Part shown: piece by piece, positions 1 through 64,000 of the stretch
Numbering within the stretch: position 1 is the stretch's first letter
Layout of the letters: the number at the start of each line of letters is the position of its first letter
Virus record (IMG/VR): IMGVR_UViG_3300020392_000008
Span: 41,023-105,022 of that record
DNA length: 64,000 bases
Reading direction: 5' to 3' (one strand)
DNA from: a virus
Notes under the pieces: generated by a model
What the model saw: only the letters and a program-made list of their open reading frames with translations
Database searches by the model: none
What the model was told of the DNA's origin: nothing
Position numbers and translations under genes: made by a program

Positions 1-2433
1 GGATATATTGTTAGAAGAAAACCTGATCCAGGTAACGTAGTACCTCCTCCTGGAGTAAATCAGTTTACGGATTCTTTTTTAGTTTTTAATTTAGGATCAG
101 ATTTAAATTTCCCTAAAATAGTTTCTTGGTTAGGTACAAATAATACTTTTTCTCCAGGTTCTTCAAAAATGGATAAATTGAGAAGAGTTAAAACATTTGG
201 AAATTGGGCAATGTGTATAACAGACTCAGAATCAGTAAATGCTGACTCATATCTTTTAGCTGTTGATGTATCAAATCCAAAGGCTCCTATTTTTAATAAT
301 AGTAATAGTCATCATACTTTTTCAGGTAGACACATAGACTTTGATATAGATAATGAAGTAGCATATATTTTATCTATAGAAAACACAGGTGGTACTCAAG
401 AAAATTCAATTTTAACAAAAGTTGGTTTAACAGATCCATTTTATTTAAATACCGCGGTTTCGACGAGTTTAAATATGACATTAAATACGCCTATTCCTGC
501 TAATTTAAAAGATATTGGAGGAATAAAAGCTGTTGGTAAAAAAGTATATACTGTTCATGGTAATAGATTTTTTATATACAACAGTGGTGAAAGGTTAACA
601 ACCACTCCTATTCAACTAAGCAATACATATTTACCTCAGGATCATTATGGAACAGATGTAGATGTTGTTGGAAATTACGCTTACATATATGCAACTAATG
701 ATATTACAAAGAGTTCATGCATACTTATATACGATATAAGTGACATATACTCCCCAGTATTACTTGATCCAATAACGTATTTTGGAAGCGGATCTGGTAA
801 AAGTTTAGGAAGTAAATTCACAACTGTTGGAAATAGAATTTATACAGTTTCAGCTAGACATGATGATGGGCAAGGAAATTTAAGTCCTTCAGGAGTTAAT
901 TCAATTCATATAGGAGGAATTAGTTCTCCGTCTGCTAATTTAGCTAAAATAAGCGCTTCTGAAATAAATGTATCTAAAAAAATAAATATATCTAATGACC
1001 TAGATGTAGGAAATTCTATTTCAGTTGGTTCTGGAGGAATTAATGTAAATGGAGACGCAGGTATTTCAACAAGCACTATTATAGCCAAGCCTCAGCTATT
1101 GAGAAAAAATCAATCATTACCGCTAGCTCTAGGCTCTAAATCTTGGATGCACAAACTTAACCCAGGTAATCTTGCATATGCAACAGCAATATGGGGTAAT
1201 CAGATTTTATTAGAAGATATTGATGTAAGTTCTATTACTTTTAACGCATTTGATCTTCCAAAGGTAGCTGGTTTAGTTATTAACATAAATAATGTAAATA
1301 CATATAATTACCCTGGATCAAGTTCACTAGGCTCTTTTGTATATGGAATAAGACAGGACCAGGATTCTCAAACAACTTCTAATGGAACGACTGTAATAAA
1401 CGATTTTAGTGGAGCTATAAGAAACTTAGATGATAATACTCAAGAAAACGGAATATACTTCTTTGGAACAGATAATAATTGTGCTTCAACATATGATGCA
1501 AACATTAAAAATATACCTGCCGTAAATAACACCCCCGATCAATATTTAGGTCAATGGGGTATTGAATACGTAGGCAGCCAAAGTGACACAGACCCTAATG
1601 TAAATGGACTTAATTTTTGGAAACCTAGTCCTTCTCACAATCCTGGTAACTTTAAATTATTCTTAACAGATGGCGGAAGAATTGGAATTAATACTGGCAC
1701 GCCTCAATACACATTAGATGTAAATGGAGATATAAATGCCAATGGAGGTATAACTGCTACTGGACCATCTACTATTAATAATTTCTCTAGCAACGGTGTT
1801 GATATTACCGGCGGTAGCATAACAGGACAAACAAGCTGGGATTCATCAGGATCGTTTAATCAACAAGGTACTGCGACAATCGCAACAGTAGGAGGCTTTT
1901 TAGGAGTAGGGACTGCTCAGAGTAATTATAGCACGACTGGAACAAGTGGTAGTAACAACCAACATCATGTGGCAATATACACATGGACTAATTCAAACCA
2001 AAGCGGTGATCTTAAATATTATAACAGAGTAGTAAACACGTCTAATGTATTTCATAAACTAGCCGTAAATGGTTACATATACGGAAAAGGTATACATTGT
2101 GCTTCTGATAAAAGAGATAAAGATCATATAACATATGTCGACTCTAAAGAAGCATTATCTGTTATAGAAAAATTAAATCCAGTGTTTTATAAAAGAAAAA
2201 GCAATGGATTATTAGAAACAGGTTTTTATGCACAAGACGTAAAAGAAATTTTACCTGAAGCAGTTTTATCATCTGATAATGAAGAAGAAAATTTAATATT
2301 AAGTTATAACCAAATAACAACATGTAACACTTCAGCTATTCAGGAATTAAATAATATTATAAAAGAAAAAGATAAGAAAATAAACGATTTAGAATCAAGA
2401 TTGGCAGCAATCGAAGAAAAAATAGGATTATAA
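1..2433 (+). CDS. Tail fibre with C-terminal S74 intramolecular chaperone (5' end outside window)
   Basis: The frame is open from base 1 with no stop before the first ATG at 169, so the gene starts upstream of the window. Numbered from that ATG, the first 200 residues carry LVIVD-like propeller repeats (AVDVSNPKAPIF near 31, IYDISDIYSPVLL near 185), a type common in Bacteroidota surface proteins. The middle is Gly/Asn/Ser-rich beta-fibre sequence. From about residue 643 there is a peptidase S74 (endosialidase-type) domain with the CASDKRDKDHI motif and GFYAQDVKEILPEAV, followed by a C-terminal coiled coil. S74 domains trimerise the fibre and then cut themselves off at the Ser-Asp. The likely role is host receptor binding. 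Confidence 0.85.
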   Translation, partial: GYIVRRKPDPGNVVPPPGVNQFTDSFLVFNLGSDLNFPKIVSWLGTNNTFSPGSSKMDKLRRVKTFGNWAMCITDSESVNADSYLLAVDVSNPKAPIFNNSNSHHTFSGRHIDFDIDNEVAYILSIENTGGTQENSILTKVGLTDPFYLNTAVSTSLNMTLNTPIPANLKDIGGIKAVGKKVYTVHGNRFFIYNSGERLTTTPIQLSNTYLPQDHYGTDVDVVGNYAYIYATNDITKSSCILIYDISDIYSPVLLDPITYFGSGSGKSLGSKFTTVGNRIYTVSARHDDGQGNLSPSGVNSIHIGGISSPSANLAKISASEINVSKKINISNDLDVGNSISVGSGGINVNGDAGISTSTIIAKPQLLRKNQSLPLALGSKSWMHKLNPGNLAYATAIWGNQILLEDIDVSSITFNAFDLPKVAGLVININNVNTYNYPGSSSLGSFVYGIRQDQDSQTTSNGTTVINDFSGAIRNLDDNTQENGIYFFGTDNNCASTYDANIKNIPAVNNTPDQYLGQWGIEYVGSQSDTDPNVNGLNFWKPSPSHNPGNFKLFLTDGGRIGINTGTPQYTLDVNGDINANGGITATGPSTINNFSSNGVDITGGSITGQTSWDSSGSFNQQGTATIATVGGFLGVGTAQSNYSTTGTSGSNNQHHVAIYTWTNSNQSGDLKYYNRVVNTSNVFHKLAVNGYIYGKGIHCASDKRDKDHITYVDSKEALSVIEKLNPVFYKRKSNGLLETGFYAQDVKEILPEAVLSSDNEEENLILSYNQITTCNTSAIQELNNIIKEKDKKINDLESRLAAIEEKIGL

Positions 2434-2434
2434 A

Positions 2435-3073
2435 ATGGCATTAATAATAACATCAGAAATACCAACCAGTGCTGGAGTAACAAACCAAGCATTTTTAATA
2501 ATAGAAAAAACTAGTTACGCAATTGATCAACTTGCTCTTAGATATGGTACTGACACTTTATCTGTTAGTACTAGGTTATACTTAAATAAAGAATCTTGGG
2601 AGTCAGATCCTACATCTTCATGTGTATCCAATAGTGTACTTGAATCATTTTCATTTCAAGGAGGTGCTAGTCCAGATATACTATTCCCCCTTAAAGATAG
2701 TATTCCCCTTTTAGAAGCTTGTTATGATTTAGTTAAGCAAGAACTTGAAGCAATAGGGTTAAACGTTGAATATGGAGATGATACTGACGCTAGAATATCA
2801 GAAAAAATGCGAGACTGGAGAGAGGGAAATAAAAAAGATATAGCTAACGCTAAACAACGTGAGACTGATAGATTAGTAGCATTAAACGAAGCGGCAGAAA
2901 GAGAAGCTCGTGAATCTTTAGAAGCCGCTCAAGCTAAAAAAGATGCTGAAGCTGAACAAGCTGCAATCGACGCCGAAGTTGCTAAAAAAGCAGAAGCCGA
3001 AGCTGAAAAAGAAAAAGCTGAAGCTGAACAAGCTAAAAAAAATAAAGAAGATTCTAACGAAGGTTACGCCTAA
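2435..3073 (+). CDS. Hypothetical protein with Ala/Glu/Lys coiled-coil tail
   Basis: 212 residues starting one base after the fibre stop, so probably co-transcribed with it. The first 115 residues are mixed alpha/beta with no family I recognise. From about residue 120 to the end the protein is a charged heptad-like stretch built of AEAEKEKAEAEQA-type repeats, a long helical coiled coil. A fibre accessory or structural spacer is plausible by position, but this is inference only. The 3' end overlaps the convergent gene at 3070 by 4 bases. Confidence 0.7.
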   Translation: MALIITSEIPTSAGVTNQAFLIIEKTSYAIDQLALRYGTDTLSVSTRLYLNKESWESDPTSSCVSNSVLESFSFQGGASPDILFPLKDSIPLLEACYDLVKQELEAIGLNVEYGDDTDARISEKMRDWREGNKKDIANAKQRETDRLVALNEAAEREARESLEAAQAKKDAEAEQAAIDAEVAKKAEAEAEKEKAEAEQAKKNKEDSNEGYA

Positions 3074-3939
3074 AGAAAGTCTTCTGATAGTTTAAAAGGT
3101 AATATATTTTCGTCTATTAAAATATCAAGCGCGTTCTCTAAAAGATTTGGGTCAAATCTATTGTCATTAGCCATTAATTTATTAAGAAGAATAGTGTTTT
3201 TTATAGAATCAGCCACTATATCTAAATCTAATTCCTTTTCTTTACAAATACAAAAAAGTAAATTTATATCAGGATCAAGTTTATTTAATTCCTTGTTATC
3301 TATTTTTTCTATTACGTCTTTAATAGGTGTTTCTTCGATATTATCTACTTTTAAAGTTTCTACTTTAAAAAATTTATAACCTTTTGTATATCGCTTATCC
3401 ATTTTTAATTTCCATATGTTATATGTTGAAGTTTCATTTATGTTTATAATAACATACACTTCATTTAAAAATTGAATTTCACTGTTTACATAATATATGT
3501 TAAAGTTTTTTATATTAAAAATTTCACATTGTTTTTCTAGGTAATCTATACATAGGTTTCTAAATACTTCGTTGGCCTTTTTAACTGTTTCGCCAGATTC
3601 ATTATCTGTTTTATAAAAAGAAGATAATTCATTAGATATCTCTATAATTCTATCGTTTCTCCAAGAAGATTTCATTTTAAAATTAAACATGTTTCCATCT
3701 AATACTAAATTATTTAGGTTTAAATAATGAAAAAGGATTTCATAAAAATACTCGTTATTTCCATTCTCTAATTCATTAGTGTATTTTTGTTCAGCAGCCT
3801 TTAATACATACGTAAAGTATTCAGAATCTATATAATCCTTTTTAGTTATCCACATTGGATCTAGTATGTGTTTAGACTTCAAAACCAACATATTTATTTT
3901 TATATATTCTACAACAAAACAGCCTATTGGTTCTATCAT
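3070..3939 (-). CDS. Hypothetical protein, 289 aa
   Basis: Long single-frame gene on the minus strand among plus-strand tail genes. The protein is rich in Asn, Lys, Ile and acidic residues, with no signal peptide, membrane segment or motif I can name. A second in-frame ATG at residue 17 (MLVLKS) is an alternative start. The C-terminal 60 residues are predicted helical. Function unknown. The opposite strand to its neighbours suggests its own promoter. Confidence 0.6.
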   Translation of the reverse strand: MIEPIGCFVVEYIKINMLVLKSKHILDPMWITKKDYIDSEYFTYVLKAAEQKYTNELENGNNEYFYEILFHYLNLNNLVLDGNMFNFKMKSSWRNDRIIEISNELSSFYKTDNESGETVKKANEVFRNLCIDYLEKQCEIFNIKNFNIYYVNSEIQFLNEVYVIININETSTYNIWKLKMDKRYTKGYKFFKVETLKVDNIEETPIKDVIEKIDNKELNKLDPDINLLFCICKEKELDLDIVADSIKNTILLNKLMANDNRFDPNLLENALDILIDENILPFKLSEDFL

Positions 3940-4002
3940 AAATTGGGTATTAATTAATTAAATATATAAACATATAGAGCATAAACATAATACCTTGTAT
4001 AT

Positions 4003-6162
4003 ATGAACATTACCATAAAAATAATACCTGAAGCAGGTTCAAATAATTTAACATTTAGTAAAAATTTTAGAATATTTTCAATAGCAGAACCTATTAGGGG
4101 AATAACTGGAATAGTAGATATATTAGAGGACTTAGAAATATCTTCTTCAAGTGGCGTAGACATATCTAATTTAAAAAGATTTTTTAGATATTCATGCAAT
4201 AATATAGATTGGTCCCTATGGTATGGATTTACCCCAATTAGTATTGACCCAAACGGTCTTGATTCTATAAAAGATATAGAATTAGACCCAGAGCAATGTA
4301 TTCATATAGAGATAAAATACGAATATGACGATGGTACTTTTGAGGAACTAGACAGTGTAATACAAATAGATGAAATAAAAATAAGAGGTAAAAGAAATGA
4401 CCCAGGTTTACCAAATGTATTAACGCCTGAAATAGCATGTACTGATGAAAAATGTCCGGCTTTAATTTTTGAGAGAGAAGCAAGCTTTAGGCCATATCAA
4501 GTAGATAGTGCAATTGGAATATACAAGGAATTAAGTTTTCACACTAATAAAATATTTGGACACGAAGTTGTTTATTTTAGAACAGTTCCAGAGTCAGACA
4601 GTGGAGATTATATATTTAAGGAATGGACGCTTTACAAAAACGTAGATAGAAAATGTGTAAAAATACTTGTACCAGATAATAATTTTCCAGATAATAAACC
4701 CAAGTTTTCTGAGTTTGGAATAGACTTTGAAGTGCCCTTTGAAATACACATTGACCACAGATATTTTCAAACTATTTTTGGAAATGAATCAGAACCTAGA
4801 AAGAGAGACTTTCTTTATTTTCCATTAATCAATAGAATGTTTGAGATACAGGGTTCTTATTTACACAGAGGTTTTATGATGGAACCTAGTTATTGGAAAA
4901 TACAACTTTATAAGTTTAATCCAAATATAGACATGTTAATGAAAGATGAAAACCGTCAATACATGGATAATATTATAACAAGCGCTGAAGAATTGTTTGC
5001 AGAAGAAGTAAAAGAAGACATCGAGGACGCTACAATGCCTGAACAATATGAAACTATATCTAGAAAATACGATATCACTAGGGGCTCTATTCACCCTGAT
5101 CTTAAAATAAAAAATATAAAGTTTAATTTTAATTATGCCCCATTAATGGAAAACTATTACGATCTTAGTGGAATAGAAGCAACTTTAAATCTTTATGATT
5201 TAACCAGCGGATCCCCATTATTGTCTACGTCTCAAGAGGTAGTTACAGTACAGGGAACTGTTAATAATAAAAAACAATTTGAAGTTATTAGAGCATATCA
5301 AGAAAGTCCAATATTTAAAACCTGGCAAAATAACTCATTAATGACAAATGATAAAAATGTTTTAGGAATAGACGTTAAGTATTTAAGAGTAAGGGGACCA
5401 TTTGATACAATACCCGACCATATTGGTCAATCTGAATCTGGTAGATATTTACAGTTAGAAGCATATAAAGATTTAAGCTTTTCTACCCAAAGAAATATTA
5501 TGATAAATGACCCCGGAGGTGCACAACCTCAGGTAGGTTTAAAACTAAGAGAAACATCTATAGTATATAATAGATTGCCAGAGTTTGGCACAGAGGAAAT
5601 AGATAATTTATCCTATACAAGTATGTTTAATGTTCCATCAGATTCAGAAATAGTTAGTTTTATAAACGGATATGATAATGAATCACAATCAGGCTTATAT
5701 GTATATGCTCAATTTAATAAATACACTAATGATGAACCTGAAGGCGATTTGATTTTAAATATTAAAGTTAACGATATATTAAAAACTTACACACTGTCTG
5801 GTTTTGAATCAGGGAAATGGCATTCAACTGTTATATCTATATCTAATGAGTTTAATCAAATGGGAGTTTACGTATATAAAACAATTGAAGACCCTTCTGA
5901 TTTGTCTAATCATTCTGATTTTAGTAAAATATTTGAAAATATATCATCTATGCAAGATCAGTCTTTTAAATTAGATCAACCTTATACTATACCTACTTCT
6001 AATTTAAAAATATCTAACATTAGGTTATTCAAGACTATGATTAAAGAAGAACAACACGATTTTATATTAAGTCAACAATTTATTAAAGACGAATCTATGT
6101 TATTGTTAATAGATAATTGTAGACCTCAGGTCAAAGTACCTTTCATAACTAGAAATAGATAA
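4003..6162 (+). CDS. Probable virion structural protein, 719 aa
   Basis: Large beta-rich protein without signal peptide or membrane segments, placed directly before the gp15-like tail gene and ending 10 bases before it. Aromatic and Asn/Asp-rich strands dominate. A segment around residues 155-300 has a more compact alternating pattern, and a C-terminal region (about 520-719) resembles a jelly-roll-like binding module by its strand pattern. I do not recognise the family. Position and composition favour a tail or baseplate component. Confidence 0.55.
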   Translation: MNITIKIIPEAGSNNLTFSKNFRIFSIAEPIRGITGIVDILEDLEISSSSGVDISNLKRFFRYSCNNIDWSLWYGFTPISIDPNGLDSIKDIELDPEQCIHIEIKYEYDDGTFEELDSVIQIDEIKIRGKRNDPGLPNVLTPEIACTDEKCPALIFEREASFRPYQVDSAIGIYKELSFHTNKIFGHEVVYFRTVPESDSGDYIFKEWTLYKNVDRKCVKILVPDNNFPDNKPKFSEFGIDFEVPFEIHIDHRYFQTIFGNESEPRKRDFLYFPLINRMFEIQGSYLHRGFMMEPSYWKIQLYKFNPNIDMLMKDENRQYMDNIITSAEELFAEEVKEDIEDATMPEQYETISRKYDITRGSIHPDLKIKNIKFNFNYAPLMENYYDLSGIEATLNLYDLTSGSPLLSTSQEVVTVQGTVNNKKQFEVIRAYQESPIFKTWQNNSLMTNDKNVLGIDVKYLRVRGPFDTIPDHIGQSESGRYLQLEAYKDLSFSTQRNIMINDPGGAQPQVGLKLRETSIVYNRLPEFGTEEIDNLSYTSMFNVPSDSEIVSFINGYDNESQSGLYVYAQFNKYTNDEPEGDLILNIKVNDILKTYTLSGFESGKWHSTVISISNEFNQMGVYVYKTIEDPSDLSNHSDFSKIFENISSMQDQSFKLDQPYTIPTSNLKISNIRLFKTMIKEEQHDFILSQQFIKDESMLLLIDNCRPQVKVPFITRNR

Positions 6163-6172
6163 ATAATAATAT

Positions 6173-6955
6173 ATGAATACAGATAATCAAAACGTAAGAA
6201 ACAATAACACACAGGATATATTCTTAAGAAATGCTGTGCTATCTTTATTAGATGTTTTAAATAGGGAAATTATAGTTGACCTTGTTAGAGATGGAAAAAT
6301 AGAAAAACATGAAATACCTTTTTTCTATAATATGGCAGCCGATGAAGGTTTTATGAAAGATTTTTTTATACAAGTACCAGATGGTTGTAAAGTTCCAGTA
6401 GTAGCTGAAGGAAATTACGATATTGTCCCTAGAGGAATCATAACACTTAATTCTTTTCAAATAAAATCTAGTGACATTACTAATAAATTTGTAAGAGGTA
6501 GTTTTAATCAACAGGTTTTAGATGACAATGAGCAAAAGGTAAATAAAGCCTTTTCAGCACGTTTATATAGCCTACCTATGTCACTTAAATTTTCTGCAAA
6601 AATATTATGTGATAATCTAAATAAAACGTTTAAAATAATTGAAAGATTGATTGATCTTTTTTATAAAAACAGGGTTGTTTATTTTCAATATAAAGGTGTT
6701 AGAATACCTGGACAGTTTACTTTTCCAGAAACAGAGGCATTTGAAAAAAAATACGATTTTGATTACACAACCGATCAGCGAGTAAATATATCCTTTGATA
6801 TAGAAATGGAAACTTACTTCCCAAGCTTTAATGAAGATAGTGTATTCTACAAAGGAAATACTATAAGACAAATTAATATGAACACTAAGTTGGAAGATAC
6901 TGGAGTAAACATAGATAGTTCTTTTATAGATGAAGATCATCCACCTAGCGAGTAA
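6173..6955 (+). CDS. Tail sheath stabiliser / completion protein, T4 gp15-like
   Basis: 260 residues. The N-terminal layout resembles the T4 gp15 family: a first helix FLRNAVLSLLDVLNREI followed by strand pairs, then PRGIITLNSFQIKSSD near 85 and a long segment (about 125-170) pairing LPMSLKFSAKILCDNLN with helix KIIERLIDLFYKN. These match the usual gp15 order of conserved Pro-Arg and the helix before the last strands. In T4, gp15 caps the tail and joins it to the head. The gene is 10 bases after the structural gene and 2 bases before the CCA enzyme. Identification is from pattern memory, so moderate confidence. Confidence 0.5.
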   Translation: MNTDNQNVRNNNTQDIFLRNAVLSLLDVLNREIIVDLVRDGKIEKHEIPFFYNMAADEGFMKDFFIQVPDGCKVPVVAEGNYDIVPRGIITLNSFQIKSSDITNKFVRGSFNQQVLDDNEQKVNKAFSARLYSLPMSLKFSAKILCDNLNKTFKIIERLIDLFYKNRVVYFQYKGVRIPGQFTFPETEAFEKKYDFDYTTDQRVNISFDIEMETYFPSFNEDSVFYKGNTIRQINMNTKLEDTGVNIDSSFIDEDHPPSE

Positions 6956-6957
6956 AC

Positions 6958-8118
6958 ATGGAGATAAGAAAAAAATACAATATAGAACTTCCAAAAGACA
7001 TTCTAATGATACGAGATGTATTTAAAAAGAATGGCTATAAATTATATTTAGTAGGAGGCGCCGTTAGAGACGCGGTATCTGGGATCACTCCTAAAGATTA
7101 CGATTTAGCAACAGACGCGTTACCAGATGAGGTAGATAAAATGCTTTCTCCAATTTATAAAATGTTACCTATAGGAGAAAAATTTGGCATATGGCTTGCC
7201 ATAACACCTAGTGGTGAATTTGAAATTGCTACTTTTAGAAAAGACGTAGGTACTGGCCGTAGACCAGATTCGGTTGAGTTTACAACTATAGACCAAGATG
7301 TTCTTAGAAGAGACTTAACAATAAATGCGTTATTCTATGATATTGAAAAACAAGAAATAGTTGATTTAGTTGGAGGAATAGAAGATCTTAAAAATGGGGT
7401 AGTCAAATCCGTTGGCAATCCGGCTGATCGATTCGAAGACGATAAATTAAGAAAACTCAGAGCAATTCGTTTTGCCGGAGTAACAGGGTCTGAATTAGAC
7501 AGAGAAATCCACCAATATTTATTAAAGGACCCTGGGCTTGAAGAAATCTCAGCGGAAAGAATAAGGGATGAGTTTTTAAAAGGTATAGCTAAATCATCTT
7601 CAGTTGTTTATTTTATGAACCTTTTAGATAAGTATAATTTTTTTAATTCAATATTTCCTAATTTAAATATAAATGCAAAATACGTAGAAGAAAAAGATTA
7701 CATAATAAACCTAGCAACTCTTCTTAAAGAAAACGATTCAATTGAACTTAAAGATGTTTTAAATAAAGTAACTTATTCTAATGAAGAAATTAAAAACATA
7801 TTATTTCTAAAATCTCTTGTTCACTTAAATGAAGAAAATGCACTTAACATTAAAAAGTCTCAATACAATACTTCTGTTACAGATGAGCAAATATTAAAAT
7901 TTGCTAAATTAAATGAACTAGATGAAAAATTAATACGTACTTTTATTCAATATATACCTAGTATAAGTGGAAAAGACGTAATGGATAAGATGAATATTAA
8001 AGGTGGACCTGAAGTTGGCGAATATATAAAAAAAATGGAAGCTGATATATTTAAAGACTTGATGTCAAATGAATCTTACCGTTTTAAATACATAAAAGAA
8101 TTTATAAGTTATGAATAA
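6958..8118 (+). CDS. cca: CCA-adding enzyme / tRNA nucleotidyltransferase (class II)
   Basis: Adds or repairs the 3' CCA of tRNAs. The nucleotidyltransferase core is complete: GGAVRD at residues 33-38, the metal-binding DYD at 47-49, RRDLTINAL at 117-125, and RFEDDKLRKLRAIRF at 158-172, which includes the template-type recognition helices. The rest (about 175-386) is a degenerate helical tRNA-binding body. At 386 residues it is close to the usual size but shows no HD domain; a separate HD protein is encoded at 40461. The phage tRNA-Leu at 63915 lacks an encoded CCA, so the phage itself supplies a substrate. Confidence 0.92.
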   Translation: MEIRKKYNIELPKDILMIRDVFKKNGYKLYLVGGAVRDAVSGITPKDYDLATDALPDEVDKMLSPIYKMLPIGEKFGIWLAITPSGEFEIATFRKDVGTGRRPDSVEFTTIDQDVLRRDLTINALFYDIEKQEIVDLVGGIEDLKNGVVKSVGNPADRFEDDKLRKLRAIRFAGVTGSELDREIHQYLLKDPGLEEISAERIRDEFLKGIAKSSSVVYFMNLLDKYNFFNSIFPNLNINAKYVEEKDYIINLATLLKENDSIELKDVLNKVTYSNEEIKNILFLKSLVHLNEENALNIKKSQYNTSVTDEQILKFAKLNELDEKLIRTFIQYIPSISGKDVMDKMNIKGGPEVGEYIKKMEADIFKDLMSNESYRFKYIKEFISYE

Positions 8119-8560
8119 AAAGCACATAAAATTGTACGAAAACTTTGATTTAAACGATGATAGTTATACAGAAATAATTGACAAAAACGTATATCAAAGA
8201 GTAAGTGTATATAATTCTCCAGAAGAAACCAGTCAATGGGGAGACTCTATAGACAGTGATTCCGAAATAGAGCTAAACAGAGTTGTTGTTAAATTTAATT
8301 TAGACATAAATTATAAACGCAGTGGAATAGAAGACATTACATTTAGATTAATTTCTATCGCATTAGACGGATCAATAATAGACTATGATGGTAATGAAAT
8401 AGAAAACTTTGATATAGTAGATGATGACATATCTTATGAAAAATATGAAACACAAATGGGAACGTTTCCACTATATTTAGGAGATATAGAAATAAACATG
8501 AACAAAACATTTGATACTAGCAAATGGAAATACGAAATAGCAATTGGTAACTTTAGATAA
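8111..8560 (+). CDS. Hypothetical protein with N-terminal capsid-targeting-like peptide
   Basis: 149 residues overlapping the end of the CCA gene by 8 bases. It opens with MNKKHIKLYENF, which resembles the short (I/L)xE-ending peptides found on many proteins further along (for example IKLFE at 57091). The body is acidic and beta-rich, with no recognised family. Packaging in the virion is inferred from the N-terminus only. Confidence 0.6.
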   Translation: MNKKHIKLYENFDLNDDSYTEIIDKNVYQRVSVYNSPEETSQWGDSIDSDSEIELNRVVVKFNLDINYKRSGIEDITFRLISIALDGSIIDYDGNEIENFDIVDDDISYEKYETQMGTFPLYLGDIEINMNKTFDTSKWKYEIAIGNFR

Positions 8561-8562
8561 TT

Positions 8563-9111
8563 ATGATTTTAAATGTAAGAAATAATAGCTTTGTATTTTT
8601 ATTCCCTGAGAATTTTTTTACAAATTCAATTAAAGAAAAATATAAAGATTACTATCAAAGTTTAATACTTCCATATGATACTATTGATGATTTTATGTCA
8701 TCCACTGTTCAGCAGATAGATTTTCCATCTTGGAATATGCCAACGGCCGAACAAACTAGGCCCTTAGGTAAAAGACAAGACTATAAAAGTTCAAAACCAC
8801 TAAAGGAATTATTTAACAGGGAAATTACTATAACTATGAAAATATCTGACGCTTATCTTAATTATTTTATTTTCTTAGAAAATTCATTAGAATTTTTAGA
8901 TTTTTCAAATAAAAAACAAACACTTTCCCCTATAAGATTAATGATGTTGAATAATGAAGGATATTCAGTGTCTTCTATTATATTTAATAATCCAATATTA
9001 ACATCACAATCGGGCATTAAATTATCTTATAGTTCAGTAACACCTCAATTTAATACTTTTGACATAAAGTTTAAATACTTTGATTTTGATTTAAAAGTTG
9101 ATTTTAACTAA
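8563..9111 (+). CDS. Probable tail protein, tube-like fold
   Basis: 182 residues, 2 bases after the preceding stop. The pattern is that of phage tail-tube or tube-initiator proteins (T4 gp19/gp54 group): an early strand QQIDFPSW, a central strand REITITMKI followed by a helix YFIFLENSLEF, then alternating strands ending in FNTFDIKFKYFDFDL. No decisive motif is present, so a tube-fold tail or baseplate protein is an inference from strand order and position. Confidence 0.45.
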   Translation: MILNVRNNSFVFLFPENFFTNSIKEKYKDYYQSLILPYDTIDDFMSSTVQQIDFPSWNMPTAEQTRPLGKRQDYKSSKPLKELFNREITITMKISDAYLNYFIFLENSLEFLDFSNKKQTLSPIRLMMLNNEGYSVSSIIFNNPILTSQSGIKLSYSSVTPQFNTFDIKFKYFDFDLKVDFN

Positions 9112-9589
9112 TTTCAATTCTTTCTTTTTGAATACTATATAATTTATTAAGGGTTAATAAATGAAACATGCATATTGCTAATATTCCAACTATTTCGGCT
9201 ACTAATAAACTAAATGGTAAAAATAAAAGCCCAGAAAAATATACCCATTTACAAAATTTATAATTATTTGAAACATATAATGGGTAAATGCAACACCCAA
9301 AAAATATTATTGCAAAAATATTATGTAAATCGGGATACATACTTACTGAAAAAGAAGTTACTAATAATAAGCAACACGCCGAAGCTCTCCATTTAGGTAT
9401 ACCTACTAAGTAATATGCTGTTAAAGAATTAGCTATAATAAAAATAGGTTGGGCCTCGGTGTTCCAATATTGAGATATCGATTTTTCATAACCCGAAAAT
9501 AATAAGCAAATAAATGGAGAAAAAGCAGCGAAGAGAACTACGCAAACTCTTAACAAGTAGTCAAACCTGGTTATATTTCCACTAATCAT
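9104..9589 (-). CDS. Hypothetical multi-pass membrane protein, 161 aa
   Basis: Very hydrophobic, with about five predicted membrane segments (near residues 12-32, 48-65, 68-86, 90-108 and 112-150). It is convergent with the tail gene and overlaps its stop by 8 bases. A GATAAATA-like box on the minus strand at 9640-9647 lies about 50 bases upstream. The Cys-rich, aromatic segments resemble no holin I can name. A membrane role in the infected cell (holin, superinfection exclusion) is possible but unproven. Confidence 0.6.
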   Translation of the reverse strand: MISGNITRFDYLLRVCVVLFAAFSPFICLLFSGYEKSISQYWNTEAQPIFIIANSLTAYYLVGIPKWRASACCLLLVTSFSVSMYPDLHNIFAIIFFGCCIYPLYVSNNYKFCKWVYFSGLLFLPFSLLVAEIVGILAICMFHLLTLNKLYSIQKERIEIS

Positions 9590-9672
9590 TTCCTGTTTTC
9601 ATAATATAAATTTTAGATTATAGAGAAGATCTATAATTTTATTTATCTTATGCACAAGAAACTTTTATTATG

Positions 9673-9924
9673 TTAAAGGTTACCTAGTCCTTTAAATGAC
9701 GTTTCTCTCAAAACAACCTTAAGTAATCCAGATTTTTCAGCTTCTGTTTCAATTATAGGGTATTCATCCGAAGCAGCATCGTTTATCATGCTTATCGCGT
9801 CGGTTAAATTTTCACTAACAGGTTCGTTGATTTGTATTGCAATTCCTAACTTTCCAGTGTCTATGACATGTTTAATTATTGTTCCAACCGTTTCTAATTT
9901 TGTTTCTAATTTTTCCCAATCCAT
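9673..9924 (-). CDS. Small hypothetical protein, 83 aa
   Basis: Acidic, helical protein starting MDWEKLETKLET, ending in VVLRETSFKGLGNL. It sits 2 bases after the stop of the adhesin-like gene upstream on the same strand, so it probably belongs to the fibre operon. No family recognised. Confidence 0.55.
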   Translation of the reverse strand: MDWEKLETKLETVGTIIKHVIDTGKLGIAIQINEPVSENLTDAISMINDAASDEYPIIETEAEKSGLLKVVLRETSFKGLGNL

Positions 9925-9926
9925 TT

Positions 9927-10553
9927 TTAAGTATAAAATAATTTTACGTTTGCTAAATTGTTTGTTTGTCTTTTTGTAAATCCAGTTGATCCGCTAGGAT
10001 AAGAATTATCTCTATACCCTTGAATCATTACATTATTTGAAGTACTTCCGACGTTGCTGTATCTTATAGATGGGTACCCATAATCATAATCTCCCCAGCG
10101 GTTTTCCCATTTAATTATAAGATTATAAGAATTATTATAATTAAAATTAGTATCAAATGGATATTCTCTCCAGCCATCGTTTCCGCTAAAATTAACACTG
10201 AAATTACTTTTAACGGTTGTTACGTTAAAAGGCGATGCTGAACTAAGCGATTCATTATTTGAAGAAAAACTAGAAGAATTAGTATGCGCAAGTATAAGTG
10301 TCTGATTAGTAATAGACGGTGTAACTGGTGGATATGGATCATCGTCTAGTTTATAATAAAACGCTAATTTATTAAAAGTGTAATTTCCACCTATGCTAGC
10401 CGCTGGTATAATCATACCTAAATAACCATATTCATACAAATAATATGCAGGCTGATATACTGAAGTATTAGTCTCTGAACCTATGGTAATATCACCTGGC
10501 ACGGTAGGATTTGTCCTAGATCCCTGGTTTAAAAATTGAGGCATATGTATCAT
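9927..10553 (-). CDS. Adhesin-like fibre protein, 208 aa
   Basis: Ser/Asn/Tyr-rich beta protein. The central part (GYLGMIIPAASIGG, then FNKLAFYYKL, then SPFNVTTVKSNFSV, then GWREYPFDTNFNYNNSYNLIIKW) follows the pattern of a lectin-like module seen in secreted and cell-surface proteins of flavobacteria. The gene overlaps the end of the giant fibre by 4 bases, so the two are likely co-translated. A fibre tip or receptor-binding subunit is the most plausible job. Confidence 0.6.
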   Translation of the reverse strand: MIHMPQFLNQGSRTNPTVPGDITIGSETNTSVYQPAYYLYEYGYLGMIIPAASIGGNYTFNKLAFYYKLDDDPYPPVTPSITNQTLILAHTNSSSFSSNNESLSSASPFNVTTVKSNFSVNFSGNDGWREYPFDTNFNYNNSYNLIIKWENRWGDYDYGYPSIRYSNVGSTSNNVMIQGYRDNSYPSGSTGFTKRQTNNLANVKLFYT

Positions 10554-13500
10554 GATGGTACAGAATAATTTTGCGCAAAGTTAGCATACATGTCTACTCC
10601 ATCATAATAGAATACAACAGTATCTATTGCATTTGCCCCGGCGGATAGAGATATGGCTGTTCCTCCTGGCCATTTTACATTACCTCCAGTGAGTGTCCAT
10701 GTATCTATTTCTACTGGGCTAGAACTCTTTTGCTTTATTTTTAAAAAGTATGTTCCTCCCTGTTTAGCATTATCAAAAGTTACTGCTACGGGACCTGTTG
10801 CATTTGCTAAATCTAAAGATTGACCATTACCGGTATCACAATCAAATACAGTGGCGTTATTTGCTACGGTCATGCTACCTTGAGCAGCAGTTATTTGTCC
10901 ATTCGATGCTTCTAAATTACCGTTTGGTATTTGTACATTATCATCTGTATCTATCTTTAACGTTGTAGTTGAAGGGGATGGACTAGTAGTTATATCATCT
11001 CGTGTAATTTTTAAACAATCGTCACCGCCATCTGAATATAGCTGCCAACGTCTACCGTTAGCTTCATTAAATTGAAGAACTGCGTAGCTAGATGTATTGG
11101 AATCTATTACAAATCTAGAATAGCCTCCGTTGCTTTCTAGTTTAGTAGTGATATTATTTGCGCTAAATACATGAAGAGGATATCCTGGAGTATCTGTTCC
11201 AATACCAAAATATTTGTTTGAATTATCCCATGTAAAATCAGTGTCTCCCTGTAACTCTCCCATTGTTCCGACAAAAAGCACTTTTTTGGCATCTGCACTA
11301 CTTGATGAACTGCTTAACGTTTGACCAATATATGGTGCTCCATTTTCCCAACTTGCATTACCATTAGCATCACTTGTAAGTACGTAGCCATCTTCCTCAG
11401 TTCCATCTACTAGTTTTAATGCATAGTTATTTGTTCCACCTGTTACGGATATATCTATTCCTATATTAGTTGTAGCATCCGTATCTATATTAATACTTTG
11501 GCCCCTTGATGTAGTAAGAGTCGCTCCATTTGTACTTTCTATTTCTATTTCATTACCTAGTATAGAAGTTGCTTGTGCACCGGGATCTATATAAATCTTG
11601 CTACCTATGTTAATTGTTGCGTTTCCGCCAACGCTTATAAGACTACCCATTATACTATTTACGTAAGTATCTGACATAGTAGTAGAAACTCCATATACAT
11701 TAGTTTGCCCAGTGTTATGTGCACCGCCGGAAGAATTCTTTATTAAATATTTTGATTGCAGAGAATTAACAGCATTATTGCTATTCATTATACCTACTGC
11801 AGAACTTTTATTATTAGTTAAATCACTAGTTATACTATTTACTATACCCACGTTAGCGTTATTCACAGTGGTAGGTCCTGAATATCCAACGGTATTTCTT
11901 ATTCCATAAGTACCTTCATTAGTTGCACCTTGGCTAAGGTCTGTATGTAAATCTAAAGCTACACTGTAATCGTTTTCTGGACTAAATCCACCCGCTACTT
12001 TTCTTATATCTACGCCTATTTCTTCACTATCACTACTAATTAAAAATAGTTTATTTGAAGATACATTAGCGCCTATTGCTACTCTTATTCCATCATCTTT
12101 TATGGTTCCAGTAGCTAAATTATTATTAACGTCTTCCCTAAGAGTAGTGTTTGCTGTTCCTCCTGTAATACTATCCCCTATTGTAAGGCTTCCTCCTGTT
12201 GGTATGGCCTGAGCTGATAGAATACCGGTAGCACTTGCTACTACCATTCTAGTACCTGTTCCAGAGAGACTTGACATTTCTATAATGCTGTCTTCGTCTA
12301 TTACAAATCCCGTATCGGTGTTACCTGAAGAATCAGTCGTCAGCATTTGTATTTTATTTCCTGCTTCTTTATTTGCTATTATAAGATTATCATTAGCTGT
12401 ACTTCCATATCCTACATAGCCTTTTTCACCAGATCCATCATAAAATTCTAAATAGTTTTTACCAATGGCCTCGGTAGTTTCTAATTTAAGTATTGAACTA
12501 GAACCCTTAACATGAAGTTCTCTATCTGGAGCATTTGTACCTATACCTACGTTTCCTTCGGCATTTATTCTCATTCTTTCGCCTACTAAATCCTGAGGGT
12601 TAGCTCCTTCTAAGGATGGAGTTAATCCAGTTGCAGTTGCAAATATTATTGAACTATCAGCATTTGATGCCTGTATTCCACCTATATAACTCTTAACACC
12701 GCCTCCACCGCCACCGGTGGCGGTGTTTTCATTACTAAAGAACTCAATTTTACCTATAAATTGTTCCTGAAATGATGTAATGACAGTATCATTGTCTCTA
12801 AATCTTAATGTATTATCTAATGCATACGTATTTCCTGCTGAGTATAACTCTAATTTTGTAGCCGGGTTATAAGTTCCTATACCTACTAGGCTTGAACCCA
12901 TTACCATTTTAGCACGCTCTAGGTCTTGATTAGTTAGTTCTATTTCTAAATCCTGTGTTCCTCCAAAAGTAGATGCTGCAAGCGTTATAATATCTCCAGC
13001 TCTAAATCCGCTTCCCTGAGCTGTTTTGGCGTTGTTGCCGCCTGCAGATTGGTATCCACTGCTAACTAGTATTGAGGTTGCAATTCCTCCTGATATAACT
13101 ACTGTTAATCTTAAACCTGTTGCGTCTACATTATTTACTGTAACCCCAGGCGTAACTCCAACTACTAGATTATCTATATTTGTACTATCTGTTGCTCCAT
13201 TAAAGTTTGTTGTAACTGATCCTATTAAATCTTTTCCAAATTCAATAGAACCAAGCGCTCTAACAGTCATTATAATATCTCCAGCATTTGAATTAATATT
13301 TATAGATTCGCCGGCTTCTGGTCCAAGTGAATCTATTCCACCGGTATTGCTATCATCTAAACCATTATATGTATAAATTCCAATTCGTCCTCCTTTTGAC
13401 TGAATACTTAAATCTCCGCCCGCAGTGGTTGTCCCGGCGTTACCTGTTCTAATGTCAACTTTTCTTTTAGATTGTAATATTATATCTGAACCTGCCGCCC

Positions 13501-15361
13501 CGTAATTATAGGTATCAATAATATAAGTCCCTGTTAAATACCAAGATAAGGCACCTGACCATATTTGATTTCCATTCATGTTTATTCTACCTCCTGAGTT
13601 TAAACTTATGTCTTTACCGCTTGGAGAGGTAAGAGTAATGTTTCCATCACCTGTATTTAAATTTATTCCATTACTTGTTCCACTAGTTTCTATTTTAAAT
13701 GACCTAGTAGTTGATATACTACTGTCACTATATTCTGTATTCCAAGTAGCGCTGTTATTAGTTAAATTAATAACATCAGTAGAAGTATTATTTATGCCTA
13801 GTACTCCGTCTAAGCCTAGAGACTGTCCGCCCGTAGGTGTGCTTATCCACTTTAATTCACCTGAAGCATTTGCCTCTAATATTCTACCGCCTGAAGCGTG
13901 TGCAGTAGTAATAGCTATTGAGTTAGGTAGCTGTATAGTGTAGCTAGCTGGAGAACCTCCTGTATGTTCAGGGCCTTTTATACCTACATGATGAGCCGCG
14001 TTAGATGCTTCGCAGTATAATTTAAGTAATCCATGATTACTACCGTCTCCTCTTAAACCTAATTCATATATAATATCTACTTTAGTGGCTTTATCTGTAG
14101 TAAAAAAGCTACCTGCTCCAAATGCTCCAGTATCATTGTATTGTATTTCAGTATCATTACCAAAAGGAGTTCCTCCCCCTGTTCCAGTGGGCGTGTTTAT
14201 CCAAGAGAGCTGGCCTGTAGCATCGGATTCTAATATTTGATTAGCATTAGCGGGGCCAGTTGGTGGTAGTGTTATATTATAACTTACAGCATTGGTTGTA
14301 AGAGGACCATTTAATTGCACGAATTTTTGAGAATTAGTACAAAATAACCTTAGAGCACCCGCTGGACCATTTGTTGCGTTTTCACCATATATTTCTAACA
14401 TTCCAGGGTATCCGACACTTCCTCCACCACCTGCTCCTATTCTTACTTTTTCCCAGGCGGTTGCTGATCCAATAGTGCCTGATCCTGGAATATAAACAAA
14501 TTCATCAGATCCAGCGAACGTATTATTATCATTATATTGTATTTGAGTAGGCCCGCCTCCAGGAGAAGGTATTCCGCCTGTTATATCAGATGCAGTTATA
14601 TTAGCCCAATTAGCTTTACCGCTCCCTGTATCTTTTAAAAATTTTCCACCTAACGTAGTTTGTGTTCCATCAGATAAGCGAACTGAGTAGCTCGTTCCTC
14701 CACCGCTACCTGGAGAAGCGGAAAACACTCCTCCTATGTTTTCCACTGTACCGTTATTTGCAGCGGCTTGAACACCTATATTAGTACTCGCGGCACCTTG
14801 AGATGAAAATAATCCTGCTTTTGCTAAAGTTCCGGTATGTGTATTTATGATTCTTAAACCGTTGACTAAATTATCTTCTATATTTAAAGAAGACTGTGGG
14901 TTTAAAGCACCTATTCCAATTACGCTGCCATTGTCTAATAATGTACCTGTTGCTAAATTATTGTTAAGATCTTCCCTAAGAGTGGTGTTTGATACCCCAC
15001 CGGTGATTGGGTCTCCAATATTAATTCCAACCCCAATTGTTCCATTTGATGCTGATGTAATTCTACCCTGAGCGTCTACTGTAATATTTGCATTCGTATA
15101 AGAACCTGCTTGAACAGCAGTGTTTGCTAGATCTATTGTACCTGACCCAGTTATGGTTCCTCCATTTAATCCAGTTCCAGCTGTTATTGAAGTAACTGTA
15201 CCGGAACCTTGTGAAGTTTGCCATGATATGTTTCCAAGCCCATCTGTTACTAAAGATTGACCCGCAATTCCATCAGTAATTGGCATAGTAAAGGCTCCAT
15301 TACCAATTGTTAATTCATCTACTGATAAGTTTATGTATTTTCTAGTAGTCTTTGGTGGCAT
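10550..15361 (-). CDS. Giant tail fibre, 1603 aa
   Basis: The largest protein in the window. It is Gly/Ser/Thr/Asn-rich beta-fibre sequence with many repeats of the type NVGIGTNAPDRELHVKGS, typical of fibres from phages of Bacteroidota. A longer unit is duplicated: GDPITGGVSNTTLRED near residue 120 and GDSITGGTANTTLRED near 1060. Two copies of a TEIQYND-type unit lie near residues 275 and 400. The C-terminus (GGNVKWPGGTAISLSAG and YYDGVDMYANF) is a trimer-tip type found at the ends of tail fibres. Expression probably starts from the late-type box at 15383. The likely role is host recognition. Confidence 0.85.
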   Translation of the reverse strand: MPPKTTRKYINLSVDELTIGNGAFTMPITDGIAGQSLVTDGLGNISWQTSQGSGTVTSITAGTGLNGGTITGSGTIDLANTAVQAGSYTNANITVDAQGRITSASNGTIGVGINIGDPITGGVSNTTLREDLNNNLATGTLLDNGSVIGIGALNPQSSLNIEDNLVNGLRIINTHTGTLAKAGLFSSQGAASTNIGVQAAANNGTVENIGGVFSASPGSGGGTSYSVRLSDGTQTTLGGKFLKDTGSGKANWANITASDITGGIPSPGGGPTQIQYNDNNTFAGSDEFVYIPGSGTIGSATAWEKVRIGAGGGGSVGYPGMLEIYGENATNGPAGALRLFCTNSQKFVQLNGPLTTNAVSYNITLPPTGPANANQILESDATGQLSWINTPTGTGGGTPFGNDTEIQYNDTGAFGAGSFFTTDKATKVDIIYELGLRGDGSNHGLLKLYCEASNAAHHVGIKGPEHTGGSPASYTIQLPNSIAITTAHASGGRILEANASGELKWISTPTGGQSLGLDGVLGINNTSTDVINLTNNSATWNTEYSDSSISTTRSFKIETSGTSNGINLNTGDGNITLTSPSGKDISLNSGGRINMNGNQIWSGALSWYLTGTYIIDTYNYGAAGSDIILQSKRKVDIRTGNAGTTTAGGDLSIQSKGGRIGIYTYNGLDDSNTGGIDSLGPEAGESININSNAGDIIMTVRALGSIEFGKDLIGSVTTNFNGATDSTNIDNLVVGVTPGVTVNNVDATGLRLTVVISGGIATSILVSSGYQSAGGNNAKTAQGSGFRAGDIITLAASTFGGTQDLEIELTNQDLERAKMVMGSSLVGIGTYNPATKLELYSAGNTYALDNTLRFRDNDTVITSFQEQFIGKIEFFSNENTATGGGGGGVKSYIGGIQASNADSSIIFATATGLTPSLEGANPQDLVGERMRINAEGNVGIGTNAPDRELHVKGSSSILKLETTEAIGKNYLEFYDGSGEKGYVGYGSTANDNLIIANKEAGNKIQMLTTDSSGNTDTGFVIDEDSIIEMSSLSGTGTRMVVASATGILSAQAIPTGGSLTIGDSITGGTANTTLREDVNNNLATGTIKDDGIRVAIGANVSSNKLFLISSDSEEIGVDIRKVAGGFSPENDYSVALDLHTDLSQGATNEGTYGIRNTVGYSGPTTVNNANVGIVNSITSDLTNNKSSAVGIMNSNNAVNSLQSKYLIKNSSGGAHNTGQTNVYGVSTTMSDTYVNSIMGSLISVGGNATINIGSKIYIDPGAQATSILGNEIEIESTNGATLTTSRGQSINIDTDATTNIGIDISVTGGTNNYALKLVDGTEEDGYVLTSDANGNASWENGAPYIGQTLSSSSSSADAKKVLFVGTMGELQGDTDFTWDNSNKYFGIGTDTPGYPLHVFSANNITTKLESNGGYSRFVIDSNTSSYAVLQFNEANGRRWQLYSDGGDDCLKITRDDITTSPSPSTTTLKIDTDDNVQIPNGNLEASNGQITAAQGSMTVANNATVFDCDTGNGQSLDLANATGPVAVTFDNAKQGGTYFLKIKQKSSSPVEIDTWTLTGGNVKWPGGTAISLSAGANAIDTVVFYYDGVDMYANFAQNYSVPS

Positions 15362-15382
15362 TTATTTAAGATTTATTTAGTT

Positions 15383-15390
15383 TATTTATC
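15383..15390 (-). promoter_or_regulatory. Late-promoter-like box GATAAATA
   Basis: Minus-strand GATAAATA, 22 bases before the giant fibre start codon. It matches the boxes seen before other virion genes here and resembles the T4 late promoter TATAAATA. Confidence 0.5.
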
Positions 15391-15408
15391 TAAATATATC
15401 TTTGTGGT

Positions 15409-16971
15409 TTATGACATAACTACAACTTTAATATTATTTTGAAATTTACTTTTAATTTCAATCTCATTAGGTCCTACTATTCTGATTCTGCCTCCGCTAG
15501 CGATTTTTGTAGGATAGGGTGGGATATCCATATCCCATAACTCTACTAGTATGTCTTCTGTATTTAATTGATGAATAATACTATCCCAAACTTGGCCTCC
15601 TGTTGAAAGATATTCTTCTACATATTTTTTACTATTTACCCATTCTTTTGTTACATATACATTATCATCTTGAGTATTTATAGCATCTGTAGAATCTCCT
15701 GCATTCCATACATTTTGTATATCTGTCCAAAACATATGATTTCCAAAAGTAGTATCGCCTTGATTTAAAGTATATGCAAGATTAGTTTTAACAAGTTCAA
15801 ATTCACCAGTAGGGCTTTGATTATAAGTACCGTTATTTATTAAGCTACCATTTACTATAATTAATCTACCATTGTTATCTACCGTAACCCCGGGTAATAT
15901 TTCCATGTCTCCCCATACAATATACATTGCATGCTCAGGTATTTCTAAATCAGAAGTAATAGTATGCCATATACAGTGTTCATCTCCGGTTCCTCCTCCA
16001 TATATTGGTATATTTAATACGCCGTTTAATAAGGTAGATGGGCCAGATGTTCCATTGGTAGTTAAACTCGTAACGCTCCCTCCGCTTCCTGTTCCACCGG
16101 CTGATAATATAACTATTCTTACACTAGACATATCTTGAGTCATAGTTACATCTATTGAGTTTAAATCATAATCATCTATATGTCCATCTATTCTATCTCC
16201 GGTAACCGTGTCTATAAAATCTACAACCACACTGTCTGTCCCTAAACCATGTGTTATGGTTTTAGTAACATTAGATACAAAGTTAGTTGTTTCAATGTAA
16301 GAAGCATTGTTTCCTCCGCCACCTCCGCCGCCACCGCAACATGTTAATCTAAATATTTCACCATTTTCATCAGTAAAATAAAGATCTTGCGTAGTAGGCG
16401 TGTGAGTTGTGGCTAGGTTAGGGTTACCTATCCATACTATTCCACTACCTGGAGCCGGTGTTGGTGCTATTCCTGGACTACCTGTAGTTTCAAGTAATGT
16501 AAGTCCATACATTACACCTCCATTTTCTGTTAAACTAACCCATCCTCTTCCATCTAAGTAGCCAATAAAGTCTTCTCCAAATTCAGGTCTTTGGTTTTGT
16601 ATACCTGTGTATATTATTTCACCGGCTACTCCTACATCTGGCCAGTTTGGAAAATCAGTGTGTCTATATCTTTTTGCTTCAGCTACTTCAACTAAAAACG
16701 AGTTACCTTCAGCTCTTCCTTGTGAATCTATGTTAAATGTAGTTACGCCATTTAGTTTAACACTTAAATTATTATCTACATTAATTTCTTTTACGTTAAT
16801 GCTATCAAGCCCCTTAATGGCATTTGTAGTCTCATCATATTCAACATTATTTAAAAATTCAAGTAATGCAATAGATAAATCATTAAAATTAAGGTTTGAA
16901 ACCTCAATAATTGACCCTAGACTTGAATTAGTTAATCTTCTTATATTTGAAAGTTTGGAATATATAGCCAT
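15409..16971 (-). CDS. Fibre or baseplate-associated structural protein, 520 aa
   Basis: Gly/Thr-rich virion-type protein. The N-terminal 100 residues (MAIYSKLSNIRRLTN) look like an attachment domain. A run of eight glycines after a CC pair (near residue 212) separates two beta domains, and a strand motif NVTKTITHGLGTDSVVVDF follows, of a kind often found in phage fibre and short-tail proteins. It lies just upstream of the giant fibre gene on the same strand. Role in the fibre network is inferred. Confidence 0.65.
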   Translation of the reverse strand: MAIYSKLSNIRRLTNSSLGSIIEVSNLNFNDLSIALLEFLNNVEYDETTNAIKGLDSINVKEINVDNNLSVKLNGVTTFNIDSQGRAEGNSFLVEVAEAKRYRHTDFPNWPDVGVAGEIIYTGIQNQRPEFGEDFIGYLDGRGWVSLTENGGVMYGLTLLETTGSPGIAPTPAPGSGIVWIGNPNLATTHTPTTQDLYFTDENGEIFRLTCCGGGGGGGGNNASYIETTNFVSNVTKTITHGLGTDSVVVDFIDTVTGDRIDGHIDDYDLNSIDVTMTQDMSSVRIVILSAGGTGSGGSVTSLTTNGTSGPSTLLNGVLNIPIYGGGTGDEHCIWHTITSDLEIPEHAMYIVWGDMEILPGVTVDNNGRLIIVNGSLINNGTYNQSPTGEFELVKTNLAYTLNQGDTTFGNHMFWTDIQNVWNAGDSTDAINTQDDNVYVTKEWVNSKKYVEEYLSTGGQVWDSIIHQLNTEDILVELWDMDIPPYPTKIASGGRIRIVGPNEIEIKSKFQNNIKVVVMS

Positions 16972-17014
16972 TTATCAGTCCTACTATTTTTTTTATTTAT
17001 TCTAGAAAACATGA

Positions 17015-18343
17015 CTAATTATTACGTGATTTATTTATTAATTCAGTTTTACTATCTATCTTTGATTCTTGTGAAAAATTGCCATTAAAAACTATGCAAT
17101 TATATAAATCAGCATTTATGACTTTATCTAAGTCACTATAAATAGAAGAAGACTTTATTTCATTTAAATATCCTCCATACACACAATCGAATATTTTAGA
17201 ATACTTAATATCGTTATTTGAATGTAAATTACTGTCTTTTATGTTAGAATTTCTAATTATGCATTGCTCAAAAAGACAATCCTCTAAATCTGCTTCAATA
17301 TTACAATTGAAAAAATCCATATTTGTTAAAGAAAAACCTTTTTTAATTTTTGCATCTTTAACCTGTATTCTTTTTCTAGCTGTATCAAAATTAATGATTG
17401 CTTTATTCATTTCACAACAAGATATTAGTTCAAATAATTTATTTCTTATAGTTTTATAATTAGATTCTATTAAGAAAGAATGTTTTTTTAAATCGACTAA
17501 TATTTGAATATCTGGATATGAGTGTTTAAAAATATCATAAGACTTAGTATTGTCTATTGTAGATTGATATTTTTCTAATATTTTTTGTATTTTTCTTTTT
17601 TCGTCTAAATCAAATGAAAAGTTATTTTTTAAAGTTTCATATAAATGTTTACATGTGTAATTTATTAACTCAACCGATTCCTTTTTCTTTTTTTGATAAT
17701 TTTTACCGCCTGCGTATTTTATGGAAATATATCCATTTTCAATATTTGAAAAGTCAGTACCAAAATTAGATGATCTTGGAAAATTATACTCCATGGGATT
17801 TGCTCTTTCAAGTAGATTTCCTGTGAGCCTACTGGAATAAAGTTTTTTTGGATATATAAACATGGCTTTACTTTGATGTATCTTTTGTTTTTCAGAAGAG
17901 GATTCTGGCCACATTTCAAATATGTTTTTTTCATTAATATTTAAAATATATTTAAACTTATTTAAGGTTTCTAATTTATTCTTTAAACCTAAATCCATTT
18001 CATTAAGGGATATTTTAATATTTAGATTAGATCTACTATTTGTAAAACCATTTTCATTTATAAAGTTCATACATTTAAGCATTGTATGAATAGCTTCATG
18101 ATATGGCATTAGGTCTATATCTATTCTATTCATTCTATGTCCTCCTTCAAAGTCAGGAGATACGTATATTGCTTCATCAACAAACTTAACATTGGAGGAT
18201 TTCTCTAGAGGTATTACATTTTTGCCTAAATATTTACTTAGTTTTAGAGAAATCTTTTCTTTAGATAAAGGGGTAAAAAATTGAAATGTAAATCCGACAT
18301 TAGTATTATCAAAAAGAAATTTATTTTCTATATTATTATACAC
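17015..18343 (-). CDS. Amidoligase-like protein with pentapeptide-like C-terminus (GTG start)
   Basis: 442 residues from a GTG codon; a late-type box lies 17 bases upstream. The N-terminal 200 residues resemble phage proteins related to the putative amidoligase group: PDFEGGHRMNRIDIDLMPYHEA, then SNLNIKISL, LNKFKYILNINEKNIFEMWPE and a YPKKLYSS segment. From about residue 330 the sequence becomes pentapeptide-like (TNMDFFNCNIEADLEDCLF), likely a right-handed beta helix. A peptide-ligating activity is only a possibility: I could not verify catalytic residues. Confidence 0.5.
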   Translation of the reverse strand: MYNNIENKFLFDNTNVGFTFQFFTPLSKEKISLKLSKYLGKNVIPLEKSSNVKFVDEAIYVSPDFEGGHRMNRIDIDLMPYHEAIHTMLKCMNFINENGFTNSRSNLNIKISLNEMDLGLKNKLETLNKFKYILNINEKNIFEMWPESSSEKQKIHQSKAMFIYPKKLYSSRLTGNLLERANPMEYNFPRSSNFGTDFSNIENGYISIKYAGGKNYQKKKKESVELINYTCKHLYETLKNNFSFDLDEKRKIQKILEKYQSTIDNTKSYDIFKHSYPDIQILVDLKKHSFLIESNYKTIRNKLFELISCCEMNKAIINFDTARKRIQVKDAKIKKGFSLTNMDFFNCNIEADLEDCLFEQCIIRNSNIKDSNLHSNNDIKYSKIFDCVYGGYLNEIKSSSIYSDLDKVINADLYNCIVFNGNFSQESKIDSKTELINKSRNN

Positions 18344-18359
18344 GAGTAATGTTTTTTAT

Positions 18360-18367
18360 TATTTATC
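18360..18367 (-). promoter_or_regulatory. Late-promoter-like box GATAAATA
   Basis: Minus-strand GATAAATA, 17 bases before the GTG start at 18343. Confidence 0.5.
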
Positions 18368-18388
18368 CCATTATCGTGAATTTTTTTA

Positions 18389-18613
18389 CTAATTAACTAT
18401 TTGTATAGATACTTCATCTTTATGAACCCATACTTCTTTCCCTGCCATAAACGCAGTTTCATCTAGTTGATCATACAAATATGTTTTTGTAGGATATTTA
18501 GCTAGCTGATATACGCCCATTTCATATCTCCAAGCAAATTCAAATTCTTTTTTTACTATTAAGTCTGGTAAGGTGTCTAATTTATTGTTGTAATCTTTTA
18601 TTATAACTTTCAT
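18389..18613 (-). CDS. Small hypothetical protein, 74 aa
   Basis: Compact mixed alpha/beta protein (MKVIIKDYNNKLDTLPDL, then KKEFEFAWRYEMGVYQLA). It is first in the minus-strand fibre block and lies divergently from the baseplate gene at 18679. Family unknown. Confidence 0.55.
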   Translation of the reverse strand: MKVIIKDYNNKLDTLPDLIVKKEFEFAWRYEMGVYQLAKYPTKTYLYDQLDETAFMAGKEVWVHKDEVSIQIVN

Positions 18614-18653
18614 ACTTTAAAACTTTTATATATTATACTAAATAAAAAATAAA

Positions 18654-18661
18654 GATAAATA
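18654..18661 (+). promoter_or_regulatory. Late-promoter-like box GATAAATA
   Basis: Plus-strand GATAAATA followed by an A-run, 17 bases before the baseplate wedge start codon. Same layout as at 33603. Confidence 0.5.
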
Positions 18662-18678
18662 AAAAAAAATACACCTAA

Positions 18679-20340
18679 ATGGCTAAAACGGTTTCTAATT
18701 GGAAAATATTTAAATCTTTAGACTATTCTGTACAGATATTATTAAAACAAACCATAGATTATTTGTCAGGTAAGTTTAACCAAAGTTTACAGGTTTTCAC
18801 AGCAGCCAGTCCTTTTGGTCAAATTTTACTTGTTTTAGAAAATCTTAGTCAAATGATTTTTTACTACATCGAGGATTCTATAACTGAATTAAGTATGAAA
18901 GAGGCGACTAGAGTGTCTTCAATATATTCATTATCTACTTTAGCTGGTCATAGTCCTAGTAGAGCAATATCTGCAAATGGAGAAATATCCCTTGTTACTA
19001 CGTCTAATGCAGCAACGGCTGATTTTGATACTATTATAATACCTAATTTAAGTAAAATTAAATCTAGAAACAATGGGTTAAACTATATAATAAAATTACC
19101 TCAAGACGACATTAAATTTTCTATGAAAGGAAACAACAATGGACTTTCAATGAAAATATTACAGGGAAACATTGAAACTCAAACATTAGTGGCGATTGGG
19201 CAAGAAATGGAAAGTTTTTCACTAAACTCAGCTCAAAATTATTTAGTTGATAATTATTTAGTAGACGTTTATGTAAATGGAGAAAAATGGAAAAGGTATG
19301 ATTCAATATTAGACATGCCCAGGGGAAAAAAAGGATACATAGTAAAAACAGGAATAACAACCGGCGTTGACATATTTTTTGGAAATGATTTTTTTGGAAA
19401 AGTACCTGCTAAAGGTTCAGAAATAAAAGTAGAATATTTAGTAAATAGTGGAGCATCTGGAAATATAATAACCGATCAAACTTCACAAGTATTATTTGAT
19501 TGGTCAGATACAGGTTTTACGTTAACTGGAAACGAAGTAGATTTAAACGAATTCATCAAAATCAATACTGTCCATTCCCCTCAATTTGGAGCAAATCCAG
19601 AAGATTCAGAATTAACTAGATTATTGGCGCCAAAGCAGTCAAAAAGTTTTGCTTTAGTAAATATAGATCATTATGTATCTATATTAAGAAGGTTAAAATT
19701 GTTTTCTGTAATAGATATTTTTCTTGACGAAAACGACAGTAGAATGCTAAATTTATTTTTAATACCTGACGTAACGAAGTTATTTAATTCTGGAAAAGAT
19801 TATTTTAATATAGATTCAAATAGTTTTAAATTTAGCGAATTTAGAAAAAATGAATTACTTAGATATTTGAATATGACAGGGTCTAAATTAATATCTACAG
19901 ATACCAAAATAGTAGACCCTATTATTAAAAAATATGTAATTAATATAAATACTATAGTATTCGATGACGTAGCAACTGAAATAATAAAAAAAGACATATA
20001 TAATAATTTAGGTAATTATTTTATATCTAATAAAAGAAGAAAGAGAATACCTAAAAGTGACTTAATAAAAATTTTAGAAGAAATAGCTGGAATAGATTCA
20101 GTAAGTATTAATATAGTATCTGAAGATAATGAAGTGTCAATAATTCAAGACCCAAACGCAGACCTTATTGGAATTGATGAATTTAATGACATTATCATAA
20201 AGGAATATGAGCTACCTATTATACAGGGAGGTTTTAAAGATAGATATGGAAATGAATATTCGCAAGGTATTTCCGAACAGGCATTAGGTTCTGTAAATAT
20301 ACAAATAAAAAAAATAGTGCCTAGGCCACTTGAAAACTAA
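18679..20340 (+). CDS. Baseplate wedge protein, T4 gp6 / J-like
   Basis: 553 residues. The N-terminal half follows the baseplate J / gp6 pattern: helices that include LLVLENLSQMIFYYIEDSI, then the conserved SIYSLSTLAGHSPSRAISANGEI segment (about 95-117), where the layers of the wedge meet. The region 230-330 has the strand-rich insertion typical of the family, and the C-terminal domain contains IEEIAGIDSVSINIVS-like helices. In T4, gp6 forms the dome of the baseplate and links wedges to the hub. It heads a plus-strand operon that runs into the terminase genes. Confidence 0.65.
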   Translation: MAKTVSNWKIFKSLDYSVQILLKQTIDYLSGKFNQSLQVFTAASPFGQILLVLENLSQMIFYYIEDSITELSMKEATRVSSIYSLSTLAGHSPSRAISANGEISLVTTSNAATADFDTIIIPNLSKIKSRNNGLNYIIKLPQDDIKFSMKGNNNGLSMKILQGNIETQTLVAIGQEMESFSLNSAQNYLVDNYLVDVYVNGEKWKRYDSILDMPRGKKGYIVKTGITTGVDIFFGNDFFGKVPAKGSEIKVEYLVNSGASGNIITDQTSQVLFDWSDTGFTLTGNEVDLNEFIKINTVHSPQFGANPEDSELTRLLAPKQSKSFALVNIDHYVSILRRLKLFSVIDIFLDENDSRMLNLFLIPDVTKLFNSGKDYFNIDSNSFKFSEFRKNELLRYLNMTGSKLISTDTKIVDPIIKKYVININTIVFDDVATEIIKKDIYNNLGNYFISNKRRKRIPKSDLIKILEEIAGIDSVSINIVSEDNEVSIIQDPNADLIGIDEFNDIIIKEYELPIIQGGFKDRYGNEYSQGISEQALGSVNIQIKKIVPRPLEN

Positions 20341-20585
20341 TGACAAAAGATAGTATATACAGAGCAGCATATAATAGAAGAAAAAAATTGCTTAATACCG
20401 GGTACCAGTATAAAGAAAATATCCTTAAAAATACTTTATCTAAGCAAATGTATGGAGTAAATGAAACATTAGATACTTTTTTAAAAAATATAAATGATGT
20501 AGTTTATGAAAACATTGAAGCTGTAAAAAACATAAAAATTTTTGCAAATCCAGCATTAGATAAGTACGAAAGGGATATAAAATAA
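20340..20585 (+). CDS. Small hypothetical protein, 81 aa
   Basis: Basic helical protein starting MTKDSIYRAAYNRRKKLL. Its start overlaps the last base of the baseplate stop (TAATG), so translation is probably coupled. No motif recognised. A small baseplate accessory or a packaging helper are both possible by position. Confidence 0.6.
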   Translation: MTKDSIYRAAYNRRKKLLNTGYQYKENILKNTLSKQMYGVNETLDTFLKNINDVVYENIEAVKNIKIFANPALDKYERDIK

Positions 20586-20602
20586 AGTATTAAAATTTAA
20601 AT

Positions 20603-21313
20603 ATGCTTAAGGATAAAGACAATAGAAAGGCTTTAAAAAATGAAATCGAAAGCCTATTAAGTGGAATAAATCATGAAGAACATAGTGACCTAAACGTAGA
20701 TTCAGAATTATTAGAAGAAACTAAAATAGAAAGCCCTTATGATTTTGATGAAATGACTAGAGAATTTAATCAAAAGGCAAAGGAAATAACAGATTCCTTA
20801 TTTGAATATTATGTAGAGCTAGGTATCTTAGAGGAAAACAATTATATAAAGTTAAAAAAAGAAATGGACACCGTTAATATGTCTAATATTTTTTTTCAAA
20901 TAAAAACACTAAAGATAACTATAACTAAAATAATGGAAGAAATTACAACCGGTAATACTGCTCCTCGTTTAATGGAAGTATTTGGTCAGCTTCAAGATAA
21001 GTTAAAAACCCTAGTTCAAACACAGGCTAATCACATGTTATTTTTAGAAGAAACCTATAAGAAAATAAACAATGATGATCCTAAAAATTCGAATAACTCT
21101 TTAAACAATTCAAATCCAGAGGGAGAATTTTTTATATCAGTTGGAACAAAAACAATGGTAGAAAGTCTACCTGAAAACTCGCCAGAGTATGAAATGAAAG
21201 ATGATTTAATCAACCCATCTAATAAATCAGATTTAATGAAAGAAAATAACATAAAAATAAAAGGAGAAGAAAATGATGATTCTGATTTTATAGATGTTAC
21301 TGAAATAATTTAA
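20603..21313 (+). CDS. Terminase small subunit-like, T4 gp16-type
   Basis: 236 residues, highly helical, ending 5 bases before the large terminase. The core (about 55-160) contains the pattern typical of T4-type small subunits: a helix pair with NTAPRLMEVFGQLQDKLKTL followed by ANHMLFLEETYKKI, close to the conserved segments before the coiled-coil of gp16. The N-terminal and C-terminal regions are acidic and low complexity. TerS recognises packaging sites and stimulates the motor. The assignment rests on position and helix pattern. Confidence 0.62.
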   Translation: MLKDKDNRKALKNEIESLLSGINHEEHSDLNVDSELLEETKIESPYDFDEMTREFNQKAKEITDSLFEYYVELGILEENNYIKLKKEMDTVNMSNIFFQIKTLKITITKIMEEITTGNTAPRLMEVFGQLQDKLKTLVQTQANHMLFLEETYKKINNDDPKNSNNSLNNSNPEGEFFISVGTKTMVESLPENSPEYEMKDDLINPSNKSDLMKENNIKIKGEENDDSDFIDVTEII

Positions 21314-21318
21314 AGCTT

Positions 21319-23283
21319 ATGCAAAACCCATTGTCAAAAGGAGGAGGATTTACATCTTTAAAATTATCTAGTCTTAATTCTGAAAGTGGAAATAATCACG
21401 TATGGAATTCTGAAAAAGTTAATTCCATTATTCATAAAGTTTCTCAAGAAGGATTAGATATTAGAGGAATGCAAAATACTCCATTCAAAGAAAACGATAT
21501 CCTATTAAAAAGAGCAAACTTACCCTTTGAATATACTAAAGAGGAATGGAATCACATGCAAGAATGTAAAAAAAATCCCATGTATTTTGCTCAAAAATTT
21601 GCTTTTATAAGAACACCAAAAGGAGATATGTCTGTTGAAGAAGCAGGGGGTTTACGAGATTTTCAAGAACAACTTGTTAAGAACATGCATAACAATAAGT
21701 TTAATATACTTATGGCCAGTAGACAAATTGGTAAAACCGTTACAACAGCAATATACATAGTGTGGTTTTTACTATTTAATAAAGAGAAAAACGTACTAAT
21801 GGTAGCTGATAATATGACAACCACTAAAGAAATAATGGAAAAACTAAGAATAGTTTTAGATAATCTTCCTTTCTTTATGAAACCTGGAATTGTTAAAATA
21901 AATGAGTCATCTATTAGGTTAGACAATGACTGTAGATTAGTACTTAGAACAACTACAAAAAAGTCAGGTATTGGTATGACTGTGAACTTTCTTTATATAG
22001 ATGAATTTGCACATATATCAGAGTCTAACTTGGATAAGTTCTATAGAGCTATTTTACCCACAATTACAGAGGATCCATTTGCTAAAGTAGTTATAACATC
22101 TACCCCTAATGGTAGAAATAAATTTTGGGATATTTGGTCAGACGCCGTAGATGGAGAAAATGACTATAGCCCAATGAGAGTAGACTGGTGGCAAGTACCT
22201 GGAAGAGACGAAGAGTGGAAGAAAAAAACAATAGCTAACATGGGATCTGAAACAGATTTTAACCAGGAATATGGTTTGCAATTTTTTTCATCTGATCAAC
22301 TTTTATTATCTTCTAATGATCTTCAAAAGTTAGAGACCTTTCAATCAACGTATTTAAATACAACTTTAGACTTAGACGAGGACGATTTTTACATAAATGA
22401 ATATTTAACCTTTCATAAAAAATATAAAGACTTTAAATTAGAAGATTTTAAAAATGACCCTTCCTATTTTGTTTTTTCAATAGACACAGCAGATGGAGTA
22501 GATCAAGATTATTCAGTGCTAAATATATTTAAAGCAGTGGCTTTACCAATTAAAGATCTTTTAAAAAATAAAAATAATATTAAAAGCGAATTAGATTGTA
22601 TTTCCATGGTTCAAATAGGTAAATTTAAGTCTAACTCTTTGAATATCAACGACTTTGCAATAGCATGTGAAAAAATTATATATGAAATATTTAACCCAGA
22701 AAAAATAAGAATAATTTTAGAGTTAAATCATAAGGGAGAAATATTACATAACAGGTTTGCTCTAAATGAACAATACTGGTGGGGACAAATGGTTCACACT
22801 AAGCACACTGAATTATCTAAAAATATAAAAGCAGGTGTTAGATTAGGGCCTACTAATAAATTAAAATATTGTGAAAAGTTTAGGTATTATGTTTCCATTA
22901 ATAAGGTGTTAGTTACATGTTATGAAACTTTTTTAGAGTTATCTTCGTTTGGAAGATCTAGAGGAGGTTCCTATAGATGCCAAAGTGGAAATGATGACTT
23001 AGCAATGACATGTGTAAATATCGCTCCATTGTTTCAATCTCCTCAATTTTGGGAAATAGGAGGAGAGGTATATGAAAATACTTCAAATGAATATAAAAAA
23101 GAGCTATATGAAAAACTTATTGACGTAAGAGTTGACAAAACAGCGTTTGATTTTAATAGATTAAATGATTTAAATAATCAATTAAATCCTAGAGAATTTA
23201 AAACATCTGGAAAGAAAAGTGTATTCGATATCAACCACTTAAAAAAAATTCAAAAAATTAATAAAGATTTTTATAAATCTTAG
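21319..23283 (+). CDS. Terminase large subunit (DNA packaging ATPase/nuclease)
   Basis: 654 residues. The ATPase half has a Walker A SRQIGKT at 134-140, a Walker B LYIDE at 225-229 and the coupling motif STPNG at 261-265. The nuclease half begins near residue 385 with FSIDTADGVDQDYS, whose Asp389 is the first RNase H-like metal ligand. The length fits the T4 gp17 class. It pumps DNA into the prohead through the portal and cuts the concatemer. The first ATG follows TerS by 5 bases; a purine-rich stretch just after the start is coding, not a ribosome site. Confidence 0.95.
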   Translation: MQNPLSKGGGFTSLKLSSLNSESGNNHVWNSEKVNSIIHKVSQEGLDIRGMQNTPFKENDILLKRANLPFEYTKEEWNHMQECKKNPMYFAQKFAFIRTPKGDMSVEEAGGLRDFQEQLVKNMHNNKFNILMASRQIGKTVTTAIYIVWFLLFNKEKNVLMVADNMTTTKEIMEKLRIVLDNLPFFMKPGIVKINESSIRLDNDCRLVLRTTTKKSGIGMTVNFLYIDEFAHISESNLDKFYRAILPTITEDPFAKVVITSTPNGRNKFWDIWSDAVDGENDYSPMRVDWWQVPGRDEEWKKKTIANMGSETDFNQEYGLQFFSSDQLLLSSNDLQKLETFQSTYLNTTLDLDEDDFYINEYLTFHKKYKDFKLEDFKNDPSYFVFSIDTADGVDQDYSVLNIFKAVALPIKDLLKNKNNIKSELDCISMVQIGKFKSNSLNINDFAIACEKIIYEIFNPEKIRIILELNHKGEILHNRFALNEQYWWGQMVHTKHTELSKNIKAGVRLGPTNKLKYCEKFRYYVSINKVLVTCYETFLELSSFGRSRGGSYRCQSGNDDLAMTCVNIAPLFQSPQFWEIGGEVYENTSNEYKKELYEKLIDVRVDKTAFDFNRLNDLNNQLNPREFKTSGKKSVFDINHLKKIQKINKDFYKS

Positions 23284-23335
23284 TTTACTTTTAGTATATT
23301 AATTTGTATATTTAGCCAAGTTGTAAAACAAAAAT

Positions 23336-23638
23336 ATGAAGCAAATAATTTTATCTGAAAAAAACGAAACCTTAGGAAATTTCTTAGTACAAAATAAAGA
23401 TGTTGTTTATTCGGCCCTTCTAGATTCAATAGAAAAACATTACTTAGATTTAAATAAAAATAACGTAGACGTTTTAAAAATACGGGCTAGGGATAAAACA
23501 ACACATATAACGTTGCTCAGAAAAGATTGGGCAAGAGGTCTTAAAAAGGCTATTAAATATTTTGAAAAACCAAACATTGAACAATATGAAAAATGTAAAC
23601 GCTGTCTAGATATAATAAATTTTCTTGAAAAAAAATAA
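23336..23638 (+). CDS. Small hypothetical protein, 100 aa
   Basis: Helical basic/acidic protein between terminase and sigma factor. It begins MKQIILSEKNETLGNFL and ends in a CKRCLDIINFLEKK helix with a single Cys pair. No known family. The 50 bases before it contain a TATATTAATTTGTATA stretch that could act as a promoter. Confidence 0.6.
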   Translation: MKQIILSEKNETLGNFLVQNKDVVYSALLDSIEKHYLDLNKNNVDVLKIRARDKTTHITLLRKDWARGLKKAIKYFEKPNIEQYEKCKRCLDIINFLEKK

Positions 23639-23686
23639 ACAAAACCTTATACTAGAATATAATAACAAAAAAATAAAAAAAAAATT

Positions 23687-24352
23687 ATGCCTGCATTTGA
23701 TGAACTAAATAAAAAAATCAATAATAGAATTCAAGAAATATCAATAAAAATACATAAGAAAAAATACACTAAAAAAGAATATGAAGAAATAGCAGAACTA
23801 GTATATCCAAAATTAAAATATCATATTTGGAAGTTTTGTAAAAACGATTTAGACACCGAAGAAGCCCTTCACTTTACCCTAGTTAAAATATTTAATAATA
23901 TAGAAAAATATAACCCAGAATCAGGTAGATTTACTACTTGGGCATTTACAATAGCTAGAAATGAAACTTTGTATTATTTAGATAGAAAATATAAAGATAT
24001 TCCTAAATACATAGAAATATCTGCTTTATATGAAGATAGTAAATATAATGATCAGCTTTCTGCGGATCAAATTTCTAGTAATCATAATGAAGTAACTGAA
24101 ATATTTAATAAAACTATTAATGAAATATTTAATTTAGAAGACGAACTTTTAAAAAACATAGCCATTGATAAAATGGTAAATAATACTAAAGTTAAAGAGA
24201 TAGCAAAAAAATATAACATGCCTGAAAATACAGTCAAAACAAAACTTAGAAAAGCCAGGTTTGAAATACGAAAATCTGTTATCAGGAAAGACCCAGATGT
24301 AAATAAAAAATTATCAGACTCGTTACCTGATTTTAAAATAAAACAAAAATGA
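23687..24352 (+). CDS. RNA polymerase sigma factor, ECF-like
   Basis: 221 residues. Region 2 lies at about 28-105: YPKLKYHIWKFCKNDLDTEEALHFTLVKIF, then PESGRFTTWAFTIARNETLYYL, which matches the -10-binding helices of sigma-70/ECF factors. Region 4 lies at about 155-205, with IAKKYNMPENTVKTKLRKAR as the helix-turn-helix for the -35 box. The length and two-domain layout are those of ECF sigma factors. In T4 the late factor is gp55, which recognises TATAAATA; the GATAAATA/TATAAATA boxes found here before virion genes are natural candidates for this protein. That pairing is inference. Confidence 0.85.
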   Translation: MPAFDELNKKINNRIQEISIKIHKKKYTKKEYEEIAELVYPKLKYHIWKFCKNDLDTEEALHFTLVKIFNNIEKYNPESGRFTTWAFTIARNETLYYLDRKYKDIPKYIEISALYEDSKYNDQLSADQISSNHNEVTEIFNKTINEIFNLEDELLKNIAIDKMVNNTKVKEIAKKYNMPENTVKTKLRKARFEIRKSVIRKDPDVNKKLSDSLPDFKIKQK

Positions 24353-24867
24353 AAAAAATACTTAATTATTTTAATCCTTTTAATATCATACTTAGGTTTT
24401 ACCTCATGACAAAGGAGTTAATATTTTTTATTTCCTATGTACGAGGTGTTAGAAAAATTGAATTAGAATTAGAAAGTAGAAATATATTTAAATATTCATG
24501 GTTTTCATACGTAAAGGCGGTTAATTTAAAAGCAGAAACATTATCCTTAATGAATAAACCAGAGGCTGAATTAGATAAAGATGAAAAAAAGGAACTGGAA
24601 AAATTAGAACTAAGTTTCGTAAGTAGAGAAATATCAAAGTATAATGATATCTTTTTAAAAAACAGTTTAATAGAGCTTATAAAAACTAAAGCAGAAAGGG
24701 TTAAAAATTCAGATTTTTATGGATACATGGTTATAATATCCTTTAATTGGAAAGAGGCTTCTCTTTATAACTTCTTAAGAACTCTACTTCACTTTTTTAT
24801 ATTACTAGTGTTTTTTACCATATTACCCTATGATGCTATTTATAATTATATTACCTCTTTTTTCTAA
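24349..24867 (+). CDS. Membrane-anchored helical protein, 172 aa
   Basis: Start overlaps the sigma factor stop by 4 bases (ATGA). A hydrophobic N-terminal segment (about 8-30), a charged helical middle with coiled-coil pattern (60-110), and a strongly hydrophobic C-terminal helix (about 140-160, FFILLVFFTILPYDAI) suggest two membrane contacts. No family recognised. Followed by two more membrane proteins, suggesting a membrane operon. Confidence 0.6.
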   Translation: MKKILNYFNPFNIILRFYLMTKELIFFISYVRGVRKIELELESRNIFKYSWFSYVKAVNLKAETLSLMNKPEAELDKDEKKELEKLELSFVSREISKYNDIFLKNSLIELIKTKAERVKNSDFYGYMVIISFNWKEASLYNFLRTLLHFFILLVFFTILPYDAIYNYITSFF

Positions 24868-24891
24868 TAAATAAAAAAAAATATTAAATAT

Positions 24892-25215
24892 ATGAAAATT
24901 AAAGAGATAGTATCAAAATGGTCTTGGCAAATCATATCAATATTATTTGTTTTATTATATTTCGGTAAAGGATGTACCCATAAAAAAGTTAGTAAAATAG
25001 ATAAAAAACTAGAAGAAAAAACAATTATTCTTTCAAATTCTATAGATTCTCTTTCTATGGAATTAAATAAACTTAAAGAATCTACTGCTAATAAGAAAGA
25101 AGTAACTGATATTATGGAAAAAGTAATGTTAGAATACTTGATATATGAAGATGATTTAGATAAAGGAAAAACAAGCCTATCCCAAATAAAAAATAAGATA
25201 GAAGAAAATGATTAA
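24892..25215 (+). CDS. Single-TM coiled-coil protein, possible inner-membrane spanin-like
   Basis: 107 residues: one N-terminal membrane segment (about 11-27, WQIISILFVLLYFGKGC) followed by a periplasmic-type heptad coiled coil to the end. The Cys after the hydrophobic stretch (GKGCTHKK) is a weak lipobox-like site. This topology is that of an i-spanin or an Rz-like protein. No outer-membrane partner with a lipobox is obvious next door, so the role is tentative. Confidence 0.55.
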   Translation: MKIKEIVSKWSWQIISILFVLLYFGKGCTHKKVSKIDKKLEEKTIILSNSIDSLSMELNKLKESTANKKEVTDIMEKVMLEYLIYEDDLDKGKTSLSQIKNKIEEND

Positions 25216-25906
25216 ATGGATAAAAAATAATAGAAATACTATTATTAGAAATTCATTTTTATTACCCATTCTTTTAGTAGTTATTATGTCAATTAGCCAT
25301 GTGGTTAGTTGGTATGATATAGGTAACCCTCTTTCATGGGCAATATATTTGTCTGTTGCTGTTGAGATATTCGCGTTAGCTTCTGTTTCTGCAGCAACTA
25401 TAAAAATGAGTAAAGGTAGTATATGGTTTTTATTCATTCTTGTTACTTTAATTCAATTAATAGGTAATGTTTTTTACGAATATAAGGAAATATCATTAAC
25501 CGATTTAGGTTTTATATCTTGGGTTGAATTAGTTACACCATGGTTTGATGACTGGACGATATTAGATCATAAAAGATTCTTGGCCCTTATACAGGGTGGA
25601 ACCCTTCCAATTATGTCATTAACTTCTTTACATTTTTACATACAATTTAATGATAACCTTGAAGATCATACTACAGTTATAGAAAATAAAAATGATGATA
25701 CTGAGTATCAAACACAATTAGACGACAAAGTAGAAGAATTTAAAACAGAAGAAATAGTTACTAAAAAATATAAAAAAGAAAGTGATACTATTCTAGATTC
25801 AACTAATCCCAATGATCCAAAAAGATATATAAAAAAAACGGACACTGATTACAGGGCCTCTAAAGGTATAAAAAGTGGACGTCCTCAAAAAAATTGGGGA
25901 AAATAA
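25208..25906 (+). CDS. Multi-pass membrane protein, 232 aa
   Basis: Overlaps the preceding gene by 8 bases. There are hydrophobic segments at about 13-33, 42-62, 70-88 and 137-152, then an acidic, low-complexity cytoplasmic-type tail (about 155-232) ending in KSGRPQKNWGK. Such a four-pass head with a long charged tail is common in phage proteins of Bacteroidota, but I cannot name the family. A holin is conceivable; no test is possible here. Confidence 0.6.
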   Translation: MIKWIKNNRNTIIRNSFLLPILLVVIMSISHVVSWYDIGNPLSWAIYLSVAVEIFALASVSAATIKMSKGSIWFLFILVTLIQLIGNVFYEYKEISLTDLGFISWVELVTPWFDDWTILDHKRFLALIQGGTLPIMSLTSLHFYIQFNDNLEDHTTVIENKNDDTEYQTQLDDKVEEFKTEEIVTKKYKKESDTILDSTNPNDPKRYIKKTDTDYRASKGIKSGRPQKNWGK

Positions 25907-25917
25907 ATTTATAACTA

Positions 25918-26487
25918 ATGGGTAATTGTAAAGGAGGATGTGTTAATAATCTTTGTGCATGTACTACTGTAGCCAGTAAACCTTTGCTTGTAGCAGGCGA
26001 TAAAGAGTTTACAATAGGCGATGGGGCAGATACTATTGGAAAATTTAACTTAAACGACTTTGCTTTTCCAGTTGATGGAAAACAGTGCATGGAATTAGAA
26101 ATACCTAAATCTATTTCTGGTGCACAGTGGAAAACTCTAACAATATTTGACAACGAAATTGATATAAATTTTCAAGCGTCACCGGCCGAAACTATAGATC
26201 ATAATATTTCTTATGTAAGAGGTATATTATTAAAAATAAAATATCAAGAAGAAGACGAAAACCTGGAAGAAGTTCCATTAAAAGAAAAAAAATGTTATAT
26301 AACTGTTATAAATTCTTTGAACGAAGAATGTACATATCCATTATATGACTTTTTTAGCATTTTTACAAACCCTGTAACTGACGACCCTGCTGAGTTTATA
26401 AATAAAATAGTTATAAGCAACCCGAGTACTAAACATTCAATATATGTTGACGCACTAATATTGTATACAAAAACAAGTACTTTATAA
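25918..26487 (+). CDS. Cys-rich N-terminus virion-type protein, 189 aa
   Basis: Begins MGNCKGGCVNNLCACTT with four closely spaced cysteines, then becomes a beta-rich body. Starts 12 bases after the membrane gene. The N-terminal cysteines could bind a metal or form a lipid-anchor-like motif, but no signal peptide is present. The two short genes that follow have similar beta character and are likely a structural trio. Family unknown. Confidence 0.5.
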   Translation: MGNCKGGCVNNLCACTTVASKPLLVAGDKEFTIGDGADTIGKFNLNDFAFPVDGKQCMELEIPKSISGAQWKTLTIFDNEIDINFQASPAETIDHNISYVRGILLKIKYQEEDENLEEVPLKEKKCYITVINSLNEECTYPLYDFFSIFTNPVTDDPAEFINKIVISNPSTKHSIYVDALILYTKTSTL

Positions 26488-26504
26488 AAAATAATAATAT
26501 TAAC

Positions 26505-26909
26505 ATGGTATCACCACAAAGCGCAACCGAATTAATTGAACTAAAACATTTTGATCTAGCCGGAGACGATTATATTCCAACGTGGATAAGTACATCTAAA
26601 AGAGGATCTAGTGCAACTATTGGATATTATCAAATTGGCTCAACTTCACAGCATGGATTAACCCATTCTCCTGTATATAGAATGATTTTTGATAATATAG
26701 ACAACGTAGCTGCTACCCATATAAAAATATGGGGAATAAGCAATGATGTAGATGCTGTTATATTTTCAGTAAGTTACTTAAGGGGAAAAACATTAGATGT
26801 CTTTTTAAATAAGTTTGAATTCACAAATGAATTTGGTGATTTAATGGATCCAGTAGAACCCTATACAATAATAGGCTGTAAGAAAAAATCAATGCCCGTA
26901 ACATACTAA
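26505..26909 (+). CDS. Hypothetical virion-type protein, 134 aa
   Basis: Compact beta protein (TWISTSKRGSSATIGYYQIG; a C-terminal IIGCKKKSMPVTY). Its stop overlaps the next start by one base (TAATG), so expression is coupled. No family recognised. It is probably a small tail component by its neighbours. Confidence 0.5.
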   Translation: MVSPQSATELIELKHFDLAGDDYIPTWISTSKRGSSATIGYYQIGSTSQHGLTHSPVYRMIFDNIDNVAATHIKIWGISNDVDAVIFSVSYLRGKTLDVFLNKFEFTNEFGDLMDPVEPYTIIGCKKKSMPVTY

Positions 26910-27406
26910 TGGAATTCATTTACGAAAATAACATAGTAATGACATATGCTCAACACAGTGATTTTACTAGGGGACTTCCTTTTTATGGTGAGAAAGGAGA
27001 TTTTAACTTTGTCATGGGACGAAGTCAATTTACCCCAGGCATATCAATTAAAATACTTCCACTTAGTGACTTGTCTAGAAACGCAGACGTGGGTATAACT
27101 GAATTTCAACAATATGTAAATACTATTAACAATATGTTTAAACCCGGAGACAGAATAAGGGGAATAGAAATGAACTCAATGTTAAACGAAGATGATGAAG
27201 AAGGAACACAAGTAGTAGGAAAATTTGATAAAATAAAAGTAGACTATGAAAATAAACAAATAAGAGCTTTTGTAAAAGATCCATCTACTTTAAAATCTAC
27301 TGAAGTATATCCTGGAACAATGGAAAGGCTTATGGAAAGCGCATCATACAAAAATAAAGATTCCTATTTAATACCTAATTTTAATAAATTTATAGAAAAG
27401 CTATAA
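26909..27406 (+). CDS. Hypothetical protein, 165 aa
   Basis: Mixed beta protein with a conserved-looking central segment, FKPGDRIRGIEMNSMLNEDD, followed by VVGKFDKIKVDYENKQIRAF and a KNKDSYLIPNF tail. The pattern is that of a small barrel that binds a partner, but I do not recognise it. Its position between the small virion genes and the hub gene supports a tail or baseplate role. Confidence 0.5.
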   Translation: MEFIYENNIVMTYAQHSDFTRGLPFYGEKGDFNFVMGRSQFTPGISIKILPLSDLSRNADVGITEFQQYVNTINNMFKPGDRIRGIEMNSMLNEDDEEGTQVVGKFDKIKVDYENKQIRAFVKDPSTLKSTEVYPGTMERLMESASYKNKDSYLIPNFNKFIEKL

Positions 27407-27438
27407 TATACTAGCAAAAACTTTATCTACCATCTTTG

Positions 27439-27444
27439 TATAAT
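27439..27444 (+). promoter_or_regulatory. TATAAT box upstream of the hub gene
   Basis: TATAAT in the context TTTGTATAATATC, 35 bases before the start at 27480. It is one of several (A/G/T)GTATAAT boxes placed before genes in this window. No clear -35 element was seen. Confidence 0.35.
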
Positions 27445-27479
27445 ATCTTTATAGATAATAAAAAAATCAAATTATACAT

Positions 27480-28463
27480 ATGGATAATAAAGATGATCTA
27501 GCTAAAGAAGCCCTAGGTGAACTTGAAGCCAGTAGTCAATTAGAATACGATAAATCTGAAAAAGAAAAACCAAAAAAAGTAACCAGCTTAGGAAAAGCTT
27601 CAATATCTTCCACCGTTGATACAATGGCAAATGAATCAGGTTGGAAATTAGTAGCTTTAAATAATCTTCCTTCTCAAGGTTTTTTCTATGATAGAAATAT
27701 TGAAATACTAATAAAGTCTGCTAAAACTAAAGAAATAAGACATTGGTCTACTATAGATGAACACGACCCTATAGATGTTTCTGATAAAATAGCATTTGTA
27801 ACAGATTCATGTAGTAAGTTAAATATAAAGGGAGAAATAAAAAATTTAAATTCTAATGATATATTAGAAATTGACAAATATCAAACTTTATTTAAAATAC
27901 ATAGATTGACTTTTCCAAATAATGAAAATGTTTTAAAGGCAAATATTAAATGTTCAAATACCAAATGTGGACATGTTAATTCTATACCGGTAAGTGATAC
28001 TAATTTACAAGGATTTCAAATTCCAGAAGAAATGATAGAATTTTACTCAGAAGAAGAAAGATGCTTTATTATAAATTCTGAAAAATTAGGAGAAACTATA
28101 AAATTGTACATGCCAACTATAGGATCAACTAAGCTTATTAATGAATATAAAAAATTATGTAAAAGAAGAGGGTATAATGAAGATAAATCAATAGATAATA
28201 TTTTGCCTTATCTTATACCTAGTTGGAAAAACACTGAAGTTTCTGAATTGTTTAGTATTAGAAACCAGAGTAATAACTGGTCTCAAAATAAATTTATTTT
28301 TTTACACAAAGCTACTGAACTATTATCTCTTAATTCCAAAAATAAAGTACTTGGAATTTGTGAAAAATGCAGTAATAAAATGGCCTCTTCTATTTTTTTG
28401 GGAGGAAGCTTCACAGCAAAAGATATTTTCATTGTTTCAACTAGACTTAGAGACCTTGTTTGA
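27480..28463 (+). CDS. Baseplate hub / tail assembly chaperone, T4 gp26-like
   Basis: 327 residues. The N-terminal half has the family entry segment LPSQGFFYDRNIEILIKSAKTKEIRHWSTID, typical of T4 base plate proteins gp26/gp51. There are two Cys pairs that look like a zinc site (CSNTKC near 157 and CEKC near 292). The stop at 28461 lies close to a seven-T run, with a downstream frame that encodes the expected C-terminal helix block (see next entries). In T4 these proteins act in hub assembly upstream of the tape measure gene, and the next large gene here fits that position. Confidence 0.75.
   Translation: MDNKDDLAKEALGELEASSQLEYDKSEKEKPKKVTSLGKASISSTVDTMANESGWKLVALNNLPSQGFFYDRNIEILIKSAKTKEIRHWSTIDEHDPIDVSDKIAFVTDSCSKLNIKGEIKNLNSNDILEIDKYQTLFKIHRLTFPNNENVLKANIKCSNTKCGHVNSIPVSDTNLQGFQIPEEMIEFYSEEERCFIINSEKLGETIKLYMPTIGSTKLINEYKKLCKRRGYNEDKSIDNILPYLIPSWKNTEVSELFSIRNQSNNWSQNKFIFLHKATELLSLNSKNKVLGICEKCSNKMASSIFLGGSFTAKDIFIVSTRLRDLV
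28393..28399 (+). other. Slippery T7 run, candidate programmed frameshift site
   Basis: Seven T residues (28393-28399) inside the hub gene, reading ATT TTT TTG in frame. A slip of -2 (or +1) here would join the first 305 codons to the frame that continues to 28671. Tail assembly chaperones commonly use programmed frameshifts, including the -2 shift of phage Mu. No experimental evidence. Confidence 0.5.
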
Positions 28464-28671
28464 TATAAATATGGAATTAGCTGTGAAGCTTAATCAAAGC
28501 TTAGATACACTATACGACTTAGATTTTTTAGAATATTCAATGCTTGTTTCTTCTATTAAAAGAAAAATAAAAGAAAAAAATGAAAGCCAATCTTCTTCAG
28601 ATGACGTATACTTTGATAACTCAAAACCAACTAAGTTAGGAATACCAGATAACTTAAAAATGGGTAGATAA
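28396..28671 (+). CDS. gp51-like / hub C-terminal extension in the shifted frame
   Basis: Frame +1 relative to the hub gene, open from before the T7 run to the stop at 28669. It reads FFWEEASQQKIFSLFQLDLETLFDIN then MELAVKLNQSLDTLYDLDF and SMLVSSIKRKIKEKNES, which matches the helical C-terminal block of phage gp26/gp51 proteins (FNxSLxxLxxM, then a helix ending in KEKNE). It could be made by frameshift fusion or as a separate 66-residue gp51-like protein from the ATG at 28471, 7 bases past the hub stop. Confidence 0.6.
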   Translation, partial: FWEEASQQKIFSLFQLDLETLFDINMELAVKLNQSLDTLYDLDFLEYSMLVSSIKRKIKEKNESQSSSDDVYFDNSKPTKLGIPDNLKMGR

Positions 28672-28674
28672 ATA
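28667..28674 (+). promoter_or_regulatory. Late-promoter-like box GATAAATA
   Basis: GATAAATA overlapping the stop of the preceding frame, 20 bases before the start at 28695. Confidence 0.5.
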
Positions 28675-28694
28675 ATAAAAACACTTGTCAGTTA

Positions 28695-30500
28695 ATGGCT
28701 TCTGAAAATTTAAACTCTTTTATAACCCTATATAAGGAAAAGGCTCAGTTATCCCTAGATAAAGCAACTAAAACGCTTGAAAAAAGACAGGGCCAACTTG
28801 AAACGTTTAACACGTTACGACCTCTTCTTTTAGAGGAAGCTAAATCGCTTGACTTTTTAGAAGACTTTGAAAGACTTTTTCCTGAGAATGGAGATAGTCC
28901 TTTTTTTTCACAATCTGATCTTAACGCATATGTTGGAATGCTAGAGTTAGTTGATGACTCAAAGCAATTAAAGGCTTTTTATAAAATATCAAGGGCCCCT
29001 AAAAGATTAGAAACTGCTAAGGAGTATTTAAAGTATGCTGAAGCCGATCTAGCCAGAGACCCGGAAGAATATCTAGGCAAACTCCATGGTGCGCTAATAG
29101 GAGAGCTTGCTAAATCAGCCAGTATGGGTGCTGGAAATATAGATTCATTAAAACAAAAAGTTTTCGAAGATCAGGATTCATATGAGGATATAATAGAATA
29201 TGCGGCAGAAAATGTAGATGGCCCAAGAGGGGTTAAAACTAACCCTGCTACATATGCGGCCTTAAAAGAATTAGTAAACAGTAGTTCTAACACGGAATCA
29301 GCGGATTCAGAAAACATAGAAACACAAGAGGTTTCTCCAATAAATGAAGAAGATTCAACCAATGATGTTGATTTAGAAAAAGAATCATCGGCTATAAACG
29401 AAACTGAAGAAGAAATTATATTAGAAGAAGATTCTAAAGAATTAGCTGAACCTATTGAAGAACCGGAAGTATCGCCTGAAACGGTTGTGGAAAGTTCAGG
29501 TTTAGATATTCCCGAAGAAAAAGAAGAGGTTTTACAGGAAATAGAAGAACCTATAAGTGAACCTTCTCCGGTAGAGTCTCCGCCTTCTATATCATCTGAT
29601 TCCCCCGTTTTACAAGAAACAAATGACGATAAAGAATTAGAAAGTAAATCTATAAACGAGGTTCCTATTCAAAAAGCAGAAGAATTACCTTCTTTAGAAA
29701 CAACTGAAGTTGTAAATAACATAACTAACATAGATAATATTTCAGAGGATAGTACTAATACGACTACTAATATAGAAGAAAATACAGGAGACATTAATAC
29801 TAACACTATAAATGATATTAAAAAGCCTATTACTACATCTGGTGAAGGTACTATTTATCAGCAAGCCGCTGTTTCTGGGCCTAGTAGTTTTTTAAATAGT
29901 TTTTTACAAGACATAACAGGAATGTCTAACGAAGAAATGAATGCTATAACTAATATGGGTTCTTCGGTTGTAAACAATATGAGTAATGAATCTAATATTG
30001 AAAATATTAACACAACCGCCATGGAATCATCTATAGGAGACTCTATAAAAGAATCTAATATATCTAGTATAAATCAAGTGGAAAACATCACAGGTGGCAT
30101 CTCTAGTGCAATGGATGAAACTAAAAGTTTAGTTAATAATAATATTTCAGAAAATTTTGAAAAAAATTCAAATTTTAGCTCGTTTGAAGAATCTTCTATA
30201 ATTAAACCTGAACCTATTACAAAAGAAGATATTGGTTCAGTTGGTAAAGATATATCTAGTGAAATAACTTCTACTATGTCTTTATCTAGCGGCGATAATG
30301 AGCCCACTTCTTCATCTAATAATTCTATAATGGAAAATTCAACAGCTAGTTCTACTCAACCAGCTATGAATAAAGCTAGTGGTGAAGGAGATAACGTAAT
30401 GATTGAAGAATCCAGTATAGATACTGCCACTTTAGAAAAAAGATTAAAGAACATAGAAATATTACTAATGGGTCCTTTAGAAGTTAAAATAAAAAATTAA
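28695..30500 (+). CDS. Large acidic Ser/Asn-rich structural protein, 601 aa
   Basis: The first 200 residues are helical (coiled-coil-like KAQLSLDKATKTLEKRQ). From about 215 to 400 there is a long acidic, proline-spaced low-complexity region (ESSAINETEEEIIL, SPETVVESSG), then Ser/Asn-rich sequence with a basic end (MGPLEVKIKN). It follows the hub gene, the usual place of a tape measure or internal tail protein, but it lacks the long uninterrupted helix typical of tape measures. Call it a tail-region structural protein. Confidence 0.6.
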   Translation: MASENLNSFITLYKEKAQLSLDKATKTLEKRQGQLETFNTLRPLLLEEAKSLDFLEDFERLFPENGDSPFFSQSDLNAYVGMLELVDDSKQLKAFYKISRAPKRLETAKEYLKYAEADLARDPEEYLGKLHGALIGELAKSASMGAGNIDSLKQKVFEDQDSYEDIIEYAAENVDGPRGVKTNPATYAALKELVNSSSNTESADSENIETQEVSPINEEDSTNDVDLEKESSAINETEEEIILEEDSKELAEPIEEPEVSPETVVESSGLDIPEEKEEVLQEIEEPISEPSPVESPPSISSDSPVLQETNDDKELESKSINEVPIQKAEELPSLETTEVVNNITNIDNISEDSTNTTTNIEENTGDINTNTINDIKKPITTSGEGTIYQQAAVSGPSSFLNSFLQDITGMSNEEMNAITNMGSSVVNNMSNESNIENINTTAMESSIGDSIKESNISSINQVENITGGISSAMDETKSLVNNNISENFEKNSNFSSFEESSIIKPEPITKEDIGSVGKDISSEITSTMSLSSGDNEPTSSSNNSIMENSTASSTQPAMNKASGEGDNVMIEESSIDTATLEKRLKNIEILLMGPLEVKIKN

Positions 30501-30501
30501 T

Positions 30502-30717
30502 ATGAATAATTTAAAAAGTGAATTAAACACGATCGTAAAAGAATATTCAAGGCTACATGAAAATTTAAATACTCTTGAAAAACAAATATCTCAACAGATG
30601 TCTACATATAATGACTTAAAAATTAAACTGGACTCACTTAGAGCTAGAGAAAAAGAAATAATAAATAATATAGAAAAAGAGACAGGTAAAAAGGTAAATA
30701 TAATGGACTATTTATGA
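30502..30717 (+). CDS. Small coiled-coil protein, 71 aa
   Basis: Almost entirely heptad helix (LNTIVKEYSRLHENLNTLEKQI, then DLKIKLDSLRAREKEI). It starts one base after the preceding stop, and its end overlaps the next gene by 4 bases (ATGA), so the three are one operon. A short oligomerising helper is plausible. Confidence 0.6.
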   Translation: MNNLKSELNTIVKEYSRLHENLNTLEKQISQQMSTYNDLKIKLDSLRAREKEIINNIEKETGKKVNIMDYL

Positions 30718-31553
30718 TTAATATAATGAACATATTAGGTAATATTTTAAAGTTTATAACCGATCCTAAAAATACTAGAATGCTTTTATTTGCTTTAATA
30801 GTTGGATTATTTCTATTACTACTTAGGCAATGTGGAAAAACTAAGGAAGCAAAGCAGGAGGTTATTAAAACACAAGAACAAGTTCTTAGAGTTAAGAATA
30901 ATTATGAAGCTTCTCAAGATTCTATAATTACGTATAGGTTAGACAATGAAACAATGAGAACAGAAAAAAAAGGATTTGAATTAACAATAGACGAACTAAA
31001 AAACGAGTATCAAGATTTATTAGGTAAACTTAAATTAGAAAAAAGTAAACCTCCAAAGGTAGTTATTAAAACAGAATATTTAATAAAGGAAGTTATTACA
31101 GAAGTCCCTATATATGTTACTTCAGATAGTTCTGGTAGTAATATAACTTTTTTAGATAGTATATCTCATAATGAAAATAATTACAGGGTTCTTTCGGGTA
31201 ACATTCCATTTAAAATTGATACTCTAAACGATAGCACTGTAATAAAACCAGACAAGGGAACCTTTATGTTAGATTTAGGCATGAGCCTTGATTTAGCATT
31301 ACTTAAAGATAAAGAAACTAAAAAGATAAATATAATAGTAGATACAGATTATCCCGGTGTAAAGTTTACTAAAATAAATGGAGCTAGCATACTGGATAAC
31401 CCTGCAAATAAAAAAACATTAAGACAACTTAGAAAAAATTGGAGCTTAGGATTTCAAGTAGGATATGGATTAAACGTAAATAACAATGGTATTTTTAGTT
31501 CACCATATTTTGGACTAGGATTAAATTATTCACCAAAGTTTTTACAGTGGTAA
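30714..31553 (+). CDS. Spanin-like envelope protein with OM-type C-terminus, 279 aa
   Basis: One N-terminal membrane segment (about 24-37, LLFALIVGLFLLLL), then a long coiled coil (about 45-105), a proline/lysine hinge (KPPKVVIKTEYL), a beta-rich periplasmic-type domain, and a C-terminal GFQVGYGLNVNNN and YFGLGLNYSPKFLQW that resembles the terminal strand of outer-membrane beta-barrels, ending in Trp. The architecture could bridge inner and outer membranes in one chain and so act as a unimolecular spanin, the lysis step for a Gram-negative host. Inference from topology only. Confidence 0.55.
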   Translation: MINIMNILGNILKFITDPKNTRMLLFALIVGLFLLLLRQCGKTKEAKQEVIKTQEQVLRVKNNYEASQDSIITYRLDNETMRTEKKGFELTIDELKNEYQDLLGKLKLEKSKPPKVVIKTEYLIKEVITEVPIYVTSDSSGSNITFLDSISHNENNYRVLSGNIPFKIDTLNDSTVIKPDKGTFMLDLGMSLDLALLKDKETKKINIIVDTDYPGVKFTKINGASILDNPANKKTLRQLRKNWSLGFQVGYGLNVNNNGIFSSPYFGLGLNYSPKFLQW

Positions 31554-31568
31554 AAAAATATACATTAA

Positions 31569-33566
31569 ATGAGAGAAAGTAGATTCGTAAACTTAACTAG
31601 ATATTGTATAGTAGAATATATGCTAGAAGACTTAGGGTCCTTAGACTATATTAATGATTCTTTTAAATTACTTCAAAATGATCATATAGATTCTCATCAA
31701 ATATTTAATAATGATGGATCTTTTATAAAAACTAGAAATATACAAGATATAACAGTAACCTCAATTGAAGGAAACAAATATGCTTATTTAGATAGTGAGA
31801 AAATACCCAACTATATAGATTATGATAATAAAATAACTGAAACGACTATATCTGGACATAACGTTACACTTGATAAAGTTAGATTTCATTTTATTGCGGG
31901 TTTTGAATTTGAAGAATTTAGAGCTTTAGTGTTAAGTGTAAAAAATATAGAAAATAATCAAAAAACAAACATATTTGCTAATATTCTTTTTAATCAGGAC
32001 ACTCAATCAACCATTTTAGCTTTTAATCCTAAACCTTTATATATTGCTAACGCAATGTACGATAGATATGTAGACGTATATGTTCCTTCAATAAAAAATA
32101 TAAATGAAGAGTTAAATACTTCACCAACTCCAGCAAATACGTTTGCTGCTGATATTACACCCGATAATGGTTCATATACAGGATTTATAACAAACAAACC
32201 TATTATTGTTTCGTTAGATGAATGTGAAAAACAAGAAAAAATAGATACAAACATTGGAGTAGAATACGATGCCTTTTTAATATCAGAACATTATGAAGCA
32301 GTTGTTTCTCAAAGTAATGAGTTTGATTCAGTTGGCGCATATATAGATGAATCAAGTCAAGGGGATTTTTTAGAATTTTTTTTAACTTTCAATGGCGGTT
32401 TCCCAGAAGAATTAATTTCTATACTTAATAAAAGAAACCCTATGAATAACTACGTAATAGCCCATGAATTAACCGTATTTGAACAAATAGGTACCGCTTT
32501 TGTGGAAAGTTCTAGGCTTGTGTTTTTTCAAGATAAAGATTTTGATGAACCTAATCTTTTTAGACCCGTTCTTAAAAATGCTAACGTTGCTGTAACAATG
32601 TCGGTTGATTATATAGTGCGTTTAGTAAACAGGTTTAATGGAGATCAAGTTATAAGAGAAGGATCTTTAATAGTAAATTCACCAAAAAAATATGGTAAAA
32701 AGTTATTAAAATTAAGTCTAAAAGATAAGCCTCAGTCTCAAAATATTATAAATAAAATTTACAAAAATGATTTTGAAGCAACTGAACTCTTTATAGACCC
32801 GGCTCAAAAGGTTACTAAATCTATTGGAAGTATAGTTACTTCAACTTCAAACAGTGCTCCCTCAGTTCAATATGTTCCAATATTTTTCACTAAATCGAAT
32901 ATTTCTGTTTCAAATAAAAGTGCTACTGTCAAAAGCAGTGATAATAAAGACGAAGTAGTGTTTAAAAATGGTAATCTTAGATTTGTAATATCCCCATTTG
33001 ATAACTACTTAAAATTTAAATTTTACACAGAAATAAAGAATAAAACAGCTCCATTAGATTTAAATATAGGAGACGCAACATATAGGGCAGTTTTTGAAAC
33101 AGAAAATGGTAAAATAAAAATAGATAATTTAAATGATCAATCTAAAGAAAATCCATCTGTTGGAGAGATATCTTTTAATATACCCACCAAAGATAGTGAG
33201 CAAATACTGCAATCAGGTAATAGATCTTTTTATATAACATCTGTTGCACAAGACGGAACTGAAACTTTAATGTATAATGGTGAATGGAGAAAAACATCTG
33301 AACAAAACGAAGTAGATGATGCAATAGCTAAAGCAAGGGAAGAATCTGAAGCAATTAACAAAACAACAACTAAAGTAAATGAAATCTTAGAAAAATATAA
33401 AAAAGTTGAAGAAGACGCTATAAGAAAAAAACCCGCTATTTTACCTAATAAATCAAAAATACCCGGATATGTAGATAAAAAATCTAGAAAATCTATTTCA
33501 ACAGTTAATAGATTTGGTATGAAAAGGCCTACTAAGATAATAACAAATAGGGGTAATGCTAAATAA
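31569..33566 (+). CDS. Virion structural protein, 665 aa
   Basis: Beta-rich first two thirds (strands such as VTSIEGNKYAYLD and NVTLDKVRFHFIAGFEFEEF) with a helical C-terminus (about 575-620, AIAKAREESEAINKTTTKVNEI) and a basic tail. The MRESRFVNLTRYCIVEYM start and lack of any enzyme motif fit a baseplate or neck structural protein. No family recognised. Confidence 0.6.
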   Translation: MRESRFVNLTRYCIVEYMLEDLGSLDYINDSFKLLQNDHIDSHQIFNNDGSFIKTRNIQDITVTSIEGNKYAYLDSEKIPNYIDYDNKITETTISGHNVTLDKVRFHFIAGFEFEEFRALVLSVKNIENNQKTNIFANILFNQDTQSTILAFNPKPLYIANAMYDRYVDVYVPSIKNINEELNTSPTPANTFAADITPDNGSYTGFITNKPIIVSLDECEKQEKIDTNIGVEYDAFLISEHYEAVVSQSNEFDSVGAYIDESSQGDFLEFFLTFNGGFPEELISILNKRNPMNNYVIAHELTVFEQIGTAFVESSRLVFFQDKDFDEPNLFRPVLKNANVAVTMSVDYIVRLVNRFNGDQVIREGSLIVNSPKKYGKKLLKLSLKDKPQSQNIINKIYKNDFEATELFIDPAQKVTKSIGSIVTSTSNSAPSVQYVPIFFTKSNISVSNKSATVKSSDNKDEVVFKNGNLRFVISPFDNYLKFKFYTEIKNKTAPLDLNIGDATYRAVFETENGKIKIDNLNDQSKENPSVGEISFNIPTKDSEQILQSGNRSFYITSVAQDGTETLMYNGEWRKTSEQNEVDDAIAKAREESEAINKTTTKVNEILEKYKKVEEDAIRKKPAILPNKSKIPGYVDKKSRKSISTVNRFGMKRPTKIITNRGNAK

Positions 33567-33602
33567 TACTATAGATTTATAGAATTTAAATAAATAATTT
33601 AA

Positions 33603-33610
33603 GATAAATA
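33603..33610 (+). promoter_or_regulatory. Late-promoter-like box GATAAATA
   Basis: GATAAATA followed by an A-run, 22 bases before the start at 33633; same layout as 18654. Confidence 0.5.
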
Positions 33611-33632
33611 AAAAAAAATAATTATCTAATAG

Positions 33633-35210
33633 ATGAAGACTTTTATAAACAAAACGATTGATACGCTATCAGACAGCAATGTTTCTAGTAATTCTTTAGT
33701 AAAGATTTTAATAGAATCTACTAAAAATTCTTTAGAAACAAATAGCGGTATATCTTCGACATATAATTCCCTAAAAAATGGATTGGTAGAATTAAACAAC
33801 CATTTAAAAAATGACACTATCACAAATATATTGGAACAGTTTGATAAATTTGAATATTCAGACAACAATAGAATAAATGAAATGAATAAAGAAGCAGGTT
33901 TAGCTTTAGAAATAGAAAAAATAAAAACCAGTGATTCCTATTCTAACCCAATATGTCTTCAAAATGTAATTATTTTAGAAGAATCTATTAAGGAAAATCC
34001 TGAATTTTTATTCTATGGAAAGTTTGTAGATTTATTTAAACAGTTTTCTTATGATGACGTTGTAAAAGAATCAATTACTAGAATATCTGATTATATAAAC
34101 AAAAATGTTGAAAAGCTAATGGTATTAGATTCTATCAACAATATGAAAAAATCAAAGGGATACGAAAAAGATATAGAGGGATTAAGTAAAATGTTAATAT
34201 CTGAATCTTATTCTAGTGAAGCTATTAAACATAGACTTAACAGTGAACTTCCAATACTTAAAGATCTTTATTCTAGATTAGCTATGATAGAGTCTAAAAA
34301 TTCTTCATCTTTTACTTTAGGTAGTGGAAATTCAGAATGTATTATAGAAAACACAATTGCACCTACTTTAAAAACAGGTAAAAACACTATTTTAAGTTTT
34401 ATTGATAATAAATTTATTGCAATATCTACTAAAAACCTAACTAAAGGATCTATGCTATCTGAGTCTAAGTCATCTAAGGTTTATGAAATGGATGCAACAT
34501 ATATAAAAGAAAAATATAATTCTTTTTATACTTTATGTGAATCTTTTTTTAATTTAGGATTTAAAAAGTCTCAACATGGAATAAAATCAACATCAATAAA
34601 AAACTTTACTTTAGAATTTGCAGCAGATGAACTTGGTAAATTAGATGTATTTGTAAATGAAAGTATTGTAAAAAATCCTAAAGAATTTAACTTCAGTGAA
34701 ATACTTACACTTGAGAGCAACTCTATTAAAACTCAAGTTAGTAAAATACTAAAAGAATCATCTAATATATTCAACTTAGAATTTATAAAAACTTTAACTA
34801 ACAACTCTACAGGTAAAAGGGTTATAGTAATGGAATTAGAAGGAGATTATCACGTTTGCGAAATGTTAAATCAAGTAGAAAGAGTTTGGAAAAACGATAT
34901 TAACGAATACAAATTACATAATTATATTTTAGAAAACTTTAAATACGATATTTCTTCTATATTTCAAGTAAAAATAGACGAACAAAAATTAGCTATTAAA
35001 AACATTGAATCTAGAAAATCAGAAATTGAAAATAATATTTCTAAATTAGAAAATGAAGTTAATAAAATTAAAACTAATATTGAATCAGGACAAATAGATT
35101 CTAAATATTTTGGACAACTTGAAGACATCAAAGAGCAATTAGAAATTAAAATAAACTCTTTAAAAGAAGAAATTGTAGAAAACGATCTTAAAAAAAAAGA
35201 ATTAGTCTAA
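33633..35210 (+). CDS. Probable internal/structural protein with coiled coil and possible -1 frameshift end
   Basis: 525 residues. Helical N-terminal half; a mixed domain at about 230-270 and 380-430 (RVIVMELEGDYHVCEML); then a strong coiled coil (about 455-520, SEIENNISKLENEVNKIK). Several (I/L/V)xE-type sites occur (for example LISESYSS). The stop is 10 bases after a nine-A run, and a frame -1 downstream continues 80-90 codons with a barrel-like module, so the annotated end may be premature. Function not recognised. Confidence 0.6.
   Translation: MKTFINKTIDTLSDSNVSSNSLVKILIESTKNSLETNSGISSTYNSLKNGLVELNNHLKNDTITNILEQFDKFEYSDNNRINEMNKEAGLALEIEKIKTSDSYSNPICLQNVIILEESIKENPEFLFYGKFVDLFKQFSYDDVVKESITRISDYINKNVEKLMVLDSINNMKKSKGYEKDIEGLSKMLISESYSSEAIKHRLNSELPILKDLYSRLAMIESKNSSSFTLGSGNSECIIENTIAPTLKTGKNTILSFIDNKFIAISTKNLTKGSMLSESKSSKVYEMDATYIKEKYNSFYTLCESFFNLGFKKSQHGIKSTSIKNFTLEFAADELGKLDVFVNESIVKNPKEFNFSEILTLESNSIKTQVSKILKESSNIFNLEFIKTLTNNSTGKRVIVMELEGDYHVCEMLNQVERVWKNDINEYKLHNYILENFKYDISSIFQVKIDEQKLAIKNIESRKSEIENNISKLENEVNKIKTNIESGQIDSKYFGQLEDIKEQLEIKINSLKEEIVENDLKKKELV
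35190..35198 (+). other. A9 homopolymer, candidate -1 frameshift site
   Basis: Nine A residues (35190-35198) read as AAA AAA AAA in the upstream gene. A -1 slip avoids the stop at 35208 and continues to 35464. Such runs also cause assembly or sequencing indels, so both readings must be kept open. Confidence 0.4.
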
Positions 35211-35464
35211 TAAGCGAAAGCTTTGATGGAAATTATAAAAATACCCGTTCTTATAAAATAGGGCAAAGAGTTTCTGTCAAAGATAAAGTAGGAACTATAA
35301 TAGGAGTAAATACCGCTATAAATGAGTATCAGATAATGATTAATGGAGTGTCAAAATCTTATAAATCTCAGGATATTTCTGAAATAGAAAAACTAAAATC
35401 TAAAAAAGTTAACCTTAAACTTAAAAAGAAAATTAAGGAAAAATCTTATCTAGATAAAAAATAA
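35195..35464 (+). CDS. Possible frameshift extension with KOW/SH3-like module
   Basis: Frame -1 relative to the upstream gene. It has no ATG until 35335, but from the A9 run it gives RISLISESFDGNYKN, then YKIGQRVSVKDKVGTIIGVN and EYQIMINGVSKSYKSQD, a five-strand small-barrel pattern of the KOW/SH3 type, and a Lys-rich end. Codon use and sensible protein character argue it is translated. Frameshift fusion, a non-ATG start or a sequence error could each explain it. Confidence 0.45.
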   Translation, partial: KRISLISESFDGNYKNTRSYKIGQRVSVKDKVGTIIGVNTAINEYQIMINGVSKSYKSQDISEIEKLKSKKVNLKLKKKIKEKSYLDKK

Positions 35465-35470
35465 AAAAAA

Positions 35471-35662
35471 ATGATTTATATTTCAATTTATATATTATTA
35501 GGTATTATAGTTACTTTTTTAACAGAGCTTTACGTTGAGCGCGTTAAGTATCTAGTCCCAGAAGAAGACAGGTTTGAATTTGATGGAATAACTAGAGCGA
35601 TTAACATATTTCTGTGGCCTATATTTTTACATAGAATAATTAAGTCTTACTTCTTTAATTAA
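35471..35662 (+). CDS. Small membrane protein, 63 aa
   Basis: One N-terminal membrane helix (about 2-19, IYISIYILLGIIVTFLTE), a charged loop (EEDRFEFDG), and a second hydrophobic stretch near residue 45-55. It starts 6 bases after the preceding frame. Unknown role. Confidence 0.55.
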   Translation: MIYISIYILLGIIVTFLTELYVERVKYLVPEEDRFEFDGITRAINIFLWPIFLHRIIKSYFFN

Positions 35663-35682
35663 ACTTATCATATATTTTTTAG

Positions 35683-35688
35683 TATAAT
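35683..35688 (+). promoter_or_regulatory. TATAAT box in the intergenic space
   Basis: TATAAT in AGTATAATAT, 30 bases before the small gene at 35718. Belongs to the GTATAAT class. Confidence 0.35.
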
Positions 35689-35717
35689 ATTATTATAATA
35701 ATCTTTAAACTATTGTT

Positions 35718-35852
35718 ATGTTACATAGTATAATAAAATGGATCGACCTAAATTTAGGTTGGATATTTATAAATGGCAGAAAAAGGGATCGATGGAATAG
35801 GACGTTACAAAATAAATATCCAGAAGAATTTAAACTTGATAATTATGAATAA
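35718..35852 (+). CDS. Small protein, 44 aa (GWIFINGRKRDRW type)
   Basis: ATG at 35718; sequence begins MLHSIIKWIDLNLGWIF and ends in NKYPEEFKLDNYE. The combination of an amphipathic helix, GRKRDRW and YPEEF is characteristic of small phage proteins and reads as real coding sequence. The longer frame from 35773 that overlaps it is more likely an extension of the next gene. Unknown role. Confidence 0.6.
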   Translation: MLHSIIKWIDLNLGWIFINGRKRDRWNRTLQNKYPEEFKLDNYE

Positions 35853-35997
35853 AAATAAAGAAGCTGTATTATTATCTAAATTAATATTAGGTATAGCTTT
35901 TATTGTAACTGCGATAATTTTTCCTCCAATTATTTTAATTACCATAATTTTATGGGCCGGATGGATTGTTTTTAATAATTATATGGATACTAGATGA
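35845..35997 (+). CDS. Small two-TM membrane protein, 50 aa
   Basis: Start ATG at 35845, overlapping the preceding stop by 8 bases; this start is preferred over the upstream ATG at 35773 because the preceding 24 codons belong to another gene. Begins MNKNKEAVLLSKLILGIAF; two hydrophobic helices (about 7-28 and 31-45). Overlaps the next gene by 4 bases (ATGA). Confidence 0.55.
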   Translation: MNKNKEAVLLSKLILGIAFIVTAIIFPPIILITIILWAGWIVFNNYMDTR

Positions 35998-36281
35998 AAA
36001 AGAAAATAAAAAAATCTATATGTGAAGAAGCTCATGATATAGTCAATAATAGAGACGAAGAAAAAGAAAGAATGTATGGACCTTTTAGCGAAGGAATGGA
36101 TAGAGCAGCAAGTATTTTTAATGGAATGTCAGGTTTAAACATAACGGGTAAAGAAATGTTTATGGCAATGATAGCATTAAAGTTTTCAAGAGAATCTTAT
36201 AATCATAAAAAAGATAATTTACTAGACGCAGTTGCATATATACAAGGTTTAGAAAACTACATGAATGAAAACAAAAAATAA
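35994..36281 (+). CDS. DUF6378-like phage protein, 95 aa
   Basis: Carries the pattern AHDIVNNRDEEKERMYGPFSEG, then AASIFNGMSG, then FMAMIALKFSRESYNHKKDN and LLDAVAYIQGLENYM, which matches the DUF6378 family: RxxxYGPF, MxMIALKxxRE, DNLLDAxxYI. These small proteins are common in phages; their enzymatic role is not established. Compact early-type operon with its neighbours by overlaps. Confidence 0.7.
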   Translation: MKKKIKKSICEEAHDIVNNRDEEKERMYGPFSEGMDRAASIFNGMSGLNITGKEMFMAMIALKFSRESYNHKKDNLLDAVAYIQGLENYMNENKK

Positions 36282-36465
36282 ACATAAATATAAAATAGCA
36301 ATTTCATATATAAATTCATCTGAAGACGAAATACAAATGGAATTAATAGACCTTATAACTAACAATATAGAATTTTCCATGGAACAATACGCGAGAAATA
36401 GAAATCCTTTTAAATGGAAAATAATAAGAAAAATAGACATTGATAAAAACAAAAAAAATGATTAA
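36265..36465 (+). CDS. Small hypothetical protein, 66 aa
   Basis: Basic helical protein MKTKNKHKYKIAISYINSS, overlapping the previous gene by 17 bases and the next by 8. Helical, charged end (DIDKNKKND). No family recognised. Confidence 0.5.
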   Translation: MKTKNKHKYKIAISYINSSEDEIQMELIDLITNNIEFSMEQYARNRNPFKWKIIRKIDIDKNKKND

Positions 36466-36934
36466 ATTAGAAGAATTCTTTAATGATGAAAGTAAGTTAA
36501 ATCTTTTAAATTCTAACGAATTAAAAAAAATTAAAAACCCAGATAATATACAATATCTTATAGCAAACTATTTAATGGAAGATGGCGATGTTTTAAATGT
36601 TAAAAATCGTAGAGAAAATGAATTTTTTATACAACAGGAATTTATAGTAACTCAACCCGATGGTAAATGGTTTAAATACCCTTTCTTATTAAGAAAGAAT
36701 AAAGGTACGCCTGTCAAACAGGAATTAATGTATTTAAATCATTTAAGAAAAATATCTTTTGTAAAACATGTAATGTCTGGAAAAACACCTGATTCTTTTT
36801 CAATGTATGATGTTTTTACCAATAAACCATTTAATATAAATGAAGTAAATAAAGAATTTAGTAAAGAAGAAATAGTAGATATTGCTAAAGAAGCAGATTT
36901 TGAAAACTTAAAATATACGTTAAATAATAATTAA
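36458..36934 (+). CDS. Hypothetical protein, about 158 aa
   Basis: Start at ATG 36458 (MIKLEEFFND) preferred over 36440. Mixed alpha/beta, with a central QQEFIVTQPDGKWFKYPFLL strand region and helical C-terminus. It ends 2 bases before the glycosyltransferase gene, so likely co-transcribed. Function not recognised. Confidence 0.55.
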   Translation: MIKLEEFFNDESKLNLLNSNELKKIKNPDNIQYLIANYLMEDGDVLNVKNRRENEFFIQQEFIVTQPDGKWFKYPFLLRKNKGTPVKQELMYLNHLRKISFVKHVMSGKTPDSFSMYDVFTNKPFNINEVNKEFSKEEIVDIAKEADFENLKYTLNNN

Positions 36935-36936
36935 AT

Positions 36937-38364
36937 ATGAAAAAAATAGCTATAATACTTGGAAGAGGAGTAGAAGGTTGTGGAGTAACTCGATGCGCAG
37001 TCGAATTTCAAAAAGCAACCCCTAATACAAAAATATTTGCAACAATAGATAAAAAATGGGCCCGTAGAGACACCATGGTTTTTGACAAAGATGAGTTTAC
37101 TTGCGCAAATTCAGAGGAAATGAATAAAGTGCTAACAGAAGTTAATAAAAATTTCGATATGGCTCTTATATATTCTGTTCCTTCTAAAAAACATCCTGAA
37201 GATTGTCAAACTAATTTTGTTAAACTTGTTAAAGGAATAAATTTACCCAAAGCGATTATTCAACTAGACCATAAAATGCAGTCTTTAAGTAGAAATGGAA
37301 AGTTTGATGAAATATGCAGTAATGTAGATGTTTTAATGACTCATTCTTTAGAATCTGATTTTACAAGATGGGCAAAAAGAGAAAACGTAAATACTCCTTT
37401 CAAAAAAATGGCATTGGGTTTTACATATGATGATCATAGAGAAAAATACTGGCTGCCAATAAGTGAGCAAGATCATAAAACAGTTAGATGGATTGGTAGG
37501 CTATCTGGCTGGAAAGGACCTAATTTAATGATGGACTTTCATGCTCAACATTTAATGAAAGAAGGCTACATAACAATACTTGAAGGACTAGAGGCAAGTA
37601 TAGGTTGGGCAGGCATATTGTATGAAAAAGGAGATAATAAAAATGGAAAACCTTTTTATAAAGATAATGAAATAGTAAATTATTTTAGACCTAGAAAAGA
37701 ATTAAACGAGGTAAAATTTACAGAAGATTTGCATGGAAAAGAAATTCATGGAGCTGGAGCGTACTTATATCCTCCTTATACAAATGTAGACTGCATGGAA
37801 CGTATGGCAAAAAGTGCTTTTGGGTCTGATTTATACCATTTGAAAGCTCATATGTATGGTAACAATATTGAAAATTGCCATGCTGAAGTAATTGCATCTG
37901 GAACTATCCCTATTTTTCATAAACATTTTTGCGATAATGTAATACATAGAGTTACTGGAAACCCTGTAAGTGAAGATAGTCATAGTGGAACAATAGGACT
38001 TGATAAAACTAATTTTAATAAATGTTCAAATCTTATGGTTAAATTATCTAATGATCCTGTGATGAGAGATGAAATGAGAGAAATGTCATTTGAATATTGG
38101 AAAAAGCATTCAAACGCAGAAATATGTACACATGAAATCATTAAAAATCTAGAAGATATAGTATCAGAAAAAGGTTTTATAGGTGCACAGGAATCCTCTA
38201 ATGTACCTAATGATAATAACCAATTAAGTATATTTGATTCAATAGAAAGTACACCAAAAGTATCTAATGCTATTATAGAAGAAAATTTACAAAAAAATTC
38301 TAATGATGTTACTAATGAAACTGTAGATTATGATTCATTATTAAATGACTTAAAAAACTTATAA
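36937..38364 (+). CDS. DNA glycosyltransferase, T4 alpha-glucosyltransferase (Agt)-like
   Basis: 475 residues. Hallmarks of the T4 Agt family (GT-B fold): GRGVEGCGVTR at 9-19, RWIGRLSGWKGPNLMMDFH at 184-202, LEGLEASIGW at 215-224, ERMAKSAFGSDL at 288-299 and AEVIASGTIPIF at 316-327. T4 Agt transfers glucose from UDP-glucose to hydroxymethylcytosine in DNA; relatives in other T-even-like phages transfer other sugars. A C-terminal acidic tail (about 395-475) is extra compared with T4. Together with the dehydrogenase (52563) and epimerase (60266) it predicts glycosylated DNA, possibly with a pentose. Substrate unproven. Confidence 0.82.
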   Translation: MKKIAIILGRGVEGCGVTRCAVEFQKATPNTKIFATIDKKWARRDTMVFDKDEFTCANSEEMNKVLTEVNKNFDMALIYSVPSKKHPEDCQTNFVKLVKGINLPKAIIQLDHKMQSLSRNGKFDEICSNVDVLMTHSLESDFTRWAKRENVNTPFKKMALGFTYDDHREKYWLPISEQDHKTVRWIGRLSGWKGPNLMMDFHAQHLMKEGYITILEGLEASIGWAGILYEKGDNKNGKPFYKDNEIVNYFRPRKELNEVKFTEDLHGKEIHGAGAYLYPPYTNVDCMERMAKSAFGSDLYHLKAHMYGNNIENCHAEVIASGTIPIFHKHFCDNVIHRVTGNPVSEDSHSGTIGLDKTNFNKCSNLMVKLSNDPVMRDEMREMSFEYWKKHSNAEICTHEIIKNLEDIVSEKGFIGAQESSNVPNDNNQLSIFDSIESTPKVSNAIIEENLQKNSNDVTNETVDYDSLLNDLKNL

Positions 38365-38367
38365 AAC

Positions 38368-38712
38368 ATGCCAAATATATCAGGTAAATTAAAAGTTAAA
38401 TACGATGAAGTACAATTAACTGAAAAATTCAAAAAAAGAGAATTCGTAATTCAATTACCAACAACCGGTTATAATGGATCAAATGAATACGTGAAATTTT
38501 CTTTAATAATGGATAATTGTTCAATGATAGATTCTTTTTCAGAAGGAGAGTCCATTATAGTATCCTATGAAGTAAAAGCTAGAGAATGGGTAAATCCAGA
38601 AAATGAAACAGTTTATATTAATGATGTAAAGGCATTATCAATTAAATACAATACTGAAGAAGCTCCTGTTGAAATAGACATGTCAGGGAGCGGAGACGAC
38701 TTGCCTTTTTAA
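38368..38712 (+). CDS. Single-strand-binding-like protein, DUF3127 family
   Basis: 114 residues. The OB-fold pattern FKKREFVIQLPTTGY, then EYVKFSLIMDNCSMIDSF, VSYEVKAREWVNPEN and INDVKALSIKY matches DUF3127, a family largely confined to Bacteroidota and their phages. The C-terminal acidic tip GSGDDLPF is like the SSB tail that docks partner proteins, so single-stranded DNA binding is likely. Starts 3 bases after the glycosyltransferase stop. Confidence 0.78.
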   Translation: MPNISGKLKVKYDEVQLTEKFKKREFVIQLPTTGYNGSNEYVKFSLIMDNCSMIDSFSEGESIIVSYEVKAREWVNPENETVYINDVKALSIKYNTEEAPVEIDMSGSGDDLPF

Positions 38713-38742
38713 TTATAAAACCATAAGCATTATTTATAGATA

Positions 38743-38750
38743 TATAAATA
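38743..38750 (+). promoter_or_regulatory. T4-late-type box TATAAATA
   Basis: Exact TATAAATA, 19 bases before the start codon at 38770. Confidence 0.6.
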
Positions 38751-38769
38751 AAAGAATTATCTATACATA

Positions 38770-40464
38770 ATGGATTTATCAATACAATATACTCAAGAAT
38801 TACAGTCTAAAGAAGGTCAAGAAATTCTAAATGCATTAAAAAGTAAAATGCATATTTTAGAAGAAGCTTTAGATTTAAACAATTTAATACCTGAAATTAG
38901 ATCTTTATCAGAGAAAGATTTCTTTAAAAGTCCTATATTAAGAAGTGAATTGCGTTTAATAAATGAAGCAGAAGCAGCAGAATTAGAAGCAGCGGCTGTT
39001 AGTGGAGATGAAGCAGCAATAGACAATGTACTTGCTAATTCTGGAGGACTGCCTTCCCCTAGCGGAGGAATACTTAGTATGTTAAAAAGCTTATTAAGTA
39101 CTCTAACCGAGGGAGGAAGCCCCATAGGAATATTACATTTAGTATTAGATTTTATAGGTCTAGTTGGAGATGCATTTTTAGTAGTAGGAATACCGTTAGG
39201 TATGGTAGCAGATTGTATTAATGGTATAATTTATATGTTTAGAGGAAAATGGATACTTGGATTAATATCTTTAATAGCAATGATACCTTTTGGAGGAGAC
39301 GTTGCTAAAGGATTTAAAGGTGTAGCTCATACCTTTTCAAAACCTTTTTCTAAACTGGCAACTAAAGGCGCTGGAAAAGGGATAGCTAAAGAATCAGCTG
39401 AGGTGTTAATGAAACAAGAAGGTAAAGCTTTTGGTAAAAGTAAAAGATTTTTAGAATATATTAAAAAATCAGCCGCTAAAGTGGCATCTAGTATTTCAAG
39501 CGCAGTTTCTTTCTTATTAAAAGACGTTATTGGAAAAGCAGTTGGTTGGGTTCCTTTTATTGGAAAACCATTAAGAAGATTCTTTACTAAAATCGCAAAC
39601 TTTGCAAAAAATATTGCAGATAATTTATTAGTATTTTCAAAAACAGTAGACGCCCCTATTGCTAAAGCAATTAGCAAAAAAGCTGCTAAGAATTTTAAAT
39701 ACATGGATGAAGCTCTCGCAGCAGGAGGAAAAGTAGTAAAAGAAGGTGAAAAATTAGTTATTAAAAAAGGAGGAAAAGTGGTTAAAAAAATACCAATAGA
39801 AGACCTTGCTAAGTATTCAAATATATCTAAGAAATTCCCAGATGGTCCAATGTCTAAAATTTTAAAAAATTCAGATGATGTAGCTGACTTTTATACTTTT
39901 GTATCTCAACGGGGCGGAGCCGCAAGAGCATTTTTAACAAGGAATAAAAATGTCTTAATATTAAGAGGATTAGGTCTAGGTAAATTTGGATCTTTTATAG
40001 CTAAGCAAATTGTTAAATTACTGGGTTCATCTGCAAATGCCCTCTCTGATTTTGAAAGAGAAGGAATGAGTGATATAATAACTACACAGGAATTAAATGA
40101 CAGAATGGAGGAACACGCTCAAAATGAAAAAGAAAGAAAAGGTTCTGTAATAGACGTTCCTTATATAGATCAACAACTTAAAGATAGACCTGAAACAGAA
40201 TTAGATGAAGGTGATTTAGTTTACGATTTACAGCGGCATTTAGATTATAACGCTAAAAGAATGGGTCTTCCTAGTTTTCCATCTTATATATATGCTAGAG
40301 CAAAAGAGGAAAATGAACAAGAAATGATAGATGTTTACACAGAACATGCAATATCTGATGAAGAATATAATAAAATAATGGGTATACAAAACAGTGGAGC
40401 AAAAGCTCTTGAAAGTAAACAATATTCTAAAAACTTAAAGTATATCAAGCCTTTTACTTTATGA
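38770..40464 (+). CDS. Membrane-inserting virion protein, pre-toxin-like hydrophobic core, 564 aa
   Basis: N-terminal helical part (1-95) containing LRLINEAEAAELEAAA, an (I/L)xE-type cleavage site near residue 66. A hydrophobic block at about 118-178 (LVLDFIGLVGDAFLVVGIPLG then MFRGKWILGLISLIAMIPFGGD) resembles the pre-toxin TG region of bacterial polymorphic toxins. After it come long basic amphipathic stretches (SKPFSKLATKGAGKGIAKES). It probably interacts with a host membrane during DNA entry. Late-promoter box upstream. Alternative: scaffold protein. Moderate confidence. Confidence 0.55.
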   Translation: MDLSIQYTQELQSKEGQEILNALKSKMHILEEALDLNNLIPEIRSLSEKDFFKSPILRSELRLINEAEAAELEAAAVSGDEAAIDNVLANSGGLPSPSGGILSMLKSLLSTLTEGGSPIGILHLVLDFIGLVGDAFLVVGIPLGMVADCINGIIYMFRGKWILGLISLIAMIPFGGDVAKGFKGVAHTFSKPFSKLATKGAGKGIAKESAEVLMKQEGKAFGKSKRFLEYIKKSAAKVASSISSAVSFLLKDVIGKAVGWVPFIGKPLRRFFTKIANFAKNIADNLLVFSKTVDAPIAKAISKKAAKNFKYMDEALAAGGKVVKEGEKLVIKKGGKVVKKIPIEDLAKYSNISKKFPDGPMSKILKNSDDVADFYTFVSQRGGAARAFLTRNKNVLILRGLGLGKFGSFIAKQIVKLLGSSANALSDFEREGMSDIITTQELNDRMEEHAQNEKERKGSVIDVPYIDQQLKDRPETELDEGDLVYDLQRHLDYNAKRMGLPSFPSYIYARAKEENEQEMIDVYTEHAISDEEYNKIMGIQNSGAKALESKQYSKNLKYIKPFTL

Positions 40465-40997
40465 AATCTGTAAACTATATAAAACCCATAAAAATATGGG
40501 AATCTGAAGAAGTAGGGATGAACTTTAAGGATTTATTACTCAGGGCCCCGGGCGAATTAGTTCAAATAGCAATGTCTTTGAAAAAAGTTGCTCAAAACCC
40601 AAAATGGCACCCTGAAGGAAATACATTAAAGCACATAATAACTGTTTTTAAAAGAGCAGTTGAGCATTATCCAGGCAATATAGATATTGCTATGGCCGCT
40701 TTTTTTCATGATTTAGGAAAACTAGATACATATGAAATAAGCCCTAAAACAGGTCAACCTACTGCACATGGTCATGAAATAGTTAGCGCTGAACTTGTTA
40801 AAAAATACTCTAATTGGATAAGTGAAATAGGAGCAGACCCTGAGGTAGTTCATTATATTGTTATAAATCACATGAAAATGAAACCATCTATTTGGAATGT
40901 AATGAGAGATAAAAAGAAAGACAAGATTAAATCATCTGATTCCTTTAAAGATCTTGAAAAATTTTCAAAAATAGATAGAGGAGGCTTAGATATTTAA
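40461..40997 (+). CDS. HD-domain phosphohydrolase
   Basis: 178 residues, start overlapping the previous stop by 4 bases. HD signature: NTLKHIIT (His58), FFHDLGKLDT (His83-Asp84), HGHEIVSAE (103-111), VINHMKM (His137). The motif order is that of HD metal phosphohydrolases, often fused to tRNA nucleotidyltransferases or acting on nucleotides. The N-terminus reads MKSVNYIKPIKIWESEEVG, with an IWE|S site like the tag seen on other proteins here. Substrate unknown; 2',3'-cyclic phosphate, dNTP or cyclic dinucleotide hydrolysis are all possible. Confidence 0.78.
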   Translation: MKSVNYIKPIKIWESEEVGMNFKDLLLRAPGELVQIAMSLKKVAQNPKWHPEGNTLKHIITVFKRAVEHYPGNIDIAMAAFFHDLGKLDTYEISPKTGQPTAHGHEIVSAELVKKYSNWISEIGADPEVVHYIVINHMKMKPSIWNVMRDKKKDKIKSSDSFKDLEKFSKIDRGGLDI

Positions 40998-41132
40998 TTA
41001 TCTGCCCTGTCCTCTATATCTTTTCTTATAATGCTTTGATTTTTTACTATTTGAAGTTTTACATTTAGCATGAACACCCTTTCTTTTTAATTTAGTTTTA
41101 TCAAGCGCGCCTATTGATCTAACTTTAGCCAT
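40998..41132 (-). CDS. Small basic phage protein, 44 aa
   Basis: Reads MAKVRSIGALDKTKLKRK then GVHAKCKTSNSKKSKHY and ends KKRYRGQGR. It belongs to a recurrent group of tiny Lys/Arg-rich phage proteins that share the KRKGxHxKxK and KKYRGQG pattern. Likely binds nucleic acid. It lies 35 bases past the lysin stop on the same strand and convergent to the HD gene, whose stop abuts it. Confidence 0.6.
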   Translation of the reverse strand: MAKVRSIGALDKTKLKRKGVHAKCKTSNSKKSKHYKKRYRGQGR

Positions 41133-41167
41133 TTTATATAATATTTTTTATTATATATTATTTAAAA

Positions 41168-43324
41168 TTAAGCTATATTAAAATTAGGTAAAATTTTATT
41201 AGCACTTGCTATTGCTCTATTTGGACTATTCCCCCAACCTGCATTTGCTCCAGCATATTTAGCAATAGCATCCTGGTTATTAGCAAAGCCATTTATATCT
41301 ATCCCTGCTTTTTTAAATGAATTTATGAAATATTTAATTGCTACTTCAGCTGCAGTATCTACATTATTTAATAAGTCAGGATTGTTTACTAAATCTAAGC
41401 CCGTGTCTTTTGCCCATTGTTTGTATTGTTGTTTAAATGTTATTCCATTAAAACCTCTTCCTCTATACTTATATCCGTCCCCGGGTAAAACTGGATCGTT
41501 CTTTTTATTGTTCCAAGTATGATACCCATTTTTTACACCTATGTGTCCATATATTACATCATAAAAAGCAACATCATTCATCTTTAGTTTACTTAATTCT
41601 GAGTCAGTTAGGTGTTTTAAAGGCCCGCTAAATAAATCTCTTAATCTAGCATTGCTTGTTCCACTGTATGAATATTCTGATTTTGGTTTAAAATGTGTTT
41701 CTTTTCCAATAACAGTCAGCATTCCTATTAAACTATGTGGATTGGTAATACCTAAAGACTTAGCCTTATTGATCAGTACATTAATATTTTTAGCTCTAGT
41801 TCCAGTGTATTTATGTGTAACTTTTCCATTCAGATTAGTTGATGTTGATGTGTCAGTTGAGTTAGTACTCGTCTGTCCCGCTTCTTTAAATATATTTTGA
41901 ACAAACTTAGCATCTTCAGGGCTTAATTCAATTGCATTATTAGTTCCTAATTTGTCAGAGCCTGATTTATTATATGGTTTTAAATAAAATTTATTTAACT
42001 TTTTATTATAAACTATATCTACTTGAGGCTTCGAAGCCGGTTCTGTGCTAGTTTTACCTGGGCCACTGTCAGGCGCGCTTAAAATATTATCCGATGGACC
42101 TGTTCCGTCTATTGGACTAGATTTTACTCTGCCATCCCTATACATATCAGCTAATCTAGTATCGCTAGCTTGCTTTATATCTTTTATTTTATTTGCAAAT
42201 CTTTTAAGTCCTCCTTTTTCAAGTATCATATCTGAAAATTTACTAATTGAATTTTTATGTTCTATAACAGCTCTTTTAATTATAAAGTCTGAGCTAGTAG
42301 ATATATCTTTATTATCTACTTTTAGTATACTTCCAGGAAGCAAGGTCGGTATAGTAATATTTGCTAATTTTTCTATGAATTTATCAGGTGAACCTACTGT
42401 TACTCCTACGGTATTTGTTGAAGTAGAACCTCCTTTACTACTTGACTTAGATGGAACATATTTAACTCCCTTAGTTATAGATGCCAAAAGGCTCTTATCT
42501 ATCGGAGCGTCTGATTTTATATTGTTTTTAGATTTCCAATCTGCTATTGCATTGTTTGTTTTTGTTCCAAGTTCTCCGTCTACTCCATCTTTATTTGGTC
42601 CAAAATTTCCCAGATCATATCCTGCTTTTTTAAGGGCACTTTGTATATCTTTTATGTCATTTTTAGAAAGTCCTCCAACATATTCCTCTGAAGAAAAATC
42701 AGTTTTTGCATTCGCAACCGTTTTTGCAACCGTTTGTTCAAATTTATCATTTCTATGACCTTTAAAATAATCTATAAAACCTAATAAACTACCCTGTGAC
42801 ATTTTTCTAGTATTTCTTCCAACTCTGTGCCCTTCTCCGGATAGTTTATCATTAGTATTTCCTTCAATAGTGGTAAATGTTTTATTTTTAGAATCAACAG
42901 CCGTAACTATACCAGTATGGCCTCCACCTTTACGACTTTGAATAAATACTTGCCCGGGTTTTACTAAACTTGGATTAGATCTAGCTTTAGAAATAGGTAT
43001 TTTTAAAGAAGCATCAGCCCTATTCCAGTGCTTAAGAACACCGGCAGTTCTCACTACAGGATTCTTAACTCCCATTTCTTTACAAAAATCATCAAACATA
43101 GCGTATACAAAAGCTGCACACCATGGGTATCCTTTATTACCCATTGCTCTATTATCTAATCCTACTAAATCAAAATATCTATCTATTTCTTTACTTCTGT
43201 TTGATCCAGATGGTATTTCCCTTACATTTACGTTTTTAGCAAGCGTATCTGCATATGGAACAGCCATTTGATCAGGATCTCCATTAATAGCGGCTTCGCT
43301 TAATATTTCTCTAAAAGACCTCAT
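41168..43324 (-). CDS. Modular peptidoglycan hydrolase: CHAP + PG-binding + GH19-like, with capsid-targeting-like N-terminus
   Basis: 718 residues. Residues 1-11 (MRSFREILSEA) match the packaging tag. A CHAP-type amidase domain follows with Cys69 (YPWCAAFVYAMF) and His136 (GGGHTGIV), then a PG-binding domain at about 218-272 (DIQSALKKAGYDLGNFG, DGVDGELGTKTNNAIADW), a Ser/Thr-rich linker region, and a GH19/lysozyme-like domain from about 500 (LIGMLTVIGKETHF; GDGYKYRGRGFNGITFKQQY). Two distinct cutting domains suit a virion-borne enzyme that opens the wall at entry rather than, or as well as, a lysis enzyme. Not seen with a holin next door. Confidence 0.82.
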   Translation of the reverse strand: MRSFREILSEAAINGDPDQMAVPYADTLAKNVNVREIPSGSNRSKEIDRYFDLVGLDNRAMGNKGYPWCAAFVYAMFDDFCKEMGVKNPVVRTAGVLKHWNRADASLKIPISKARSNPSLVKPGQVFIQSRKGGGHTGIVTAVDSKNKTFTTIEGNTNDKLSGEGHRVGRNTRKMSQGSLLGFIDYFKGHRNDKFEQTVAKTVANAKTDFSSEEYVGGLSKNDIKDIQSALKKAGYDLGNFGPNKDGVDGELGTKTNNAIADWKSKNNIKSDAPIDKSLLASITKGVKYVPSKSSSKGGSTSTNTVGVTVGSPDKFIEKLANITIPTLLPGSILKVDNKDISTSSDFIIKRAVIEHKNSISKFSDMILEKGGLKRFANKIKDIKQASDTRLADMYRDGRVKSSPIDGTGPSDNILSAPDSGPGKTSTEPASKPQVDIVYNKKLNKFYLKPYNKSGSDKLGTNNAIELSPEDAKFVQNIFKEAGQTSTNSTDTSTSTNLNGKVTHKYTGTRAKNINVLINKAKSLGITNPHSLIGMLTVIGKETHFKPKSEYSYSGTSNARLRDLFSGPLKHLTDSELSKLKMNDVAFYDVIYGHIGVKNGYHTWNNKKNDPVLPGDGYKYRGRGFNGITFKQQYKQWAKDTGLDLVNNPDLLNNVDTAAEVAIKYFINSFKKAGIDINGFANNQDAIAKYAGANAGWGNSPNRAIASANKILPNFNIA

Positions 43325-43338
43325 AATATTATATAATT

Positions 43339-43839
43339 TTATTTATTTAAATGGCGATCTAATATTATCAACTGCCATTCACTTATCTTAGGGTAAGCCT
43401 CTTCAGCTGTTAAAAAACCTGCCCAGTCAACTTCTTCTGCTTGTAACTGATTTTTAGGTATTCTTAAACTATTCATCTTTATTTCAGATAAATCTTCTAT
43501 TTTGTGTAAAAAATAAATTAATTGCTTTTCAACATTTCCATTTTTATCATATAAATCACATACGTATGGCTCAGACTTTGAAAGTATGGAAGCATTTAAT
43601 TCTATTCCTGTTTCTTCTTTAAGTTCTCTAATAGATCCTGTTAAAACGTCTTCTCCTTTTTCTACTTTTCCTTTAGGTATTCCTAATGTTCTTTTTTGCC
43701 AACTGGCGTTAGTTGGATGAACTAGTAAAATTTTATTATCATGTATTATACATACGCCTGCTACTTTATTTTCAATAGAATCATCTACATCTTTCCACTC
43801 TTCGTTTAACACAGATTTCAAGCTTTTAAACGATTTCAC
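43339..43839 (-). CDS. Nudix hydrolase with packaging-type N-terminus
   Basis: 166 residues. Full Nudix box from residue 57 to 79: GKVEKGEDVLTGSIRELKEE then TGI, with the metal-binding REIxEE core (R71, E72, E75, E76). The first 14 residues MKSFKSLKSVLNEE fit the CTS-like pattern with a VLNE|E site. Nudix enzymes cleave nucleoside diphosphate derivatives; some phage ones act on RNA caps, ADP-ribose or NAD-linked compounds. The overlap of 4 bases with the upstream gene places it in the cargo operon. Confidence 0.85.
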   Translation of the reverse strand: MKSFKSLKSVLNEEWKDVDDSIENKVAGVCIIHDNKILLVHPTNASWQKRTLGIPKGKVEKGEDVLTGSIRELKEETGIELNASILSKSEPYVCDLYDKNGNVEKQLIYFLHKIEDLSEIKMNSLRIPKNQLQAEEVDWAGFLTAEEAYPKISEWQLIILDRHLNK

Positions 43840-44621
43840 TTTTTAGCTTTACTTTTTTTAACGTTTGCCCAGGGTTTACTAGGCGTAGCTTTGTTTACTC
43901 TTGCCATTGCCCATCCGTGTGCAGTCATGCCTGGTCTAGACCCTGAACTATAAAATGCTCCTAGTCCTTTAATGTATTCGGCTTTTAAACTTCCAAAAGT
44001 ATATCCTTTTTTATTTGCAACCTTTCTTATTTTTGCTTCAGTTGCTTTACTTAAAGTTTTTTTCTTTTTCTTTTTCTTTGCTTTTTTAGCTTCATTAATA
44101 GGTTCAGTATCTTTATTTCTTATGCAAAGTTCTCCTAATACTTCTATTTTACCTACTATTTCTTGAAATTTCTTTTGAGTAATGTCCATGTCTTTAGAAG
44201 TTGACTCAACTAATTCGTTTATTAAGTCATCATACTCGTCTTTAAAGTTTGACATATCAAAGTTTCCTTTAGCCGCTTTTTCATAATATGGTATTTTAAC
44301 TTTAAAATGATCATACGAAAGCATAGAAAAACCTCCTTTTTCTTTAGAGCTACTTACTGTGTTTTTTGCACTATCACCTCTTTTTTCCGCAAATTCTGTT
44401 AAATCTACTTTTGGGTCTATTGTTTCATTAGTTTTTTCTCTTTCATCTGCCTCCATCTTATCCCTAATTTCATAAGCTTTCTTTTTATCGGCTTCAGAAC
44501 CTTTTAATAACTTTTGAACTTTTTTCAATAAAGTATCTCTTTTACTACCCTTAGGCGCTTTATATTCAGAAGGATGCTCTTCTTTTAAATATTCAGTATA
44601 ACTTTTTATAGGCTTATTCAT
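43836..44621 (-). CDS. Basic DUF5872-like protein with tag and internal cleavage site
   Basis: 261 residues. N-terminus MNKPIKSYTEYLKEE resembles the packaging peptide. A helical acidic middle ends at EPINEAKKAKKKKKK, with an INE|A site before a very Lys-rich linker. The C-terminal 70 residues (GLGAFYSSGSRPGMTAHGWAMARVN) match DUF5872-type phage domains. The layout suggests a protease-released DNA-binding tail. Function unknown. Confidence 0.65.
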   Translation of the reverse strand: MNKPIKSYTEYLKEEHPSEYKAPKGSKRDTLLKKVQKLLKGSEADKKKAYEIRDKMEADEREKTNETIDPKVDLTEFAEKRGDSAKNTVSSSKEKGGFSMLSYDHFKVKIPYYEKAAKGNFDMSNFKDEYDDLINELVESTSKDMDITQKKFQEIVGKIEVLGELCIRNKDTEPINEAKKAKKKKKKKTLSKATEAKIRKVANKKGYTFGSLKAEYIKGLGAFYSSGSRPGMTAHGWAMARVNKATPSKPWANVKKSKAKK

Positions 44622-44624
44622 TTT

Positions 44625-44903
44625 CTATTTCTTTTTTTTATTTAAAATCTTTTTTACTTTTTCCCTAACTTTTTCCATTTTTTTAGCATAGGTAGGGTTA
44701 CTTTTTTTATTAAAGTTTATTTGTTGGTTTAAGCTTCCTGTTATCTTTCTCATATCACTATTTCTAGTTTTAATTAGCCAATCAGCAAGTGCTTTTATAC
44801 CTAATTCTTTAAACTTTCCATTTGCATCAGGTGCATCTGAATGATGAAACTTCAATCTTTTTTTCTCGTTTAGAACAAAATTTTTAAAATTTAATAGTTT
44901 CAT
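44625..44903 (-). CDS. Small basic protein with packaging-type N-terminus
   Basis: 92 residues. MKLLNFKNFVLNEKKRL has a VLNE|K site; the remainder is Lys-rich helix (HHSDAPDANGKFKELG and MEKVREKVKKILNKKKK). A small DNA-binding internal head protein would fit. In T4 such proteins (IPI-IPIII) are packaged by the same type of peptide and injected. Inferred by sequence style only. Confidence 0.6.
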   Translation of the reverse strand: MKLLNFKNFVLNEKKRLKFHHSDAPDANGKFKELGIKALADWLIKTRNSDMRKITGSLNQQINFNKKSNPTYAKKMEKVREKVKKILNKKKK

Positions 44904-44909
44904 TTCTTT

Positions 44910-45233
44910 TTATTTTTTATTTGATTTAGTTTCATTTATTTTTATAAAACTATTAAAATCAATTACTTCACTTTCTATAGTAATAAAATCAAGTTCTTTA
45001 GGTTCTTCTTGTTGGGCAGGAACCGGAACTGTTTTTGTTTTATTCATTATAAAATCAAAAACCTGATCCATATTTTCTTTAGCCACTGACACATGATCGT
45101 CTGCCCAATCATGTCCGTGTTGTAAAATTTTATCCAACATACTATGATCCATTTGATACAACATAGTTGTTTGTCTCATAATTTGTTCTAGGTTTTTAAA
45201 AAACATATAATTTTCTTGCTCATGATGTGCCAT
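44910..45233 (-). CDS. Hypothetical protein with a tag-like C-terminal end
   Basis: 107 residues, helical, with MAHHEQENYMFFKNLEQIM at the start. Its C-terminus (VIDFNSFIKINETKSNKK) contains the SFxxxxINE pattern of the N-terminal peptides, here near the end of the chain. This may reflect C-terminal processing. No family recognised. Part of the minus-strand cargo operon. Confidence 0.55.
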   Translation of the reverse strand: MAHHEQENYMFFKNLEQIMRQTTMLYQMDHSMLDKILQHGHDWADDHVSVAKENMDQVFDFIMNKTKTVPVPAQQEEPKELDFITIESEVIDFNSFIKINETKSNKK

Positions 45234-45234
45234 T

Positions 45235-45501
45235 TTAATCTTTCTTTATTTTATATATCGCTATTCCTGTTCCCTTTATAACCCTATGCCAAATTCCTTT
45301 TGGAATAGTTAAAGTTTCCCCGGGATTTACGTTTTTTGGTAATTCATCTTCTAATTGAATTTGCCAGTTGTTATTGTTTAAAGCTTCTATTTCCCTATCT
45401 TCTAGGTCTCTATGCCATTTAAAATCTTCTGAATCAGTAGATTCTTTAAATGTTCTAATAACAACGTCATTTTCTATTGTATGTTCAGTATATGGGTTCA
45501 T
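45235..45501 (-). CDS. Cupin-like phage protein, about 88 aa
   Basis: Start chosen at the ATG at 45501 (MNPYTEHTIENDVVIRTFK), 8 bases after the upstream stop; an earlier start at 45543 would overlap that gene by 34 bases. The pattern FKWHRDLEDREIEAL, NNWQIQLEDELP, then LTIPKGIWHRVIKGTG is the His/Asp core of small phage cupins. Metal-dependent, but the substrate is unknown. Confidence 0.68.
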   Translation of the reverse strand: MNPYTEHTIENDVVIRTFKESTDSEDFKWHRDLEDREIEALNNNNWQIQLEDELPKNVNPGETLTIPKGIWHRVIKGTGIAIYKIKKD

Positions 45502-45509
45502 ATATATAT

Positions 45510-46091
45510 TTACCAGTATCCTGGATATGTTTTTCCTCCCCAAAGATGGGCGTATTTGTTAATTCTACAAGACCAATATCCTGCTTTTGTTTTATCTTTT
45601 TTAGTGCTACATTTATGACGAGCAGCAAAACTTTTTCTAGCTTTAGGATCACTTACTTTGGCTTTTAGTCCTGTTGTATCTCCTATCTGTAACATTTTAA
45701 CATTTCCAGTTTTAGGATTTCTAACATATACTTTAAATTTTTTAGATCCTCCTCGCGTTGGATAATTAAGTTTAACTTCCCTGCCTTTATATTTAGCTTC
45801 ATTTAAAATAAAATCTTCTAAAGGTAAATCGAGTGGAACCGTATGTCCTTCGTATACTCCTACTTTACCTAAATCGGTTTCATCAAAAAGAATTGCGTCA
45901 TCGTAACCTAATTTTAGTTTACCTAAAGAGTAAAGTTCCCTAGCCTCTTTAAGAATTTCTATGTGAGAATGGCTTCCTGGTCTAAATACTGTTTCGACAA
46001 TAGATATTGAATTATCTATATGGTATTGTAAATTTTCAGAAATTGGATTTATACCAGTGTATTCACTAAATGATTTTATTCTATTTTTCAT
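45510..46091 (-). CDS. Tagged protein with basic zinc-like C-terminal domain
   Basis: 193 residues. N-terminus MKNRIKSFSEYTGINPISENL fits the packaging peptide. Mid-chain site DFILNEAKYKG precedes the C-terminal domain (KFKVYVRNPKTGNVKML, ARKSFAARHKCSTKKD, GYWSCRINKYAHLWG), a conserved phage module with Cys/His pairs. That domain was probably released by the same protease. Nucleic-acid binding is inferred. Confidence 0.65.
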   Translation of the reverse strand: MKNRIKSFSEYTGINPISENLQYHIDNSISIVETVFRPGSHSHIEILKEARELYSLGKLKLGYDDAILFDETDLGKVGVYEGHTVPLDLPLEDFILNEAKYKGREVKLNYPTRGGSKKFKVYVRNPKTGNVKMLQIGDTTGLKAKVSDPKARKSFAARHKCSTKKDKTKAGYWSCRINKYAHLWGGKTYPGYW

Positions 46092-46260
46092 AATTGTTTT
46101 TTCTTATAGCTTTATTTTTAATATTTCTTTTTCGCTCAGAGTTTTTAGTATATGTCATTCTATTTTTTAATTCTTTATGAATTTTAGTATCCTTGGCTTT
46201 CTTTTTATACTTTTTTAATGCGTATTCTATTTTTCCATTTATTACTTTAATTATTAACAT
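46081..46260 (-). CDS. rpsU: Ribosomal protein bS21 homologue
   Basis: 59 residues read from the ATG at 46260: MLIIKVINGKIEYALKKY then KKKAKDTKIHKELKNR and MTYTKNSERKRNIKNK. This is the bS21 signature: an IEYALKKYKK helix, K(D/T)TxxxKELKxR, and YTKxSxxRK. It is missed by larger-ORF calling because it is short, and it overlaps both neighbours (11 bases downstream, 14 upstream). In Bacteroidota bS21 helps hide the anti-Shine-Dalgarno end of 16S rRNA, so a phage copy may change which mRNAs are translated. Several large phages carry bS21. Confidence 0.85.
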   Translation of the reverse strand: MLIIKVINGKIEYALKKYKKKAKDTKIHKELKNRMTYTKNSERKRNIKNKAIRKNNYEK

Positions 46261-47014
46261 TTATACTCCTTACTTTATTTTTAAACCATGTAGGTATATT
46301 GTATCCATAATGGTGTTCATAAATTTTTATATACAATTGATACGATTGTTTTTCGTCTAAGCTATTACATTTGTTTATACTTTTTAAGTAATATTTACCT
46401 AAATCTGATTCGTATATAGTAAGACAATATGCGTCAAATTTATGACCTTCTGACACTTTATTATTTATGTGTTTTATTGCCCTACTTAATTTTTTAGACG
46501 GAACAACTTCAAAGTTTTGATTGTTTATGTTTTCATGAACAGAAACTAAATCATTATTAAACATTAATATTTTGTATCTTGTTTTAGGGTTTATCTTTTC
46601 TTGAAACTTATCATAACTATTTTCAGATTTTTTAAATTTATACAAAGAATTATACGTATTAGATCCGTTTTTACCAGTTGCTATTATTGGAAACTTTAAA
46701 CGTTTAACGTTGTTTCTATTCTTAACTACTTTTGGAATAAAAGACTCCCCTACATATTTGTTAAGGTGATTATAACCTTTTCTAAAATTAAAGGAATTGT
46801 ATACTGTGTAATTGTTTGATTCATTTAGCCTAGTAATTCTAAAATCATTACATATTAACACAGGCATATTTGAGGCCTCGTTTAATGATTCTATTTTAGA
46901 AAAAGGAGATTTATAATTAGCTTCATCGTTTATTAAAATATAAACTTTATTAACTATATCCTTTTCTTCACCGTTTATATACTTTTCATATTCATTAAAT
47001 GATCTGATGTTCAT
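46247..47014 (-). CDS. Tagged hypothetical protein, 255 aa
   Basis: N-terminus MNIRSFNEYEKYINGEE resembles the packaging peptide, and two further sites (ESLNEASNMPV, TRLNESNNY) occur at about 49 and 67. The rest is a mixed alpha/beta enzyme-like body with no motif I can name. First gene of the minus-strand cargo operon; its 3' end overlaps the S21 gene by 14 bases. Function unknown. Confidence 0.55.
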   Translation of the reverse strand: MNIRSFNEYEKYINGEEKDIVNKVYILINDEANYKSPFSKIESLNEASNMPVLICNDFRITRLNESNNYTVYNSFNFRKGYNHLNKYVGESFIPKVVKNRNNVKRLKFPIIATGKNGSNTYNSLYKFKKSENSYDKFQEKINPKTRYKILMFNNDLVSVHENINNQNFEVVPSKKLSRAIKHINNKVSEGHKFDAYCLTIYESDLGKYYLKSINKCNSLDEKQSYQLYIKIYEHHYGYNIPTWFKNKVRSINVNN

Positions 47015-47081
47015 AGTTCTTTAAAAGGCTATTTTTTTTTATTTATTTGTCGTATATATAAAATAAAATACATTTCATTAC

Positions 47082-48215
47082 ATGAAGACTATAAAAAGCT
47101 TTAGTGATTTTGATAAACAAGATAATCACGTAGATGAACAACTATTTAAAAGAGCTAGAGAAAAACGTAGAGAAAAGAAAGCGTTAAAGCAAGCAGACTC
47201 TCAAATGAATCCAAATGCAAGTGACGACAAAATAAGAGGAGTAAAAGGAAAAGAAGTATACACGGATTCTCAAGGTACTAGACATAAAGTAGTTTGGAAA
47301 GCACAGGATTCAACAAATTTTATTGTAAAGTTAGTTAATGATTATGATTGGTTAGATGCTAATTCAAATTTAACTCAAAATGGATCAAATGCCCTTTTAG
47401 AATTTTTAAATGGAGAAAATTCATTTACAAATCAATATGGAAAATTAGATGATGTATTTTTTCAAAAAAATATAATAGCTTATTCTGTTAGAGTAGATAC
47501 TGATAGGCGCCAAAAATTGCAATTTACAATATTAAATAAAGAAGCTATGATAGCTAAGCAAACTCAAAACGCTACAGACGGCGCTGAATTAGCTGACCTA
47601 ACAAATGTTACTTTTATTAATGCAAAAGATTTAATGACGATTGATTCAGGTATAGCTAAAAATCAAAGCATACTTTCAAATACCGAAGTTCCTGTTGAAA
47701 ATGAAAACGATGGAAAAGTTGATGATCAAGATAATCAAGAAAATACTAATCAAGAAATAGACAATGAAGAAAATAATGATATAGTAGATGAAATACCACT
47801 ACCAAATTCTGATTTAATAGGTAAGCAGTTTGAATATCAGAGCGGCGCAGACGGTAAGCTATACATTATAACAATAGATGAAGGCGATAATGGTCAACTA
47901 GAGTTTTACGCTAAAGCAAAAGATGGATCTAATGAAGGTTGGGTATATTTAAAAGACGGTGAGCCTTTTTGGAAAAACGCAGATGGAACTTCTTCAGCAA
48001 TAACAAATGCTAAAGATATTGAATTTTTTAAAAGAATTTATACTGATGAAGCTTATTTAAGACAATTAATAGCCGAATTTGAAGCAAAATATCCAAACGG
48101 AGCTGACTGGACTATTAAAGATATATTATTTTACACAGACGGTAATAAAATATATCAAGAAGAAGTTGCTACTGATGAAGAACAGCCTACAGTAAATGTA
48201 GCCGTCGCAAATTAA
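47082..48215 (+). CDS. Tagged acidic virion-type protein, 377 aa
   Basis: N-terminus MKTIKSFSDFDKQDNHVDE fits the packaging peptide; the next 25 residues are very basic (REKRREKKALKQ). The centre and end (IIAYSVRVDTDRRQKLQF, SGADGKLYIITIDEGDNG) are beta-rich with an acidic low-complexity hinge (EENNDIVDEIPL). It starts a plus-strand pair with the next gene, 8 bases away. A packaged or head-associated protein is likely, role unknown. Confidence 0.55.
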   Translation: MKTIKSFSDFDKQDNHVDEQLFKRAREKRREKKALKQADSQMNPNASDDKIRGVKGKEVYTDSQGTRHKVVWKAQDSTNFIVKLVNDYDWLDANSNLTQNGSNALLEFLNGENSFTNQYGKLDDVFFQKNIIAYSVRVDTDRRQKLQFTILNKEAMIAKQTQNATDGAELADLTNVTFINAKDLMTIDSGIAKNQSILSNTEVPVENENDGKVDDQDNQENTNQEIDNEENNDIVDEIPLPNSDLIGKQFEYQSGADGKLYIITIDEGDNGQLEFYAKAKDGSNEGWVYLKDGEPFWKNADGTSSAITNAKDIEFFKRIYTDEAYLRQLIAEFEAKYPNGADWTIKDILFYTDGNKIYQEEVATDEEQPTVNVAVAN

Positions 48216-48223
48216 AAATAAAA

Positions 48224-49849
48224 ATGAGTCAAATGTTATACAAAAAAAATACACTTCCAACTTGGTATTCTAACTATGGTCAAATTCTGAATGAACAAAA
48301 CGCAACAGTGACTGTTTTTTCAGATGACGCAAAAGAAAGATTGAAACAATATTTAGATTCTAATAAAAACCTATTAGCTGAAATAAATGAACTATATCAA
48401 AAAGTAGCTGATGGTAAAATGGAAGAAGCCTATATTTCTTTAGACGGATCTAAATATAAAGTAAAACCTGGAGATGAACTTTCTTTAACCATAGACAGAA
48501 CAGACGAAGGTTCTCCTAAAGTAATATTATCAATAGAAAATGAAAAAACATTATTAGGGGACTTAAACCTTTCAACAATTGCTGGTTATGTTTATAAATC
48601 AATGGATGGAATGGGAACATATGAAGACATGTTTGCCTCTTCACTAGCAGCTATTCACATGGATTTAGCATCTAGAAATGTATCAGCTAGAGGTGTTCAA
48701 AGAGTATTTGATATATTTAACTCAAAAGTATTTGGAACAAAATACGAGGGAGAAACCCTTGATCAGTGGATAGATGGCGATTTTGATGGAAGAGCCGAAG
48801 CATGTGCAATGGCCCTTGCTAAAAGACCTATTCCTAAATCAATTATAAGGGGAATTAGTTGGGGAACAGTGTTTACTGATTTAGGATTATTAGTATTAGC
48901 TATTCCTACATTAGGAGGCTCCTTGGCTGCTTCTGGAATAGGTAGAGCAGCAATGGCTGGCGGAAAAGCTACAAAAAGGGTAGTAAGCGCAGTTGGTAAA
49001 TCAAAAAGAATGACTAAGGCTGCTCAAAAAACTAAAGCTATTGGTAAAGCAATAAAATCAGGAAAAACCTTTCAAAGAATAACCAAACCAATGATAAAAG
49101 GTTGGAATGCAATGTCTAAATCAGCAAAGCTTACTCACGCTAAAAAGGTAATGCCCGTAGGAAAAGAACTAAACTGGATTGCTAAAAATGGTAAAGAATC
49201 AACCGTTAAAATAGTAAAGTATTTTAAAAATAAAGCCGGTAACTGGATGGTACAGGTTAGAAACATAGGTGCAAAAGGACAAAACGCAGCAGGTGGCTTT
49301 TCTGCAAGTCTTGATACGCTTATGGTGCAAGCAGGTAAACCAGGTGGAATTACAATGAAAACTGCTACTAAATTAGCTACAGCAGCAGGTTTAGTTGGAG
49401 TTCTTCAAAAAGGTGAAACTGGAAATTTAGAAGGTATAGCAGGCGAAGATGAACAAATGGATGATATGTTTAATCCATACAACCCTACTGAGTTATTAGG
49501 ATATTATGATCAAACTAATGCAGACCCCGCTAAAGCAATGCGTCAATACAAACAATTTGCCGCTAAAGAATTAGCAACTATGTTATATGATGCAATGGAT
49601 GGATGGACAGATAATTCTGATGAAATGGCAATAGCTTTAATGATATTAAGTATGGATAAACAAACCGCAATAGACGTACAAAAAGAATATCAAGCCGCTT
49701 ACGCAGGAAGCAATTTTTACGAAGATGTTATAGCAGACGAACTTGAATCAGATATGGAACAAATAGTAGGTTGTTATTGGGCAGCAATGACTGGTACAGG
49801 GCCTTATGTTTCAATGGTTAAACAAAAATTAGCAGCAGCTAAAAAGTAA
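48224..49849 (+). CDS. Annexin-like repeat protein with hydrophobic core, 541 aa
   Basis: Residues about 126-190 resemble an annexin-type repeat (SMDGMGTYEDMFASSLAAI, then VQRVFDIFN), and the C-terminal part has a second (LYDAMDGWTDNSDEMAIALM). Between them is a hydrophobic stretch (about 208-235, FTDLGLLVLAIPTLGGSLAA), a basic helical block and a small-barrel-like segment. Annexin repeats bind membranes through Gly-x-Gly-Thr loops, so this could be a membrane-inserting protein ejected at entry. Plausible, not proven; the N-terminus is less clearly tag-like than its neighbours. Confidence 0.5.
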   Translation: MSQMLYKKNTLPTWYSNYGQILNEQNATVTVFSDDAKERLKQYLDSNKNLLAEINELYQKVADGKMEEAYISLDGSKYKVKPGDELSLTIDRTDEGSPKVILSIENEKTLLGDLNLSTIAGYVYKSMDGMGTYEDMFASSLAAIHMDLASRNVSARGVQRVFDIFNSKVFGTKYEGETLDQWIDGDFDGRAEACAMALAKRPIPKSIIRGISWGTVFTDLGLLVLAIPTLGGSLAASGIGRAAMAGGKATKRVVSAVGKSKRMTKAAQKTKAIGKAIKSGKTFQRITKPMIKGWNAMSKSAKLTHAKKVMPVGKELNWIAKNGKESTVKIVKYFKNKAGNWMVQVRNIGAKGQNAAGGFSASLDTLMVQAGKPGGITMKTATKLATAAGLVGVLQKGETGNLEGIAGEDEQMDDMFNPYNPTELLGYYDQTNADPAKAMRQYKQFAAKELATMLYDAMDGWTDNSDEMAIALMILSMDKQTAIDVQKEYQAAYAGSNFYEDVIADELESDMEQIVGCYWAAMTGTGPYVSMVKQKLAAAKK

Positions 49850-49877
49850 TTTATTAAAACTATACACAGTAGCTAGG

Positions 49878-49883
49878 TATAAT
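49878..49883 (+). promoter_or_regulatory. TATAAT box
   Basis: TATAAT in GGTATAATAAAAT, 17 bases before the start at 49901. Same sequence context as the box at 52530. Confidence 0.4.
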
Positions 49884-49900
49884 AAAATAAAAGTTTAATT

Positions 49901-50410
49901 ATGACACAAGTTAAAGAAGATTCAAAACCCGTTGAGGAAAAAGTTGAAGCAACTAAACCTGTTGAAAAAACGGAAGATCAACCAAAAGAAGAAAAAAAAC
50001 TAACACCCGAAGAAACTTTAGAAAAATTAAGGGATTTTAGAAAAAACGGGAGTATATCTTTAGATATTAGCTATTCTGATTTTAAAAAAATTAGAAATAC
50101 TTTTAAAAACGATATTCCGTGGGAAGGACCTAATCAGGCTTATCTATTAACTATTCTAATGTTAGGGTTAGAAGCTGCCCTATCCACAATGGACCCTAAA
50201 AATAAAGAAACTCAAAAAGTTCCATTAAAAAATGACTCTATTGAGTCTATTGCGTTTTTCTTAAATAAAATAAATGGTAAAAATTCTCATTCTGCTCAAA
50301 ATTCTTTAGGTATGTTTTTTGCTTTACAACAAGCTATTGCTCAATTAAAGCAAGTTGATAAAGAAATAGCTGACCTATCTCCTAAAGAAAAAACAAATGA
50401 CACTAAATAA
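49901..50410 (+). CDS. Hypothetical protein, 169 aa
   Basis: First 45 residues are acidic and Pro/Lys/Glu-rich (KPVEEKVEATKPVEK), like a disordered tail; the rest is helical (GPNQAYLLTILMLGLEAAL, SLGMFFALQQAIAQLKQ). No family recognised. It stands alone between promoters, so it may be expressed at a different time from the cargo genes. Confidence 0.55.
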   Translation: MTQVKEDSKPVEEKVEATKPVEKTEDQPKEEKKLTPEETLEKLRDFRKNGSISLDISYSDFKKIRNTFKNDIPWEGPNQAYLLTILMLGLEAALSTMDPKNKETQKVPLKNDSIESIAFFLNKINGKNSHSAQNSLGMFFALQQAIAQLKQVDKEIADLSPKEKTNDTK

Positions 50411-50443
50411 TAATTTTTTGTTTTTTGTTAAATAAAGCAGATA

Positions 50444-50451
50444 TATAAATA
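50444..50451 (+). promoter_or_regulatory. T4-late-type box TATAAATA
   Basis: Exact TATAAATA, 17 bases before the start at 50469. Confidence 0.6.
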
Positions 50452-50468
50452 AAATAAACATTAGTAAA

Positions 50469-50825
50469 ATGAAAAGAAAAATTGCTAACTTTAATTCTTT
50501 CATGAAGAATAAATTAAATGAAATGGAAGAAATGGATAACGAATTCGCAATGAGCATGGATGCTTATTCAGAAGCGCCTGAAGAAGATATGGAAGATAAC
50601 ATGGAAGAAGATCCAGATCTAGACATGGACGAAGAAGGAGATGAAGAAGAGGAAGAGCTTACTATGGAAGACCTTAAAGCTATCGTTGACGACCTTGAAG
50701 AAAGACTATCTGCATTAGAAGGCGGAGAAGAAGAAGAGGAAGAAGGCGAAGAGGAAGAAGAAGAAGGTGAAGAAGAGGAAGGCGAAGGCGAAGAAGAGGA
50801 AGAAGAAGCAGACGAAGAAATTTAA
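50469..50825 (+). CDS. Small acidic prohead-core-like protein (T4 gp67-type)
   Basis: 118 residues. N-terminus MKRKIANFNSFMKNKLNEMEE has the tag pattern with a KLNE|M site. The rest is dominated by Glu/Asp runs. T4 gp67 is a short, extremely acidic prohead core protein that the protease destroys, so this layout fits, but composition alone is weak evidence. A late-promoter box lies upstream and a terminator-like hairpin downstream. Confidence 0.6.
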   Translation: MKRKIANFNSFMKNKLNEMEEMDNEFAMSMDAYSEAPEEDMEDNMEEDPDLDMDEEGDEEEEELTMEDLKAIVDDLEERLSALEGGEEEEEEGEEEEEEGEEEEGEGEEEEEEADEEI

Positions 50826-50858
50826 TTATAGCTAAGTTTTTATACAAAAAAATTAAAG

Positions 50859-50900
50859 GCACAGATAGCTAATCAATTATTTTTAATTAGCTGTTTGTGC
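50859..50900 (+). terminator. Hairpin terminator-like element
   Basis: Inverted repeat: 15-base arms at 50859-50873 (GCACAGATAGCTAAT) and 50886-50900, with three mismatches and a 12-base AT loop, followed by a T-rich stretch. It lies between the acidic gene and the DUF192 gene. The U-tract is weak, so moderate. Confidence 0.5.
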
Positions 50901-50916
50901 TTATTTAGCTTTATAA

Positions 50917-51336
50917 ATGGACTCTAATAAAATAACATCAATTCCCTTATTTGAAAACTATTGTAAACAATCTACAATAGATAATAAGATTATTGACTGT
51001 AATATTGGAGAAAATTCTATTAAATTAAAAGTAGCCTCTACTCCTAAATCTCATTCTATCGGGTATCAAAATGTAAAAGAAGAACCTTCTGATAAAGAAG
51101 GAATATTATTTGTATACCCTAGCGAATGCCTTTCATCTTTCTGGATGAAAAATGTAAATTTCCCATTAGACATACTCTTCTTTAATTCAAATAAAGAACT
51201 AGTAGGCAATCAAACTATGCCTAATAATAGTTACCCAAAAACTTTTAAATGTAATAAACCCTTTCAATATGCAGTTGAAACAAAAGCAGGTTGGTTTGAC
51301 AGGAATGGAAATAAAGACATAAAATTATCAATATGA
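50917..51336 (+). CDS. DUF192 family protein with tag-like N-terminus
   Basis: 139 residues. Family pattern GILFVYPSECLSSFWMKNVN, FPLDILFF, then FQYAVETKAGWFDRNG is typical of DUF192. The N-terminus reads MDSNKITSIPLFENYC, an IPLFE|N site of the packaging type. The biochemical activity of DUF192 is not established. Overlaps the next start by 4 bases. Confidence 0.8.
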   Translation: MDSNKITSIPLFENYCKQSTIDNKIIDCNIGENSIKLKVASTPKSHSIGYQNVKEEPSDKEGILFVYPSECLSSFWMKNVNFPLDILFFNSNKELVGNQTMPNNSYPKTFKCNKPFQYAVETKAGWFDRNGNKDIKLSI

Positions 51337-51512
51337 AAACATCATATAATAGAAAAGACTTAGATTGTAAAATATGCGGCGAAACTGTAAATAACGTAGG
51401 ACTTGAAGCAACTGCGGTCACCTGTTGGAAATGTGTTAATGAACAGCTAAAAGGAATGCCTATTTTTATATCAGACTCTTGTGAAAATGAAGAAAATGAA
51501 AACGAGGAATAA
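51333..51512 (+). CDS. Small zinc-ribbon protein, 59 aa
   Basis: ATG at 51333 overlaps the DUF192 stop. Two Cys pairs (DCKICGE at 12-15 and TCWKCVN at 31-34) spaced as a zinc ribbon, then an acidic C-terminal tail (SCENEENENEE). Missed by long-ORF calling. Probably binds nucleic acid or a protein partner. Confidence 0.65.
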   Translation: MKTSYNRKDLDCKICGETVNNVGLEATAVTCWKCVNEQLKGMPIFISDSCENEENENEE

Positions 51513-51978
51513 ATACGTATCACTGTATAATTCATTCAAGTATAATGATTATTATGAAGTATTACTTGAAGAATATTCTAATCAATCTAAATATAAAACA
51601 TTTAAAAGCTTTGTAGTAAATAAAGCAAAGAGGGTAAAGGATATATCTAAAAATGTTATAAACGCCTTTAAAAAGGAAGGAACAGAAACAACTGACATGC
51701 TAAGTGTTTTTAACAGACAGCTTCGTAAAAAATTAAATTTAAAAACTAGAAAAGATGTTCCTACAAAAGAAGAATTAGATGAAGCATTAAATCAATTAAA
51801 AGACATACCCAAACTTCTTCCATATGCAATCGTAATGTTAGCAACTCCCATACCTGGTTCCTCAACAATGTATACCGTCTTTGCTTATTTTCTAAAGAAA
51901 AGATCTAATGGTAAAATAAACCTGTTGCCAGATTCTTTTGATGACATATTATCAACTAAAGTAGATAACAAAGACTAG
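51496..51978 (+). CDS. Helical membrane-associated protein, about 160 aa
   Basis: Start preferred at ATG 51496 (MKTRNKYVSLYNSF), overlapping the zinc gene by 17 bases; 51481 is GTG. The pattern YKTFKSFVVNKAKRVKD, then LNQLKDIPKLLPYAIVMLATP and IPGSSTMYTVFAYFLKKRSNG resembles LETM1-like segments. A single hydrophobic helix near 120-138. Function uncertain. Confidence 0.6.
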   Translation: MKTRNKYVSLYNSFKYNDYYEVLLEEYSNQSKYKTFKSFVVNKAKRVKDISKNVINAFKKEGTETTDMLSVFNRQLRKKLNLKTRKDVPTKEELDEALNQLKDIPKLLPYAIVMLATPIPGSSTMYTVFAYFLKKRSNGKINLLPDSFDDILSTKVDNKD

Positions 51979-52081
51979 TTTTTTGCACATATGTCATATC
52001 TTAAATAAAATAAATGACATAATTTCCAATTTAATTTAATGGCACATTTTTTGCAGAGTATACATTAAAAACAATAAACAA

Positions 52082-52441
52082 ATGAGACAAACAAATCTTT
52101 TAAAAAATTTCTTTTCAATAGCAGATGAGGCTTTTTATAATAATAAAATACCTTCTTTTTTCTATGAAACTACTAAACTTGAAAATTCAATAGAAGTAGA
52201 AATGATTCTTCCAGGGTATACTAGAGATGAATTAAATATTACATCGGATAGTGAAGATTTATTAATAGAAACTAATGAAAAATTTAAAGAAAATAAATGG
52301 AAAATACCATTGAAAAGAGCATTTAAATTATCTGATAATCTAGATAGTAAAAATATTAACGCAAAACTTGAAAACGGAATATTAACAATTAGTATTCCAA
52401 ATAAAGCAAAGGCTAAAAAAAGAAACATTAGTATAGATTAA
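52082..52441 (+). CDS. Small heat-shock protein, Hsp20 / alpha-crystallin family
   Basis: 119 residues. The crystallin domain runs from about 35 to 115, with IEVEMILPGYTRDELNI, then KWKIPLKRAFKLSDNL, and the signature ENGILTISIPNK at 99-110. Hsp20 chaperones hold unfolded proteins; relatives occur in several T4-like phages, where they may help virion assembly. A strong terminator follows. Confidence 0.85.
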   Translation: MRQTNLLKNFFSIADEAFYNNKIPSFFYETTKLENSIEVEMILPGYTRDELNITSDSEDLLIETNEKFKENKWKIPLKRAFKLSDNLDSKNINAKLENGILTISIPNKAKAKKRNISID

Positions 52442-52466
52442 TATTAAAATTTAATTATTTTAAACT

Positions 52467-52493
52467 AAGGGAATTTTACAATTCCCTTTTTTT
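52467..52493 (+). terminator. Intrinsic terminator after hsp20
   Basis: Perfect 9-bp stem AAGGGAATT (52467-52475) / AATTCCCTT (52480-52488) with a 4-base TTAC loop, followed by a run of T to 52493. The clearest terminator in the window. Confidence 0.85.
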
Positions 52494-52529
52494 ATTTAGT
52501 TTATTTTAAAACCGTCTATTAAATTCCGG

Positions 52530-52535
52530 TATAAT
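52530..52535 (+). promoter_or_regulatory. TATAAT box before the dehydrogenase
   Basis: TATAAT in CCGGTATAATAAAAT, 27 bases before the start at 52563, directly after the terminator. Confidence 0.45.
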
Positions 52536-52562
52536 AAAATATATTACAAAATCTTAATTTAA

Positions 52563-53528
52563 ATGAAGTTAGAAAATAAAAATATTGGAATAGTAGGTCA
52601 GGGATTTGTAGGAACGGCCGTTAAAGAAAAATTAAAAGAATCTAAAACAATTTACGCATATGATTTAGATGATTCTAAATGTGGAATATTTAGTACAAAA
52701 GATGAATATAAACCTACTGATATTCCACTATTAGTGGATAATTGTGATATAATATTTGTGTGCGTACCTACTCCTATGTATGCTACTGGAAAATGCAACA
52801 CTGGTATAGTAGAAAATGTTCTTACTGAAATAAATAATTCCACATACACTAGTAATAATTTTTCAAAAAACACAATTGTTATAATTAAATCAACAATACC
52901 ACCAGGTACAACTGAATCCTTTAATAAAAAATATAAAAACATAGGTATTGTTTTTAGTCCTGAATTTTTAACAGAAGCTAATTCAATTGAAGATTTTAAA
53001 AATCAAAATAGAATAATTTTAGGTATAGATTGGGCAGAACATATTAAACCTGTAACAAAGGTTTTTAAAGATGCTTTTCCAGATGCAGAAATAGCTGTGT
53101 TAAATACAGCTGAAGCTGAACTTACTAAATATATGACAAATTTATTTTTAGCAACAAAAGTAAGTTTTTTTAATGACATGTATAAATTAACAGAGTCCAT
53201 TAATAACTCAGAAAATTTAGCTGTTTCTCAAAAAATAAAATTTGACTCTGTTGTAGACGCTACACTGTTAGATCCAAGAATAGGAAAATCTCATACATTA
53301 GTACCAGGTCCCGATGGAGATTTTGGCTATGGAGGTCATTGTTTCCCTAAAGACATGGCAGCTATTTTAAGTTTAGCAGATCAATTAGGCGCATCGTTGC
53401 CTACTTTATTTGGTGCAAGCACTACTAATTCTATAGTTAGAACAGATAGAGACTGGGAAAAAATGGAAGGGAGAGCAGTTTCTAATGATGAAAAAACTTT
53501 TGAACACGTTTTTCCACATGAGCTTTAA
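52563..53528 (+). CDS. UDP-glucose/GDP-mannose 6-dehydrogenase-like enzyme
   Basis: 321 residues. NAD-binding motif GQGFVG at 12-17, VPTP at 68-71, SPEF at 132-135, Lys189 in the ELTKYMTNLF helix, and catalytic Cys260 in GYGGHCFPKD. The reaction oxidises UDP-glucose to UDP-glucuronate. It is shorter than the cellular family (about 400-450 residues) and lacks most of the C-terminal domain, so activity on the usual substrate needs testing. Paired with the epimerase at 60266 it could lead to UDP-xylose/arabinose for DNA modification. Confidence 0.82.
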   Translation: MKLENKNIGIVGQGFVGTAVKEKLKESKTIYAYDLDDSKCGIFSTKDEYKPTDIPLLVDNCDIIFVCVPTPMYATGKCNTGIVENVLTEINNSTYTSNNFSKNTIVIIKSTIPPGTTESFNKKYKNIGIVFSPEFLTEANSIEDFKNQNRIILGIDWAEHIKPVTKVFKDAFPDAEIAVLNTAEAELTKYMTNLFLATKVSFFNDMYKLTESINNSENLAVSQKIKFDSVVDATLLDPRIGKSHTLVPGPDGDFGYGGHCFPKDMAAILSLADQLGASLPTLFGASTTNSIVRTDRDWEKMEGRAVSNDEKTFEHVFPHEL

Positions 53529-53820
53529 TAAAAAACACATACCGGCAAAGAAAAACTTTTTAAAAAAAGAGTATTTAAAAATAGGTCATGATAAATTCAT
53601 AAAAAAATATCGTAAATATGACGCTTTTATAGTAGGAAATTATACAAATTCATTTTTTATAAACTGGGTCATATATGAAAATAAAAAGTACGTATTTATT
53701 GTGTATGAATTATGTCAATTTTTATATAGAATAAAAGAATTAGGATTAAAAGGAATAATAAGTAATTTAAATTATAAATTAAAAAAAAGAATAAAATATG
53801 TATTGGGTAGCAAAAGTTAA
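53518..53820 (+). CDS. Small basic hypothetical protein, about 100 aa
   Basis: Start preferred at ATG 53518 (MSFNKKHIPAKKNF), overlapping the dehydrogenase by 11 bases. Lys/Tyr-rich with helices (LCQFLYRIKELGLKGII). No motif. Overlaps the next gene by 23 bases. Confidence 0.5.
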   Translation: MSFNKKHIPAKKNFLKKEYLKIGHDKFIKKYRKYDAFIVGNYTNSFFINWVIYENKKYVFIVYELCQFLYRIKELGLKGIISNLNYKLKKRIKYVLGSKS

Positions 53821-53998
53821 ATTTGAATCTATAAACGACAATAACGGTAAAATACAAACCACCAAAGAAGAATATTTAGTTTCAGCTGAATCCGTTACTG
53901 AAGTTGAAGAAAAATTAAATACTAAATTTGGAGAAGGAATGTCAGAATTTTCAGTGTCAGGAGTCGCCGAATCTAAAATAATGGGAATAGTAGAATAA
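53798..53998 (+). CDS. DUF4494-like protein, 66 aa
   Basis: Pattern MYWVAKVKFESINDNNGK, then TKEEYLVSAESVTEVEEKL matches DUF4494, a short family of Bacteroidota with the typical W-x-KVKY, EYLVDA and FTEAE order. Role unknown. The start of the next gene overlaps its stop by one base. Confidence 0.65.
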   Translation: MYWVAKVKFESINDNNGKIQTTKEEYLVSAESVTEVEEKLNTKFGEGMSEFSVSGVAESKIMGIVE

Positions 53999-54300
53999 TG
54001 CAAGAATTAATATACCACGACGATATAAATAAACAAGAGGTTGATTTAAATAATCAAGAAAACTTGGCAGACAACGAATTTATTTCAAAAAGAGTTTCTG
54101 AAATACGAAACAGTATACAGGAACTATTTAAAGAATTAGACGAGGTGGTATCTATGTGTAATCATAAAGATGGACATGACGTAAAGCTTATAGCAAATAG
54201 TAAACTAGATTCAGGAGGTTTAAGGAGAGTTTGTAAAATATGTAAAACACCCATTGGATATGCTAGTAAAAAAGAAGCAGATGAGTGGCAAAAAGACTAA
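53998..54300 (+). CDS. Zinc-ribbon-like protein, 100 aa
   Basis: Acidic helical first half (EIRNSIQELFKELDEVV), then CNHKDGHD and RRVCKICKTPIGYAS, a likely zinc site from Cys/His pairs. Starts with a TAATG overlap. Function unknown; protein or nucleic acid binding possible. Confidence 0.6.
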   Translation: MQELIYHDDINKQEVDLNNQENLADNEFISKRVSEIRNSIQELFKELDEVVSMCNHKDGHDVKLIANSKLDSGGLRRVCKICKTPIGYASKKEADEWQKD

Positions 54301-54607
54301 TCAAAAAATAAAGTCAAGTAAATCTGAAGCCATATACGATGTTTTTATAAAAACTTTAAATTGCTCTTCTAATTATTATGAAAAGGAAGCTTTTGTATAT
54401 CATCATTCAGTAGTTTCCCACGATATAAAAAAGTATAGGCTTAAATCAAATGAAAAATGTAATAGCGTTAGTTGGAGTTTTACTATAAGCGCCTGTGAAA
54501 TGGTACAATTTAAATGCAAAGATGGTACCCCAATGAATGTCTTTTTAGAGTCTATTGCTTTACAAAATAAAGTAAATTCTCTAGTAAATTACATATTAAA
54601 AAATTAA
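54281..54607 (+). CDS. Hypothetical protein, about 108 aa
   Basis: Start preferred at ATG 54281 (MSGKKTNQKIK), overlapping the previous gene by 20 bases. Basic N-terminus followed by a mixed domain with several Cys (LNCSSNYYEKE, ACEMVQFKCKDG). No family recognised. Confidence 0.5.
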   Translation: MSGKKTNQKIKSSKSEAIYDVFIKTLNCSSNYYEKEAFVYHHSVVSHDIKKYRLKSNEKCNSVSWSFTISACEMVQFKCKDGTPMNVFLESIALQNKVNSLVNYILKN

Positions 54608-54608
54608 A

Positions 54609-55040
54609 ATGCAGGTATTAAAGGTTCCATTAGTAAAAGACTCATTATTTGAAAGAGAGCTAAAAAAATATCTCTTATATAGAATGGACTTATTATTTAA
54701 AGAATACAACAATAATATACCTGACACTATTTCATGTAAAGGTCACTTAGGGAAGCATGTATTTAATATTATAACTAGTAATAATTGGAAATTTGGTTCA
54801 ACTAAAATAGTTCACGAGAAGGGTCCTAATGCAATAGAGATAAGGTTCGACAATGGTATAAGCATAGAAAAAAATTCTAAATTATCAATGGGCACCGGTT
54901 CAACTATGGATGGTAGAGTAATTGAAGGATTTATAGATTCTAAAAGCCAGGCTTCTATTATACAATCTTCCATAGATAATAATTTTACTATAGAAAAAAT
55001 TGTTAACCCCAAGGTTATTATAAAGTTAGAAAAACTATGA
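54609..55040 (+). CDS. Hypothetical protein, 143 aa
   Basis: Mixed alpha/beta protein (ERELKKYLLYRMDLLF; KFGSTKIVHEKGPNAIEI; SMGTGSTMDGRVIEGF). Convergent with the cyclase gene, overlapping it by 6 bases. No known family. Separated from it functionally unless both act on nucleotides, which cannot be shown. Confidence 0.5.
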   Translation: MQVLKVPLVKDSLFERELKKYLLYRMDLLFKEYNNNIPDTISCKGHLGKHVFNIITSNNWKFGSTKIVHEKGPNAIEIRFDNGISIEKNSKLSMGTGSTMDGRVIEGFIDSKSQASIIQSSIDNNFTIEKIVNPKVIIKLEKL

Positions 55041-55742
55041 AATATCCTTAACTACATAGGCTGTTACTTTGCCTACTCCTTTTAGTTTACTCAATGGTTC
55101 ACAGGTATGCAATTGAAGTTCAGATAACATTCTTCCAGATCTTTTTCTTTTTCCAGAATAACATTTATGTCTATAGTCTATAATTTCCATTTTATATTTA
55201 CTATCGTTTAAATACTTTACTATTTTTTCTTCTTGTAATTTATCTAAACTTTCTGTAAAACTAAAAGCCATTTCACCAGATTCAGATACAGTTGATTCCA
55301 TTCTAGATGCAGTGTTTACCGTATTTCCAAAATAATCCCATAATTTTTTATTTTGAATATTTACTTTCTTTTTATATAAAGGACCCCATGATATTCCCAT
55401 TCTAATAGTTAAAGGTTTTCCTTTTATCTTAATGGGTTTTTTATAAAGATTTTTTTGTATTTCTATGCCCGCTAAAATGGCTTTATATAATGAATCTTTT
55501 CCATCCCAGCCTAACATATAGCTATCGCCTATTGTTTTTATAATATCTCCACCGTGCTTTGGAACTATTGTTTCCATTCTTTTTTCATGTTCTTTAAGAG
55601 CGTCAAACATTCCATCTTTATGTAAGTTCCAAAGTTTAGAACTACCCTTGACGTCTGTGAATAAAATAGCTTGATCTTTTTCTTCTAGTTTATCTAAATC
55701 GGATACGCTTTCAAACAATTTAAAAGATGTTATCATGTTCAT
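55035..55742 (-). CDS. Class III nucleotidyl (adenylate) cyclase with packaging-type N-terminus
   Basis: 235 residues, cyclase homology domain at about 25-170. All catalytic positions are present: metal Asp30 (ILFTDVKGSS) and Asp73 (KTIGDSYM), base-selecting Lys69 and Asp136 (LWDYFGNTVN), transition-state Asn143 and Arg147 (TVNTASRM). The Lys/Asp pair predicts ATP and cAMP. The C-terminus (about 170-235) has a basic helical tail. The N-terminus MNMITSFKLFES has an LFE|S site of the packaging type. A phage-encoded cyclase is rare; a signalling or host-reprogramming role, or interference with cyclic-nucleotide defence, are possible. Confidence 0.85.
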   Translation of the reverse strand: MNMITSFKLFESVSDLDKLEEKDQAILFTDVKGSSKLWNLHKDGMFDALKEHEKRMETIVPKHGGDIIKTIGDSYMLGWDGKDSLYKAILAGIEIQKNLYKKPIKIKGKPLTIRMGISWGPLYKKKVNIQNKKLWDYFGNTVNTASRMESTVSESGEMAFSFTESLDKLQEEKIVKYLNDSKYKMEIIDYRHKCYSGKRKRSGRMLSELQLHTCEPLSKLKGVGKVTAYVVKDIS

Positions 55743-55753
55743 TATTTTTATTT

Positions 55754-55761
55754 TATTTATC
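55754..55761 (-). promoter_or_regulatory. Late-promoter-like box GATAAATA
   Basis: Minus-strand GATAAATA, 11 bases before the cyclase start codon; implies late, virion-type expression. Confidence 0.5.
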
Positions 55762-55795
55762 TTAAATTAATATATTATTTTAAATGAATTACGCG

Positions 55796-55803
55796 TATAA
55801 ATA
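55796..55803 (+). promoter_or_regulatory. T4-late-type box TATAAATA
   Basis: Exact TATAAATA on the plus strand, 19 bases before the start at 55823. Confidence 0.6.
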
Positions 55804-55822
55804 ATAAAAAAGGTTTTTATAA

Positions 55823-57094
55823 ATGAAAAATTATCTTAAAGACTTTAATAGTTTTAGCATAAATGAAATGGCAAGTACTCTTTCTAAGTTAGGATTGCCT
55901 AAAAAACTAATTAGAGTAATACATAGCCTACCTGATACTATAGAAAAAATTAGCCCTTTTGCATATGCAACAGCTAGACAAAGAGGAGCAGAACTTCCTC
56001 CTATAGGCGGAAATAGACCTAGTCATGAAGTAGAAATAATAGAACATTTTAGAATGAGAAAAACTCAATTGCTAGGTAATCAATATGGAACGTATCCAGC
56101 TAAACAACCAGGTTGGCTTGCAGAAAAACCATGGGGAGATCATAGTATTCTTCTAGCTGTCCCTGAGCCAGGTGGAAAATACGCAGGAGAAGATCCTAGA
56201 TATGACTACATTTATAATAAAGAAAGTGCATTTGACGATAGAGGAGCTGGAAGAGGAAAAAAATATAGAGTTATTACCATGGGAAAAGATGGTAAAATAC
56301 TTAGAGACTGGGCTGCTTTTCAAGGCAAAATAACATATCCTGCAAATCCAGAAACTGGAGAAAGAATGTATAGAAATGATTTTAAAGATTATCCAACCGC
56401 AGCAGATGGTAAAATAGACGTTTACGTATTAGATACTGAAACAGTTGGAACCGAAAGAGAAAAAAGACAATTAGGACCCGGTAAAGGATTTGATTGGCAC
56501 GATGTTCCAATTGGAAAAGCAAGGGCTAAAAAAAGAGAACGTGTAAAATCTAGACAAGTAACAGCTTACACTTTTATAGATGATTTTGCTGAAAGATTTG
56601 AAAAAATTCTTTCTTCTATTTTTGGTAAAAGAAAAAAGCAAGCTGCTGAAAAATATGCAAGTTTAATATTACAAGATGATGCAGATCCAACAGAATTAGC
56701 CAATCTATCTAAAGTTATACATGAAGAACCTAATGTAATGGATAATATTATTAAATATTATGAAAAATTCTTGAAATATCTTAAATTGAATGGAGACTAT
56801 GGACATGCTTCACAAAAAGAACTTCATGATGCAATGTATGTTAGAAACATGGAAGAACTCGCTTCAATAGAAGACATTGTAAAAGTTCATGGAAAAATGA
56901 AAGCACTTAAAAATTTCGCAGAGTTTATATTAACAGGTGATGTAAATGACATTAATAAAGAAATGGAAAAAGCAATTGAAGAACCTGGAGCTCAAATGAG
57001 AGACGATTTTGAAGACATGTTAGATTTTGATTTTGACATGGACAACCCCGCTCCATATAACCCTAACGAGGAAGATGACGAAATAGACATATGA
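55823..57094 (+). CDS. Tagged head-type protein, 423 aa
   Basis: N-terminus MKNYLKDFNSFSINEMAS with a SINE|M site. A mixed basic domain follows (PPIGGNRPSHEVEIIEHF, KYRVITMGKDGKILRDW) with many Arg/Lys, then helices (EKILSSIFGKRKKQAAEKYA) and a very acidic C-terminus. The composition fits an internal head or core protein. No family recognised. Its stop overlaps the next gene start by 4 bases. Confidence 0.55.
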   Translation: MKNYLKDFNSFSINEMASTLSKLGLPKKLIRVIHSLPDTIEKISPFAYATARQRGAELPPIGGNRPSHEVEIIEHFRMRKTQLLGNQYGTYPAKQPGWLAEKPWGDHSILLAVPEPGGKYAGEDPRYDYIYNKESAFDDRGAGRGKKYRVITMGKDGKILRDWAAFQGKITYPANPETGERMYRNDFKDYPTAADGKIDVYVLDTETVGTEREKRQLGPGKGFDWHDVPIGKARAKKRERVKSRQVTAYTFIDDFAERFEKILSSIFGKRKKQAAEKYASLILQDDADPTELANLSKVIHEEPNVMDNIIKYYEKFLKYLKLNGDYGHASQKELHDAMYVRNMEELASIEDIVKVHGKMKALKNFAEFILTGDVNDINKEMEKAIEEPGAQMRDDFEDMLDFDFDMDNPAPYNPNEEDDEIDI

Positions 57095-57468
57095 AACATA
57101 TAAAACTCTTTGAAAATAAAGAAAACAATATATTAAAACCATTGTTTGAACTTAAAAGAGTTGGTGTAGAGGCAACTGCTCTTGGAAAAATGAAAGATGG
57201 TGCTAATCTTATTTCTAATTATTTGGAAAATAACAAAAATGAAATAAGAAATGCTCTTGATTTCTATACTTCATGGACAATGAGTCAACATGGCGGATTT
57301 ACAAGACAAATAAGTGTTACAGATTTATTATATCCCTTCTTTATAAAATACAGTAAAGAAATAGAAGAGGGATTATTTAGCAAAGAATACGCTAAAGATT
57401 CTGATTTAGACATACCATCAGATGCAGAAGATATGTTAAGTTCAGATGATTTTGAATTAGATATTTAA
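57091..57468 (+). CDS. Tagged small helical protein, 125 aa
   Basis: MKHIKLFENKENN has an LFE|N site of the packaging type. The remainder is helical (EGLFSKEYAKDSDL, acidic end). ATGA overlap with the previous gene; 3' end overlaps the convergent membrane gene by 4 bases. Function unknown. Confidence 0.55.
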   Translation: MKHIKLFENKENNILKPLFELKRVGVEATALGKMKDGANLISNYLENNKNEIRNALDFYTSWTMSQHGGFTRQISVTDLLYPFFIKYSKEIEEGLFSKEYAKDSDLDIPSDAEDMLSSDDFELDI

Positions 57469-58064
57469 TTACAATCTTTACAATTAGAGTTAGAATTAGA
57501 ACTAGATTTACCTTTATTTCCTGTAGCGTATTTTACACCCATTATTGTACCTATTATACTAAATGCATTTGTTAATAGTATACCAAACATGTTGCTCCAC
57601 GTGTTTCCTATTAGCTGTGTTTCTTTATCATAATATATAGAAAACATATAAAGGATTGTTGTAAATAAACCTACTCCTATTATAATAGCCAGTGCTATTT
57701 TTACTATGACAGTTACTAGTTCAAATTGTGTCTTTTTTTGAAGAATGTCTAAGTCTTTTAATGCATTTTGTTTAGAATGCTCGGCTGTTTTTAGAGCGTT
57801 TTCTAATTTAGAATTTGCTTTTTCTACACTTTGCGTTGCGCTTTTTAATTGCTTATTTTGAGCTTGAACTTGCTTAGTTATGTCTAAACGTTTTCTTTGT
57901 TTTTCTTTTTGTAAATTAGTTGCTTTTTTTACATACTCTTCTAAGTTTTTATCATTTTCAGAATCTATCAATTTTAAAACATTACCTTCTATGTATATGC
58001 TTTTTTCTTTTCCTACTTGTAAAAGCTTTTCCTTGGTTTCTTTACAAAAAGTTATTTTCATCAT
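57465..58064 (-). CDS. Coiled-coil two-TM protein downstream of the two-component genes
   Basis: 199 residues. A helical coiled-coil region (about 50-110, QVQAQNKQLKSATQSVEKAN) with an unusually high Lys/Gln content is followed by two membrane helices (about 117-142, LVTVIVKIALAIIIGVGLFTT, and 154-176) and a Ser/Asn/Cys-rich tail (SSSNSNSNCKDCN). Its start overlaps the response regulator stop by 4 bases, so it is translated with it. It may be a sensor partner or an output component. No family recognised. Confidence 0.6.
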   Translation of the reverse strand: MMKITFCKETKEKLLQVGKEKSIYIEGNVLKLIDSENDKNLEEYVKKATNLQKEKQRKRLDITKQVQAQNKQLKSATQSVEKANSKLENALKTAEHSKQNALKDLDILQKKTQFELVTVIVKIALAIIIGVGLFTTILYMFSIYYDKETQLIGNTWSNMFGILLTNAFSIIGTIMGVKYATGNKGKSSSNSNSNCKDCN

Positions 58065-58498
58065 TTGTATATCTTAAAAGAATTTGTTCTATCTACGTAA
58101 CCCGGATAGTCTTTAAGAAAATCTTCTAATCTAGGCTCTATTTCGTCAGATTTAATTATCCAAAATTGAGCACCTGCGCTTATTGCTCTTGCCTGTTCTT
58201 CCTCCTCGTCGCTCGATGATATTATTCCTACGACTACATGATTTCCATAGTTAAAATTAATACGTCTAATTAATTCTATTCCATCGAAGGAGGAACCTAT
58301 CATATTTAAATCTACAAAAACGCATGACGGTTTTTCATGTTTCTCTATTCCATCAAACCATTTTTTAAACATTTTTTCTGCACCGTCTGCACTATTAATA
58401 GCCCTTAGGGATAGTGTTATATCTAATAAGCTACACGCGTCCTCAAACACTAAATGAAACAAATCTTCATCATCAACTAACATTATAGAATCAATCAT
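58061..58498 (-). CDS. Response regulator, single receiver domain
   Basis: 145 residues. The CheY fold is complete: acidic pocket Asp9-Asp10-Glu11 (MLVDDEDLF), phospho-acceptor Asp63 (VFVDLNM), switch Ser95/96 (GIISSSDE) and Lys116 (FWIIKSDEI). There is no DNA-binding or enzymatic output domain, so it must act through a partner. It lies 22 bases downstream of the histidine kinase on the same strand, with its own GATAAATA box at 58522. Stand-alone receivers in phages are uncommon. Confidence 0.88.
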   Translation of the reverse strand: MIDSIMLVDDEDLFHLVFEDACSLLDITLSLRAINSADGAEKMFKKWFDGIEKHEKPSCVFVDLNMIGSSFDGIELIRRINFNYGNHVVVGIISSSDEEEEQARAISAGAQFWIIKSDEIEPRLEDFLKDYPGYVDRTNSFKIYK

Positions 58499-58520
58499 AG
58501 TAATTTAAATATTATTATAT

Positions 58521-60182
58521 TTATTTATCTAAAGATATTTCTAGTTTAGTCCCTTTTCTACTTTTTAAAAGATTTAATTTCCATCCATGCTCTTTTATTA
58601 TCGCTATACATATGTTTAAACCGAGCCCGCTTCCAGATTCTTTATTATTGTGCTTTCGGGTATATGGCTTTGAATATTCTTCAAATTCTGTTTTACTCAT
58701 TCCTCTACCGTTATCTTCTACTACAATATTTCCTTTTTTTCTGTATATTTTAACTAATTTAGTATTGCTATCGTTATATTTTAAACCGTTTCTTATCAAA
58801 TTATCAATTGCTGTACAGAATAAAGACCCATTAACTATTTCTTCTCCTAATTCCGATAAAGATACGCTACTAGAATAGGCTGTGTTTTTTAAATAACTTT
58901 TTAATATACTGGTTAAATCTAGTTTTTGCACTTCCATTGTAGATTCCTTTTTAACTAAATTTGTAAATTCTTTAACTCCATTATATACTTTTTGAGAATG
59001 TGTAAGCCCTCCTTTTAATAATTTCATAGGCCCTTCAAACATTTTATTCAAGTCTTCTATATCTATATTATTTTCTTCAGAAAATTTAACAAGCCTTCTT
59101 TCGAATGAAGATATTCCTCTGGGAATATATGTATTTATTCCACTATGCATATCGTGTCTTAATATTTTAGAAGCATGTTCTAGATACGAATTTTTTCTTT
59201 CAAGTTCTATTTTTTGATTTATAGAATCACTTATATCGTTGGCTATTTTAAGTACTTTTACAACTTTACCTTTTGAATTTACTATAGGATTATATGTTCC
59301 GGCTATCCAAAAATGAGAACCATCTTTTTTTATTCTCATATATTCTCCATATTTAGAATTTCCATTTTTTATATCTTCCCAAAACGATTGATATTTTTCG
59401 TTTTCTTTCCATTGATCATCTTCCATAAATATTGTATGATGTTTACCCTGTATTTCATGAAGGGTTGGATACCCAGTCATTTCTAAAAACTTATTATTTG
59501 CGTTTATTACAAATCCATTTGTACAAAATTCAACAGTTGCGCTAGATTGATTTATGGCTAACATAATACCTGTCATTTCCTCTTCCTTGTTTTTAAGTTT
59601 TTCTAAAGAATCATATAGATCTGTTAAATCATGCCTAACTGACATAAAACCAATATGATTATTTTTTTCATCAAATTCAGCCATTATCCATGAATCAACT
59701 GTGTAATGCTTACCGTTTTTTTTACGATTTATAATTATTTCATTCCATATGGCTTTATGTTTCACGGTTGATGTGTACATTTTATTCCAAAAATTTAAAT
59801 CATGCTTTTTAGAACTTAACATAGAGTGATTTTTACCTAGTAACTCATGAGGCTTATATCCTGACGAATCGCAAAATATTTTATTTACATGTGTTATAAC
59901 ACCGTTTTTATCTGTTTTAGAAATTAAAGATGATTCGTTTAATATATTTTCAATAGTATTTCTTTTAATAGTTTCTATTCTTTGTCTCTTAATTATATCT
60001 TTAATTATTATCAACAATAAAGGCATTGATGATAATATACATACAAAACCTATTGATGAAACAGCATGGGTAGGTTTTATTAAGTCAAAAGCTAATAAAG
60101 TTTGAAGTATTGAAAATAATATCATTACTGTTATTAATAAAGTAATACTTACTTTAGATCTAAGTGTTAGGTTTTTAAACAT
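58521..60182 (-). CDS. Membrane PAS sensor histidine kinase
   Basis: 553 residues. Two membrane helices at about 11-31 and 41-60, PAS domains at about 76-190 (with FCDSSGYKPHELLGKNHSML) and 200-320 (WIAGTYNPIV), then an HisKA-type dimerisation helix with His343 (LRHDMHSGIN) and an HATPase domain: N box DNLIRNGLKYND from 460, G1 DNGRGM at 490-495, G2 GSGLGL at 517-522. It should sense a signal in or near the membrane and phosphorylate the adjacent regulator. A TATAAATA box lies 24 bases upstream. A full two-component pair in a phage is rare. Confidence 0.92.
   Translation of the reverse strand: MFKNLTLRSKVSITLLITVMILFSILQTLLAFDLIKPTHAVSSIGFVCILSSMPLLLIIIKDIIKRQRIETIKRNTIENILNESSLISKTDKNGVITHVNKIFCDSSGYKPHELLGKNHSMLSSKKHDLNFWNKMYTSTVKHKAIWNEIIINRKKNGKHYTVDSWIMAEFDEKNNHIGFMSVRHDLTDLYDSLEKLKNKEEEMTGIMLAINQSSATVEFCTNGFVINANNKFLEMTGYPTLHEIQGKHHTIFMEDDQWKENEKYQSFWEDIKNGNSKYGEYMRIKKDGSHFWIAGTYNPIVNSKGKVVKVLKIANDISDSINQKIELERKNSYLEHASKILRHDMHSGINTYIPRGISSFERRLVKFSEENNIDIEDLNKMFEGPMKLLKGGLTHSQKVYNGVKEFTNLVKKESTMEVQKLDLTSILKSYLKNTAYSSSVSLSELGEEIVNGSLFCTAIDNLIRNGLKYNDSNTKLVKIYRKKGNIVVEDNGRGMSKTEFEEYSKPYTRKHNNKESGSGLGLNICIAIIKEHGWKLNLLKSRKGTKLEISLDK
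58522..58529 (-). promoter_or_regulatory. Late-promoter-like box GATAAATA before the response regulator
   Basis: Minus-strand GATAAATA within the end of the kinase gene, 23 bases before the regulator start. Confidence 0.45.
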
Positions 60183-60206
60183 TTTTTATAAAAATCTTAT
60201 TTTAAT

Positions 60207-60214
60207 TATTTATA
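60207..60214 (-). promoter_or_regulatory. T4-late-type box TATAAATA before the kinase
   Basis: Minus-strand exact TATAAATA, 24 bases before the kinase start codon, in the divergent space between 60182 and 60266. Confidence 0.55.
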
Positions 60215-60265
60215 TTAAAACCTATATTTTATATTTCGTATAATATCTAAAATATCCATGAATAA

Positions 60266-61183
60266 ATGAAAAATGTATTAGTAACAGGAGGCGCTGGTTT
60301 TATAGGTTCAAATTTAGTTAAGCACCTACTTAAGGAATATAAAGAAGTTGAAAAGATTGTTGTTTTGGACAATATGTTTACGGGCAAAGAAGAAAATAAG
60401 GTTGACCACAAAAAGGTCATATATATTGAATCTCCAACATGGGACATCGATAAATTTTTCTCAGATAAAGAAGGTCTTTTTGATACTGTTTTTCACTTTG
60501 GCGAATACTCAAGAATTGTTAAGTCTTTTAATGATAGCAAATATGTTATGAAAACCAATCTACATGGAACAACCTGCGTATTAGAAAAATGTAGAAAATG
60601 GAAATCTAAATTAATTTATTCCGCAAGTTCATCAAAATTTGGAAACGATGGAAAAGATGAAAACTTAAGTCCATATTCTTGGGTTAAGTCAAAAATTGTC
60701 GAACTAATTAAAAACTATAATGATTGGTATAATCTACAATATGAAGTCTGTTACTTTTTTAATGTATATGGTCCAGGGCAAATATCAACGGGTGATTACG
60801 CAACTGTTATTGGCATATTTGAAAATCAATACTTAAATGGAGAAAAAATGACTGTCGTAAGCCCGGGCACACAAACTAGAGACTTTACGCACGTATATGA
60901 TGTGGTTAGAGGCGTAGGTAAAGCCGCAAATATAGGAATGAATAAAGAGTGGCACCTAAGATCTGGAAAGAACGTGTCTATTATAAACGTAGCTGATATG
61001 TATAGTAGAGGAGATTGGCAATTAATACCTGAACGCAGGGGTGAAAGGTTTACATCTGAGGAGTTTCCATCTGATACTAATAAAGTACTTCAATGGGAAC
61101 CTCAAGAGTCATTAGAAGAGTGGATAGAATCAATACGCAAGTGTAAAAACTCAAAGGCTAAACCTGAGAAAATGATTAACTAA
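60266..61183 (+). CDS. NAD-dependent sugar-nucleotide epimerase/dehydratase (GalE-like)
   Basis: 305 residues. Extended SDR: GGAGFIG at 8-14, catalytic Ser (YSASSSKFG near 118-126), Tyr137 and Lys141 (SPYSWVKSK), then VYGPGQ and a TRDFTHVYDVVRG segment near 210. This pattern is common in phage and marine genomes and acts as UDP-glucose 4-epimerase or a close relative (UDP-xylose synthase, UDP-arabinose 4-epimerase). With the dehydrogenase and Agt-like enzyme it would fit sugar-donor production for DNA glycosylation. The exact substrate is open. Confidence 0.8.
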   Translation: MKNVLVTGGAGFIGSNLVKHLLKEYKEVEKIVVLDNMFTGKEENKVDHKKVIYIESPTWDIDKFFSDKEGLFDTVFHFGEYSRIVKSFNDSKYVMKTNLHGTTCVLEKCRKWKSKLIYSASSSKFGNDGKDENLSPYSWVKSKIVELIKNYNDWYNLQYEVCYFFNVYGPGQISTGDYATVIGIFENQYLNGEKMTVVSPGTQTRDFTHVYDVVRGVGKAANIGMNKEWHLRSGKNVSIINVADMYSRGDWQLIPERRGERFTSEEFPSDTNKVLQWEPQESLEEWIESIRKCKNSKAKPEKMIN

Positions 61184-61480
61184 ATGAAATTTTGGAAAGT
61201 TTACATATTATGTTGTTCTGATGGTACTTATTATACAGGCATAACAACAGACATACAAAGAAGATTGAATGAACATAACACCGGTAATGGTGCAAAATAC
61301 ACTAAAAATAGAACCCCAGTTTTATTAGAAGAATTTAAATCTTTTAATAGTAGATCAGAGGCCACTAAAGAAGAAATTAGAATAAAAAAATTAACTCGAG
61401 CCAAAAAAGAAAAACTTATAGGTGAATGGAGGGTCTCTAGATTAAAAAAAGAATATTTGATAAATAAGGAAGATATCTAG
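61184..61480 (+). CDS. GIY-YIG nuclease, small UPF0213 type
   Basis: 98 residues. WKVYILCCSDGTYYTGITT gives the Tyr pair of GIY-YIG, followed by DIQRRLNEHNTG (Arg) and a Glu in SEATKEEIRIKKL. Starts 1 base after the epimerase stop, so it shares its transcript. This small class is often free-standing; no split gene was seen around it, so homing is unlikely. Confidence 0.85.
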   Translation: MKFWKVYILCCSDGTYYTGITTDIQRRLNEHNTGNGAKYTKNRTPVLLEEFKSFNSRSEATKEEIRIKKLTRAKKEKLIGEWRVSRLKKEYLINKEDI

Positions 61481-61503
61481 TTATTTTTTTCAAAAATGTT
61501 TAG

Positions 61504-61509
61504 TATAAT
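61504..61509 (+). promoter_or_regulatory. TATAAT box
   Basis: TATAAT in TTTAGTATAATATAA, 33 bases before the start at 61543. Confidence 0.4.
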
Positions 61510-61542
61510 ATAATCGACAACAAAAAGCTAAACAGATTTATT

Positions 61543-61989
61543 ATGAAATCTCTACATGAAAAAATATTAAAAAACGAATATAACTCTTTTGAAAATAAAA
61601 GATTTAGAACAATTGCACAAGGTCGTAATATTATAGAAAAAACTACTGAATATACGTCTAACATGAGAGATAAAGAAAAAACCTATATGGGAAGAGGTTC
61701 TAAAGCAGGTTTTATAGATAAAAACGAAATATACAATCAATTCATAGATTTAGCTAAAGACGATGGTAAATGGAGCAATGTATTTATAGACGATAAATTT
61801 ATAGAAACATGGAAAGATATTTCAAAAAAAGAAGAAATATCAAAGTGGAAAGAAGGTAAAAAAGGTTTAATAATTAGACTATTTGTTAAAACACCAGAAG
61901 CCCCTTATTATTTAGGGTATGGAATATATTACTATGTAGGAACCTCAGCTAATGGTGTTCTATGGAAAAAAATGAATTATTTTGCTTAA
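61543..61989 (+). CDS. Hypothetical protein, 148 aa
   Basis: Mixed protein with an Arg/Lys-rich N-terminal third (NKRFRTIAQGRNIIEKT) and a beta end (GLIIRLFVKTPEAPYYLGYG). The N-terminus MKSLHEKILKNEYNSFE has some tag character but no clear cleavage site. Family unknown. Confidence 0.5.
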   Translation: MKSLHEKILKNEYNSFENKRFRTIAQGRNIIEKTTEYTSNMRDKEKTYMGRGSKAGFIDKNEIYNQFIDLAKDDGKWSNVFIDDKFIETWKDISKKEEISKWKEGKKGLIIRLFVKTPEAPYYLGYGIYYYVGTSANGVLWKKMNYFA

Positions 61990-62161
61990 AAACTCACCTA
62001 CTCAAAAAGAATATGATCATGTTACTTTAATTTTAAAAGAAGCAAATAAACATGGTTTAGAAATAGAAGTAAAAGAAATGGCAGAAAAAATAATTAAAGA
62101 TAACCCAGATATAGACATAGTTTCTGCATATCAGAATGCATTTAATAATTGGATAAAATAA
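61982..62161 (+). CDS. Small protein, 59 aa (TTG start)
   Basis: Begins LLKNSPTQKEYDHVTLILK from a TTG at 61982; no ATG exists upstream in this frame before a stop. It is a helical phage-type protein (KEANKHGLEIEVKEMAEKI; SAYQNAFNNWIK). Overlaps the previous gene by 8 bases. The codon pattern looks real; the start is uncertain. Confidence 0.5.
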   Translation: MLKNSPTQKEYDHVTLILKEANKHGLEIEVKEMAEKIIKDNPDIDIVSAYQNAFNNWIK

Positions 62162-62167
62162 AGTAAA

Positions 62168-62437
62168 ATGAATAAAACTAAAGAAGTACCAAGCTGGTTT
62201 ACGGGAGAAATATACCAAAAGGGAAAAGTTGTAAAAAATCCATATAGCGGTAGAACAATGGAGTTAGATGCGTTAGAGCTTAGTATATATGATTACATAA
62301 TAGGTTTAAATAGTATTATACAAAGTATGGGAGGAGTAATGGACCCTAGAACCGGAAGATTTCAAGTTGAAATGGCAAAGGGTTTATCCTGGTTTAGAAA
62401 CAACAATGCAGAAGCCTACATGGTGTTACTTGATTAA
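62168..62437 (+). CDS. Conserved small phage protein, 89 aa
   Basis: Pattern VPSWFTGEIYQKGKVVKNPY, SGRTMELDALELSIYDYIIG, then MAKGLSWFRNNNAEAY is a conserved type in T4-like and cyanophage genomes. Function unknown. The acidic/aromatic structure suggests a compact binding protein. Confidence 0.65.
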   Translation: MNKTKEVPSWFTGEIYQKGKVVKNPYSGRTMELDALELSIYDYIIGLNSIIQSMGGVMDPRTGRFQVEMAKGLSWFRNNNAEAYMVLLD

Positions 62438-62438
62438 T

Positions 62439-62645
62439 ATGAGTTTAAAGGATCAGTTTAAATATGTAAATAAAATAGTTATCACTTGTAAAACCAAGCA
62501 GCAAAAAGATAATGCGTATAAATGGGCTTGGGAGTGGTCTAAAAGAGCAAAATTTAATTACCCCGATATTATACACAGTCATACTGATTTATTCTTAGAC
62601 GTAATTAGAAAATGGAATTTCTTAAATAAAAAATTAGAAAAATGA
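62439..62645 (+). CDS. Small hypothetical protein, about 68 aa
   Basis: Start preferred at ATG 62439 (MSLKDQFKYVNKIVI), one base after the previous stop; an upstream start at 62367 lies inside the preceding gene. Helical, Trp-rich (YKWAWEWSKRAKFN). Family not recognised. Confidence 0.5.
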   Translation: MSLKDQFKYVNKIVITCKTKQQKDNAYKWAWEWSKRAKFNYPDIIHSHTDLFLDVIRKWNFLNKKLEK

Positions 62646-62902
62646 ATAGAAAAATATTTGAGGAAAATATAGAATTTTTTACCAAAGAATTTTACAAAGG
62701 AAATTATACTCTAAATGAATTAAGACATCGGTTAATCCAATTTCGAGATGCTAACTTATATGGAACAAAATATATGAAGGATTATGGCCGTTTAAGAGCT
62801 GAAAACACAGCCTTTTTTTATGACGATTTCGTAAATAAAACAGTAGAAAAAATTTTATTAAATAAAAAATATGAAAGCAAAAGCATACAAACAAAAACCT
62901 AA
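62642..62902 (+). CDS. Small hypothetical protein, 86 aa
   Basis: Starts with an ATGA overlap. Helical (ENIEFFTKEFYKGNYTLNEL) with an Arg/His segment (LRHRLIQFRDANLYG). Overlaps the next by 32 bases. Unknown role. Confidence 0.5.
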   Translation: MNRKIFEENIEFFTKEFYKGNYTLNELRHRLIQFRDANLYGTKYMKDYGRLRAENTAFFYDDFVNKTVEKILLNKKYESKSIQTKT

Positions 62903-63044
62903 AAGAAAATTTGACTTATCTCATAGGGGTTACGAAATTATCAAAGAGGATAATCAGTATGTAGCAATGATAGGTCCTCTTAAATTAAGAGCAATGGAAA
63001 TTGAAGATTTAAAAAAACAGATTGATAAAATTAGAGACTTTTAA
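62871..63044 (+). CDS. Small basic protein, 57 aa
   Basis: Start at ATG 62871. MKAKAYKQKPKRKFDLSHRG then EIIKEDNQYVAMIGPLKLRA. Two basic segments separated by a short strand suggest nucleic-acid binding. Found by reading; ends 10 bases before the next gene. Confidence 0.5.
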   Translation: MKAKAYKQKPKRKFDLSHRGYEIIKEDNQYVAMIGPLKLRAMEIEDLKKQIDKIRDF

Positions 63045-63054
63045 AAAAAACAAT

Positions 63055-63537
63055 ATGAATTTCGAAAGATTAAAACGATATATTACATCAAAATATAGTA
63101 AACAACAGGGTATGGTTTCTCCTCAAATAAAACCATATAAAGCAGGAACTGCTAATATTGAAGCCAAGCTAATGGAAAAAATATGGCTTTGCGGCGCAAT
63201 GTACTTAAGAGTATTTGGAACGGCTGAAAATCTGTTGACCGGTAAAACATATAGTCATTTAATAGATAACCCGGACCCAGGATTAGCTAATATAGATTCA
63301 ACAGATTGGACCCAGGAGGATTGGGCCAGCTATACTAAGAATTGGAATTATTATATAAGTAATATAATTGAGTTAGAAAAAGAGTGTGAAACCATGTCAA
63401 AGCTATTAGAAAAAACCGTAAATGCTAAACGTTTAGAGAGTGCTGATGAGGTAGAAGACGACAATTCGCACGCTGAAATATTAGGCCGCTGGCATTTTGA
63501 CAGAAAAGCTAAACAGAGAAAAAGCAATAGGAGATGA
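63055..63537 (+). CDS. Helical hypothetical protein, 160 aa
   Basis: Start chosen at ATG 63055 (MNFERLKRYITSKYSKQQG); the longer TTG-started frame from 63022 would overlap the previous gene. Helices in the centre (ANIEAKLMEKIWLCGAMYL; ISNIIELEKECETMSKLL) and a basic tail. The last codons overlap the next start. Confidence 0.5.
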   Translation: MNFERLKRYITSKYSKQQGMVSPQIKPYKAGTANIEAKLMEKIWLCGAMYLRVFGTAENLLTGKTYSHLIDNPDPGLANIDSTDWTQEDWASYTKNWNYYISNIIELEKECETMSKLLEKTVNAKRLESADEVEDDNSHAEILGRWHFDRKAKQRKSNRR

Positions 63538-63710
63538 TTAAAACTAAACTAATCAAGCAGTATGCTGATGATATTTCTTTTAGACTATTAGCTACTAATA
63601 AAACCATAGATCAACCATGGTTAGAGGAAAAATTAGAACAACTATGTTTAGATATGTCTAAGATAGATAAAAACTCAAAAAAACTAAAAAAAAATGAGCA
63701 AAAAGTCTAA
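63534..63710 (+). CDS. Small helical protein, 58 aa
   Basis: MIKTKLIKQYADDISFRLL then PWLEEKLEQLCLDMSKI; Lys-rich end. Starts with an ATGA overlap. Coding pattern convincing; role unknown. Confidence 0.5.
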   Translation: MIKTKLIKQYADDISFRLLATNKTIDQPWLEEKLEQLCLDMSKIDKNSKKLKKNEQKV

Positions 63711-63810
63711 AAAACCCCAGAGTAACCAACAATTAATGGATGATATACTTAAAGATTTAAGTGAGATAAATTCATACCTGGATAAATTACTTGAAAAACA
63801 AAATAAATGA
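63694..63810 (+). CDS. Tiny protein, 38 aa
   Basis: MSKKSKKPQSNQQLMDDILK then DLSEINSYLDKLLEKQNK. Overlaps the previous gene by 17 bases and the next by 4. Basic start with a helix; unknown role. Confidence 0.4.
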   Translation: MSKKSKKPQSNQQLMDDILKDLSEINSYLDKLLEKQNK

Positions 63811-63914
63811 AACAAGGCTTATTTGAAACTAGGTCAAGGAGTATTCTTCGTAAATGTGTTTTTCGCTTAAACATATGGAAGTGGCAATTCAGAATTTATA
63901 AAAAAGCCAAATAG
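63807..63914 (+). CDS. Tiny basic protein, 35 aa
   Basis: MKQGLFETRSRSILRKCV then FRLNIWKWQFRIYKKAK. Ends exactly at the base before the tRNA. Overlap with the previous stop (ATGA) supports coupling. Weak evidence. Confidence 0.4.
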   Translation: MKQGLFETRSRSILRKCVFRLNIWKWQFRIYKKAK

Positions 63915-63998
63915 GCTCGAGTGGTGGAATAGGTAGACACGCAAGACTTAAAATCTTGTTCCCATTTGGGAGTGCGGGTTCGATTCCCGCCTCGAGTA
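63915..63998 (+). tRNA. tRNA-Leu (UAA)
   Basis: 84-base class II tRNA: acceptor arms GCTCGAG (63915-63921) and CTCGAGT (63991-63997), discriminator A at 63998; anticodon loop CTTAAAA with TAA at 63949-63951; long variable arm; T arm with GGTTCGATTCC. The 3' end continues CA, not CCA, so CCA is added post-transcriptionally, matching the phage CCA enzyme at 6958. A phage leucine tRNA for UUA/UUG fits the AT-rich codon use. Confidence 0.92.
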
Positions 63999-64000
63999 CA

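What the first reader, a model, noticed from the sequence alone, without database searches (positions are those of the whole stretch)
27480..28671. Candidate programmed frameshift joining gp26-like and gp51-like frames at a T7 run
The gene stops at 28461 but an overlapping +1 frame carries the conserved C-terminal helix block. A TTTTTTT run (28393-28399) sits in the overlap where a -2 or +1 slip gives a fused protein. This mirrors the tail-chaperone G/GT strategy, including the -2 shift of Mu, at a position just upstream of the tail-length gene region.
Basis: partly seen in the sequence, partly recalled or inferred. Interest (0 to 1): 0.7.

Follow-up and report, generated by a model that had tools for sequence, protein, structure and literature searches.

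The report
Frameshifted phage tail-assembly chaperone gene
A virus of bacteria appears to make a short and a long version of one tail-building helper protein by having ribosomes slip into another reading frame at a run of T's, and many related giant viruses keep the same slip site, so it is a well-supported new example of a known trick, with an unusual slip direction and sequence.

Summary
ORF1 (27480-28463) is followed by a +1-frame ORF ending at 28671. In 65 related loci, and in 82/82 contexts found with a pattern that omits the run, [ACG]TTTTTT[TC] sits at the same place; in the 65 loci the ORF1 stop lies 68 or 74 nt after the first T. From the run onward the sequence evolves as +1-frame code (pN/pS 0.28 in +1, 1.74 in frame 0); upstream as frame-0 code. 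Loci with no possible upstream +1 start show the same. A second clade, and Lak megaphages, use the same frame with UUU-C instead of a T run; UUU-pyrimidine is a known +1-prone site. ORF1 belongs to the T4 gp26/gp51 family (Pfam for two relatives, predicted fold for this one); ORF2 corresponds to the gp51 C-terminus. I conclude it makes the short/long tail-assembly chaperone pair (like lambda G/GT) by +1 slippage at UUU-Y; -2 slippage on the run is not excluded. T4's two-gene solution and -1 sites in T4-like phages appear already published (paper not readable here). The +1 UUU-Y version in this lineage did not turn up in the papers I could search. No protein evidence.

The parts
27480..28463 (+). 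ORF1, unshifted product: short tail-assembly chaperone (TAC-N, gp26-like), 327 aa, with two Cys pairs
   Evidence: Open frame; relatives at about 20-77% identity; phrog_36717 E 5e-19 up to residue 305, i.e. to the slip site; distant relatives pass the PF12322 cut-off; predicted fold
28393..28399 (+). Slip site, T7 run inside ATT TTT TTG; P-site UUU 28395-28397, +1 re-pairing on UUU 28396-28398, next codon TGG at 28399
   Evidence: Invariant N-TT-TTT-T[TC] in 65 loci and in 82/82 contexts of a run-free pattern; codon-level invariance
28393..28463 (+). Dual-coding overlap: frame 0 encodes the tail of the short form, +1 frame the start of the T domain
   Evidence: Change of frame constraint at the run
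28399..28671 (+). Shifted-frame extension (gp51-C/T-like domain), 90 aa after the junction plus stop; fused protein 396 aa if +1 (397 if -2)
   Evidence: hhalign of the T-domain profile to cyanophage/T4 T domains 87%, E 4e-6; helices at residues 309-373 in the model
28461..28463 (+). Frame-0 stop ending the short form; kept in all clade-A loci while the overlapping +1 residue varies E/K/D/N/S
28695..30500 (+). Neighbouring ORF, 601 aa, low-complexity middle; a possible tape measure or other tail protein, not shown
   Evidence: no significant Pfam or PHROG family

Best explanation
This is the tail-assembly chaperone (TAC) gene of a T4-type contractile-tailed phage. Most ribosomes read ORF1 to its stop and make the short form (TAC-N, like lambda gpG and T4 gp26). 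A minority slip at the conserved NUU UUU Y site 68 nt before the stop, most likely +1 with tRNA-Phe moving from UUU to the overlapping UUU, and go on in the +1 frame to make a long form carrying a helical C-terminal extension (TAC-NC, like lambda gpGT and T4 gp51). By analogy with lambda, many short and few long copies would coat the tape-measure protein, the extension would recruit tail-tube subunits, and both would leave before the tail is finished. Shown by sequence: conserved site, dual coding, conserved stop, fold and family relation. Inferred: that the shift happens and how often, the +1 direction, and the assembly role.
For: Run invariant in 65 loci and in 82/82 contexts of a run-free pattern, at fixed place and frame. 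Frame 0 pN/pS is 0.54 upstream and 1.74 in the overlap; +1 frame is 1.08 upstream, 0.28 in the overlap, 0.17 in its core. Parsimony on trees: frame-0 third-position changes fall from 12.8 to 1.25 per site at the run; same pattern before the commonest +1 ATG and in 21 loci with no possible upstream +1 start. 25 of 65 loci have no ATG/GTG/TTG in +1 frame at or before the run. Frame-0 stop kept in all while the +1 residue over it varies. Clade B: +1 ORF2, TTT in 54/58 and fourth base C in 58/58 although the next residue is P, R or Q. Lak phages have TTT-C and a +1 ORF2 too. UUU_Ynn is especially +1-prone in bacteria (PMC5009743). Homology. Related cyanophage gp26 genes: U UUU UUC one codon before the stop and a -1-frame T ORF in 78/78.
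Against: No peptide, reporter or ribosome profile. Some relatives lack UUU-Y: L297/L299/L301/L306 have UUC-C, L305 has no UUU at the place, Chryseobacterium MA9V-1 and Tenacibaculum PTm1 have other sequences. L227 has lost the overlap and starts ORF2 with its own ATG. No consistent RNA structure around the site (mean z between -1.3 and 0.5). Conservation of the two 5' Ts of the run is not needed by a simple +1 slip. A direct profile comparison of a small ORF1 alignment with the gp26 family was weak, and the window's own ORF1 does not reach PF12322. Clade B pattern in the overlap is two-frame rather than +1-dominated in its first part.
Confidence: 0.8

Rival explanations
1. The frame change in this clade is a -2 ribosomal slip (Mu-like) on the T run, giving I-F-F-W at the junction instead of I-F-W.
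For: UUU can re-pair two bases back because codon 1 is NTT; that codon is ATT/CTT/GTT in every sequence although Ile, Val and Leu (CTN) codons elsewhere in the gene end in T only about 45% of the time.
Against: Clade B, Lak, PAU, pT24 and MaF61 have UUU-C with no preceding Ts, so -2 re-pairing of tRNA-Phe is impossible there, yet the T domain is in the same frame.
Confidence: 0.12
2. RNA polymerase slips on the T run and transcripts missing one U (or with two extra) encode the fusion.
For: A homopolymer run lies at the right place in an AT-rich phage.
Against: 17 of 82 contexts have only six Ts, and relatives have no run at all (TTTC).
Confidence: 0.04
3. ORF2 is a separate protein started inside the overlap or by reinitiation near the ORF1 stop.
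For: 50 of 65 loci have an ATG in +1 frame 57 nt after the first T; annotators of MA9V-1, PAU, pT24 and PTm1 called separate ORFs; L227 has a genuinely separate ORF2.
Against: +1-frame constraint begins at the run, upstream of any shared start, and holds in loci with no possible upstream start; the window lacks the common ATG.
Confidence: 0.03
4. Both frames are open by chance or by assembly error.
For: T7 runs are common in the window.
Against: The same arrangement appears in more than 120 distinct loci from many metagenomes and in isolate genomes.
Confidence: 0.01

Closest known systems
T4 gp26 / gp51 (Pfam PF12322 T4_baseplate; tail-assembly chaperones of T4-like phages, Vladimirov, Gautam and Davidson 2022, known here only through PMC10885494 and PMC12846349)
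   Same: Same protein family for the N-terminal part, short and long forms, gp51 C-terminus corresponding to ORF2
   Different: T4 has two separate paralogous genes on opposite strands; here one gene with a frameshift
gp26/gp51-like pair of cyanophages (Kyanoviridae), Vibrio phage Va3, Stenotrophomonas phage Moby
   Same: One gene followed by a short ORF in another frame, with a U-rich slip candidate near the end
   Different: -1 frame and canonical U UUU UUC, one codon before the stop; here +1 (or -2), 68 nt before the stop
Lambda G/GT
   Same: Two forms differing by a C-terminal T domain from low-level frameshifting (PMC5009743)
   Different: -1 shift; non-contractile tail; sequence similarity not tested here
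Phage Mu tail chaperone
   Same: T ORF in the +1 frame, reached by -2 in Mu (PMC5009743)
   Different: Mu's slip sequence is G-rich (own knowledge); here a U run or UUU-C
UUU_Ynn +1 shift sites (Yersinia yopN-tyeA; influenza A UCC_UUU_CGU; both from PMC5009743)
   Same: Same tetranucleotide; one clade-B phage reads TCC TTT CGC
   Different: Other genes and hosts

Membership tests
T4-like tail-assembly chaperone (PF12322, gp26/gp51) | Sequence match to the family profile | tested here: inconclusive
   Window ORF1 itself not matched; its relatives L004 (29.1 bits) and PAU gp93 (33.9 bits) pass the 24.5 cut-off; profile comparison A4 vs A6 weak
T4-like tail-assembly chaperone (PF12322, gp26/gp51) | Fold | tested here: met
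   Model pLDDT 85.8; BFVD matches to annotated baseplate hub proteins of SP-15, AF3, and gp26 of Aeromonas phage 25, E 7e-9 to 1e-3
T4-like tail-assembly chaperone (PF12322, gp26/gp51) | gp51-type C-terminal extension | tested here: met
   hhalign 87%, E 4e-6 for the clade A+B T-domain profile; L227 ORF2 vs phrog_634 E 1.6e-4; window ORF2 alone has no PHROG hit
Frameshifted TAC (G/GT) | Conserved overlap with both frames open and a conserved shift site | tested here: met
Frameshifted TAC (G/GT) | Gene lies in the tail module between tube and tape measure | tested here: inconclusive
   In PAU, pT24 and MA9V-1 the gene follows the sheath gene and a few small genes; a long ORF comes a few genes later in PAU and MA9V-1; the window's own tube, sheath and tape measure were not identified
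Frameshifted TAC (G/GT) | Both products are made and are absent from virions | not testable with these tools
   needs proteomics
-1 slippery heptamer sites | X XXY YYZ in frame 0 leading to the -1 frame | tested here: not met
   T ORF is in the +1 frame; frame-0 codons are ATT TTT TTG
UUU-Y +1 sites | UUU codon followed by U or C, second ORF in +1 frame | tested here: met
   Clade A UUU-U in all 65; clade B UUU-C 54/58; that slippage occurs there is untested

The most novel reading that the evidence does not exclude
One homologous chaperone gene has used -1 (cyanophages), +1 (clade B, Lak) and, in this clade, -2 or mixed +1/-2 slippage at the U run, while T4 replaced slippage with two genes; the extra conserved Us in this clade would be the mark of a switch of slip direction that left the target frame unchanged.
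Probability: 0.2. Interest if true: 0.75.

Novelty: new variant of a known kind. Interest (0 to 1): 0.55.

Why it matters
It puts a programmed +1 shift at UUU-pyrimidine, reported for few bacterial genes, into a tail gene conserved across a large group of T4-type phages whose isolates infect mostly Bacteroidota and which includes the Lak megaphages. It would give a function to many 'hypothetical' genes and correct their annotation. It also gives a natural series (-1, +1, possibly -2, split gene, duplicated gene) for asking how a shift site changes direction while its products stay the same. Isolates such as PAU, pT24 and MA9V-1 make it directly testable.

Tried and rejected
Nucleotide search against known phages found nothing. 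RNA structure as a stimulator: no consistent signal. The GGGAGG after the run as a Shine-Dalgarno-like element: missing in several clade members, so not pursued. Profile comparison of ORF1 with the gp26 family using about ten sequences a side was weak; the family relation rests on Pfam hits of relatives, fold and the T domain instead. No similar solved structure was found. My first thought that the cyanophage -1 site would be new was dropped: PMC12846349 cites poly-T -1 signals in T4-like TAC genes from Vladimirov et al. 2022.

Full report
WHAT IS THERE. The window (part of a 105-kb virus record) holds ORF1 at 27480-28463 and, overlapping its end, an ORF in the +1 frame to 28671. The T7 run at 28393-28399 reads ATT TTT TTG in frame 0. 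T7 runs as such are about as common as expected in this AT-rich window, so the run by itself is not evidence.

CONSERVATION OF THE SITE. A first relative (L001, 65% protein identity) keeps the overlap almost letter for letter. A profile scan of IMG/VR found 591 relatives, of which 80 were kept. In the 65 loci that form clade A (window included), the run [ACG]TTTTTT[TC] is always present in the same frame, and the ORF1 stop is 68 nt (57 loci) or 74 nt (8 loci) after its first T. To avoid circularity I scanned with a pattern lying downstream of the run and not including it: 82 of 82 distinct contexts have the run at the same place; most of these contigs overlap with the first set. Other conserved Ile, Phe and Leu codons in the gene vary in their third base (T in 9-89% of sequences); the two codons of the site never do.

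DUAL CODING. On 45 non-redundant sequences, pN/pS in frame 0 is 0.54 upstream and 1.74 in the overlap; in the +1 frame it is 1.08 upstream, 0.28 in the overlap, 0.17 in its core and 0.37 after the ORF1 stop. Counting changes by parsimony on trees reduces the effect of relatedness: frame-0 third-position changes drop from 12.8 per site upstream to 1.25 in the overlap, and in the overlap the freest position is the third position of the +1 frame (upstream versus overlap chi-square 38.7, p 4e-9). The pattern holds before the commonest +1 ATG and in 21 loci that have no ATG, GTG or TTG in the +1 frame at or upstream of the run. So the +1 frame is most simply translated from the run onward by ribosomes that started in frame 0. 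The frame-0 stop is kept although the +1 residue lying over it varies between E, K, D, N and S, so the short form is kept too.

THE SAME GENE ELSEWHERE. Protein searches reach phages at about 20-30% identity: Lak megaphages of Prevotella, Tenacibaculum phages pT24, PTm1 and PTm5, Chryseobacterium phages MA9V-1/2, Flavobacterium MaF61, phage PAU and uncultured huge phages. In those whose match reaches the end of ORF1, a second ORF follows in the same +1 frame. A second IMG/VR scan gave clade B: 58 distinct loci whose site is TTT followed by C in 54 (TTC-C in four related ones); the base after the Phe codon is C in all 58 although it begins Pro, Arg or Gln codons. In many, a +1-frame TAA sits just before this site, so the shift must come after it. 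In clade B constraint passes from frame 0 to the +1 frame between about 57 and 42 nt before the stop. Lak phages, read with TAG as Gln, have TTT CAA at the site and a +1 extension of about 150 aa. L227 is a natural exception: the overlap is gone and ORF2 has its own ATG and a re-encoded copy of the lost segment.

DIRECTION. In clade B and the others with UUU-C there are no Ts before the Phe codon, so tRNA-Phe can re-pair only forward, on UUC. UUU_Ynn is described as especially prone to +1 shifting in bacteria (PMC5009743). A +1 slip at UUU-Y therefore explains both clades. Clade A's two extra conserved Ts are not explained by this and would allow -2; I leave that open. Downstream RNA structure is not consistent; the same review notes that some tailed-phage shifts seem to lack stimulators.

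WHAT THE PROTEINS ARE. Relatives L004 and PAU gp93 pass the Pfam cut-off for PF12322, to which T4 gp26 and gp51 both belong. The predicted structure of the fused protein is confident (mean pLDDT 85.8) and matches predicted structures of PAU, pT24 and PTm1 homologues and of annotated baseplate-hub/gp26 proteins, down to gp26 of Aeromonas phage 25. The ORF2 domain profile aligns with the cyanophage gp51-like ORFs and the C-terminal part of T4 gp51, and L227 ORF2 hits phrog_634, 'baseplate hub assembly catalyst'. In PAU, pT24 and MA9V-1 the gene follows the sheath gene and small genes; PAU and MA9V-1 have a long ORF a few genes on. The window's own tape measure and tube were not identified.

COMPARISON. 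T4 has gp26 and gp51 as separate genes on opposite strands. Cyanophage-type gp26 genes end in U UUU UUC, one codon and a stop in 78/78 loci, with a -1-frame gp51-like ORF; Va3 and Moby look alike. PMC10885494 reports, citing Vladimirov et al. 2022, that some T4-like phages carry a short and a long TAC gene instead of shifting, and PMC12846349 cites poly-T -1 signals in T4-like TAC genes. That paper was not available. The T4 and -1 parts are thus prior art as far as I can tell. The +1 UUU-Y version in this lineage did not turn up in ten literature searches, which cover only open-licence papers.

VERDICT. A programmed frameshift in a TAC gene is about 0.95 likely in my estimate; with +1 at UUU-Y as the main route, about 0.8. 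New variant of a known kind. Protein evidence is lacking and is the decisive next step.

Noticed in passing
window 58061-60182, minus strand: A PAS-domain histidine-kinase-like protein (PAS stretches, HATPase) next to a response-regulator receiver protein on a phage record: a possible phage-borne two-component system.
   Followed up: no
window 55035-55742, minus strand: A protein with an adenylate/guanylate cyclase catalytic domain (PF00211, E 9e-23), unusual for a phage.
   Followed up: no
window 36937-38364: A T4-type DNA alpha-glucosyltransferase (PF11440, E 1e-30), suggesting glucosylated phage DNA.
   Followed up: no
L315-L394 (cyanophage-type loci), end of gp26: U UUU UUC NNN stop in 78/78 distinct loci with a -1-frame gp51-like ORF; in two named genomes looked at, the second ORF is annotated separately.
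   Followed up: partly
L227:3507-3818: A relative in which the frameshift is lost and the T domain is a separate gene with its own ATG and a re-encoded overlap segment.
   Followed up: partly
L297, L299, L301, L306: A clade-B subgroup with TTC CCA instead of TTT C at the site, where simple tRNA-Phe re-pairing would fail; how these shift is unexplained.
   Followed up: no
window 23687-24352: A sigma-70-like protein (region 2, weaker region 4) a few genes upstream of the chaperone gene; it may direct late transcription.
   Followed up: no

What the first reader, a model, noticed from the sequence alone, without database searches (positions are those of the whole stretch)
58061..60182. Complete two-component pair: membrane PAS histidine kinase plus stand-alone receiver
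The kinase has two TMs, two PAS domains, HisKA His343 and intact N, G1 and G2 boxes; the receiver keeps Asp63 and Lys116. They are adjacent on one strand under late-type boxes. Full two-component systems are hardly known in lytic phages, and the late-type promoters suggest use late or in the virion rather than host takeover early. A signal such as superinfection or cell-envelope state could time lysis.
Basis: partly seen in the sequence, partly recalled or inferred. Interest (0 to 1): 0.9.

Follow-up and report, generated by a model that had tools for sequence, protein, structure and literature searches.

The report
Virus-only redox signalling operon near lysis genes
Hundreds of uncultured T4-like bacterial viruses carry a compact three-gene signalling circuit (a sensor kinase that probably reads the host's respiration, a phosphate-receiving protein, and a membrane protein), often next to their cell-bursting genes, which suggests that a virus can sense its host's energy state to decide when to burst it.

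Summary
The window (part of a 105-kb T4-like virus record) holds an intact PAS histidine kinase (HK, 58521-60182) and a stand-alone receiver (RR, 58061-58498). The trio is widespread: receiver relatives occur in over 500 IMG/VR stretches; in 93 distinct loci the kinase lies directly upstream in 75/79 and P3 directly downstream in 87/91. Receivers are ~79% identical although terminases are at most 38% or undetectable. No receiver was found in 50,697 phage or 72,556 plasmid records, and only two loci in ~85,000 prokaryote species. The one clearly bacterial copy fuses the P3 N-domain to a second histidine kinase, so that domain probably takes the signal from the receiver. PAS1 keeps three flavin-pocket residues of Aer and MmoS, suggesting a respiratory redox input. 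Endolysin or holin genes lie within two genes in 52/93 loci (12.8 by random placement). Best reading: a virus-specific phosphorelay with a membrane output that regulates lysis. Architecture and lysis linkage are shown; signal, output and function are inferred. I found no published description.

The parts
58521..60182 (-). HK: membrane PAS-PAS histidine kinase, 553 aa
   Evidence: ORF; Pfam PAS x2 and HATPase_c; model pLDDT 89
60003..60146 (-). Two TM helices of HK (residues 13-31, 42-60) with a loop of about 10 residues
   Evidence: hydropathy
59613..59945 (-). PAS1 (residues 80-190): predicted FAD redox PAS; H119, N152, R183 equal Aer H53, N85, R115
   Evidence: PDB matches MmoS 3ewk, Aer 8dik, NifL 2gj3; residues; NifL model
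59223..59543 (-). PAS2 (residues 214-320)
   Evidence: Pfam; LOV/phototropin-type PDB matches
58959..59231 (-). Divergent phospho-acceptor (DHp) hairpin, residues 318-408; His343 codon at 59154-59156, motif RHDMHSGIN
   Evidence: invariant in 84/84; hairpin in model; no Pfam HisKA match
58527..58940 (-). ATP-binding CA domain (residues 415-552) with N, G1, G2 boxes
   Evidence: HATPase_c
58061..58498 (-). RR: stand-alone receiver, 145 aa; Asp63 codon at 58310-58312, Lys116
   Evidence: Response_reg; alignment A1
57465..58064 (-). P3: N-domain (1-38), long helix / coiled coil (39-115), TM hairpin (116-134, 159-177); proposed membrane output
   Evidence: ORF; TM; model; conserved in 87/91 loci
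60207..60214 (-). TATAAATA box, 32 nt upstream of the HK start; possible T4-like late promoter

Best explanation
HK-RR-P3 is a virus-specific three-gene phosphorelay of T4-like phages, probably of Bacteroidota hosts. SHOWN by sequence: kinase and receiver are intact and under strong purifying selection; the three genes form a conserved, tightly packed operon; the operon sits beside endolysin or holin genes in relatives far more often than chance placement gives. INFERRED: (1) PAS1 binds FAD and reads the redox/respiratory state of the infected cell; (2) His343 autophosphorylates and passes phosphate to Asp63 of the receiver; (3) the receiver, which has no DNA-binding domain, acts on the N-domain of P3; (4) the signal runs along the P3 coiled coil into its two TM helices, so P3 is the membrane output (holin-like or, somewhat likelier, a regulator of the holin); (5) the result is that lysis is timed to the energy state of the host.
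For: Invariant catalytic residues; dN/dS; operon in 75/79 and 87/91 loci; RR 79%, HK core 69%, P3 55% median identity while terminases are 24-38% or undetectable apart from the sister virus. Bacterial homologue L148 fuses the P3 N-domain and coiled coil to a second histidine kinase, so this module receives a signal. FAD-PAS residues H119, N152, R183 invariant in the 37/61 kinases with this PAS. GH19 endolysin adjacent in 28 of 39 loci that have one, 4.5 expected; lysis-type genes of several unrelated families within two genes in 52/93 loci, 12.8 by random placement. P3 model is a TM hairpin on a long cytosolic helix.
Against: No lysis gene adjoins the operon in the window itself or in L002. 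The set of lysis families was chosen partly after seeing the neighbours, and loci are not independent (17 of 38 P3 clusters). The P3 N-domain as receiver target rests on one bacterial fusion. 24 of 61 kinases lack the FAD-type PAS. Late genes cluster anyway, so linkage could reflect shared timing. No experiment exists. Host is inferred.
Confidence: 0.5

Rival explanations
1. The receiver acts mainly on a conserved host or phage machine (for example RNA polymerase) to switch phage development; P3 is an accessory anchor or feedback partner, and lysis genes are neighbours because all are late genes.
For: RR is far more conserved than HK, P3 or terminase, as expected if it has an additional, slowly changing partner; stand-alone receivers often act by protein contact (general knowledge).
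Against: P3 is as constant a partner as HK (87/91) and its N-domain is an input module in the bacterial fusion. Linkage is specifically to lysis genes rather than to late genes in general.
Confidence: 0.2
2. A superinfection-exclusion or envelope-protection device: P3 alters the inner membrane when the kinase senses a second infection or membrane damage.
For: Membrane sensor and membrane output; no DNA-binding output.
Against: Very short periplasmic loop and cytosolic PAS domains speak against an external signal; neighbours are lysins and holins; no match to defence models.
Confidence: 0.12
3. A host-derived accessory gene set that tunes host physiology (for example respiration) during infection, not lysis.
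For: Redox-type PAS; a bacterial homologue exists.
Against: The family is almost confined to viruses, deep and diverse there, and has a virus-specific P3 ending in TM helices instead of a kinase.
Confidence: 0.13
4. P3 is itself the holin and HK-RR its trigger.
For: Two TM helices, small size and position directly before an endolysin in many loci.
Against: Eleven loci have a separate Phage_holin_4_1 gene within two genes of the same trio; the long cytosolic coiled coil is unlike the small known holins (general knowledge); no holin profile matches P3.
Confidence: 0.05

Closest known systems
Bacterial two-component systems with a single-domain receiver (CheY / Spo0F type)
   Same: Transmembrane PAS histidine kinase, intact His/ATP-site motifs, receiver with the full active site and no output domain
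   Different: Virus-encoded and nearly virus-exclusive; divergent DHp not matched by Pfam HisKA; obligate third membrane gene
Aer / MmoS / NifL flavin redox PAS sensors
   Same: PAS1 with H119, N152, R183 at the flavin-pocket positions of Aer H53, N85, R115 and MmoS H132, N164, R195
   Different: Flavin binding not tested; output is an HK-RR-P3 operon, not chemotaxis, methane oxidation or nitrogen fixation
Bacterial HK-RR-HK operon of L148 (Bacteroidetes MAG)
   Same: Same kinase type, receiver 65% identical, third gene starting with the P3 N-domain and coiled coil
   Different: Third protein ends in a second histidine kinase instead of a TM hairpin
T4 / ICP1 lysis inhibition (holin T or TeaA; antiholin RI or ArrA)
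   Same: Phage environmental sensing that times lysis, tied to membrane energy state (PMC7182436)
   Different: No kinase or receiver there; no holin or antiholin homologue detected in P3
cREC receiver-like domain of jumbo phages (PMC7824862)
   Same: Receiver-like domain in large phages
   Different: cREC is described as never found in histidine kinase systems and linked to NAD enzymes; here the receiver lies beside a kinase in almost every locus

Membership tests
Two-component system (HK + RR) | Kinase with phospho-acceptor His and N, G1, G2 boxes | tested here: met
   Invariant or nearly so across 84 kinases; DHp hairpin and CA domain in the model
Two-component system (HK + RR) | Recognised HisKA-type dimerisation domain profile | tested here: not met
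   0 of 61 match Pfam HisKA or its variants at E<=0.01; fold is nevertheless DHp-like
Two-component system (HK + RR) | Receiver with acidic pocket, Asp, Ser/Thr, Lys | tested here: met
   D9, D10, D63, S94, K116
Two-component system (HK + RR) | Phosphotransfer from kinase to receiver | not testable with these tools
   Adjacent genes in 75/79 loci make it likely
Flavin redox PAS (Aer / MmoS type) | His, Asn, Arg in the flavin pocket | tested here: met
   H119, N152, R183; 37/37 members with this PAS
Flavin redox PAS (Aer / MmoS type) | Bound FAD with redox change | not testable with these tools
   Needs purified protein
Holin (P3) | Match to a holin family | tested here: not met
   No Pfam, PHROGs or NCBIfam holin match
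Holin (P3) | Small protein with TM helices next to an endolysin | tested here: inconclusive
   Two TM; endolysin directly downstream in many relatives, not in the window
Anti-phage defence system | Match of HK, RR or P3 to defence models | tested here: not met
   No PADLOC match

The most novel reading that the evidence does not exclude
A virus-exclusive phosphorelay in which a flavin redox-sensing histidine kinase, a nearly invariant stand-alone receiver and a two-TM effector read host respiration and directly time lysis: a new principle of phage environmental sensing, spread over hundreds of uncultured T4-like viruses.
Probability: 0.38. Interest if true: 0.93.

Novelty: new variant of a known kind. 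Interest (0 to 1): 0.84.

Why it matters
How lytic phages decide when to burst a cell is known mainly from holin-antiholin pairs. A dedicated, virus-owned two-component circuit conserved across divergent large phages would show that viruses have evolved their own phosphorelay, and would link host energy state to lysis. It makes the question directly testable: one kinase assay, one flavin spectrum, one deletion. It also proposes a role for P3, a viral protein family that is uncharacterised in public databases, and supplies a marker gene (the receiver) for a large uncultured phage group.

Tried and rejected
(1) One-off recent host gene capture: rejected; the sister lineage and about 90 other distinct loci carry the trio, and the window copy lies inside a deep viral clade. 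(2) Kinase search by exact peptides in IMG/VR found nothing because the kinase diverges; relatives were found through the receiver and P3 instead. (3) TATAAATA as a general late promoter of this window: no enrichment, and many permuted 8-mers do as well. (4) P3 fold search in the PDB: no meaningful match. (5) Deposited phages: no RR, P3 or DNA match; HK hits were partial (PAS or fragment) in four records, two of them listed as or within Salmonella/E. coli material. (6) Plasmids: no RR. (7) Defence origin: no PADLOC match for the trio. (8) Viral contigs with the P3 N-domain fused to a kinase: the contigs checked hold ordinary P3 with two TM helices. (9) Literature searches for phage-encoded two-component systems or lysis control by phosphorelay found nothing matching; subscription papers and preprints are not held, so prior description elsewhere is not excluded.

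Full report
OBSERVATION. The window is part of a 105,022-base virus record. Its large terminase is T4-type, with best relatives in uncultured huge phages, Sphingomonas phage PAU, Tenacibaculum phages and Flavobacterium phage MaF61. Minus-strand genes 58521-60182 and 58061-58498 encode a 553-aa kinase and a 145-aa receiver. Pfam finds two PAS domains and HATPase_c in the first and Response_reg in the second. The catalytic residues are present and, across 84 non-identical relatives, His343, N461, N465, DNG and GLGL are invariant or nearly so. Pfam HisKA is not matched by this kinase or by any of 61 relatives, so 'HisKA' is not strictly right. The AlphaFold model (mean pLDDT 89) has a normal helical hairpin with His343 in the first helix, and Foldseek matches solved PAS histidine kinases, first of all NifL.

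A THIRD GENE. A 199-aa protein, P3 (57465-58064), starts inside the last codons of the receiver (ATGA overlap). It has a small N-terminal domain, one long helix running into a first TM helix, and a second TM helix. P3 has no convincing family match, no solved relative, no structural match in the PDB, and one uncharacterised viral match in BFVD.

CONSERVATION. A scan of IMG/VR with the receiver gave 528 stretches encoding relatives; the best 80 are 74% identical or more. In 93 distinct receiver loci, a kinase of this family lies immediately upstream in 75 of 79 with enough sequence, and P3 immediately downstream in 87 of 91; 58 of these 87 have the 4-nt ATGA overlap and 20 abut. Pairwise medians are 79% (receiver), 69% (kinase core) and 55% (P3). 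The window's terminase is 90% identical in the sister L002 virus but only 24-38%, or not detectable, in the others; 15 of 32 long contigs have a T4-type portal gene, and all 32 have a HATPase_c match. Between window and L002 the receiver has dN 0.02 and dS about 2 (saturated), and the kinase dN 0.14 and dS 1.1: strong purifying selection, extreme for the receiver.

WHERE IT IS NOT. There is no receiver or P3 match in 50,697 phage records and no receiver in 72,556 plasmids. A scan of one genome for each of 84,980 prokaryote species found two loci (the scan needs short exact peptides, so distant homologues are missed). L147 looks like a phage contig in a bin (PhoH-like gene, ordinary P3). L148 lies in a Bacteroidetes MAG among bacterial-looking genes. 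With a profile, the only match among 396 Bacteroidota genomes and 292 genomes of its order was L148's own genome.

THE BACTERIAL COPY IS INFORMATIVE. In L148 the order is PAS kinase, receiver (65% identical), then a 349-aa protein whose first ~115 residues match the P3 profile (87 bits) and whose remainder is a second histidine kinase with HATPase_c and a HisKA match just under the cut-off. The P3 N-domain plus coiled coil is therefore an input module that can drive either a kinase or, in viruses, a TM hairpin. The simplest inference is that the phosphorylated receiver acts on this module. Only one such copy was found.

INPUT. PAS1 (80-190) best matches the flavin PAS domains of MmoS, Aer and NifL. 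The Aer flavin-pocket residues H53, N85 and R115, with MmoS counterparts H132, N164 and R195 (PMC9668731), fall on H119, N152 and R183 in the alignment, and all three are invariant in the 37 of 61 kinases that have this PAS. The loop between the TM helices is about 10 residues. A cytosolic redox or respiration signal is thus the likeliest input in this virus. Other family kinases have GAF domains (21 of 61) or other inputs.

LYSIS LINKAGE. The commonest neighbour in relatives is a GH19/PG-binding endolysin (phrog_181, 3.7e-68): in 39 loci that have one it is immediately adjacent in 28, with 4.5 expected. Other loci have Phage_holin_4_1, amidase_2, M15 peptidase or T4-type lysozyme genes. Together, 52 of 93 distinct loci, or 17 of 38 P3 clusters, have a lysis-type gene within two genes; random placement in the same loci gives a mean of 12.8 and a maximum of 21 in 1000 trials. 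The gene types were partly picked after looking, which inflates this; the GH19 figure and the variety of unrelated lysins argue that the link is real. In the window itself the neighbours are an epimerase-like gene and uncharacterised genes, not lysis genes.

HISTORY. In a kinase-core plus receiver tree the window pairs with L002 inside a deep viral radiation; L147 and L148 join together near the midpoint root. Recent capture from a host is not supported. The direction of any ancient transfer is open.

MECHANISM. Most likely chain: the flavin PAS senses the respiratory state; HK phosphorylates RR; RR acts on the P3 N-domain; P3 alters the membrane or the holin and shifts lysis. Because a separate holin gene lies within two genes of the trio in 11 loci, a regulator of the holin is likelier than a holin. 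The unusual constancy of RR suggests several partners (HK, P3 and perhaps a conserved host protein), which is why the developmental-switch rival keeps weight. T4 and ICP1 lysis inhibition show that phages do sense their surroundings to time lysis and that this is sensitive to the proton motive force (PMC7182436). A phosphorelay for it was not found in what I could search.

VERDICT. The observed pair is real and intact; its interpretation is widened to a three-gene, nearly virus-exclusive signalling operon linked to lysis genes. What each protein does biochemically remains untested.

Noticed in passing
window 55035-55742 (-): Class III nucleotide cyclase (Guanylate_cyc 9e-23; weak PADLOC PycC match 2.7e-10) starting MNMITSFKLFES, a leader like T4 capsid-targeting sequences with an LxE cleavage-type site; close relatives only in the two sister contigs. 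It might be packaged and injected.
   Followed up: partly
window 8111-61989, e.g. 43339-43839, 43836-44621, 44625-44903, 45510-46091, 47082-48215, 50469-50825, 55823-57094, 57091-57468: At least 11 proteins share short N-terminal leaders (such as MK-x-I-K-x-F ... [LIV]xE) resembling T4-type prohead-protease-cleaved capsid-targeting sequences; cargo would include a Nudix-like protein. The CHAP-PG_binding-GH19 protein at 41168-43324 begins MRSFREILSE.
   Followed up: partly
L015, L016, L018, L034, L041, L042, L058, L062, L087: Two kinases in the operon (HK - signal-peptide coiled-coil protein - HK - RR - P3). The second kinase is only 30-35% identical to the window's; the gene between them has no family match and might be a spanin-like or periplasmic sensor protein.
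   Followed up: partly
L117-L125, L132: Conserved block holin_4_1 - signal-peptide/coiled-coil/TM protein - HK - RR - P3 - Endonuclease_NS with signal-peptide-like start: looks like a complete lysis cassette with a secreted nuclease.
   Followed up: partly
L011, L020, L024, L025, L026, L050, L105: A full-length Hsp70 (DnaK) gene lies next to or near the cassette in about 10 viral loci.
   Followed up: no
upstream of HK in L029, L057, L065, L075, L076, L101, L108 and others: A recurring ATATTTAT-like motif just before the kinase start, in addition to TATAAATA further upstream; possible promoter or regulatory site.
   Followed up: no
window 52563-53528 (+) and 60266-61183 (+): UDP-sugar dehydrogenase-like and NAD-dependent epimerase-like genes flank the region; read from sequence only.
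   Followed up: no
PHROGs phrog_857 and phrog_731: Two phage families of unknown function match HK (1.3e-16) and RR (6e-7), so other phage kinase- or receiver-like proteins exist and are unnamed.
   Followed up: no
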